Below are positions 1 to 36,156 of a DNA stretch of 36,156 bases, in pieces. The notes beneath the pieces are model-generated. The model was not told where the DNA came from, did not search any database, and saw only the letters and a program-made list of their open reading frames with translations. Position 1 is the stretch's first letter. Every line of letters starts with the position of its first letter. Origin of the DNA: Acidobacteriota bacterium (lineage in GTDB: Bacteria; Acidobacteriota; JAAYUB01); the NCBI GenBank assembly GCA_016935015.1, contig JAFGRT010000197.1:1-36156 (forward strand). The letters are read 5' to 3'. A program made the translations under genes and the position numbers.

Positions 1-1
1 A

Positions 2-3000
2 GCCGTTTCCACGGCGGACGTGGAATCGACGCGTTCCAACATGCTGACCGTCGCCACGACGATACCCAAACCGGGTATCCCCGGGAATCTTCGCTGCACC
101 GGCTCCTACAACAACTGGGCCGATCTCGAGTGGGACCCTTCGGCGACACCGTATGGTATCGTCATCGACTACTACCGCATCTATGAAGTGGAACAGACGC
201 CCTTCGGGCCAGCCTATTACACCCTGGGTTACTCCGATTTTACCTACTATCGCGTTAATGACTGGGACGAAACGTCCAAAACGTACGTAGTACGGGCTTA
301 CGACACCAGCGGCAACTGGTCCGAATATTCGGCCCAGCTGCAAGTGACAGAAAACATTGCGGATACTACGCCACCTCCCGTTCCGAGCAATCTGGCGGGT
401 GTACCCACCGGACCTTTCGGTGTCGAATTGACCTGGAATCCGGTGACCGACTCGGGCAGCGGCCTCAAGGAATACGACATCTATCGTGGTGGTGTGTTCA
501 TCGCTTCCACGACCCTGAACACGTATGTCGACGGAGATCTGACGCCGGAAACTCCGTACAGCTATACCGTACGGGCGGTGGACAACGCCGGCAATACGTC
601 GGCGCCCACCTCCGTGGTGCAGGTGACGACGCCGGTCAACGACACCCAGGCGCCACCGGCGCCGGCCGGCCTCTCGGGCGTCGCCCTCAGCGACAGCCAG
701 GTGCAGCTGAGCTGGTCGGCGGTCACGGACTCGGGCGGCAGCGGCCTGGCTGGGTACGAAATCTTCCGCGATCAGAACCTTATCGCCAACACGACGTCCC
801 TGTCCTTCACCGACGGAAACCTGCAGCCGGAAACCTTGTACACATATGCTGTGCGGGCCTACGACAATGCCGGCAATCGGTCGGGCTATTCCAATATTGT
901 CGAGATCACCACCAGGGTCCAGGATCTCACCGCCCCGCCGCCGCCCGCCAACCTCGCGGCGACCGCCCAGGATTATACCACCGTTCTGGTCACCTGGGAT
1001 CCTGTGCAGGATGAACAGGGCGGCAGCGGCCTGGCCGGATACCAGCTCTACCGAAACAACCAACTGCTGGTGACCGTGGAAACCCCCAGTTTCACCGACA
1101 CCGGTCTGGAGGAAATGACGCCTTACTCATACAAGGTGACGGCCTTTGACCAGGCCTCGAATGTTTCGGGTTTTTCCAACACCGCCGAGGTGACGACGCC
1201 GCCTTTCGACCAGACGCCGCCCCCGGCGCCCCCCGACCTGACGGCCACCGCCCTGGATGACACGCGCATCCATCTGGAATGGACGGCGGTAACGGACGAG
1301 CTGGGTGGCAGCGGCCTGGCCGAATACCGAATTTTCCGCGATGATCAGCTCATCGCCACGGTGACGACCAATGCGTACACGGATCTGTTCCTGCAACCCG
1401 TCACCTCGTATCGTTACATGGTCAAGGCCCGGGACAATGCCGGCAATGATTCCTCACCCAGTACCGAGGTGACGGAGAGCACCTTCGCCCTGCCCCTGGT
1501 CAGCGCCCAGGTGGCCAGCAATGACAACTGGTGGACCCAGTTCTCCATCATCAATATCGGGCCGGACGATAACCCTGTCCATTTCAACGCCTACGCGGCC
1601 GACGGCACCTGGCTGGAGGAAGTCAGGATGGAGTCCTTCCCCGCCGGGGCATCGTATGACGGGGAGGCCGCGGCCATCTTTAGTCCCGCAACCCTGGCCC
1701 AGGATTTCTGGGTCCGGGTGGTCAGCAAGTCGTCCCTGCGCGGCGTTCTGGCCTTCGGGACCCCCGACGGCGAAACGTTTGTGACCATTCCCATGTTCGC
1801 TCGCGGTTCCATGGATCTGTATTTCCCTTACGTGGTTTTTGTGGAAGAACTCTGGTACACGGGTATTTCACTGATCAATCCCCACATGGAGCCCGTGGAG
1901 GTCACCCTGCAGGCCATCGATGAGGACGGCTACGACTTGACCTCGACGGTGGTGAACATTCCGGCCGGCGGGAAGTATATCCGGTTGCTGGAATTCTTGT
2001 TCCCCGCCGTCGATCCGACAACGGTGCGCTTTATCAAGGTGGAATCGCCGCAGCCGTTGTTCGGTTTCGAGCTGTTCGGCAACAGCCAGGACAACGGTCT
2101 GTCCGGTTTGCCCGCCTTCTCGATGACCACGGACCTGTTCGGTGATCCGTTGGCGATGAGCAAGGCAGTCAAGTCCGGCGAAAAAGTTCGTCCGTCCATT
2201 CCTACCGGGTTTCATGGCGTGCCGCTCAGCGATTCCCAGATCTATCTGGAGTGGAATCCCAACCCCGAACCGGGTATTTCGTATGTCATCTGGGACAAGA
2301 CCCTCGGCTTTGAATATGATATCGCCACCACCACCGAAACCCATTACACGGTGAGCGGCTTGCAGCCAAATTCGTTGTACGCCTATTATCTCAAGGCGAA
2401 AAACACAGGTGGTGAATCCTCGTCCCAAACGCCGACCCTTACCATCCAGACCCTGGCTGAGGGTCAGACCAATTATCCTTATCAGCTCATGTACAGCGAG
2501 ATTCCCGATCCGGACCTGTATTTCACGGGCATCACGTTCTCCAATATGGGTACCCTCGCCACGGAGGTCTATCTGGAGCTGTACGACGCCACCGGATTGA
2601 GCATGGTCGATCCGCTGAGCGTACATGTTTTGTCGCGGCAGCAGATGACCCGTCCGCTGCGCTATTTCTTCACCGATGAACTCCTGGCGGATGCCGCCTA
2701 CCTCAAGGTCGGCGCCATGGAGCCGTTGCTCGGTTTCGAGCTGTTTATGGCCGGCGGGGGATCCACGGGGCTGCCGTACCAGTATGACGGCATCGTCGGG
2801 CAGGAATACGGTGCCCCGACGCTCTACTTCCCGCTGGTGAAGATCGCGCCCGACGAGTTCAGCAGCGCCACCTGGGACTCCTTCCTCAGCGTGACGGATC
2901 TCTCGCGCCGGGAGAACAATGTGGCCATCTATGCCTTCGGTGCCGACGGCAGCCAGCTGGATGTCTATACGGATCTCCTGGCGCCCCAGAGCAAGGCGAG

Positions 3001-3151
3001 CTGGAGCGTCGGCGAGATTTTCGCCGACGTCGCCGCGGAGATCGCCTGGATCAAGGTGGCCGCCGACGGTGAAATCATCGGCCACATGATCTACCTGGAC
3101 AGCTTTGGTGCCCGCATGAGCGCCTACACCGGTATCCGCGGGAGCGAATAG
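2..3151 (+). CDS. Multi-domain fibronectin type III secreted protein (5' truncated by window)
   Basis: The reading frame is open to the left edge, so the true start and any signal peptide lie outside the window. Five consecutive FN3-like domains are visible at about 74-355, 364-640, 649-925, 931-1200 and 1210-1480, each opening with a Pro-rich linker (TPPP, APPPP) and closing with a YxVxAxDxxGNxS strand. A sixth FN3 lies at about 2195-2455. Between and after them are four copies of another module of about 90 residues (about 1491, 1817, 2473 and 2821), with recurring features such as FSIINIG/ISLINPH, a DG turn, a PAG or APQ turn and a GFELFG end. The family context (FN3 chains in extracellular bacterial proteins) suggests a cell-surface or exported protein that binds polymers or partners. 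No catalytic domain is visible in this part. The gene ends in GSE before a stop and is followed by a terminator. The protein has no assigned function. Confidence 0.85.
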   Translation, partial: AVSTADVESTRSNMLTVATTIPKPGIPGNLRCTGSYNNWADLEWDPSATPYGIVIDYYRIYEVEQTPFGPAYYTLGYSDFTYYRVNDWDETSKTYVVRAYDTSGNWSEYSAQLQVTENIADTTPPPVPSNLAGVPTGPFGVELTWNPVTDSGSGLKEYDIYRGGVFIASTTLNTYVDGDLTPETPYSYTVRAVDNAGNTSAPTSVVQVTTPVNDTQAPPAPAGLSGVALSDSQVQLSWSAVTDSGGSGLAGYEIFRDQNLIANTTSLSFTDGNLQPETLYTYAVRAYDNAGNRSGYSNIVEITTRVQDLTAPPPPANLAATAQDYTTVLVTWDPVQDEQGGSGLAGYQLYRNNQLLVTVETPSFTDTGLEEMTPYSYKVTAFDQASNVSGFSNTAEVTTPPFDQTPPPAPPDLTATALDDTRIHLEWTAVTDELGGSGLAEYRIFRDDQLIATVTTNAYTDLFLQPVTSYRYMVKARDNAGNDSSPSTEVTESTFALPLVSAQVASNDNWWTQFSIINIGPDDNPVHFNAYAADGTWLEEVRMESFPAGASYDGEAAAIFSPATLAQDFWVRVVSKSSLRGVLAFGTPDGETFVTIPMFARGSMDLYFPYVVFVEELWYTGISLINPHMEPVEVTLQAIDEDGYDLTSTVVNIPAGGKYIRLLEFLFPAVDPTTVRFIKVESPQPLFGFELFGNSQDNGLSGLPAFSMTTDLFGDPLAMSKAVKSGEKVRPSIPTGFHGVPLSDSQIYLEWNPNPEPGISYVIWDKTLGFEYDIATTTETHYTVSGLQPNSLYAYYLKAKNTGGESSSQTPTLTIQTLAEGQTNYPYQLMYSEIPDPDLYFTGITFSNMGTLATEVYLELYDATGLSMVDPLSVHVLSRQQMTRPLRYFFTDELLADAAYLKVGAMEPLLGFELFMAGGGSTGLPYQYDGIVGQEYGAPTLYFPLVKIAPDEFSSATWDSFLSVTDLSRRENNVAIYAFGADGSQLDVYTDLLAPQSKASWSVGEIFADVAAEIAWIKVAADGEIIGHMIYLDSFGARMSAYTGIRGSE

Positions 3152-3194
3152 GATCGCCCGGCGGCGGTTTGTTCCGCATTTCATTAGAACCCAT

Positions 3195-3225
3195 GGGGGC
3201 GGCCTGGCCGCCCTCCGTTGTTTTA
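3195..3225 (+). terminator. Rho-independent terminator after the FN3 gene
   Basis: A GC-rich perfect stem GGGCGGC / GCCGCCC (3197-3203 with 3207-3213) with a 3-base loop is followed by a T-rich run (GTTGTTTT). It sits 45 bases after the stop of the FN3 protein. The minus-strand side has no T run, so it should act only on plus-strand transcription. Confidence 0.7.
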
Positions 3226-3308
3226 AGGACCTGGTGATGGGATGACCAGGGACGGATATATGCGGTCCTTTCGAAGGGGGAGAGAGCCTGGACGTGACGG
3301 AATAGGCT

Positions 3309-3776
3309 TCACACCCGGTCGTAACTCAGCCGATCGAAAAGAAGCAGACAGATGAGGGGCCAGAGCGGCTCTTCATCACAGCTGCCCTGCAGGTGAAACT
3401 CCAAGGCGCCGCTGCCGGAGCCGGGGAACGCTTCCATGATGTTTTCCCCGGATTGCGAAATGAGGAGCCAGCGGTCCTTTTCAGGGTCAACCCGGCGGAA
3501 CAGGAATTCGATGTCCAGACCGTAATGCCGGAGTTTCAGGTCCTCGCCATAGCGGAAGGATGAATGGATGTAGCGGTAACCGGCGAGAGGCACACGGTCA
3601 GGCAGGGACAAAATCTTCCACGTCCCGGCGAAGAGGGACGAGCCGGCATGTTTGATTTCCCATAACGGCTGATTCTGATGATAAACCGTATTGCCGCGAA
3701 TGACGTAGCGCGGCCGGCTCCCGTCATACAGGATGACTTCGTTCGGCTGCTGGTCAATGACAAGAATCTTTTCCAT
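3309..3776 (-). CDS. Hypothetical protein, 155 aa
   Basis: This is a lone minus-strand gene between two plus-strand units, starting at ATG with only a weak upstream purine stretch. The protein is soluble-looking, with no signal peptide or membrane segment. Its sequence reads as a chain of short beta strands: YVIRGNTVYHQNQPLWEIK, then an aromatic-rich strand with WKILSLPD and a VPLAGYRYI turn. That alternation is loosely reminiscent of the LURP-one/tubby-like scramblase fold, but I cannot support this beyond impression. The C-terminus is hydrophobic (PLWPLICLLLFDRLSYD). No recognisable catalytic motif was found. It is divergent from the GH57 operon, with a 135-base AT-rich region between them that probably holds both promoters. 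Confidence 0.6.
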   Translation of the reverse strand: MEKILVIDQQPNEVILYDGSRPRYVIRGNTVYHQNQPLWEIKHAGSSLFAGTWKILSLPDRVPLAGYRYIHSSFRYGEDLKLRHYGLDIEFLFRRVDPEKDRWLLISQSGENIMEAFPGSGSGALEFHLQGSCDEEPLWPLICLLLFDRLSYDRV

Positions 3777-3911
3777 AAATTCTTGTTCTGCTTAGTCTTA
3801 CTATCGGGAATATATCAGATTTTCCACCAAAATAAAAGTGAATAATGCCTTCTGAATCGTGAATCTAAATGCTATCATTGTATCTTCGCAGTATGCAACA
3901 GGTGTTGAATT

Positions 3912-6152
3912 ATGACGACGACCATTCAACCAAAAAAAAATGATCCCCTGTATATCCTGATCCTGTGGCACATGCACCAACCCATCTACCGGCGGGTGCG
4001 GCAGAACGGTTTCCTCCTGCCGTGGGTCCGCCTGCATGCCCTGAAGGATTATTATGACATGGTGGACGTCGTCCGTGAATTTCCCGAAGTACACGTCACC
4101 TTCAACCTCGTCCCGTCACTGCTGGAGCAGCTGGAGGATTACAGTGAACGTTCCATGGAAGACGATTTCCTGCTCATCAGCCGGAAGAAGAGCGACAAGC
4201 TGACCATTGACGACAAACTGTTCCTGCTCAAAAATTTTTTCTCTCTCAATTTCGACCACATGATCCAACCTTTCCCCCGGTACAAGGAACTGTTCGAGAA
4301 ACGGGGGCACGTGGGTAAAGCGGAAAACCTCCGAGAGAAGGCCGGCCAGTTTTCCGTTCAGGATTACCGGGATCTTCAGATATGGTACAACCTGGCCTGG
4401 AGCGGCAACACCCTGCGGCGGAATCCCGAAGTCGACAGCCTGATCCGAAAGCAACGCAATTTCACAGAAGAGGACAAGCGTTCGCTTTTCCATATCCAGA
4501 ATGAATTCATGAAGAAGATCATTCCCATCTACCGGGAAGCCCGCGACAGCGGCCAGATCGAGGTGTCGGTATCGCCCTACTATCACCCCATCCTGCCCTT
4601 GCTGCACAATATCAACTCCGCCCGGGAGGCGCTGCCCAATATCGATCTGCCCCGCCATGACTACCATCACCCGGAGGATGTCCAGTGGCATGTCCTCAAG
4701 GCCATCGAGCACTATCGGCGACATTTCGGGGCCGATCCCCGGGGCATGTGGCCGTCGGAAGGTGCCCTCTCCAACGAGATCCTGCCGATTATGCGCCAAG
4801 CCGGCATTGAATGGGCGGCCACCGACGAGGAAGTGTTGAAGGCGTCGCTGTGTCGGTCGGGTCAGTTGCGCGAAGAGGGCGCCTTCACCCCGGAACGAAA
4901 ATATACACCCTACCGCTTTGAGACGCCGGCGGGGGATATGCGGCTCTTCTTTCGCGATCACCTCTTGTCGGATATGATCGGCTTCACCTATTCCACCTAT
5001 GAGGGGGAGTCGGCGGCCAATGATCTCATCAGCCGGCTGCTCCTGATCCGGAAAATGCTCCCGGAGGATGCCAACCGCTATGTCGTGCCCATCATCCTGG
5101 ACGGAGAAAACGCTTGGGAATATTACCCTTCCAACGGTATCGACTTTATGCGGGCCTTTTACGCGAAGCTGGCGGGAAGTCCCTTTCTCCGGGCCGTGAC
5201 GTTTTCGGAATACCTGGATCTGGGGCGGCAGTGCCCGCCGCTGGACAACGTGCAGGCCGGTTCCTGGATCTACGGAACGTTTTCCACCTGGGTCGGTCAT
5301 CAGGAAAAGAACCGGGCCTGGGATTTGTTGGGTGCCGCCCGTAAAAAGTTGGAGCAGGTCTCCGTGGCCGCAGACCGGAATGAAGCCGCAACGGCAGCGG
5401 CCATCGCCCGGGCCCATGAGGAAGTGATGATCGCCGAGGGGAGCGACTGGTTCTGGTGGTATGGCGAAGATCACTTTTCCGAATATGACCGCGAGTTCGA
5501 TCAGCTTTTTCGCGAGCATTTGCAAGCCGCCTGGCAGCACCTGGGCCTGGAAGCGCCGGCTGAATTGTCCGAACCCATCGTCCAGCAGGTGAGCCGGTAC
5601 AAGGTGCAGCCGCCGTTCGAACTGCTCACTCCCGAGCTGGACGGCCGCATTACCGATTATTTCGAATGGCTGGCGGCGGGGTATTTCTCGAACCAGTACT
5701 CTTTCTCGACGATGCAGCAGATCCACCGGATTTTTCACGGCTTCCATTTCGGTTTCGATCATCATAATTTCTACATCCGGCTGGATGTGGACAGCGCGTT
5801 GCTGCACGACCGTAAATATCCGTTCATCGTGGAAATTCTGTTCCGCAAGCCGGGAAATGTCTATTTTCGCATGGAAAAGAATAACGACAAGAAAACACTG
5901 ACGTTTGAACGAATCCAGCTTCAGGCCGAAGGGGAGGCGCCGGAGCGCAAGCCCATCCCGCTGGTGGGTGTCCAGACCATCGTGGAACTGGGGATCCCGC
6001 TGAAAGAGATCGGCATCCATGAAAATCAGGTACTGGAATTTGCCCTGGCCATCTATATCAACGGCAATCTGGCGGAACGGATGCCCCACGAAGGTTTCAT
6101 CGCCCAAAAAATCGCCATCGATGAACTCGAAAAGTACTACTGGGTCGTCTGA
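3912..6152 (+). CDS. GH57 family glycoside hydrolase (COG1449-type alpha-amylase/alpha-mannosidase)
   Basis: This is a cytoplasmic GH57 retaining enzyme acting on alpha-glucans. It has the N-terminal family motif HMHQP (H20-P24), the motif with the presumed nucleophile in GMWPSEG (E283), and the acid/base motif LDGENAWEYY (D397). A typical downstream signature GSDWFWWYGEDHFSEYDREF is near residue 510. The C-terminal 180 residues (from about 565) look like an all-beta accessory domain. The WPSE form separates it from the amylase/4-alpha-glucanotransferase branch (WLAER) represented by the next gene. At 746 aa it fits the larger COG1449 group. The start ATG is preceded by AGGTG at 7 bases. Its stop TGA overlaps the ATG of the next GH57 gene (TGATG), implying translational coupling. 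Exact substrate (amylose, pullulan, glycogen debranching) cannot be read from sequence. Confidence 0.88.
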   Translation: MTTTIQPKKNDPLYILILWHMHQPIYRRVRQNGFLLPWVRLHALKDYYDMVDVVREFPEVHVTFNLVPSLLEQLEDYSERSMEDDFLLISRKKSDKLTIDDKLFLLKNFFSLNFDHMIQPFPRYKELFEKRGHVGKAENLREKAGQFSVQDYRDLQIWYNLAWSGNTLRRNPEVDSLIRKQRNFTEEDKRSLFHIQNEFMKKIIPIYREARDSGQIEVSVSPYYHPILPLLHNINSAREALPNIDLPRHDYHHPEDVQWHVLKAIEHYRRHFGADPRGMWPSEGALSNEILPIMRQAGIEWAATDEEVLKASLCRSGQLREEGAFTPERKYTPYRFETPAGDMRLFFRDHLLSDMIGFTYSTYEGESAANDLISRLLLIRKMLPEDANRYVVPIILDGENAWEYYPSNGIDFMRAFYAKLAGSPFLRAVTFSEYLDLGRQCPPLDNVQAGSWIYGTFSTWVGHQEKNRAWDLLGAARKKLEQVSVAADRNEAATAAAIARAHEEVMIAEGSDWFWWYGEDHFSEYDREFDQLFREHLQAAWQHLGLEAPAELSEPIVQQVSRYKVQPPFELLTPELDGRITDYFEWLAAGYFSNQYSFSTMQQIHRIFHGFHFGFDHHNFYIRLDVDSALLHDRKYPFIVEILFRKPGNVYFRMEKNNDKKTLTFERIQLQAEGEAPERKPIPLVGVQTIVELGIPLKEIGIHENQVLEFALAIYINGNLAERMPHEGFIAQKIAIDELEKYYWVV

Positions 6153-8227
6153 TGATCAACCGCAAGTCGCCGCTGCAGATAATCCTGGGAGTGCACCTTC
6201 ATCAACCGGTAGGAAATTTCGGCTGGGTCATGGAAGAATCCTTCGCCCGGGCCTATCGCCCGTTTCTCGAAACATGGCAGCGGTTTCCCTCCATCCGTCT
6301 TGTCTGGCACTGTAGCGGCTTTTTGCTGAACTGGCTGGCGGAACATCAACCCGGCTACCTGGCGGAACTGCAACAAAAAGTACGGGACGGGCAACTGGAA
6401 ATTTTCACCGGTGGCTTGTATGAGCCGATCTTTCCCATGATTCCGCCCCGGGACCGGCAGGAGCAAATCCATCGTCTGACGTGCCAACTCGAGGACATGT
6501 TCGGTAGCACCCCCCAGGGCGCCTGGCTGGCGGAACGAGTCTGGGAGCCGGCACTGGCCGCGGACCTGGCCGCGGCCGGGGTGCGCTATGTGGCCCTGGA
6601 TGACTATCATTTTTTTGCTGCCGGATTCACCGAACCGGAAGTGGACGGCTACTTTATCGTCGATGAGCTGGATCGTCACGTCGGGGTGTTCCCCATCAGT
6701 GAAAAAATGCGCTATCTGATTCCCTGGGTGGAACCGGACGAGGTCATGGCCGAATTTCGCCGCATGCATGCCCAGGGACGCCGGTTGGCGGTCATGATGG
6801 ACGACGCCGAAAAATTCGGTGCCTGGCCGCAGACCCATGCCTGGGTGTATGAAAAGAGATGGCTGGAACGTTTTTTTTCCCGGCTCGAGGAGCAGCCGGA
6901 CCTGGTCCGCACCACCACCTTCCGGGAGTACCATGCCGCCCACGCGCCGGCGGGCCGGGCGGCCTTGCCCATGGCGTCTTACGAGGAAATGGGCCAGTGG
7001 GCCTTGCCGCCGGCCAGTGCCCAGGCCTATTACCGCTGGAAAAAGCGCTTTGAAGAAGAAGGCACGCTGGCCGATCTGCAGCCGTTCTTTCGAGGTGGAA
7101 TCTGGCGGAATTTCCTGGTCCGGTACCCCGAAGCCAATTATTTGCAGAAAAGGATATTGCAGGTCAGTGCCGGGTTTACGGACGACGCCCGCCGGGCAAC
7201 CCCGGCCTATGACGCCCTGCTCCGGTCACAGTGCAACGACGTGTTCTGGCATGGCGTGTTCGGCGGCTTGTATTTCCCCCACCTCCGCCACCAAGCCTAT
7301 GCCGGATTGCTGGAGGCCCAGCAAGGGCTGGACCAGATGGCGGGACGTGACTTTTCCGGCGGACCGGAGATCCGCATGACGGATTTTGACCAGGACGGCC
7401 GTGAGGAAGTGATCGTGGATGACCGGGACGCCTTTCTGGTCGTGGTGCCCGGCCTTGGTGGCGGCGTTCGGGAGTGGTCGTTCAAGCCGCGGCGGGTAAA
7501 TCTGCTGGCCGCTCTTTCCCGCTGGGAGGAAAAATACCATCAGACGGCGCAGGCGACAGGTGCCATTCGCATCGAAGCGCCGGATGTCGCCATCGCCGGG
7601 GAGAGCCTGGCTTTATTCTTCGACCGGACGGAGCGGGTGTCGGCCCGTGAAAGGGTGTACGCGCATCTGCCGCAAGCCGATGAACTGGAATCCGGTTTGG
7701 CGGAAGCGGCCGCTTCCTTCTGGGACACGCCTTTCCGCCTGGAATCCGCTGCCGGCCAGCCGCTGGCCATGTCCGCCCGACAGAATGATTTTACTCTGGT
7801 GAAGAGCTATACCGTGACCACAGCCGGTACCCGCCTGGACGTGGTCTATGATCTCCAGGGACCGGACGGTTTCGACGGCTGGCTGGGCATTGAGTGGACC
7901 CTGGGATTGGCTGGTCCCGAGGATGCGCGGTTGGTGGGGCGAATATCCGGTCAGCCTGCGACTGCCTTCGCCCTGGACGAGCGACGCAATGATGCGGCGG
8001 TCTCCCGGTTGGAAATTGTCAATGCACGGGATGGGTACTGCGTGGCCGTTTCGGTCCAGGGGGGATGCAACGTGGCCCTGTACCCGATCCATACGGTTTC
8101 GTTGGCCATCGACCGGATGGAAAAAACGTTTCAGGGGCTGGCTGTTTGTTTGCTGATACCCGTGCGGGACGGCCGCTGCCAATCAACAGTAACCCTGATG
8201 TTGGAGCAGGAAGCGAAACGAAACTGA
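6152..8227 (+). CDS. GH57 4-alpha-glucanotransferase / alpha-amylase
   Basis: All diagnostic GH57 motifs of the Thermococcus 4-alpha-glucanotransferase type are present: HLHQP (H15-P19), GGLYEPI (88-93), WLAERVWEP with the presumed nucleophile E128, and MDDAEKFG with the acid/base Asp at 217/218. A middle region with GGIWRNFLVRYPEAN and WHGVFGGLYFPHLRHQA matches the helical DUF1925-type domain. The C-terminal half, beginning around FDQDGREEVIV, matches the DUF1926-type beta domain that completes the active site. Length 691 aa is close to the archaeal enzymes (about 650-660). The likely job is transfer or cleavage of alpha-1,4-glucan segments in glycogen or maltodextrin turnover, working with the upstream GH57 enzyme. 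The ATG overlaps the upstream stop by one base. Whether it is mainly a transferase or a hydrolase is unresolved. Confidence 0.92.
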   Translation: MINRKSPLQIILGVHLHQPVGNFGWVMEESFARAYRPFLETWQRFPSIRLVWHCSGFLLNWLAEHQPGYLAELQQKVRDGQLEIFTGGLYEPIFPMIPPRDRQEQIHRLTCQLEDMFGSTPQGAWLAERVWEPALAADLAAAGVRYVALDDYHFFAAGFTEPEVDGYFIVDELDRHVGVFPISEKMRYLIPWVEPDEVMAEFRRMHAQGRRLAVMMDDAEKFGAWPQTHAWVYEKRWLERFFSRLEEQPDLVRTTTFREYHAAHAPAGRAALPMASYEEMGQWALPPASAQAYYRWKKRFEEEGTLADLQPFFRGGIWRNFLVRYPEANYLQKRILQVSAGFTDDARRATPAYDALLRSQCNDVFWHGVFGGLYFPHLRHQAYAGLLEAQQGLDQMAGRDFSGGPEIRMTDFDQDGREEVIVDDRDAFLVVVPGLGGGVREWSFKPRRVNLLAALSRWEEKYHQTAQATGAIRIEAPDVAIAGESLALFFDRTERVSARERVYAHLPQADELESGLAEAAASFWDTPFRLESAAGQPLAMSARQNDFTLVKSYTVTTAGTRLDVVYDLQGPDGFDGWLGIEWTLGLAGPEDARLVGRISGQPATAFALDERRNDAAVSRLEIVNARDGYCVAVSVQGGCNVALYPIHTVSLAIDRMEKTFQGLAVCLLIPVRDGRCQSTVTLMLEQEAKRN

Positions 8228-8307
8228 GACTTGTGCACAGGATTCAGACACGGGCGGCATTCAGCCCGCGGCCACACCGACCGGTGCACGTCAGAGTGAG
8301 AGGTGTT

Positions 8308-9351
8308 ATGTCCGAGCTACGCCATGATCCCATTCAGAAGCGCTGGGTGATTATTTCCGTGGAACGGGGCCGGAGGCCCAGTGATTTTCAGCTGCCCCGT
8401 GAAGACTTACAGGAGGAATTCTGTCCGTTCTGTCCCGGAAGCGAGGACAAGACCCCGCCAGAGATCATGGCCCTCCGTCCCAACAACGGGCCACCCAACA
8501 GCCCGGGCTGGGAACTGCGGGTCGTGCCCAACAAGTTTCCGGCGCTCATGATCGAGGGTGGACTGGAAAAACGGGGTGTCGGCGTTTACGATCGCATGCG
8601 GGGCGTCGGCGCCCACGAAGTGGTGATCGAGACGCCGCGCCATGACCATCAGATGGCCGATTTTTCTGTGGCACGGTTGCAGGATGTCTTCACGGTTTTC
8701 CAAACCCGCTGGCATGATCTGAGCCGTGACCAACGGTTCAAGTATATCCTGATCTTCAAAAATCACGGACGGGCGGCCGGGGCGACCATGAGCCACTCCC
8801 ATTCCCAGATCATCGCCACGCCCGTCACTCCCCTGACCGTTGCCCGGGGGCTGGATTCGGCCAAAGACCATTTCCAACTGAAGAACCGCTGCCTTTTCTG
8901 TGACATTCTGGACTATGAACTGGAAAAGCAGGAACGCATCGTCTGCACCAATGATCACTTTGTGGCGTACGCCCCGTATGCCTCCCGCTTCCCTTTCGAA
9001 CTGATCATCATCCCCCGGATCCACAACCACAATTTTGCATCAATCCGCCCCGACCAGATTCGGGCGCTGGCCGGCATTGTCAAGGAAGTGCTGATGCGAC
9101 TTCAGCTGGCCCTGCGGGATCCGCCCTACAATTTTATGATCCACACGGTCCCCAACGTAAATGCCCAACCCCGCCGCTCCTTCTACTGGGATACGGTGGA
9201 ATATGACTATCACTGGCACATGGAAATCATTCCCCGCCTGACCCGGTTGGCCGGATTTGAGTGGGGGACCGGCTTCTACATCAATCCCACCCCGCCCGAG
9301 GAAGCCGCCCGTTTTCTGCGGGAAGTCGTTTTTTCGATGGACGTGGAGTAA
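8308..9351 (+). CDS. galT: GalT-family nucleotidylyltransferase (UDP-hexose or ADP-glucose type)
   Basis: This belongs to the GalT branch of the HIT superfamily, which moves a nucleotide monophosphate between hexose-1-phosphates through a covalent histidine. The chosen ATG has GAGAGG four bases upstream; the frame is open further upstream but that part is low-quality and overlaps the GH57 gene. The 347-aa product has a zinc CPFC pair (C39, C42), a second CLFC pair near residue 198, and the active-site motif H163-S-H165-S-Q167 with H165 as nucleophile. Classical galactose enzymes use HPHPQ. HSHSQ is, from memory, the form in plant ADP-glucose phosphorylase. The operon position behind two GH57 enzymes supports a role in alpha-glucan/glycogen metabolism rather than, or besides, galactose use. 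No other Leloir gene is in the window. Confidence 0.85.
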   Translation: MSELRHDPIQKRWVIISVERGRRPSDFQLPREDLQEEFCPFCPGSEDKTPPEIMALRPNNGPPNSPGWELRVVPNKFPALMIEGGLEKRGVGVYDRMRGVGAHEVVIETPRHDHQMADFSVARLQDVFTVFQTRWHDLSRDQRFKYILIFKNHGRAAGATMSHSHSQIIATPVTPLTVARGLDSAKDHFQLKNRCLFCDILDYELEKQERIVCTNDHFVAYAPYASRFPFELIIIPRIHNHNFASIRPDQIRALAGIVKEVLMRLQLALRDPPYNFMIHTVPNVNAQPRRSFYWDTVEYDYHWHMEIIPRLTRLAGFEWGTGFYINPTPPEEAARFLREVVFSMDVE

Positions 9352-9462
9352 GACCTTCGCCCGGATCCGTGGCGACCGAGGGCTGGCCGGGCCACGGAGA
9401 CCGGACGGATGGCGTCTGGTCGGCGCCGTTTATCTAAAAAAAAATGCATGAAAATAAAAAAA

Positions 9463-9572
9463 CTCCGGATAGGTTAAGGGGGGAACTATCCGGAGCGTGT
9501 TGCAAAGTCTAGGGGGAAGACTCTACTTAAATATATATAAGAGATTCGGCCAGGAAATGCAAGTCTTTTTTT
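9463..9572 (+). other. Structured intergenic region with G-rich hairpins and competing pairing
   Basis: The 300 bases between galT and the coiled-coil gene hold no gene. A perfect 10-bp stem (9463-9472 with 9486-9495) closes a 13-base loop containing six consecutive G. A second 5-bp stem AGTCT/AGACT (9506-9510 with 9518-9522) closes an A-GGGGG-A loop. The AGACT arm, extended to AAGACT, can instead pair with AGTCTT at 9562-9567, just before a seven-T run, and the preceding five G can wobble-pair with that T run. On the minus strand the first hairpin is followed by a T-rich tract, so it could also terminate antisense transcription. An AT-rich stretch (9527-9541) separates the elements. Function is not known. 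Confidence 0.45.
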
Positions 9573-9585
9573 CCAATATTTTGTG

Positions 9586-9614
9586 TTGAGTTTAATTTGC
9601 AAAATGGCTATGCT
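9586..9614 (+). promoter_or_regulatory. Putative sigma-70 promoter for the coiled-coil gene
   Basis: TTGAGT (9586-9591) and TATGCT (9609-9614) are separated by 17 bases, giving a start about 35 bases before the ATG at 9655. An AAGGGAG ribosome binding site lies at 9643-9649. The hexamers match the consensus only partly. Confidence 0.45.
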
Positions 9615-9654
9615 ATACCCGCAATTGGATTTAAATTAAGCTAAGGGAGCCACT

Positions 9655-12543
9655 ATGGGTTTTTTGGGCCGATTATTCAAAAAACCGGACAAGGATGAAA
9701 CGTCCATCTCGCCGGATCGACTAAAGAAGGATGCCGCCAAACCAGATATTGTTTCTGCGGCGGAGGTCCCGGAAGATGAAGAGGTATACCTCGGCGACAC
9801 GGATGCGACGGGCGCGTTGGATCAGGCGGCCGGTGATGGTCCCTCCGGTAATAATTCCGCGGCAGGTTCGGATCTGAAGCAGGAAGACCTGGTTGCCGGT
9901 CCTGTTCCGGAGACGGATGGCAGAAAGATCCAGGAAGATGACGTTGCCTCGAGTGCGCCTGAAATGGGTCGGTTGCGGGCCTCGGTCCAGGAACTCCGAG
10001 AATTGAGCCAACAGGCACTGGAGGCGAAGGGACGCATTCAGGAGATCGAGCATCTTCTGGGTGAAAAGGAAGCCGCCATCCTGGGCGAACTGCACCATAC
10101 CCGCACCATTCTGGGTAGCATCTTCGAAGTGATCAGCGGTCGGGATCAAGAAAAAACCCTGGATGAGATCAATGATTTGCTGGCGTCGGAAATCGGGTTT
10201 GTCGAATCGGATCAGGAAGCCGACGTGGCCGATATGCATGGGCTGCTGAAACTGGTGGGCGAAAAATCGACCGATGCCCTTGCCGAAATCCGTACATTCA
10301 TCGAGGAAGGGGAAAGCAAACTTGTCCACGTGCGGACCTTGCGCGAACAGCAGGAGGCCGCTCTGACCGCCCTGAACCGCAAGCTGGCCGAAGCGGCGCA
10401 ACTGCGTGAGGAGGCGGAGGAGATACTGGCACAGCTGGGGAGCCGTAAATCGTCTTTGGAGCGGGAAGTGGATGCCACGATCGCCGCCCGGCAGAATGTG
10501 ATGGCCCAGATTTCCCTGGTCGAGGAAAAGATCGAAAAGATCCAGACGGAAAAGGCGGAACTGGAAAGCCAGATCCAGATGCTGGAAGGGGAGAATCAGG
10601 AACTGCGCTCGCGCTGTGACTCCATCCGGGAAGAGATCGCCGAGAAGGAGCTGGTGACGGAGGAGCTTCAAAAAGCCCTGCAAACCGTCCAGGGTGACCG
10701 GAATGAGGCGGAACAGCAGCTCAAGAGCCTGATGAAGGAAAAGGAAAATGTCACGGCGGATATCCGGCTGGGCGAGCGGGCGCTGGAAGATCATCAGGAG
10801 ATGACGGAGCGCCTGAACACCATGATCCGGGAGACGGAACAGGATCTGGCGGCGCTCAAGGAAGAATATGAAGAGGTTCAGACGTCGCGGGAGCATCTGG
10901 CCATCGAGAAACAGGCACGCGAAGAGGCCCAGGTGGAGAACCAGGGGCAGCTGGAGGAATTGCAGGAAAAGCTCAGCCAGCTGGTCAATGAAAAAACCGA
11001 ATGGGAAGAACGTCTGCAAACGGGACGGGATGAGTTGGCGGCGCTGCAGGAAAAGGTGCCGGCATCGGACGCTGCGGCGCAAGGCGGCGAGGAAGTCACC
11101 ATGCTTCGCGAGGAAATCGAGTTTATTTCCGGAGAGGTCGCTTCGTTGCAGCAGCAAGTGGAAGAGTCGCAGCGGGAGAAGTCCAGACTGGAAGAGGCGC
11201 GGACAGGGCTTCAGTCCGATGCAGAGATCGCGTCGGCGGAGGAGTTGCAGCGGAAACTGCAGGAGCTGCTGGAGGAGCGGAGCGGCTGGGAAGAGAAGCT
11301 GGAGCAGGAATCGGCCGGCCTGCAGGAATTGCGCGTTCAACTGGATACGCAGAGACAGAGTGTGGCGGACATGGGGGAGGAACGGGCCGCCGTGCAGGAG
11401 GAAATCAATCAGACTCGCGAGGAGCTGGCCGGCCTCCGAATCCGGTATGAAGAGCTGAAGGATGAAGTCGTCCGGGTATCGGCCGAACTGGAAGGCGAGC
11501 CAGCGGCGGCGGCGGAGTTCATGGAAGCGTTGCGCGAGGAAGTCCAGCAACTGCAAATGGAACAGTCCGAATGGTCCGAGAAAGTGCAGCATGAAAAGGC
11601 CGCCTTGGAAGAGGCCCAGGCCAATTTGCATCTCCAGCTGGAAGGCCAGGAGGAGATGAGCGAAGAGCGGCGCAACTTGCAGCAGCAGCTGAAGCAGGCC
11701 AAGGAAGCCATTGGCAATCAGCAGAAGCAGTACGAGGAATTGAAAAATCGTAAGGAAACGCTGGAGCAGGAGCTGGATCGTGTCCGGTCGGCCACCGAGG
11801 AGGGCGCCGGACTGGAAGTCCTGCAGCTGGAATTGACTGAGTTACAGGCGCAGCGGGAAACGTGGAAGGCGGATCTGGAACGATTGGAAGCGGAACTGAA
11901 GCAAAGCGAGGTGCTGACCGAGGAAAACAGCCGCAAGATGGAGGAGCAGGTCCGCGCCCGGCAGGAGCTGGATGAGCACATCAAGCAACTGGAAAGGGAT
12001 ATCGCTGACTACCGGACGAAAATTGACGATACACGCCAGGCCCTGGATGTGGCCGCCGAAGACCGGGAACGGGCGCGAAAATTGTACGAGGAGGAGAAGA
12101 AGGTTTCGGAGGCCCGTCAGGATCGGATGGAGGAACTGGAAGAGGAAAAATCCGTTCTAGAGGAGGAGTTCGGCAAACTGTCCGACAGCGACCGACCGGC
12201 GGCCGTCCGGGACGTTTCCCCTGCCTTGACCAGCCAGGATACGGTCTACGATGTAGAGCAAGCAACGGAACTCCCGCCGCTCATCGTTGAGGACGAAAAT
12301 GAAGTGCCCCTCTCTCATCGGGAGGCCCGGCGACTGGCCCGGGTCAGTGTTTCGGATATCATTCTCTACAACAAGGAATTATTGAGAACGGCCGCCAATC
12401 AGCGCAATTTCCATCAACTGTTGGAAAAACATATCCGCCAGGCGGAAAGGTATTACCGGGAACGCGTACCCGCCGAAGTCACCAGGGAACGGGACTATCT
12501 GCGGGAGGAGATCGAGAAGCTGCGTCTGAGTCTTAAACCCTAG
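9655..12543 (+). CDS. Very long coiled-coil protein with conserved non-coiled C-terminal domain
   Basis: The 962-aa protein starts with a short amphipathic-looking segment (MGFLGRLFKK), then an acidic, Ala/Asp/Gly-rich linker to about residue 100. About 740 residues of almost uninterrupted heptad-rich Glu/Gln/Leu/Arg/Lys sequence follow, typical of a long dimeric coiled coil. It is Cys- and Pro-poor, with occasional breaks. After a second linker near residue 850, the final 75 residues change character: a basic helix EARRLARVSVSDIILYNKEL, then a helical part ending RYYRERVP and a short coil. From memory, the ARRLAR..VSDI.LYN pattern recurs at the C-termini of otherwise unrelated Acidobacteriota and delta-proteobacterial proteins. 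No ATPase (SMC) head is present, so this is more like a scaffold or cytoskeletal/polar protein. The stop is 8 bases before the next start, whose ribosome binding site overlaps this gene's end. Confidence 0.85.
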   Translation: MGFLGRLFKKPDKDETSISPDRLKKDAAKPDIVSAAEVPEDEEVYLGDTDATGALDQAAGDGPSGNNSAAGSDLKQEDLVAGPVPETDGRKIQEDDVASSAPEMGRLRASVQELRELSQQALEAKGRIQEIEHLLGEKEAAILGELHHTRTILGSIFEVISGRDQEKTLDEINDLLASEIGFVESDQEADVADMHGLLKLVGEKSTDALAEIRTFIEEGESKLVHVRTLREQQEAALTALNRKLAEAAQLREEAEEILAQLGSRKSSLEREVDATIAARQNVMAQISLVEEKIEKIQTEKAELESQIQMLEGENQELRSRCDSIREEIAEKELVTEELQKALQTVQGDRNEAEQQLKSLMKEKENVTADIRLGERALEDHQEMTERLNTMIRETEQDLAALKEEYEEVQTSREHLAIEKQAREEAQVENQGQLEELQEKLSQLVNEKTEWEERLQTGRDELAALQEKVPASDAAAQGGEEVTMLREEIEFISGEVASLQQQVEESQREKSRLEEARTGLQSDAEIASAEELQRKLQELLEERSGWEEKLEQESAGLQELRVQLDTQRQSVADMGEERAAVQEEINQTREELAGLRIRYEELKDEVVRVSAELEGEPAAAAEFMEALREEVQQLQMEQSEWSEKVQHEKAALEEAQANLHLQLEGQEEMSEERRNLQQQLKQAKEAIGNQQKQYEELKNRKETLEQELDRVRSATEEGAGLEVLQLELTELQAQRETWKADLERLEAELKQSEVLTEENSRKMEEQVRARQELDEHIKQLERDIADYRTKIDDTRQALDVAAEDRERARKLYEEEKKVSEARQDRMEELEEEKSVLEEEFGKLSDSDRPAAVRDVSPALTSQDTVYDVEQATELPPLIVEDENEVPLSHREARRLARVSVSDIILYNKELLRTAANQRNFHQLLEKHIRQAERYYRERVPAEVTRERDYLREEIEKLRLSLKP

Positions 12544-12551
12544 GAGATTCA

Positions 12552-13448
12552 TTGGGTGGGGAAGAACACCTCCTCGGCGCGGGAGTTTGTCAGCATCCGG
12601 GCTGTTTCCTGCCGGTCTTGACAGGGGCGGCGTATTGTTGGCATCACCTGAAGATTCCTGACCGCTATTTCCAGGACATCAACACCCGCCTGCGGAAGGA
12701 ACGATTTCTGTCCGGCTTCAATCTGGGCAAAATCCGTTTCAGCAAGATGGACTGGGGCGGCTACACCATCGAGGACACCAATTTCAGCCATACCACCTGG
12801 ATCCATTGCCATTTCAGTAAAACAGTCTTTGAGCGCTGTCTTTTCCGAAACGCGGTGTTCGTGAATTGTGATTTTTCGGAAGCGGACGGCCATGAGTGCA
12901 TCTTCGCCGGCAGTATCCTGGAAGACGTGACTTTCTTGGAGTCGACGTTTCGATACTGCCATTTCGAGATGGTGCGCGGCATGCAGATCCGGTTTGATGA
13001 CGCGGATTTTTCCTACAGCACTTTTCACGGCGCGTTTTTACCCCGCTCCATCTGGGATGGGGCCAGGCTCTTCGGGGCTGATTTTTCCTCGGCGTTTCTG
13101 GGGGAATCATCGTTCAAACGCGTCAAGGCCCGGGATCTGGTGCTGGGCGCCGCCTGGTGCCGAGGCAGCGACTTCCGGGGTGCGGATATGGAAAACGCCA
13201 ATGCGGTGGGGATTCTGGCCGAGGATGCCGATTTTCGCGAAACCAACCTGAATTCCGCCCGTCTGACGCGGGCGATTCTCACCCGTGCCCAATTCCAGGG
13301 GGCGGATTGCCGTCAGGCGGACTTTCAAGAGGCGCATTTTCGCAAAGCCCAATGCCGAGGCGCTGATTTTCGCGACGCCCATCTGGAGCGGGCCGATTTT
13401 ACGGATGCCCACCTGAAGGATTTCCAGATGGATCAAACGGAGCTCTGA
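12552..13448 (+). CDS. Pentapeptide-repeat protein with N-terminal Cys/His zinc-knuckle-like motif
   Basis: A TTG start is chosen because TAGGAG lies 5-6 bases upstream and no better start exists before the conserved N-terminus. Residues 13-32 form C-x4-C-x10-C-x2-H (GVCQHPGC ... YCWHH), a small metal-binding pattern. From about residue 50 to the end the sequence consists of A(D/N)LXX/F-type pentapeptides (ADFSYS, ADFRD, ANAVG, ADFTD), which should fold into a right-handed quadrilateral beta-helix of about 11-12 coils. No signal peptide is present, so it is probably cytosolic. It is co-transcribed with the coiled-coil gene (8-base gap) and followed 12 bases later by the MBL gene. Pentapeptide helices can mimic DNA or act as scaffolds; which applies is not visible. 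Confidence 0.85.
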   Translation: MGGEEHLLGAGVCQHPGCFLPVLTGAAYCWHHLKIPDRYFQDINTRLRKERFLSGFNLGKIRFSKMDWGGYTIEDTNFSHTTWIHCHFSKTVFERCLFRNAVFVNCDFSEADGHECIFAGSILEDVTFLESTFRYCHFEMVRGMQIRFDDADFSYSTFHGAFLPRSIWDGARLFGADFSSAFLGESSFKRVKARDLVLGAAWCRGSDFRGADMENANAVGILAEDADFRETNLNSARLTRAILTRAQFQGADCRQADFQEAHFRKAQCRGADFRDAHLERADFTDAHLKDFQMDQTEL

Positions 13449-13460
13449 GCGAGGTGCACC

Positions 13461-14045
13461 ATGGCGGTGGATCGTTACGAAGTCAAGAAGTTGACGTCAC
13501 CGACCGTGGCTTCCGTCAACTCCTATCTCATCTGGAACCTGGACAACCGCCAGGCGGCCCTCATCGATCCGGGGCGAGGCGCCGAGCTGATCCATGATTA
13601 CGTGCGGGAGTTTGAACTTCAGCTGACCGCTATCCTGCTGACCCATCTTCATACCGCCCACATTGTCGGCGTGGACCTGGTCCGAAACTGGGAACGGATG
13701 GATGTCTACGCCCATCGGGTGGAAAAAGGGGCGGCGGGGGCCAGCGTGCTGCTTGATGACGAGTGCTGCCTGAATCCCGGCGGGCTGCGAATCACGGTGT
13801 TCTGGATTCCCGGTCATAGCCCCGGTCATCTATGCTATTTGCTGGGCGGGCATCTGTTCACCGGTGATTCGTTGCTGGCAGGAAGTGTCGGGAGCACCGC
13901 CGACGGAGAAGATCATTGCCGTCAGATTCGGCAGATCCGCGACAAGCTGTTTCGGCTGGGGGATGACATCCGGGTCTGGCCGGGCCATGGACCCTCCACG
14001 ACCATCGGCATCGAGAAATATTTCAATCCCTGGTTTGCGGTGTAG
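13461..14045 (+). CDS. Metallo-beta-lactamase-fold protein, glyoxalase II-like, with altered metal motif
   Basis: The 194-aa protein has the MBL order of motifs: VNSYLI and IDPG near the start, the first histidine motif T61-H-L-H-T-A-H67, PGHSPGH (H123), FTGDSL (bridging D136) and WPGHGP (H176). The canonical HxHxDH is HxHxAH here: A66 replaces the Asp that binds the second metal. All site-1 ligands are kept. It may be a mononuclear enzyme, as in persulfide dioxygenases, or have lost activity. The GlxII C-terminal helical substrate domain is absent, as in many short bacterial MBL proteins. It is the third gene of the coiled-coil operon, and its 3' end overlaps the convergent queG by 23 bases. 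Substrate is unknown. Confidence 0.82.
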   Translation: MAVDRYEVKKLTSPTVASVNSYLIWNLDNRQAALIDPGRGAELIHDYVREFELQLTAILLTHLHTAHIVGVDLVRNWERMDVYAHRVEKGAAGASVLLDDECCLNPGGLRITVFWIPGHSPGHLCYLLGGHLFTGDSLLAGSVGSTADGEDHCRQIRQIRDKLFRLGDDIRVWPGHGPSTTIGIEKYFNPWFAV

Positions 14046-15057
14046 GTGAGGCAAGGAACGCTTCGTGCTGCCGCCGGGCCAGTTCAGAGCGGTTGAGGAT
14101 TTTTTTTAGTGTCGTGGGCGACAGAATCGCCGCTCCCTCTTCAGCCTGCAGGGCGACCAGATTGCGCAGCAGACCGGCCAGCCGCGTCCGCGCCAGCGGG
14201 GTTTGCCCCAGTGCCCGTCGAAAAGCGTGACCACTCATGGCGGCCAGATGGTCGGCTGTCAGTTCCGTAATCTCTTTCAGGGGACGAAAGTCGGGCAATG
14301 GTGTGGCCGCCGCTCGGTGGTTGAAGGGGCACACCTCCTGGCAGCGGTCGCAGCCGAACAGGGCGCCGTCCAGGTGGCCCTTGAATGCGGGAGGAATGAT
14401 GCCGCGGTGCTCGATGGTCAGATAGGACAGGCAGCGGCGGGCGTCAAGGACGCCGGGTGCGACCAGTGCGCCGGTGGGACAGGCCTCCAGGCAAAGGGTG
14501 CAGTCGCCGCAGTGGGACTCGCCGCCAGGTTCGCTGAAGGGTAGTTTCTGATTGATCATCAGTTCGCCCAGGAAGATCCACGAACCGAAGCGGGGGTGGA
14601 TGAAACAGCTGTTTTTGCCCAGCCAGCCGAGGCCGGCCTGGACGGCCAGCGGCCGTTCCAACAGGGGCGCTGTATCCACCGCGATTCGTCCGTCCAGGTT
14701 GGGTACCTGGGCCCGCAGCCGCTGCAACAGTCGCTCCAGCTTGGCAGTCACCAGGTGATGATAATCGCGGGACCTGGCGTACCGGGAGATGCGCAGATTG
14801 GGGGTGGGGGCATCCGGCCAGAAGTATGGCACGACGAAAACGATAATACTGCGGCCGGCAGGGTACAGGGAAAATGGCTCGGTCCGGCGCCGCCCGGTGT
14901 CGGCCATCCATTCCATGCCCCCGAAAAAACCGGCCGCCCGCCATCGGTCCAGCGCGCATACGGCGGCAGGATCGATAACCGGAGGGCTGATCCCGAACTC
15001 CGTCAGGCCGACGGCAGCAGCTTCGACGGTCAGAATGTCCTGCAGGGTGGTGCTCAT
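14023..15057 (-). CDS. queG: Epoxyqueuosine reductase QueG
   Basis: QueG is a cobalamin-dependent iron-sulfur enzyme performing the last step of queuosine synthesis, reducing epoxyqueuosine in tRNA anticodons. The 344-aa product carries the QueG N-terminal region (WMADTGRRR, YPAGRSIIVFVVPY, ISRYARSRDYHH), the DTAPLLERPLAVQAGLGWLGKN block, and two 4Fe-4S motifs: HCGDCTLCLEACPTGAL and FGCDRCQEVCPFN. The C-terminal helical part fits HEAT-like extensions of the family. The ATG overlaps the stop of the upstream hydrolase gene by four bases (ATGA). It is the last gene of the maf-TPR-hydrolase-queG operon and overlaps the MBL gene tail to tail. No other queuosine gene lies in the window. Confidence 0.93.
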   Translation of the reverse strand: MSTTLQDILTVEAAAVGLTEFGISPPVIDPAAVCALDRWRAAGFFGGMEWMADTGRRRTEPFSLYPAGRSIIVFVVPYFWPDAPTPNLRISRYARSRDYHHLVTAKLERLLQRLRAQVPNLDGRIAVDTAPLLERPLAVQAGLGWLGKNSCFIHPRFGSWIFLGELMINQKLPFSEPGGESHCGDCTLCLEACPTGALVAPGVLDARRCLSYLTIEHRGIIPPAFKGHLDGALFGCDRCQEVCPFNHRAAATPLPDFRPLKEITELTADHLAAMSGHAFRRALGQTPLARTRLAGLLRNLVALQAEEGAAILSPTTLKKILNRSELARRQHEAFLASPTPQTRD

Positions 15058-15740
15058 GAGCTTTTCTCTGATTGGTCGGACGGCGTTGATGCATCAGGCT
15101 TTTGGATGGCCGACGGGGACAAGAGCGGCTGGAAATGGCGGCCAATGGAGCGCATCATCGGTGTCAGCCGCCCGGTGAACGAATGATCGGCATCCTCAAT
15201 GATGGCGGCGGTAATCCGGTCGCCGGCGCTACGGGCGAACTCCATTATCACTGACCGGTTGCCGAATTCGTCGCGACTCCCCTGGATCAGCAGCAGGGGC
15301 GGATGGTCGGTCGGCCAAAAGGACAAATCATACCGGTCAATGGGCAGACCCACGGCCAGGAGATAGCGGAGATCCGGCAGGCTGCAGGCGACCTTGAGTG
15401 CCAGCCAGGCGCCGAAAGAAAAACCGCCCAGGATCAATTGGGCGGCCGGAGCCTCGCGCCGCAGAAAAGCCCAGGTGGCGGCAATGTCAAGCTCTTCCCC
15501 GGCACCATGAGCGTGCTGTCCCGTGCTTCGGCCCACGCCCCGGAAATTGAACCGCAACGTGGCCGCACCGCACTCACGCAGGGCGTCGGCCATCCGGACC
15601 ACCACCTTGTGTTGCATGTTCCCGCCGTACATGGGGTGGGGGTGGCACAGCAGTGCCGCCCATCGGCCGGTGTAGGCGGGGGGGTATTCCAGGCACCCCT
15701 CCAAAAACCCGGCGGGTGATGGAATGCGTAGCGGGGGCAT
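15054..15740 (-). CDS. Alpha/beta hydrolase (COG2945-type)
   Basis: The 228-aa protein has an alpha/beta-hydrolase core with the HPHPMYGGNM oxyanion-region motif, the RFNFRGVGRS strand-loop, the nucleophile elbow GGFSFGA (S108), the acid in GSRDEFG (D157) and the base in DADHSF (H186). These motifs match the small soluble hydrolases of COG2945, whose substrates are mostly unknown. No signal peptide is present. Its start overlaps the TPR gene stop by one base, and its stop overlaps the queG start, indicating tight translational coupling. The last 30 residues, rich in Ser/Pro/Asp, look unstructured. Confidence 0.88.
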   Translation of the reverse strand: MPPLRIPSPAGFLEGCLEYPPAYTGRWAALLCHPHPMYGGNMQHKVVVRMADALRECGAATLRFNFRGVGRSTGQHAHGAGEELDIAATWAFLRREAPAAQLILGGFSFGAWLALKVACSLPDLRYLLAVGLPIDRYDLSFWPTDHPPLLLIQGSRDEFGNRSVIMEFARSAGDRITAAIIEDADHSFTGRLTPMMRSIGRHFQPLLSPSAIQKPDASTPSDQSEKSS

Positions 15741-17785
15741 TATTCCTTGTTCTGCAGTAATTTGGGTTTGAGGGCCTGAATTTTGCGCCGGATCTCCTGG
15801 GCTTTGGCCGCATCCTTGAGCGTCGAGAGTGATTTTTCGTAACTGTCACGGGCGTTGTGGCTTTGGCCCAGGGCGGCATAAACATCTCCCAGATGCTCGA
15901 AGATGGTGGGATCATCCGTTAGGACCTTGGCCGCCGCTTGCAGGAGCTCAAGGGCTTCGTCATTTTTCTGCTGTTTGAAATAGCCCCAGCCCAGGCTGTC
16001 CAGGAAGGCCGGATTTTTGGGTTCAAATTGCAGGGCCTTTTTAACATAGCGGATTCCCCGGCCGACATCGATGGCATAATCAATGAGCATGTAGCCCAAA
16101 TAATTCCACGCATTTCCATTCTCCGGATCGAGTTCCAACACTTTTTGCAGCGCCTCCTCAGCGCCCTGATAACGCTTGGCCTTTTCGAGAACGGTAGCTT
16201 TCTGAAAGTAGAGAGGCGCCTCATCGGGAAATTTTGCCAGACCCTCGGCCACCGCGGTCAGAGCGTCGTCATACCGCTGTGCTTCGGTATAGATAGAGGT
16301 CAGCCCCAGGTAATAGCTGGTGTCCATCTCCTCCAGTCCGGCGGTGGCTTCCCGGAAGCCGGCGATGGCATCTTCCGGCTGGCCGTCCGCGAGACGGATC
16401 ACTGCTTGGGTGGCCAGGATGCGAACATTGCCGGGCATTTTTCCCAGACCGTCGGCGATCACTTCCCCTGCCTTTTCCATCTGCTCCAATTCCTTGTACA
16501 GTGTGGCCAGCTGAATGTACACAGATGGCTCCTTGACATCCGGGAAATCCCGGCGAAGGGTTTCGAATACTTTTACCGCGCTGAACAACTTGCGAGCGTC
16601 GGCATACAAAAAACCGAGATTCAGCAGAAAGATATGGCGATTGCGCATATCGGCGGAGGAAAGCGATTCGGTGGAGCTTTCCAGATCGCGAACCAGCGAC
16701 TGGAAAATGGGAATGCCATTGGTGACATCGCCCATCCGGGCGTAGGTGACGCCGAGATTGTAGCGGAAATTCCAGATGCTGGGTTGAACGGTTACGGCGT
16801 CCTTGAAGGCTTCCACGGCTTTGTCGTACTGGAGCTCGTCGCGGTACAGCCGGCCCAGCATGTCTAGGAGCTCGCCGCTGACGGAAGAGTTCCCGCGCGC
16901 CATCTCGAGGATCTCGATGGCACGGCGGGGTTGGTTGTTGTTGGCCAGCAGCGAGGCGTAGTTCATGTAGAGATTGGGATCGGAAGGGGACGAGTCCAGC
17001 ATTTCGCCATACAGCTTTTCAGCCTCGCCGGTCTTGTTCATCCGGCCCAGGATATCCGCTTTGAGCATTTTGATCTGATGCCAGCCGGGACGCTCCTTGT
17101 CCAGCACCGCGATGGTGGCCAGGGCTTGCTCCAGTTTGTCGGCCTGAAAATAGGTCAGGGTCAGGTAGTAAAGCCCTTCCAGGGATTTGCCCGCCAGATT
17201 GTTGAAGCGGGTCAGATACTCCTCGGCCTTTTCCAAATTGCGAACGCTGAGATAAAGCTTGCCGAGCTCATACAGACTGTCCTTGTCGTCGGCATCCAGC
17301 TGTAAAATCCGGTCATAGCGGCCGACAGTCTCCTGCAACGCGGCGCTGTAATCGGGATCATTGGGAGTCAGGTTGCTCAACCGGTTGAGGGAAAAACGCG
17401 CCAGAAGCCGGAGGGCCGGAACGAAATCCGGCGATTCCTTGAGGCAGCGTTCCAGCTGCCGGGTAGCCTCGGGCATTTTCTGGATCTGAACCAGAAACTC
17501 GGCGTACTGATAGCGCAATTCCACATCCGTGGGATTGAATTGCAGCGCCTTCTCAAACTCTTCGCCGGCGGCCGTGTACTGCCGCTCGCTAAGAAATTCC
17601 TGGGCCTGCAGAAAGTGGAAGTAGGATTTGGCCGGATCCGCCGGTACGGCCTCGTCTTCGACGGGTGGCTCCACGCCGGACTGCTCGCCCGCGCCAGCCT
17701 GGACGGGCGCCGCCGCCCAGATCGTTCCGCCGCCGAGGATCAGCAGCAGACCTATGTGTACGGTAAGGGTGCCAACAGGGTTCAT
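15740..17785 (-). CDS. Exported tetratricopeptide-repeat protein
   Basis: The start ATG at 17785 is preferred over one 51 bases upstream because AGAGGTGA lies just before it and it is followed directly by a signal sequence: MNPVGTLTV, a hydrophobic core HIGLLLILGGGTIWAA, and a likely cleavage near VQA. The mature protein is an array of about 14-16 TPR units of 34 residues from about residue 50 to the end, with typical pairs such as YQYAEFLVQIQKMPEATRQL and AWNYLGYMLIDYA. Such periplasmic TPR solenoids serve as assembly or interaction scaffolds in the envelope, often for exopolysaccharide or outer-membrane machinery. The specific partner is not evident. It lies 13 bases downstream of maf and overlaps the hydrolase gene by one base. 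Confidence 0.9.
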   Translation of the reverse strand: MNPVGTLTVHIGLLLILGGGTIWAAAPVQAGAGEQSGVEPPVEDEAVPADPAKSYFHFLQAQEFLSERQYTAAGEEFEKALQFNPTDVELRYQYAEFLVQIQKMPEATRQLERCLKESPDFVPALRLLARFSLNRLSNLTPNDPDYSAALQETVGRYDRILQLDADDKDSLYELGKLYLSVRNLEKAEEYLTRFNNLAGKSLEGLYYLTLTYFQADKLEQALATIAVLDKERPGWHQIKMLKADILGRMNKTGEAEKLYGEMLDSSPSDPNLYMNYASLLANNNQPRRAIEILEMARGNSSVSGELLDMLGRLYRDELQYDKAVEAFKDAVTVQPSIWNFRYNLGVTYARMGDVTNGIPIFQSLVRDLESSTESLSSADMRNRHIFLLNLGFLYADARKLFSAVKVFETLRRDFPDVKEPSVYIQLATLYKELEQMEKAGEVIADGLGKMPGNVRILATQAVIRLADGQPEDAIAGFREATAGLEEMDTSYYLGLTSIYTEAQRYDDALTAVAEGLAKFPDEAPLYFQKATVLEKAKRYQGAEEALQKVLELDPENGNAWNYLGYMLIDYAIDVGRGIRYVKKALQFEPKNPAFLDSLGWGYFKQQKNDEALELLQAAAKVLTDDPTIFEHLGDVYAALGQSHNARDSYEKSLSTLKDAAKAQEIRRKIQALKPKLLQNKE

Positions 17786-17798
17786 ACTCACCTCTGGG

Positions 17799-18401
17799 TC
17801 ACTGATTGGATGCAGGAAAGATGGGCAACGGATCACCCCACAACAGTTTAAGCAGATGATAAAACAGGTTCACCGGGAAACCGACCACGTTGAAGTAGCA
17901 ACCGTTGATCCCCCGGACGAACAGCGCGGCCTTTCCCTGGATGCCATATGCGCCCGCCTTGTCCCGCCATTCGCCGGACAGGAGGTAATTCGCCAGCAGG
18001 TCCGGGGCAAGGGTGTCGAATTCGACTTCGGTCACGGCCGCGGACGTCATCTGCCGGCCGCTGTCCAGGTCCTGCAGGCAGATCGCCGTAACGACGGCGT
18101 GGGTGACACCCGAAAGAAGGAGCAGCATTCGCCGGGCGTCGGCCTCATCCGCCGGCTTGCCCATCAGCTGGCAGTCTTGATAGACCAACGTGTCCGCCGT
18201 TATCAGGATGCCGGATCCGGCCGGCCGACACGGCAGAGCGGCCATTTTTTGTTCCGCCACATGTCGTGCCAGGCTGGGCGGATCAGGGTGAAGCGGTGGG
18301 ATGATCTCCGTGAACGGCGATTCAAGGAGGACCGTTTCAAATCCGAGGTTTTTCAGAATCGCCCGCCGCTGGGGCGAGCGTGAAGCCAGAAACAGTCGCA
18401 T
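17799..18401 (-). CDS. maf: Maf-family nucleoside triphosphate pyrophosphatase
   Basis: Maf proteins hydrolyse non-canonical or modified nucleoside triphosphates to monophosphates and are linked to septum control. The 200-aa product shows the substrate-binding loop ASRSPQRRAIL, the ITADTLV acid motif, the GKPADEADARRML segment, the signature SGEWRDKAGAYGIQG, and the closing INGCYFNVVGFPVNLFYHLL. Length and motif order are standard. It is the first gene of a four-gene operon. A perfect TATAAT lies upstream, and its ribosome binding site falls inside a short hairpin. Confidence 0.93.
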   Translation of the reverse strand: MRLFLASRSPQRRAILKNLGFETVLLESPFTEIIPPLHPDPPSLARHVAEQKMAALPCRPAGSGILITADTLVYQDCQLMGKPADEADARRMLLLLSGVTHAVVTAICLQDLDSGRQMTSAAVTEVEFDTLAPDLLANYLLSGEWRDKAGAYGIQGKAALFVRGINGCYFNVVGFPVNLFYHLLKLLWGDPLPIFPASNQ

Positions 18402-18420
18402 GACGCGGGAGCCTCCCGTC
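18402..18420 (-). promoter_or_regulatory. Hairpin covering the maf ribosome binding site
   Basis: Read on the minus strand, GAC-GGGA and TCCC-(GC)-GTC pair immediately before the ATG, burying the only Shine-Dalgarno sequence (GGGAGG, 18412-18417). This could restrain translation initiation of maf and, through coupling, the operon. Confidence 0.4.
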
Positions 18421-18431
18421 AGACTCCCATC

Positions 18432-18437
18432 ATTATA
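18432..18437 (-). promoter_or_regulatory. -10 element (TATAAT) for the maf operon
   Basis: A perfect minus-strand TATAAT sits about 31 bases before the maf start, giving a short leader of about 24 bases. No convincing -35 is seen 16-18 bases upstream, so an activator may be needed. Confidence 0.5.
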
Positions 18438-18473
18438 GCGGGTTTTGGGGGAAATAGCATCACATTCCGGAAC

Positions 18474-19136
18474 TTACGATTCCTGCAGGCGATGGCGGAC
18501 GATGTCTCCCTCAATCATGTAGATGGTGTCTTCGGCAATATTGGTGGCATGGTCGGCGATCCGCTCCAGGTTGTTGGCGATAAGCAGGTAATGGAGCATC
18601 TGCTTTAGGATACCGGCCGAGTCGCGGTCGGTTCGCTGCACCCGGTTGAGGATCTGGCGATGCAGGGCATCCACCTCATCATCATCAGCGCAGATCTGGG
18701 CGGCGAGTCCCTCATCCAGATCGATCAGGCAATCCAGGCTTTTGCGCACCATCTCCTGGACCTTGCCGGCCATGGTCAGCAGCTCCGGCGGGGGATCCAC
18801 ATGGGGGATGCGGGAAAGGGCGATGGTCTCTTCGGCGATGTTAACGGTCAGATCGCCGATTCTCTCCAGGTCATTGTTTATCTTGAGTGAGGCGATGATA
18901 TATCGCAGATCCACGGCCACCGGCTGATACAACGCCAGCAGTTTCAGGCAATCCTCCTCCACTTCCACTTCCATTTCGTCGATGATGGGATCGGCGGTGA
19001 TGACACTTTTGGCCAGTTCATCATTATGGGAATCAATGCATTTGACGGCACCCTGGAAGCTTTCCTCCACCAGCGCGCTCAACGACAGAATTTTTTTCTT
19101 CAAGCTTTCGATTTCCCGATACATGTGGATGGGCAT
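18474..19136 (-). CDS. phoU: Phosphate transport regulator PhoU
   Basis: PhoU couples the Pst transporter to the PhoR sensor kinase and represses the Pho response when phosphate is plentiful. The 220-aa product has two PhoU three-helix repeats: the first with AVDLRYIIASLKINNDLERIGDLTVNIAE and the second with LHYLLIANNLERIADHATNIAEDTIY. Both carry the E/DxxxD metal-binding pattern. The start MPIHMYREIE is chosen because AAGGAG lies 6 bases upstream; the longer frame begins with a TTG inside that site. It is divergent from pstSCAB, whereas phoU most often follows pstB. It has its own upstream Pho-box-like repeats. Confidence 0.95.
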   Translation of the reverse strand: MPIHMYREIESLKKKILSLSALVEESFQGAVKCIDSHNDELAKSVITADPIIDEMEVEVEEDCLKLLALYQPVAVDLRYIIASLKINNDLERIGDLTVNIAEETIALSRIPHVDPPPELLTMAGKVQEMVRKSLDCLIDLDEGLAAQICADDDEVDALHRQILNRVQRTDRDSAGILKQMLHYLLIANNLERIADHATNIAEDTIYMIEGDIVRHRLQES

Positions 19137-19340
19137 GCCATACTCCTTCAAAATAAAATCCGGCCGCGATGGAGAGGGCCGATGGTTCCGGTCCGGTGTT
19201 CAAATGAACCTGGCATGGACGCTGCGGAAAATTGAAAACCCGCCCCGCCGGCGATTCCTGTCATTATACCAGCTGCCGAACGCGCAACAATGAAAATAAC
19301 GTAAGGACAACCGTCCTTTACCGCCAGTACGTAAATCATC

Positions 19341-19383
19341 CTTGTACAGTTGATTTGTTAGAGCGGTATGAAATTGGTGTTAG
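19341..19383 (-). promoter_or_regulatory. Pho-box-like repeat array and -10 for phoU
   Basis: On the minus strand: CTAACA (19383-19378), five bases, TTCATA (19372-19367), five bases, CTAACA (19361-19356), then nine bases and TACAAG (19346-19341) as a -10-like hexamer. The 11-bp period fits tandem PhoP/PhoB-type response-regulator binding with the last repeat replacing a -35 element. The leader would be about 200 bases. Confidence 0.6.
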
Positions 19384-19510
19384 ATATGGATCATTTGCCT
19401 GAAATTACCCTGGTAAAAAGCCTGTGCGGAAGGACACATGTGCCCGAAAATCCTGAGATTCAAAAGGATTTCCCGCGGGAGTCGACCGCAGCCACGCCGA
19501 TCCTTGAAAA

Positions 19511-19564
19511 ATAACAAAGCGCTAACATTACCTTTATTACCGACTAACAGTCCATCCGCATAAT
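19511..19564 (+). promoter_or_regulatory. Pho-box-like repeat array and -10 for pstSCAB
   Basis: ATAACA (19511), CTAACA (19522), TTTATT (19533) and CTAACA (19544) start exactly 11 bases apart. Nine bases after the last repeat lies CATAAT (19559-19564), a near-consensus -10. The pstS ATG follows at 19601 behind AGGAGGAG. This resembles TTAACA-type PhoP boxes with 6+5 spacing. The 449-base phoU-pstS gap holds no gene. Confidence 0.68.
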
Positions 19565-19600
19565 CCGCCATCTGTTATAACCCATTCCTAGGAGGAGAGT

Positions 19601-20425
19601 ATGCGATTCTTTTTGACTTGTGTGTTGACCGCTCTGACCCTGATGAGCATGTCGGTGGTTATGGCCGCCGACAAAATCGTCCTCGACGGCTCTACCACCG
19701 TCGGTCCCATCGCCAAGGCTTTTGCCGAAGCCTACATGAAAGAGAACCCTGATGTGAACATTTCCGTCAGTGAGTCGGGCAGCGGCAACGGCGCCAAGAG
19801 CCTGATCAACGGTGCCTGCCACATCGCCGACATGTCCCGTTTCATGAAGGACAAGGAGTTCGCCGCCGCCGTGGAAAAGGGCATCATGCCCGTGGCCCAT
19901 TGCGTGGCTCTGGACGGCATCGCCATGATCGTTCACCCCAGCAACCCGGTGAAAGCCATCACCATGGCTCAAATCAAGGACATCTACACCGGCAAGATCA
20001 CCAACTGGAAAGATCTGGGCGGCCCCGATGTCAAGATCGTCATGATCAGCCGTGACACCAACAGCGGCACCTATGAGACTTTCGAAGGCCTGGTCATGAA
20101 AAAGGAAAAGATCGTGGAAGGCTGCGAGTACGTCGGCAGCAATGGCGCGGTGCGCGGCCGCGTGCAGAGCACCCCGGCGGGCATCGGCTATGTGGGCATC
20201 GGCTTCCTGGACAAGTCCGTCAAGGCCTTGACGGTCGGTGGCGTGTACCCGACGAAAAAATCCATCTCATCTGGCAAGTATCCCATTGCCCGTCCCCTGT
20301 TCATGTTCACCAACGGCTACCCGAAAATGGGTACGCACCTGTTCACCTTTGTGAACTATTATCTGAGTCCAAAAGGACAGGAAATCGTGGAAGCCATCGG
20401 TTTCGTGCCGATTACCGAGTATTAG
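19601..20425 (+). CDS. pstS: Phosphate ABC transporter substrate-binding protein PstS
   Basis: This is the periplasmic phosphate receptor of the high-affinity Pst transporter. A signal peptide (MRFFLTCVLTALTLMSMS with likely cleavage after VMA) precedes the mature start ADKIVLDGSTTVGP. Phosphate-contacting segments are recognisable: GSTTVGP, SESGSGNG and SRDTNSGTYETF. The ITMAQIKDIYTGKITNWKDLGG block is typical of the family, and 274 aa is the compact bacterial form. The start has a strong AGGAGGAG site. It is first in pstSCAB, controlled by a Pho-box-like array, and followed by a 13-bp hairpin that may hold its expression above that of the membrane genes. Confidence 0.96.
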   Translation: MRFFLTCVLTALTLMSMSVVMAADKIVLDGSTTVGPIAKAFAEAYMKENPDVNISVSESGSGNGAKSLINGACHIADMSRFMKDKEFAAAVEKGIMPVAHCVALDGIAMIVHPSNPVKAITMAQIKDIYTGKITNWKDLGGPDVKIVMISRDTNSGTYETFEGLVMKKEKIVEGCEYVGSNGAVRGRVQSTPAGIGYVGIGFLDKSVKALTVGGVYPTKKSISSGKYPIARPLFMFTNGYPKMGTHLFTFVNYYLSPKGQEIVEAIGFVPITEY

Positions 20426-20439
20426 TCCGGATATCTGAA

Positions 20440-20477
20440 AATGTACCGGCCGGGGCGCATGCTTCGGCCGGTACATT
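20440..20477 (+). terminator. Intercistronic pstS-pstC hairpin (attenuating or mRNA-stabilising)
   Basis: A perfect 13-bp inverted repeat, AATGTACCGGCCG (20440-20452) with CGGCCGGTACATT (20465-20477), closes a 12-base loop. Only a weak T stretch follows, so it is more likely a partial terminator or 3'-end protector of pstS mRNA, as is common behind substrate-binding-protein genes. Confidence 0.6.
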
Positions 20478-20515
20478 CTTCAGCCACATTCCTTGATGGA
20501 AACGGAAAGGTTGCT

Positions 20516-21691
20516 GTGAGCCAAACAACATTGAATGCGGGTCCGACGCCCGGCCGATCGGCCAAAAGAAGCATATACATCAGCGAGGGGACCAGTCGCT
20601 GGCGGCGGTTTGTGTCATTTTCCATTGAAGGATTCCTCTTCCTGGTCACATCTTTGTCACTGATTGCCGTCTTCTTTATCATTCTGTTCATTGCCATCGA
20701 CGCCATTCCCTTTTTTCAATTGGAAGGCTTCACGGAATTTTTCACCAGCATCCGCTGGTACCCGTCGGGTTCTCCGCCGGAGTTCGGTGCGCTGGCCATT
20801 ATTTTCGGCAGCGGGATGGTCACTTTCCTTGCCGCTATGATTGCCGTCCCCCTGGCGCTGCTGTCGGCGGTCAGTCTGAGTGATATCCTGCCCTTCTCCG
20901 TCCGGCAGTTCGCCAAGCCGGTCATCGAGATCATCGCCGCCATCCCGTCCGTCGCCTACGGCTTTTTCGCCCTGGTGGTCTTTGCGCCCATTCTGCAGAC
21001 CAGCGGCGGTCATCTCCTGGGCATCCTGGTCTGGCTGTTCGGTGCGCCACTGGCGCTGATCGTTTCCTTCGTCGTGGGCGATATGCTGGCCGACCGCATC
21101 TTCGGGGATAATGTCACCCAGGTCCAACGGACCGCCATCCTGCTGTTGCTGATGGGAATCTTCAGCGTGGGGCTGTACTTTCTTTATGCGCCCATCAGCG
21201 CCATCAAGATCTCCAGCGGCACCAACGCTCTGAACGTGTCCATCATTCTGGGGATCATGGCCCTGCCCACCATCGTCAGTGTGTCGGAAGACGCCCTGCA
21301 GGCCGTGGGCCGTGAGCTGCGCGAGGGAAGTTACGCCCTGGGCGCCACCCGCGCCGAGACTATCACCAAGGTGGTCATCCCGGCGGCCCGCTCGGGGATC
21401 ATTGCCGCCATCATCCTGGGCATCATGCGGGCCATCGGCGAAACCATGGTGGTCTGGATGGCCTCGGGGAATGCATCACAGATCCCCTCGCCCTGGTACA
21501 ATGTGCTGGAACCGGTGCGCACATTGACGGCCACCATCGCCGGTGATATGGGCGAAGCCGATCATGTAACCGGTTCGTCGCGCTATCACGTCCTGTTTGC
21601 CATGGCCTTGTTCCTGCTGCTGATCTCCTTTTTCAGCAACCTCATCAGCGAATGGGCCGTCATGCGCTCGAAGAAAAAATGGGGAGTCTAG
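20516..21691 (+). CDS. pstC: Phosphate ABC transporter permease PstC
   Basis: This is an inner-membrane permease subunit of the Pst system. A GTG start is chosen because GGAAAGG lies 5 bases upstream and the longer frame would start inside the intercistronic hairpin. The 391-aa product has an N-terminal cytosolic tail, a first membrane helix (FLFLVTSLSLIAVFFIILFI), the AAIPSVAYGFFALVVF helix, and the coupling motif EGSYALGATRAETITKVVIPAA. The family usually has about 300-320 residues. The excess is an insertion after VVFAPILQTSGG carrying two extra hydrophobic stretches and a short loop (DRIFGDNVTQVQ) before the normal NVSIILGIMALPTI segment. It lies three bases upstream of pstA. Confidence 0.93.
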   Translation: MSQTTLNAGPTPGRSAKRSIYISEGTSRWRRFVSFSIEGFLFLVTSLSLIAVFFIILFIAIDAIPFFQLEGFTEFFTSIRWYPSGSPPEFGALAIIFGSGMVTFLAAMIAVPLALLSAVSLSDILPFSVRQFAKPVIEIIAAIPSVAYGFFALVVFAPILQTSGGHLLGILVWLFGAPLALIVSFVVGDMLADRIFGDNVTQVQRTAILLLLMGIFSVGLYFLYAPISAIKISSGTNALNVSIILGIMALPTIVSVSEDALQAVGRELREGSYALGATRAETITKVVIPAARSGIIAAIILGIMRAIGETMVVWMASGNASQIPSPWYNVLEPVRTLTATIAGDMGEADHVTGSSRYHVLFAMALFLLLISFFSNLISEWAVMRSKKKWGV

Positions 21692-21694
21692 GCC

Positions 21695-23041
21695 ATGAAA
21701 GCACACACCCGCAAAATACTGGACAAATCCTTCACCGGCATGGGCTTCATGTCGGTCATCCTGTTGACTCTCTCGCTGGTGATCGTGCTGGGGCCCATTT
21801 TCGTGCGCGGGATCCAGGCTTTTCTGTTCTTCGATACGGTGGAGTATCGACGAATGCAGCTGGATCTGTTTGACCGGGGCGATCCGGAGGAAGTGAAGGC
21901 AGAACTGGACGAGGTCTGGGCTGAGCGCCGTTTCATTTATGACACTATCGCCGCTTTCGAGGAACAGGTCGAAAATGAAGAGATTGAAAACAGTTGGGAA
22001 TATCCGGAGAAAATCGACAGCCTGAACGACAGTCTGAAAGCGCTGTTCGGTCCCCGGCCGGACGAGCCCGAACCGGTGTTGCCGCGCGACCGCTACGGCG
22101 AGACCCGCTGGGACCGGGCCCAGCAGACATTCAAGCTGGTGATGTATAAGGAGCAGTGGGATTATTCCGATCCCTCCGCCATGGGCTCAAAGGTGCTGGT
22201 GCCGCGGATCGACTCCTTTCGCGGCACGACCGTGGAGCAGATCTTCCCCTACATGGAGGAAAATCTGGAGAAACTCATGCTGCCTGAATTTACGTTCTAC
22301 TGGCAGTTTCTGACGGACAAATCCCATGACATTCATTTCTTCGGCGGGATCGGCGCTGAGGTTCTGGGGACCTTCTACCTGGTGATTGGGACCATGCTCT
22401 TCGCCATCCCCATCGGTGTCATCGCCGCCATCTATCTGGCGGAATTTGCCAAGGAAGGCAAGATCGTGAGCCTGTTGCGGACCGCCATCAGCACCCTGGC
22501 CGGTGTGCCCAGCATCGTGTTCGGGCTGTTCGGCCTGGCCTTCTTCATCAACACCATGGAAGTATCTCAGTCGAAAAGTGTTCTGGCCGGCTCACTGACC
22601 CTTACCCTGTTGGTGCTGCCGACCATTATCCGGGCGGCGGAGGAGGCCATTCTGGCCGTGCCCAAGGCTTACAAGGAGGCTTCCCTCAGCCTGGGGGCCA
22701 GCAAGCTCTACACCATTCTGAAGGTGATTCTACCGGCGGCCATGCCGGGCATTCTGACGGGGATCGTCATCAGTATGGGCCGGGCGGCCGGTGAGACCGC
22801 GCCCATCATCTTCACTGCCGCCGTCAGTGTCGGTCAGCCGCTGGGGCTGTTTGAAACCTTGAATCAGCCGACGATGGCCTTGCCCTGGAACATCTATAAC
22901 CTGGTGACGGAGCATGAAGCGGTGGACCAGATCCGGCATGTGCAGTTCGGCATGGTGTTTACGCTGGTCCTGCTGGTCGTGGTCCTGAACTTTGCCGCCA
23001 TCGTTCTGCGGGCCAGAATATCGAAGAAATTGAGAGGATAA
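21695..23041 (+). CDS. pstA: Phosphate ABC transporter permease PstA with large periplasmic insertion
   Basis: This is the second Pst permease subunit. TM1 is at about 18-45. The typical permease core begins near residue 200 with FYWQFLTDKS, HFFGGIGAEVLGTFYL and AGVPSIVFGLFGLAFF, with the coupling loop EASLSLGASKLYTILKVILPAA and a last TM near 425-440. Between TM1 and the core is an unusual hydrophilic, acidic, helix-prone insertion (about 48-197) rich in Glu, Asp and Arg. It should lie in the periplasm. Normal PstA has about 280-300 residues, this one 448. The insertion could contact PstS or another envelope partner. The frame is continuous with no sign of a frameshift. Confidence 0.93.
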   Translation: MKAHTRKILDKSFTGMGFMSVILLTLSLVIVLGPIFVRGIQAFLFFDTVEYRRMQLDLFDRGDPEEVKAELDEVWAERRFIYDTIAAFEEQVENEEIENSWEYPEKIDSLNDSLKALFGPRPDEPEPVLPRDRYGETRWDRAQQTFKLVMYKEQWDYSDPSAMGSKVLVPRIDSFRGTTVEQIFPYMEENLEKLMLPEFTFYWQFLTDKSHDIHFFGGIGAEVLGTFYLVIGTMLFAIPIGVIAAIYLAEFAKEGKIVSLLRTAISTLAGVPSIVFGLFGLAFFINTMEVSQSKSVLAGSLTLTLLVLPTIIRAAEEAILAVPKAYKEASLSLGASKLYTILKVILPAAMPGILTGIVISMGRAAGETAPIIFTAAVSVGQPLGLFETLNQPTMALPWNIYNLVTEHEAVDQIRHVQFGMVFTLVLLVVVLNFAAIVLRARISKKLRG

Positions 23042-23050
23042 TGCGGTAAA

Positions 23051-23899
23051 ATGAGTCAAACAGATGCCAAAAACGTGCGGGTAAGTAAAATGCAACTATC
23101 CAAGGACTCCATCCACCAGAAAAAGATCCTGAATCCGGAGACGGAAAAAGGTCACGTCATCTCGGAAGATTTTTCAGTTTTTTATGGGAACACCGAAGCC
23201 ATCGTCAAGGCCAACCTGTCCATGCCCGCGAAAAAGGTCACGGCCATCATCGGACCCAGCGGGTGCGGCAAGAGTACCGTTCTGCGGGCCATCAATCGGA
23301 TGAATGACCTGATCCCGGGCTGTTATGCCAAGGGCAAACTGATATTCGACGACGAAGATATTTACAGCCAATACACCGATGTGGTGCTGCTGCGGAAGCG
23401 GATCGGCATGGTGTTTCAGAAACCCAATCCCTTCCCCAAGTCCATCTTCGATAACATCGCCTTCGGGCCCCGGCTCTGCGGTATTAGAAGGAAGAGCGAT
23501 CTGCAGGAGGTCTTCGAAAAGAGTTGTCGGCAAGCCGCCCTGTGGGATGAAGTCAAGGATCGCCTGGAGGATAACGCCCTGGGGCTCTCCGGCGGTCAGC
23601 AACAGCGTCTCTGCCTGGCCCGTGCGCTGGCCGTGGATCCGGAAATACTTCTGATGGACGAACCGACGTCGGCCCTGGACCCCCGGGCCACGTCGAAGAT
23701 TGAGGACCTGATCCGCGAATTGCGTGGCACCTACACCATTATCATTGTCACCCACAACATGCAGCAAGCAGCCCGCGTGTCGGATTACACGGCGTTTTTC
23801 TACGAAGGCGTCCTGATCGAGTTCGCCCCTACCTCGGAACTGTTTACCAATCCCCGGGAAAAGAAAACCGAAGAATACATCACGGGCCGGTTCGGGTAG
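23051..23899 (+). CDS. pstB: Phosphate ABC transporter ATPase PstB
   Basis: This ATPase drives phosphate import with PstCA. The 282-aa product has Walker [10 protein letters not shown], the PstB-typical [10 protein letters not shown], the Q-loop [20 protein letters not shown], the signature [16 protein letters not shown], Walker [14 protein letters not shown], and the H-loop [19 protein letters not shown]. About 35 residues precede the usual start of the domain. An internal ATG (MQLSKD, 23090) is a possible alternative start, since neither has a strong ribosome binding site. A terminator-like hairpin follows downstream, closing the operon. Confidence 0.96.
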
Positions 23900-23987
23900 A
23901 AACTTCGGGCGGGGAGGTATTCCGGAAAAACCGTCCAGGACTGCCCGCGGCGGGTCCGGCACCCCCGATTTTTACGGCAGGGTTGTC

Positions 23988-24029
23988 CTCACCACCCGTT
24001 GGCGACAGCCAGGCCGTGGTGAGTATTTT
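23988..24029 (+). terminator. Terminator after pstB
   Basis: CTCACCAC (23988-23995) pairs with GTGGTGAG (24016-24023), with an inner TGGC/GCCA stem, followed by TATTTT. It separates the pst operon from arsR. Confidence 0.6.
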
Positions 24030-24044
24030 GCCCTTCGGCTCGGA

Positions 24045-24112
24045 ATTTGGTCATTTTGCCAAATAAACAATTATCTTCTTGACATTCCGGTGGCCATCAT
24101 CCATCCTTGACT
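24045..24112 (+). promoter_or_regulatory. arsR promoter region with inverted repeat
   Basis: ATTTGG (24045-24050) and CCAAAT (24059-24064) form a 6-bp inverted repeat with an 8-base spacer, a plausible operator. A perfect -35 TTGACA lies at 24079-24084, but no good -10 is seen 17 bases on. A second TTGACT at 24107-24112 is followed by TATTAA at 24128 (15-base spacing). Which is used is unclear. Confidence 0.4.
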
Positions 24113-24148
24113 GTGTGCTCTGTGGACTATTAAAACGAGGGAGAGTCG

Positions 24149-24481
24149 ATGGTGAGCATTCACAGCAAACACCTGGCCGCACGGGCGGAGATCCTCAAGG
24201 CGCTGGCCCATCCAACCCGTCTGTTTCTGGTGGATGAACTGGCCCGGGGCGAACGGTGCGTCTGTGAATTGACGGAACTTGTGGGCGCCGATATCTCCAC
24301 CGTGTCGCGGCACCTCAAGCTGCTGCGTCAGTCGCACATCCTGGTCGCCGAGAAACGGGGGGCGCAGATCTGGTACTCCCTCCGCATGCCGTGTGTGCTC
24401 ACGTTTTTTCAGTGTATCGACCACATCATGACCAGTTCGGCGCGCCAACAGGCGGACCTGATCGAGGAACAGATCGACTAG
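24149..24481 (+). CDS. arsR: ArsR/SmtB-family metalloid-responsive repressor
   Basis: The 110-aa winged-helix protein shows the ArsR core: ILKALAHPTRLFLVDELARGERCVCEL, recognition helix ADISTVSRHLKLLRQSHIL and wing EKRGAQIWYSL. The C37-V-C39 pair in the CVCEL motif is the classical alpha-3 As(III)/Sb(III) sensor site. Further cysteines (C82, C89) near the C-terminus could complete it. It would repress its own operon until metalloid binds. The start has GGGAGAG 4-5 bases upstream. It is first in a cluster with a permease and thioredoxin-like/ArsF/ArsG-like proteins, which supports an arsenic role. The ligand could also be another thiophilic metal. Confidence 0.88.
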   Translation: MVSIHSKHLAARAEILKALAHPTRLFLVDELARGERCVCELTELVGADISTVSRHLKLLRQSHILVAEKRGAQIWYSLRMPCVLTFFQCIDHIMTSSARQQADLIEEQID

Positions 24482-24549
24482 TGGGGACAGCGATTCCCGG
24501 TAAGCCCCCCAGCAGGGCTGGCCGTCGACAACTCGAGGAGCAGGATCGA

Positions 24550-25854
24550 ATGATGGATTGGAAAAAGGAATGGAAACCGCTGCTGGGCATGGCTCTGGTT
24601 TTTACCGGATTCTATTATTTACCCCTGGACTGGTCCCGTCTGGAACATGCCGTCATGGAGGCCCTGTACCTGACCCGGTGGTATGCCCGGGAGCATGTGC
24701 TGCTGTGCCTGGTGCCGGCGTTCTTCATCGCCGGCGCCATCGCCGTATTTGTCAGCCAGGCCGCAGTGATGAAGTATCTCGGCGCCCGGGCCAAAAAGGT
24801 GGTGGCCTATGGCGTCGCCTCCGTCTCGGGTTCCATCCTGGCGGTCTGCTCCTGCACGGTGCTGCCGCTCTTCGCCGGCATCTACCGCATGGGCGCCGGC
24901 CTCGGGCCGGCCACCGCCTTCCTCTACTCGGGACCGGCCATCAATGTGCTGGCCATCATCCTCACAGCCCGCATCCTTGGGGTGGAGCTGGGCGTGGCCC
25001 GGGCCGTGGGGGCAGTATTGTTCAGTATCATCATCGGCCTGCTGATGCACCTGATTTTTCGGAAGGAGGAGCTGGCCAAGGCCCGGGCCCAGGCCGCCCT
25101 CCCCGAATCGGAGACGGCGCGCCCCCTGTGGCAGAACATGATATACTTCGGCGCCATGGTGGGCATCCTGGTTTTTGCCAACTGGGGCAAACCGGAGGCA
25201 GCGGTGGGGGTCTGGCACGCCGTCTGGTCGTCCAAATGGATCATCACCGCCTGTTTCGGCGCCGCCTTGGCCGTGATCCTCGTGCGCTGGTTTAATCTGC
25301 GCTGGTGGCCCATCCTGCTGACCGCCGCGGCGACGGCGCTGGTTGCATTGTGGCGTCCCGGGCAGCCGGAGCTGCCTTTCGTAGTGGCCGTCATCGGCCT
25401 GTCGGTCATTACCGGACGCGATGAGGGGGAAGCCGGTGAATGGCTGAGCGCCACCTGGGGCTTTACCAGGCAGATCCTGCCGCTGCTCTTCTTCGGGGTG
25501 CTGGTGGCCGGCGCGCTGCTGGGTCGGCCGGGGGAGGAGGGGCTGATTCCGTCGGCATGGATCAGCGGCGCCGTGGGCGGCAACTCCATCGGCGCGAACC
25601 TCTTCGCCTCGGTGGCCGGCGCCTTCATGTACTTCGCCACCCTGACGGAGGTTCCCATCCTGCAAGGCCTCATCGGCAACGGCATGGGCAACGGGCCGGC
25701 CCTTGCCCTGCTGCTGGCCGGGCCGGCATTGAGCCTGCCCAACATGCTGGTCATCCGCAGCATCATGGGCACCCGCAAGACCGTGGTTTTCGTGGCGCTG
25801 GTGGTGGTGATGGCCACCATCAGCGGCTTGATATTCGGAGAAATTTTTCCCTGA
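24550..25854 (+). CDS. UPF0718/ArsP-type membrane permease
   Basis: The 434-aa polytopic protein is of the DUF318/UPF0718 family, which includes ArsP, the trivalent organoarsenical exporter. The signature block VCSCTVLPLFAGIYRMGAGLG (C100, C102) and GPAINVLAIILTARILG in the first half has a counterpart in the second half (SGAVGGNSIGANLFASVAGA, MGNGPALALLLAGPALSLPNM). About ten hydrophobic helices are visible, with a hydrophilic loop near residues 175-195. The start at the first of two adjacent ATGs has GAGGAG 9 bases upstream; the ORF upstream overlaps arsR and is not credible. It is followed 10 bases later by a mini-thioredoxin gene, a pairing common for this family. Arsenic export is inferred from context. 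Confidence 0.85.
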   Translation: MMDWKKEWKPLLGMALVFTGFYYLPLDWSRLEHAVMEALYLTRWYAREHVLLCLVPAFFIAGAIAVFVSQAAVMKYLGARAKKVVAYGVASVSGSILAVCSCTVLPLFAGIYRMGAGLGPATAFLYSGPAINVLAIILTARILGVELGVARAVGAVLFSIIIGLLMHLIFRKEELAKARAQAALPESETARPLWQNMIYFGAMVGILVFANWGKPEAAVGVWHAVWSSKWIITACFGAALAVILVRWFNLRWWPILLTAAATALVALWRPGQPELPFVVAVIGLSVITGRDEGEAGEWLSATWGFTRQILPLLFFGVLVAGALLGRPGEEGLIPSAWISGAVGGNSIGANLFASVAGAFMYFATLTEVPILQGLIGNGMGNGPALALLLAGPALSLPNMLVIRSIMGTRKTVVFVALVVVMATISGLIFGEIFP

Positions 25855-25864
25855 GGAGCAAGGA

Positions 25865-26122
25865 ATGAAGAAGATACAGATTCTGGGCACCGGCTGCCCC
25901 AAATGCGCCAAGCTGGCCGACACGGCCGACGCCGCCGCCCGCGAACTGGGCATCGAGTACGAACTGGTCAAGGTGACAGACATCAACGACATCCTGGGTT
26001 TCGGCGTCATGATGACGCCGGCCCTGGCTGTGGACGGGGAGGTGAAAAGCGTGGGGCGGGTGCCCGGCAGCGAGGAGATGAAGGACGTTCTGCGTCAGGC
26101 GTCGTCGCCGGATACTCAGTGA
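25865..26122 (+). CDS. Small thioredoxin-like redox-disulfide protein (CPKC)
   Basis: The 85-aa protein is of the thioredoxin_3 / MTH895 type: strand MKKIQILGTG, active-site C11-P-K-C14, helix KLADTADAAARELG, then the cis-proline segment MMTPALAVDGEVKSVGRVP. No signal peptide, so it is cytosolic. Such proteins commonly accompany UPF0718 permeases. In arsEFG-type clusters a small redox partner (ArsE-like) is thought to help nitro- or arsenate-group reduction. Assigning it as ArsE is inference only. It has a good AGGAG-type site (GAGGAGCAAGGA) directly before the ATG. Confidence 0.88.
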   Translation: MKKIQILGTGCPKCAKLADTADAAARELGIEYELVKVTDINDILGFGVMMTPALAVDGEVKSVGRVPGSEEMKDVLRQASSPDTQ

Positions 26123-26170
26123 CATCGTCCTTCGAAAACGAGCCAAATGATCATTCATGGGAAGGCAATC

Positions 26171-26623
26171 ATGAGCAAATGGATGGTGGTATGTGGATTG
26201 CTGATTATCGGGGCCGGCATTCTGACCGGAACACATGGCCCGGCCAAGGGCCAGGACGGAAAGGATGCCATGAGATCGTCGTCAGGCAATGAAACCGTTG
26301 TGTACTATTTTTTTACAATCCAGCGCTGTCCCTCCTGCACCAAGATCGAGAAATACACCCGTGAGGTGCTGGAGTCCGTATTCGCCCAGGAATTAAAAGA
26401 CGGAATCATCGTCTGGAAAATGGTTAATGTGGACGAACCGGGCAACGCTCATTACATGGAAGATTTCCAGCTCTTTACCAAGTCGGTGGTTCTGGTGGAG
26501 ACATCCGGTGACAGCGTGGCGCGCTGGAAAAACCTGCCCAAGATATGGCAGCTTCTCAACGATCAGTCGGAATTTACCCGGTACATTACCGACGAGGTGA
26601 CGGCCTTTTTGGGAGGGGAATGA
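26171..26623 (+). CDS. arsF: ArsF-like exported thioredoxin-fold protein
   Basis: The 150-aa protein (start MSKWMVV, chosen for GGAAGG 5 bases upstream rather than an ATG 24 bases earlier) has an N-terminal hydrophobic anchor or signal (WMVVCGLLIIGAGILTG). A thioredoxin-like domain follows, with VVYYFFTIQRCPSCTKIEKY (C53, C56), then VNVDEPGNAHYMEDFQLFTKSVVLVE. This combination matches, from memory, the nitrophenyl-compound nitroreductase subunit ArsF family of Shewanella-type arsEFG operons. The domain faces the periplasm if the anchor is not cleaved. The next gene, arsG-like, starts within its stop codon (ATGA overlap). Confidence 0.75.
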   Translation: MSKWMVVCGLLIIGAGILTGTHGPAKGQDGKDAMRSSSGNETVVYYFFTIQRCPSCTKIEKYTREVLESVFAQELKDGIIVWKMVNVDEPGNAHYMEDFQLFTKSVVLVETSGDSVARWKNLPKIWQLLNDQSEFTRYITDEVTAFLGGE

Positions 26624-27312
26624 TGGAAGGGTTCGTTCTGGGTGTCGGGAGCGCCATCTGGCTGGGGATTCTGACGTCCATCAGTCCCTGTCCGCTGGCG
26701 ACCAACCTCGCAGCCGTGTCCTTCATCGGCAAGCAGATGGGGCGACCCGCCCGTGTGGTATCGGCCGGTTTGCTGTATATTCTGGGGCGGGTCATCGCCT
26801 ACACCGTCCTGGGAGCGTCTCTCATTGCCGGCATCCTGTCCATACCCGGCGTAGCCCGGTTTTTACAGAATTCCATGAATCAGCTGCTGGGCCCCGTGCT
26901 CGTCGTCGCCGGGCTGTTCCTGCTGGGTCTCTTCAAGCTCCCCTCAGGAAGGGGGAACTTCACTGCGGCCGCGCAGAAACGGCTGGAAAATCACGGTTTG
27001 CTGGGCGCGCTGCTGCTGGGATGCCTGTTCGCGCTCTCCTTTTGTCCCATCTCGGCTGGCCTGTTCTTCGGCAGCCTGCTGCCGCTGGCGGCCACGCACC
27101 AGTCGAGCCTCCTTTTCCCTTCCCTTTACGGAATCGGGACAGGCCTGCCCGTGCTCGGCTTCGCCGTACTGGTTGGATTCGGGGCCCACTGGATCGGCAA
27201 GGCGTTTCAAAAGGTGACGGTGTTCGAATTCTGGGCGCGCCGCATCACCGGTGGCATCTTCGTACTGGTGGGAATCTATTACTGCCTGAATTACCAGTTG
27301 AAGATCTGGTAA
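26620..27312 (+). CDS. arsG: ArsG-like / CcdA-family membrane transporter
   Basis: The 230-aa protein belongs to the cytochrome c biogenesis (DsbD transmembrane)-like superfamily with six hydrophobic helices. The paired motifs SISPCPLATN and ALSFCPISAG carry the cysteines that relay electrons or bind thiophilic substrate in CcdA/DsbD. The sequence resembles the aromatic aminobenzylarsenical efflux permease ArsG family. It may either export reduced organoarsenicals or pass electrons to the adjacent ArsF-like protein. The start ATG overlaps the arsF stop by four bases with GGGAGGGG upstream. A 403-base gene-free stretch follows. Confidence 0.78.
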   Translation: MMEGFVLGVGSAIWLGILTSISPCPLATNLAAVSFIGKQMGRPARVVSAGLLYILGRVIAYTVLGASLIAGILSIPGVARFLQNSMNQLLGPVLVVAGLFLLGLFKLPSGRGNFTAAAQKRLENHGLLGALLLGCLFALSFCPISAGLFFGSLLPLAATHQSSLLFPSLYGIGTGLPVLGFAVLVGFGAHWIGKAFQKVTVFEFWARRITGGIFVLVGIYYCLNYQLKIW

Positions 27313-27715
27313 TCCGTTTGTCCGGGCAGGCCGGCTGCGGCTGTCGGACCGGGGCGCAGAAGCCGTGAGAGGTCGTATTCTGAAGGCAGCATCGAAGAGA
27401 CAGCTGCGCCGGTGGGGTGGCATCCTGACGGTGGAAAGGACGCTCGTCACCTTCGACTGATGAGGCCCCGGCAGCAGGGATCGCTCGGTCGAGCGGCGCG
27501 TCCGTAGCAACCGGTGGACTGTTTTCGGGTGGCGGTCGAGCCGGACCTGGAAATCTACCAGGCCACCGGGACCTGACGGCGTGTCCCTCGGGAAGGGGGC
27601 CGGATGCTGCATATCTCCGCCCACGACGGTGGCACAATCTCCCCGGAAATCCTGCTGTCCTGAAGGCGGTAGCGGTACCCTCGACCGGTGATTTCGGTCA
27701 TGGTGAGGAGGCTGC
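27313..27715 (+). other. 403-base gene-free stretch inside the metalloid cluster
   Basis: No credible gene is found in either strand; the minus-strand ORFs here are compositional shadows without recognisable domains. Several short hairpins occur: CTCGTCA/TGATGAG near 27451, CGCTCG/CGAGCG near 27482, CCTGG/CCAGG near 27545, and GACCG/CGGTC just before the next gene. No match to a known riboswitch or RNA family was recognised. It may be a decayed gene or an RNA leader. Confidence 0.4.
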
Positions 27716-28210
27716 ATGGCGGTGGACATACAGCAGATTCGGATCGGAAGCGTTCGGGTCGGCGTTGTCGGCCTGGCAGAAGAATGCGCGCGCCTGGCCG
27801 GGGAGGCCGGCAATCTGTCGGATTCCGAAATGCGGGATCTGCTACTGGCGCGAATGGCGGGCCGCAATTACATCCCGGCGGGCATGCAGGCGGAATATGC
27901 CGCCGCTTTCTGGTGGGAATACCGGAAATATCGTGGTGAAGCGGTTCCGGATGAAGGCGGAAGCGGGCTGGTAATCGAAGTGCTGGGCCCCGGGTGCCCG
28001 CGCTGCGAGCAGCTGCTGGAGGAGGTCCGGTATCTGCTGGTCCGCGAGGGAATTGGAGCCGGAGTGGAACATGTCACCGACCTGCAGGCAATCGCCGCCT
28101 TCGGTCCCCTGGCGACGCCGGCGCTGGTGATCGATGGCCGGGTGAAGTCCACCGGCCGCATCCCGCCCCCCGGCCAGATCCTGAAATGGCTGCGGGTGAC
28201 AGATGATTGA
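27716..28210 (+). CDS. Thioredoxin-like (CPRC) protein with unknown N-terminal domain
   Basis: The 164-aa protein has two parts. Residues 85-160 are a second MTH895-type thioredoxin domain: VIEVLGPGCPRCEQL (C94, C97), helix, and ATPALVIDGRVKSTGRIP. Residues 5-72 are an unrecognised domain with IGSVRVGVVGL, a helical part, and RNYIPAGMQAEYAAAFWWEYRKY. The NYIP...EY..A...EYRK pattern looks like a conserved small domain I have the impression of seeing in anaerobe genomes, but I cannot name it. The GAGGAG site is 6 bases before the ATG. It is probably co-transcribed with the ArsR cluster despite the gap, since its thioredoxin part is a clear relative of the 85-aa one upstream. It ends 29 bases from the convergent anti-sigma gene. 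Confidence 0.75.
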   Translation: MAVDIQQIRIGSVRVGVVGLAEECARLAGEAGNLSDSEMRDLLLARMAGRNYIPAGMQAEYAAAFWWEYRKYRGEAVPDEGGSGLVIEVLGPGCPRCEQLLEEVRYLLVREGIGAGVEHVTDLQAIAAFGPLATPALVIDGRVKSTGRIPPPGQILKWLRVTDD

Positions 28211-28239
28211 CGCATGGCCGCCGTCGGTTCGGGCAACAG

Positions 28240-29391
28240 CTACTCGGTGACCTGGCTGGTGTGTATCAGAACGATATCCTCGCCCTCGCGAAGGAACACG
28301 TGGCGCCACTGGGGCGGCAGGTGTAGCTCTTTGCGTGCGGATCGGGCGTCGGGGCCGGTCAGAAAACGGATCCGGCGCTGCATGTCGGCGCAGATCCCCT
28401 CTTCCACATATGCATCGCCGATCCGGAAAAACACACGGTCGCCCGCCGCCAGTCGAGGCGCTGCGACGGGATCGATCCGGCCACACAAATCCCTCAGGAT
28501 CAGGTGCGGATTGGTGATCCATTCCGAATCCGGCCCGGCCTGCTTCTTTTCGTTGGCGACGCCGCCGACGGCCTCGTCTCCGGCCAGTGCGCTCGGTTTC
28601 AATGGCTGAGCGGCAAAGGAGAGATCCGCCGACCTGGCCTCCCGGGCAGGCGCTTCCGCTTCTTCTTCACGGGCGGCGTTGCCGGTGGGCGGTGGAGTGA
28701 CCGCCTTGGCCCTGACAGTCGTCGATGACGGCAGGGCTTCACGCGTCGTCGCCGCTGGCGGTTGCGTGTCCTCACGTTCCAGGACGGGGGCGAATTCCTC
28801 CTTTTCGGCCGGAGGTTCGGCTTGACTTTTCGGCGCGCTGGGGGCCGGTTCGGGAGAGTCCGTCCGATGTGATGTTGACGTTTCCTTGTCTGCCAGAACG
28901 GCATCGCCTTCTGACTTTTCCGGGCGGTCTCCCTTGAAATCCGCCTCGCCGGATTGCCGGATGGCGTGGGCTGCGTCGGCCGGACCGTCGGCATCCCACT
29001 GCGGGGTGGCGACCGGCGTCGACATCCGGCTCTGGTCGGAAATCCGCATCAGGGAACTGCCTCCCAGGTATAGCAGACCTACCACCAGCACCATGGCCAG
29101 GGCGGAGGCCAGGGGGCGGAGGGCCGGGTAAAACTGGAACAGGGACGCCGAACGGCGCGGGAAAAGAGGGCCTTCCTGACCCGCCAGCCGCCGCAATAAC
29201 AGCGCTTTTTCCAGGCAGGACGGACAGCGGTACAAATGCCGGCGCAGGCGCTGTCGCGCGGCGGGCGACATTCCCTCATCCTCCAGCCAGGCGGCCAGGA
29301 TGTTTTCATCCGGGCACTCATCACCGGCCTCACCATGGGTGAAGGTGTTGAACAGGCGGCGAATAAACAGGGTCAAGGTTTCGTGTTTCAT
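28240..29391 (-). CDS. Zinc-finger anti-sigma factor, single-pass membrane protein
   Basis: The 383-aa protein starts MKHETLTLF two bases after the sigma-factor stop (the longer frame overlaps that gene). Its N-terminus has the ZAS-type layout of anti-sigma factors, with ECPDENILAAWLEDEG and the zinc signature RHLYRCPSC (H-x3-C-x2-C). A single TM helix (ASALAMVLVVGLLYLGG) follows near residue 105. The rest is a long acidic Ser/Thr/Pro/Ala/Glu-rich, probably disordered region (about 130-270) and a C-terminal beta domain (VFFRIGDAYVEEGICADMQ...), likely periplasmic. It should hold the partner sigma factor at the membrane until a periplasmic signal. The signal is unknown. Confidence 0.8.
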   Translation of the reverse strand: MKHETLTLFIRRLFNTFTHGEAGDECPDENILAAWLEDEGMSPAARQRLRRHLYRCPSCLEKALLLRRLAGQEGPLFPRRSASLFQFYPALRPLASALAMVLVVGLLYLGGSSLMRISDQSRMSTPVATPQWDADGPADAAHAIRQSGEADFKGDRPEKSEGDAVLADKETSTSHRTDSPEPAPSAPKSQAEPPAEKEEFAPVLEREDTQPPAATTREALPSSTTVRAKAVTPPPTGNAAREEEAEAPAREARSADLSFAAQPLKPSALAGDEAVGGVANEKKQAGPDSEWITNPHLILRDLCGRIDPVAAPRLAAGDRVFFRIGDAYVEEGICADMQRRIRFLTGPDARSARKELHLPPQWRHVFLREGEDIVLIHTSQVTE

Positions 29392-29393
29392 CA

Positions 29394-30203
29394 CTAATGA
29401 GACGTCCCGTTCTCGAAATCTTGCAGATTTTCTTCCGTTTCCGCCCGGCGCCGAAAGGTTTCCAGGTGCTGCGAAATGAATTCCAGGCACTTTTCCAGGA
29501 AATCATAAACTTCCGACGGGCTCCAGCCGTGCTGCCGCCGCATAAACTGCACCAGGTCGCGCTGCAATTTCCGCGTGACGCGGGCGTTCCAACGGCTGGC
29601 GGTGGATTCGTGGATGCCCAGGGCCGCGGCGGATTCGGCCAGAGTCATCTGTTGGAAATAGTACATGTTCATGAAACCGGCCTTGTCCGCCGGCAGGCGG
29701 CGGAGATGGCGATACAGGTAGCGGGCGCAATCGGCCAGCAGCGGTGGGGAGAAGTGACGCCGGCAATCGGATTCCGTGGCCGGGGCGCTCATTCGGTTGA
29801 CCTGTTCGGCGGACAGGGAATCCATCGCGAAGCGCCGGGCCCTCCGCTGCTCGTCCAGAAAATAGTGGACCACCACCGCCCGCAGCCAGCCCGGCAGCGA
29901 CCCCCGGCCGCCATACTGGGCCAACTTGTTTTTCTCCATGAGCAGCACAATGATTTGGGAAACCAGTTCCTCGGCGGATGCAGCGTTCCGGCTGATCTTG
30001 AGGGCTACGCGCAGCAAAAACGGCCGGTAGCGGCGGTAAAATTCTTCCCAGGCGGAGGGGTCTCCGCGCGCGCAGGCCTGGCAGAGCGCGACGTCATCGA
30101 ATGTCGCGACGCCGGATTCGCCGGTCTCCGGCTCTGCTGACGCCGTAACACTCAATTCCGTGTCGGAAGTCCGGCCCGGTGGTGGGCCTTCGGACATCGT
30201 CAT
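29394..30203 (-). CDS. ECF-like sigma-70 family RNA polymerase sigma factor
   Basis: The 269-aa protein has a sigma-2 region (ARGDPSAWEEFYRRYRPFLLRVALKI ... GSLPGWLRAVVVHYFLDEQRR) and a sigma-4 helix-turn-helix (QQMTLAESAAALGIHESTASRWNARV). The start is placed at MTMSEGP because GGAGAAA lies 6 bases upstream; the longer frame adds a low-quality tail. About 40 residues before sigma-2 and 60 residues after sigma-4 (SEVYDFLEKCLEFISQHLETF) are extra to a minimal ECF factor. The C-terminal part is helical and may contact the anti-sigma factor. The anti-sigma gene follows at a two-base distance. The regulon cannot be read here. Confidence 0.86.
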   Translation of the reverse strand: MTMSEGPPPGRTSDTELSVTASAEPETGESGVATFDDVALCQACARGDPSAWEEFYRRYRPFLLRVALKISRNAASAEELVSQIIVLLMEKNKLAQYGGRGSLPGWLRAVVVHYFLDEQRRARRFAMDSLSAEQVNRMSAPATESDCRRHFSPPLLADCARYLYRHLRRLPADKAGFMNMYYFQQMTLAESAAALGIHESTASRWNARVTRKLQRDLVQFMRRQHGWSPSEVYDFLEKCLEFISQHLETFRRRAETEENLQDFENGTSH

Positions 30204-30387
30204 GCGGCTTTCTCCGCAGTATAGGTTCTTCCATCCTATTAAACCGCAGAGGCGTGGAGAACGCAAAGGAAAATAGGCTCACGAGCAGTAGTGAGTACGG
30301 CCCCCCCAACCGCCCGGTAGGAGCGGGATCAGCCGGTCAGGATCGTTGGCCATGGTGTGCGAACGACCGGGCTATGGTCAGAAAGAG

Positions 30388-31101
30388 TTACTCATGGCCG
30401 GCGAACCGGACGGGGATGCGCCGTCCCAGTTCGATGCCGGTGAGGCTGAGGCGGGACGTATAGGCCACGATCTCGATGCCGCGTCGGTAGGCGTCCCGCA
30501 ACGCGGCGGCGAAGGCGGGATCCATGGTCGCGTGGGGCATCAGCCAGCGGGCGTCATCCCGTTGCACCAGAAACAGGATGGCGCCGCAATAACCGCTGTG
30601 GGCGGCCGCCACCAGCCCGTTGACATGACGGGTGCCCCTGATGGTCGGAGCGTCGGGAAAGAGTGCCGTGCCGTCCTGAACCAGGGTGACGGATTTCACT
30701 TCCAGCAGGATATCGATGCCCGCCGCCATGAGGTGGAAATCGAAGCGGCTGCGGCCGTGGCGCACCTCCCGTCCCACCAGCTCGTAATCGCGAAACTCGT
30801 GTATGGCCCGGCGTTTCAGGCAAAATTCCGCGAACCGGTTGGGCAGGATGGAATTGACCGACACCAGGCGCGCGCCGTGTTGTACCAGCGCCACGGTGTA
30901 CGCCGTTTTGCGCCCGGGAGCGGCTGCCGGCTCCAGCCAGATTCCGGCGTCGGGCAGCAGCAGCTCTTTCATGCGACCCGGATCATGGAGATGGGCGAGG
31001 ACGGTTTCACCCGCCAGGTCGGCTTCCACCAGGAACCGGTTGAGGCGGCGTCGGAAACGTCCCGGGACGAATTCACGCTGGAACGGCATATAGGCGGACA
31101 C
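30388..31101 (-). CDS. sfsA: SfsA family DNA/RNA nuclease
   Basis: SfsA-like proteins have a PD-(D/E)XK nuclease fold and were first named for a sugar-fermentation phenotype. The 237-aa product shows RRLNRFLVEADLAGETVLAHLHDPGRMKELLLP, SVNSILPNR, the nuclease core RFDFHLMAAGIDILLEVKSVTLV with the catalytic D-ExK pattern, RHVNGLVAAAHSGYCGAILFLVQRDDA and the closing YTSRLSLTGIELGRRIPV. The GTG start (V-S-A-Y-M-P) is chosen because GGAGG lies exactly 5 bases upstream; an ATG four codons later has no site. The gene stands alone on the minus strand. Confidence 0.92.
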   Translation of the reverse strand: MSAYMPFQREFVPGRFRRRLNRFLVEADLAGETVLAHLHDPGRMKELLLPDAGIWLEPAAAPGRKTAYTVALVQHGARLVSVNSILPNRFAEFCLKRRAIHEFRDYELVGREVRHGRSRFDFHLMAAGIDILLEVKSVTLVQDGTALFPDAPTIRGTRHVNGLVAAAHSGYCGAILFLVQRDDARWLMPHATMDPAFAAALRDAYRRGIEIVAYTSRLSLTGIELGRRIPVRFAGHE

Positions 31102-31189
31102 GTTAACCTCCGGTGGCCGGATGTCACCGGCCGGGTGATACGGTACCACAACCGCCAACGGTTGGCCATGACATATTCAGGGATCCTTC

Positions 31190-31237
31190 ACCCCACCGGC
31201 GGTGCTGCTCCGGGGAACAATCGCTGCGGGGTGGGGT
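31190..31237. repeat. Inverted repeat in the sfsA-tonB intergenic region
   Basis: ACCCCACC (31190-31197) and GGTGGGGT (31230-31237) are perfect 8-bp arms around a 32-base GC-rich spacer. Together with the longer repeat downstream they mark a 390-base gene-free divergent region between sfsA and tonB. Confidence 0.45.
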
Positions 31238-31292
31238 CTAACAGGATGGAGCGCCAAACGGGACACAACCATAGATCAGGGGAAGGCTCTCT

Positions 31293-31374
31293 CACCTGCC
31301 GACCGGGCACCGGTTGACAAAACCGGAAAGCCTGGCGGTATTCAGCCGGCCGGTGCCCGGTTCGGCGGCAGGTG
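31293..31374. repeat. Long interrupted inverted repeat upstream of tonB
   Basis: CCGGGCACCGG (31303-31313) pairs with CCGGTGCCCGG (31350-31360), then A/T, then CACCTGCC (31293-31300) with GGCAGGTG (31367-31374): 20 pairs with a small asymmetric bulge and a 36-base loop that begins with TTGACA (31314-31319). The size and perfect inner 11-bp arms suggest a strong RNA or cruciform structure, or tandem operator halves. No T run follows. Confidence 0.5.
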
Positions 31375-31492
31375 GCTGGCGTCAACCGCGAAACCGTTTG
31401 GTATGCCGTGTCTGGCCGGCCGGATCAGTTTGTGAATCCGAAAAACCTGTTTTCATCGGCTTCCCTGCGGGAAGCGTGTGAGGAGGTGTCGC

Positions 31493-32278
31493 ATGTTTGA
31501 CCGACTGGTCGTTTCATCGGGCCGCGCCGCCCGCCACCGATCGTCCACCTCGTTGGGTGTCGCCCTGCTGACCCACGCCTCATTTGTCGGGGCCCTGCTG
31601 CTGGTTCCACTGCTCTGCCCGGAAATGGTCATGCCGGATCCGGGTGACGTCCTGGCCTTCGTGGGGCCGCCGGTTGTCGTGCCGCCGCCCCTGCCGCCCC
31701 GGGCCGGCCGCGGCGGTTCGCCACCGGAAACAGCCGGCCCGCCGGCGCGCCCGGCGATGGCGGTCAAGCCCGGGGCCGTCTATGCCCCCTGGGAAATTTC
31801 CGATCACATACCGCCGCCGGCCGAGCCTTTCCTGCTGATGGACCCCGCGGCGGTGACGGATGGCGCCAGCTGGGGGCCGCCCGGTGAAACCGGCATCCCG
31901 GGCACCATCGGCGTGCCGGCGGAGGCCATGGACCTTTACGCGGGCGGGCGTCCCGAGGTCGCCCCGCCGCCCCTGCCGCCCGCCGCCCCGGCACCGGTCC
32001 GGGTAAAAGCGACGGTGCTCAGCGCCCGGCTGATCCACCGGGTGGAGCCGGAATATCCGCTGGCGGCCCGCCTGGCCCGCAAGGAAGACACGGTGATTCT
32101 CCAGGTGCGGGTGGATGAGTCCGGCCGCGTCAGCGAGGTGACGGTCATCAGCGGCAACGTGCTCTTTCGGCAGGCGGCCGTCGCCGCGGTGAGGCAATGG
32201 GTTTACACACCCTTGCTGATCAATGGCATGCCGCGGCCGGTAATGGGGACGGTGGTACTGCGCTTCATCCTCCGCTGA
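31493..32278 (+). CDS. TonB family energy transducer
   Basis: The 261-aa protein has a short cytosolic N-terminus, one TM helix (HASFVGALLLVPLLCPEM) and Pro-rich spacers (VVPPPLPPRAG, EVAPPPLPPAAPAPV). It ends in a C-terminal TonB domain: LIHRVEPEYPLAARLARKEDTVILQVRVDESGRVSEVTVISG, then AVAAVRQWVYTPLLINGMPRPVMGTVVLRF. These features match TonB proteins that carry inner-membrane energy to outer-membrane receptors. The start at MFDRLV has GAGGAGG 8 bases upstream. ExbB, ExbD and receptor genes are not in the window, so partner and substrate are unknown. A terminator follows. Confidence 0.85.
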   Translation: MFDRLVVSSGRAARHRSSTSLGVALLTHASFVGALLLVPLLCPEMVMPDPGDVLAFVGPPVVVPPPLPPRAGRGGSPPETAGPPARPAMAVKPGAVYAPWEISDHIPPPAEPFLLMDPAAVTDGASWGPPGETGIPGTIGVPAEAMDLYAGGRPEVAPPPLPPAAPAPVRVKATVLSARLIHRVEPEYPLAARLARKEDTVILQVRVDESGRVSEVTVISGNVLFRQAAVAAVRQWVYTPLLINGMPRPVMGTVVLRFILR

Positions 32279-32307
32279 GCGCGCGTCTGGCGGATCGGAT
32301 GGCCAAT

Positions 32308-32335
32308 CCTGCGGGGGCGTTCAGCAGGCTTTTTT
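32308..32335 (+). terminator. Terminator after tonB
   Basis: CCTGC (32308-32312) pairs with GCAGG (32324-32328) around an 11-base loop and is followed by C and six T. The short stem lowers confidence, but the position behind tonB fits. Confidence 0.5.
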
Positions 32336-32409
32336 CGGCTCTGTCCCCTCAGGTGAATAATCGCGTAAATCATAAAAGATAAATGGTGATTTTCCTTTGA
32401 TGATCATGC

Positions 32410-32415
32410 TAGAAT
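32410..32415 (+). promoter_or_regulatory. -10-like TAGAAT before the HD gene
   Basis: TAGAAT is a five-of-six -10 match in an AT-rich stretch about 65 bases before the start at 32482. No good -35 is present at standard spacing. Confidence 0.35.
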
Positions 32416-32481
32416 GCCCATTTCCAGACGAACCTGGCGGCCCCAGACATCATGGTCCGACTGGTCGACACGGAGGCCTGG

Positions 32482-33012
32482 ATGCGGGCGAAACTGGTAC
32501 ACATGATTCCCGAATTATCCCTGATCGGCGACGCCTCGTTGCGTCAACAGACCGAAGACGTCTGGCTGGAGGCCTTGCGCCGCGGCGGCTGGACGGTGGA
32601 GGATCTGACCCGAATGCCCTATTCCCTCTCCGCGGCGAGCACCAGCGTTTCCATGCTGGACCATCTGCGCGGCGTGGTCGGCGTTTGTGTCGCGGTGGCC
32701 GACGTGTTCGCGGAGATCTATAACGGCAAGATCCCCATCAACCGGGATGTGTTGCTGGCCGGCGCCCTGCTGCATGACGTCGGCAAGCTGCTGGAATACC
32801 GGGAGGAGAACGGCCGTTTCGTTCGCAGCCGCCTGGGCCAGCTGCTGCAGCACCCCGTCTCCGGCGCCGTCATCTGCGCCGAACTGGGCCTGCCGGACGA
32901 AGTGACCCACATGGTGGCAGTGCACACCGCTCCGTCCGAAGCGGGGCTGCGGACTCCCGAGGCGGTGATTCTGCATCACGCGGATTTTACCAATCTTGAA
33001 ACCTTGCATTAA
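32482..33012 (+). CDS. HD-domain phosphohydrolase-like protein
   Basis: The 176-aa protein (start MRAKLVHM, with GGAGG 5 bases upstream; a longer ATG start lacks any site) has an HD fold. The metal motif is LLAGALLHDVGKLLEY, preceded by a conserved SMLDHLRGVVGVC histidine region and followed by LLQHPVSGAVICAELG and VAVHTAPSE...HHADF. HD proteins hydrolyse phosphate esters or nucleotides. It is 13 bases before the aconitase-type large subunit, so it is probably translated as part of that operon. From memory, HD proteins adjacent to such LeuC-like genes recur in anaerobes, but their role is unknown. Confidence 0.82.
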   Translation: MRAKLVHMIPELSLIGDASLRQQTEDVWLEALRRGGWTVEDLTRMPYSLSAASTSVSMLDHLRGVVGVCVAVADVFAEIYNGKIPINRDVLLAGALLHDVGKLLEYREENGRFVRSRLGQLLQHPVSGAVICAELGLPDEVTHMVAVHTAPSEAGLRTPEAVILHHADFTNLETLH

Positions 33013-33025
33013 GGGAGAGGGGCGT

Positions 33026-34297
33026 ATGGGCAAAACATTCGCCGAGAAGATCATGGCGGCCAAATCCGGCCGCCGTGCTGTCAGCGCCAGTGACATTGTG
33101 ACGGTCAAGCCCGATTTTGTCATGAGTCATGACAATTCGGCCGCCATTTCCAAGACGTTCCGCGGCATCGGTGTCGACCGGGTGGTTTGTCCGGAAAAAG
33201 TGGTCATTATCCTGGACCACTGCGTACCGGCCGCTTCGGACAAGTACGCCAACAACCACAAGGTGGTGCGCGAATTCGTCGCCGAAATGGGCATCGAGAA
33301 CTTTTTCGACATCAACGCCGGCATCTGCCACCAGGTGTTGCCCGAGCAGGGCTTCGCCTGTCCCGGCGAGCTGATCCTGGGCAGTGATTCCCACACCACA
33401 ACCTACGGCGCGTTCGGTGCGTTCGCCGCCGGCATCGGCCGCAGCGAGGCGGCGGCCATCTGGGCCACCGGCGAACTGTGGCTGCGGGTGCCGGAAACGC
33501 ATCGCATCGAGATCGGGGGCCGGTTGCCGGCCGGCGTCACCGCCAAGGACGTCATTCTGAGCATCATCGGCCAACTGGGCGCCGACGGCGTCCTCTACAA
33601 GGCGGTGGAATTTACCGGTTCGGCCATCGACGAGATGAGCCTGGCCGGGCGGATGGTGCTGGCCAACATGACGGTGGAAATGGGCGGCAAGATCGGCTAC
33701 ATGACGCCCAATGAGGAGACCCTGACCTTTGTCCGCAGCCGGTCTTCACGCGATTTCGACGTGGTGACGTCGGATCCCGATGCGGAATACGAGCGGGTCA
33801 TCCGCTACGCCGCCGCCGATTTCGTGCCGACCCTGTCGTGCCCCCACACGGTGGACAACACGGCCCCGGTGACGGACAAGGCCGGAACGCCCTTCCACCA
33901 GGCCGTCCTTGGCACTTGTACCAACGGCCGCCTGGAAGACCTGGGCCTGGCGGCCCGGATCCTCAAGGGGCGGCGCATCAGCCGGCGGGTGCGGCTGCTG
34001 GTCTTTCCGGCTTCGCAGGAAGTATACCGTGACGCCATGCGGCAGGGCATCCTGGCCGACCTGGCCGAGGCCGGCGCCGTCATTATGAATTCGGGCTGCG
34101 GTCCCTGTCTAGGGGCCCACGAAGGCGTCCTGGCCGATGGCGAAGTCTGCCTCAGCACCGCCAACCGCAACTTCAAGGGACGGATGGGCAACCCCAATTC
34201 CGAGGTCTACCTGGCCAGTCCGGCTACGGTAGCGGCTTCCGTCCTGACGGGCCTGATCACGGATCCGCGGGAATTCTTCCAGGGAGGTGGGCGATGA
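33026..34297 (+). CDS. Aconitase-superfamily large subunit (3-isopropylmalate dehydratase / homoaconitase type)
   Basis: The 423-aa enzyme carries a 4Fe-4S cluster and catalyses isomerisation or hydration of hydroxy-tricarboxylates. Cluster ligands are C298 in [11 protein letters not shown] and C358/C361 in [12 protein letters not shown]. Other landmarks are MSHDNSAA, the [23 protein letters not shown] block and [14 protein letters not shown] at the end. At about 420 aa it fits the compact LeuC/HacA class that needs a separate small subunit, found immediately downstream with a four-base overlap. Substrate (isopropylmalate, homoaconitate, citramalate-derived, dimethylmalate) cannot be read from sequence. 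It lies between an HD gene and LeuD-like gene. Confidence 0.88.
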
Positions 34298-34794
34298 GCA
34301 CCATCAAGGGCAAGGTTTGGAAATACGGCGACGATATCAACACCGACGTGATTTTCCCCGGTAAATATACGTACACCGTCTCGGATCCGGCGGAATTGGC
34401 CCGGCATGCCATGGAGGACCTGGATCCGGATTTCGCTGGCAAGGTGCAAAAGGGCGATGTGGTGGTGGCCGGCACCAATTTCGGCTGCGGCAGTTCCCGG
34501 GAACAGGCGGCCTCCTGTCTGGTGGCTGCCGGCGTGGGCGCTGTTATCGCCAAGTCGTTTTCGCGCATATTCTTCCGGAACGCCATCAACTGGGGACTAC
34601 CGGCCCTGCAGTGCCCGGCGGCGGTGGATGCCCTGCAGGCCGGGCAGGCGGTGACCGTTGACCTGGAGCGAGGCTGTATCGAGGCCGGCGGGCAGTCCTG
34701 GAAGTTTCCGGAGCTGCCGGCGGAGGTGCAGGGTATCCTGACCTCGGGTGGCCTCATTCCGTATTTGAGAGCCAAGTACCAGAAAAATGCGTGA
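34294..34794 (+). CDS. Aconitase-superfamily small subunit (LeuD/HacB type)
   Basis: The 166-aa subunit has the swivel domain that delivers substrate-recognition residues. Visible motifs are [44 protein letters not shown] and the C-terminal GGLIPYLRA. The specificity loop after GKY reads YTYT (Y25-T28), where isopropylmalate enzymes usually have YL(V/N)x and homoaconitases YLRT (from memory). This leaves the substrate open. The ATG overlaps the stop of the large subunit by four bases, ensuring coupled synthesis of the heterodimer. Confidence 0.88.
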
Positions 34795-34795
34795 C

Positions 34796-34881
34796 GCCGG
34801 TCGACACCGGCAACGGACGGGCGGGCCGCCCCTCAGCGGGCGTGGCCGGCTCGCTTATTTTCATCATGAATGTAACATGAT
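34796..34881 (+). promoter_or_regulatory. Hairpin and palindromic operator-like site before the dehydrogenase gene
   Basis: The 114-base gap holds GCCGGT/ACCGGC (34796-34801 with 34806-34811, 4-base loop), a GC-rich region that can fold further and ends in TTATTTT, and the inverted repeat ATCATG (34863-34868) / CATGAT (34876-34881) with 7 bases between. The palindrome looks like a repressor or activator half-site pair; the hairpin with T run could be a partial terminator. Confidence 0.4.
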
Positions 34882-34908
34882 CAATTCAATAATCGTAAGG
34901 AGGCATGG

Positions 34909-36027
34909 ATGGCCAAGTACAAGATTGCCTGGATGCCCGGTGACGGCATCGGTGTGGATGTCATGGATGCGGCCAGGATCGTCCTGGACGCCCTGAAACT
35001 GGACGCAGAGTACATACCGGCCGATATCGGCTGGGAGTTCTGGTGCTCCGAGGGCGACCCCCTGCCGCAGCGGACGCTGGACACCCTTGCCCACACCGAT
35101 TGCGCCTTGTTCGGCGCCATTACGTCCAAGCCCAAGGAGGAGGCCGCCGCCGAGCTGATTCCGGAACTGCAAGGCAAGGGATTGGTCTATACCAGCCCCA
35201 TCGTCCGCCTTCGCCAGACGTTGAACCTGCACACCAACCTGCGGCCCTGCAAGGCCTACCCCGGTAATCCGCTGAACTACCGCGACGACATCGACATCGT
35301 GGTCTTCCGGGAAAACACCGAGGATCTGTATTCCGGCATCGAGTTTCACCCCGTGCCTGCGGCCGTGTTCGACGCTTTCCTGCAGCATTCTCCCAAGGCC
35401 AGGCGCTTTGCCGACGTGCCGCTGGAGCAGATGGCCGTCAGCGTGCGCCTGGTGACGGAGAAAGCGGCCCGTAATATCGCCACCCAGGGTTTCGAATACG
35501 CCAAAAAATTCGGCTACAAAACGGTGACCATCGTCGAAAAACCCAATGTCATCCGCGAGACCAGCGGCCTGATGGTGCGGATGGCCCGCCAGGTGGCCAA
35601 GAATTATCCGGGCATCGAGCTGTGGGAGACCAATATCGACGCCATGTGCATGTGGCTGGTGAAGAACCCGCAGAACTACGGCGTGCTGGTGGCCTCCAAC
35701 ATGTTTGGCGACATCATTTCAGACCTGTGCGCCCAGTTAGTGGGCGGCCTCGGGTTTGCCTCAAGCGGCAACATTGGCGACCATTACGCCGTGTTCGAAC
35801 CGACCCATGGCTCGGCCCCCAAGTACGCCGGCCAGTACAAGACCAATCCCATGGCCATGCTTCTGACCGTAAAGCTGATGCTGGACTGGCTGGGCGAACT
35901 GGACATGGCGGTCCGGCTGGAAAAGGCCATCGCCGGCGTCATCGAGGAGGGGAAGGTCCGCACCTACGACATGGGCGGCACCCATTCCACTCTGGAGATG
36001 GCCGAGGCCGTGGCGCAAAAACTGTAG
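34909..36027 (+). CDS. Isocitrate/isopropylmalate dehydrogenase family protein, NADP-type motif
   Basis: The 372-aa beta-decarboxylating dehydrogenase has GDGIGVDVM near the start, the substrate arginines R100, R102, R112 and R134, catalytic Y141 (EDLYSGIEF) and K211 (VEKPNV), and the metal aspartates D244, D268 and D272. The substrate loop S96-P-I-V-R100-L-R102 keeps the serine of isocitrate dehydrogenase but has R at the position typical of isopropylmalate or homoisocitrate enzymes. The cofactor motif [10 protein letters not shown] (K305, Y306) resembles NADP-isocitrate dehydrogenase; NAD enzymes have D-I/V/L there. AAGGAGG lies 5 bases before the ATG. It sits between two aconitase-type genes, so it should decarboxylate the product of one of them. 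Confidence 0.88.
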
Positions 36028-36036
36028 GAGACCATC

Positions 36037-36156
36037 ATGGGCAATACCATTATCGAGAAGATTTTCATGGCCCACACCACCGATCCGGTGCGGCCGGGGT
36101 CCATCATCTGGCTGGACTTGGACGTCCGTTCGGCCCGCGACTTCGGCGGTGCCAAC
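36037..36156 (+). CDS. Second aconitase-superfamily large subunit (3' truncated by window)
   Basis: Forty residues are visible, MGNTIIEKIFMAHTTDPVRP followed by GSIIWLDLDVRSARDFGGAN, open to the right edge. The start is preceded by AGGAG that overlaps the stop of the dehydrogenase gene. The TIIEKI...V.PG opening and the vD...A.DFGG step match the start of LeuC/HacA-type large subunits, making this a second paralogue beside the one at 33026. A matching second small subunit may lie just beyond the window. Confidence 0.75.
   Translation, partial: MGNTIIEKIFMAHTTDPVRPGSIIWLDLDVRSARDFGGAN

Follow-up and report, generated by a model that had tools for sequence, protein, structure and literature searches.

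A 0.46-kb gap that separates phosphate-uptake genes and carries two arrays of short direct repeats raises the question of what drives transcription in its two directions. The window analyzed here, 36,156 nucleotides in full, is one contig (C231) of the 4.75-Mb draft genome of an Acidobacteriota bacterium. The gap is flanked by phoU on the minus strand and by pstS-pstC-pstA-pstB on the plus strand, all five genes being assigned by curated models above cut-off (Table 1). We conclude that the region very probably comprises two divergent phosphate-starvation (Pho) promoters, one for pstSCAB and one for phoU. Pho control is an established system, and divergent Pho promoters at pstS-phoU are expected in kind; the modest novelty lies in a conserved 9-base geometry and its distribution over phyla.

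Table 1. Genes and predicted promoter features of the phoU-pst region (window positions)
Feature	Position	Strand	Basis
phoU	18474..19136	-	TIGR02135, 191.7 bits vs cut-off 130.25
-10-like hexamer TACAAG, proposed phoU promoter	19341..19346	-	9 bases past last half-site
Pho-box array, three half-sites, 11-bp steps	19356..19383	-	predicted from sequence
Pho-box array, four half-sites, 11-bp steps	19511..19549	+	predicted from sequence
-10 hexamer CATAAT, predicted pstS promoter	19559..19564	+	9-base gap conserved in relatives
pstS, phosphate-binding protein	19601..20425	+	TIGR02136
pstC	20441..21691	+	TIGR02138
pstA	21695..23041	+	TIGR00974
pstB	23051..23899	+	TIGR00972

Geometry of the two arrays

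The plus-strand array is composed of half-sites starting at 19511 (ATAACA), 19522 (CTAACA), 19533 (TTTATT) and 19544 (CTAACA), the last of which is separated from CATAAT by GTCCATCCG (9 bases). The minus-strand array consists of CTAACA (19383-19378), TTCATA (19372-19367) and CTAACA (19361-19356), with a possible weak fourth unit, ATGATC, at 19389-19394; its last CTAACA is followed by AATCAACTG (9 bases) and then by TACAAG. The preliminary description had placed repeats with 11- and 22-base offsets on both strands, each array ending nine bases before a -10-like hexamer; all coordinates proved right, and the spacing is exact in both arrays. With four plus-strand and three minus-strand units, both exceed the minimum of two direct repeats at an 11-bp period that defines a Pho box. 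In both, the array stands where a -35 element would be expected, at a fixed distance of 9 bases from the -10, and this distance forms a sharp peak in relatives. A -35/-10 scan of the intergenic region found no sigma-70 promoter pair, and an ordinary sigma-70 promoter was set aside on this ground.

The hexamers are short, and two units, TTTATT on the plus strand and TTCATA on the minus strand, match the half-site weakly, as might be expected if an AT-rich intergenic stretch resembled such an array by chance. Against this, when the whole layout is scored with a position-weight model trained on 47 sequences that include the plus array, the two arrays reach 28.0 and 26.3 and 30 Markov shuffles of the window at most 10.0. 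Recurrence at the same genes genome-wide and across phyla, described below, already contradicts chance, which we regard as an extremely improbable explanation. TTTATT or TTTATA also occupies the position of the weak pstS unit in the Aminicenantes loci L001, L004 and L066.

An alternative allocation would leave the plus array alone as a promoter, the minus array serving as an extra regulator site that aids pstS activation or autoregulation, and phoU being transcribed from a promoter of its own farther downstream. The most likely phoU start is ATG 19136, with AAGGAG ahead of it. On the minus strand, its leader contains a terminator-like hairpin (19318-19303), below which lies TGGTATAAT with TATAAT at 19268-19263, a possible second phoU promoter. 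This TG-N-TATAAT element is nearer to phoU than TACAAG, a poor -10 hexamer, and the hairpin lies between the two. The minus array, however, keeps the exact 11-bp steps and 9-base gap of a promoter-like geometry; an array is positioned directly 5' of phoU in two genomes of the same family (G002 and G003); and TACAAG occupies the equivalent place in the pstS promoter of a relative (L049). We consider the alternative allocation rather unlikely and retain divergent promoters, with the phoU branch less certain than the pstS branch because of its weak TACAAG and the terminator-like hairpin in the leader.

Recurrence in the host genome and across phyla

The pattern CTAACA-N16-CTAACA occurs without mismatch at three sites genome-wide: the two window arrays and C115:28683. 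A fuller pattern of three units, nine bases and a -10, searched over the whole 4.75-Mb genome, likewise has three perfect matches, located at the window pstS promoter, upstream of a Ppx/GppA exopolyphosphatase gene (contig C115) and upstream of an outer-membrane Porin_5 gene (contig C29). Allowing one mismatch yielded eight matches, the phoU array among them, compared with one in a reversed control. The one-mismatch sites on C96, C134, C176 and C195 were discarded as probable chance matches, since inspection revealed no clear phosphate gene. A cross-phylum sequence model, whose 21 input arrays all came from other phyla and none from the host, ranked the pstS array first in the genome (E 0.003), the phoU array second (0.085) and the ppx array third (0.14). 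The C29 porin site, which has a weak upstream unit, is absent from this model's genome list; a C139 site on that list was rejected as probable chance, again for want of a clear phosphate gene on inspection. As befits a Pho box, several sites of one genome thus lie at phosphate-acquisition genes (pstSCAB, phoU, Ppx/GppA and the porin). In a second, distant PstS homologue of the host (G000:C22:27279-27827), a Pho array is absent from the stretch examined.

The preliminary description had tied its reading to recurrence of the motif near other phosphate genes. Such recurrence was found in the host, at Ppx/GppA and at a porin whose homologues adjoin pstS elsewhere, and also in relatives. Many of their loci run in the order array, porin homologous to the C29 porin, second array and pstS. 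The C29 gene itself (1589-2887; locus L073, G000:C29:359-3386) has a Pho array upstream; with homologues that adjoin pstS across many phyla, it points to a family of phosphate-starvation porins. Arrays are also present 5' of phoB in L012, L015, L024, L032 and L213; those of L213 are divergent, with a Na/Pi-cotransporter gene on one side and phoB-phoR on the other. Divergent Pho-like arrays at 11664 (-) and 11820 (+) of L212 (G065:C78) separate a Sel1-repeat protein gene from that of a 613-aa protein without a Pfam match; further arrays on the same contig lie before a DUF3450 / MotA-ExbB gene pair and at a PhoB-like gene.

Conservation upstream of pstS was analyzed in PstS relatives drawn from two sources, named genomes and same-phylum genomes. 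Using fixed consensus weights and three-unit arrays at periods of 7-16 in 91 pstS upstreams, scores >14 were obtained in 38 of the 91 at period 11 and in 0-2 at any other period. Of 35 arrays, 19 have a NANANT -10 at a distance of 9 bases, with 0-4 at other distances, and in 42 of 92 upstreams the score lies above a level that shuffles pass 0.07 times on average per set. At a threshold passed by 0.6% of shuffled sequences, arrays with the 9-base -10 extend to Aminicenantes, Krumholzibacteriota, Planctomycetota or Phycisphaerae, Sumerlaeota, Riflebacteria, Treponema and Peptostreptococcaceae, the group labels being those in record titles. The layout upstream of pstS is common to many poorly studied phyla. 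Three same-family genomes (G001-G003) carry the array TTAACA/TTAATG/CTAACA, and 52 of 60 sampled same-phylum genomes, the more distant ones, gave no model match.

The pst region itself may have a separate history. PstS shares up to 74% identity with proteins of many other phyla and ~38% with the best same-family ones, the best matches of QueG on the same contig are in same-family genomes, and the GC content of the pst region is lower (56% vs 60%). Together, these sequence features suggest that the pst operon (19601-23899) may have been acquired horizontally. Directly 3' of the operon lies an arsenic-type cluster (24149-28210) composed of genes for an ArsR-like regulator, an ArsP-type permease, an ArsG family transporter and an ArsE-like thioredoxin. 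Phosphate transporters are an entry route of arsenate into cells.

Candidate regulator and proposed mechanism

The best PhoB-family match genome-wide (C73:10611-11279) adjoins the best PhoR-family match (C73:12038-13054), providing a candidate two-component pair of the PhoB-PhoR type. Both are the best in the genome and score below the curated cut-offs, which are proteobacterial (250 vs 296 bits for PhoB and 314 vs 334 bits for PhoR), which leaves a small probability for the genome's other OmpR-family regulators. An array was looked for upstream of the host's own phoB-phoR locus and not found. The DNA-binding helix region reads VDVQVVSLRRK in the C73 candidate and VDVHIRRLRKA in E. coli PhoB, a change that may underlie the preference for TAACA over TGTCA.

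Several further OmpR-family regulators are encoded in the genome, and sites in this family often consist of tandem direct repeats, so a non-Pho member could bind the arrays. This is very unlikely given that phosphate genes accompany the strong host sites and the majority of annotated sites in relatives, among them phoB itself in several relatives. The Pho-box reading put forward in the preliminary description is supported by gene context, with the arrays exactly between phoU and pstSCAB, by recurrence in the genome, by the cross-phylum layout, including motifs at pstS, phoU, phoB, porin and Na/Pi-cotransporter genes of relatives, and by the PhoB-PhoR pair.

Under this Pho reading, phosphate limitation would lead the sensor kinase to phosphorylate a PhoB/PhoP-type response regulator, whose molecules would bind the 11-bp half-sites head-to-tail, one per helical turn and all on one face. 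The bound regulators would substitute for the absent -35 element and recruit RNA polymerase to the -10 hexamer set 9 bases downstream. The plus array would thereby drive pstSCAB, encoding a high-affinity phosphate transporter, and the minus array phoU, encoding a damper of that phosphate signalling pathway. Regulator binding, activation, the direction of regulation and the phosphate response are all predicted here from sequence.

Comparison with known Pho boxes

The arrays resemble the E. coli PhoB box of pstS and phoA in their 11-bp period, the lack of a -35 element, a -10 at a fixed short distance and shared target genes. They differ in the core, which is TAACA here and TGTCA (CTGTCAT repeats) in E. 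coli. Read directly, the E. coli pstS and phoA sequences have CTGTCA-type units with 11 bases from hexamer to -10, compared with 9 here, two fewer if TAACA is aligned with TGTCA; the published distance of 10 bases counts a longer unit (PMC1906773). The window arrays are accordingly not E. coli-type PhoB boxes, for which a CTGTCAT half-site and a -10 ten bases past the 7-mer are expected.

This difference raises the question of why the -10 gap departs from the E. coli model. Tentatively, and with more doubt than confidence, we suggest that many deep, mostly uncultured phyla share a class of TTAAC-type Pho promoters whose -10 gap is fixed at 9 bases, with a corresponding PhoB subgroup in which the recognition helix is altered (VDVQxVxLR). 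If so, a different regulator-sigma geometry would be the prevalent one, E. coli being the exceptional case, and pst clusters could pass from one phylum to another along with their promoters, since all would use the same code. The compact, transferable rule of at least three C/T-TAACA units repeating every 11 bp, followed by 9 bases and TANANT, gives predictions of Pho regulons for many uncultured phyla.

The B. subtilis PhoP box, TT(A/C/T)A(C/T)A at an 11-bp period, is nearly identical in half-site and period, the likeness being one of consensus. The Desulfovibrio vulgaris PhoB box, (c/t)GT(n)AC with 6 bp + 4 bp (PMC3333781), shares tandem direct repeats at phosphate transporter genes but has a different core and, as reported, a 10-bp unit. 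The cyanobacterial SphR Pho box consists of CTTAACCT repeats of 8 bp with a 3-bp linker (PMC1906773), sharing with the window arrays an 11-bp period, at least three tandem units, a TTAAC core and a position 5' of pst operons and of further phosphate genes. It belongs to other organisms, the window unit reads C/T-TAACA, and the comparison covers the repeats. The half-site had been described beforehand as TTAACA-type rather than the E. coli CTGTCAT, and this assignment holds: it is of the TTAAC type, as in cyanobacteria.
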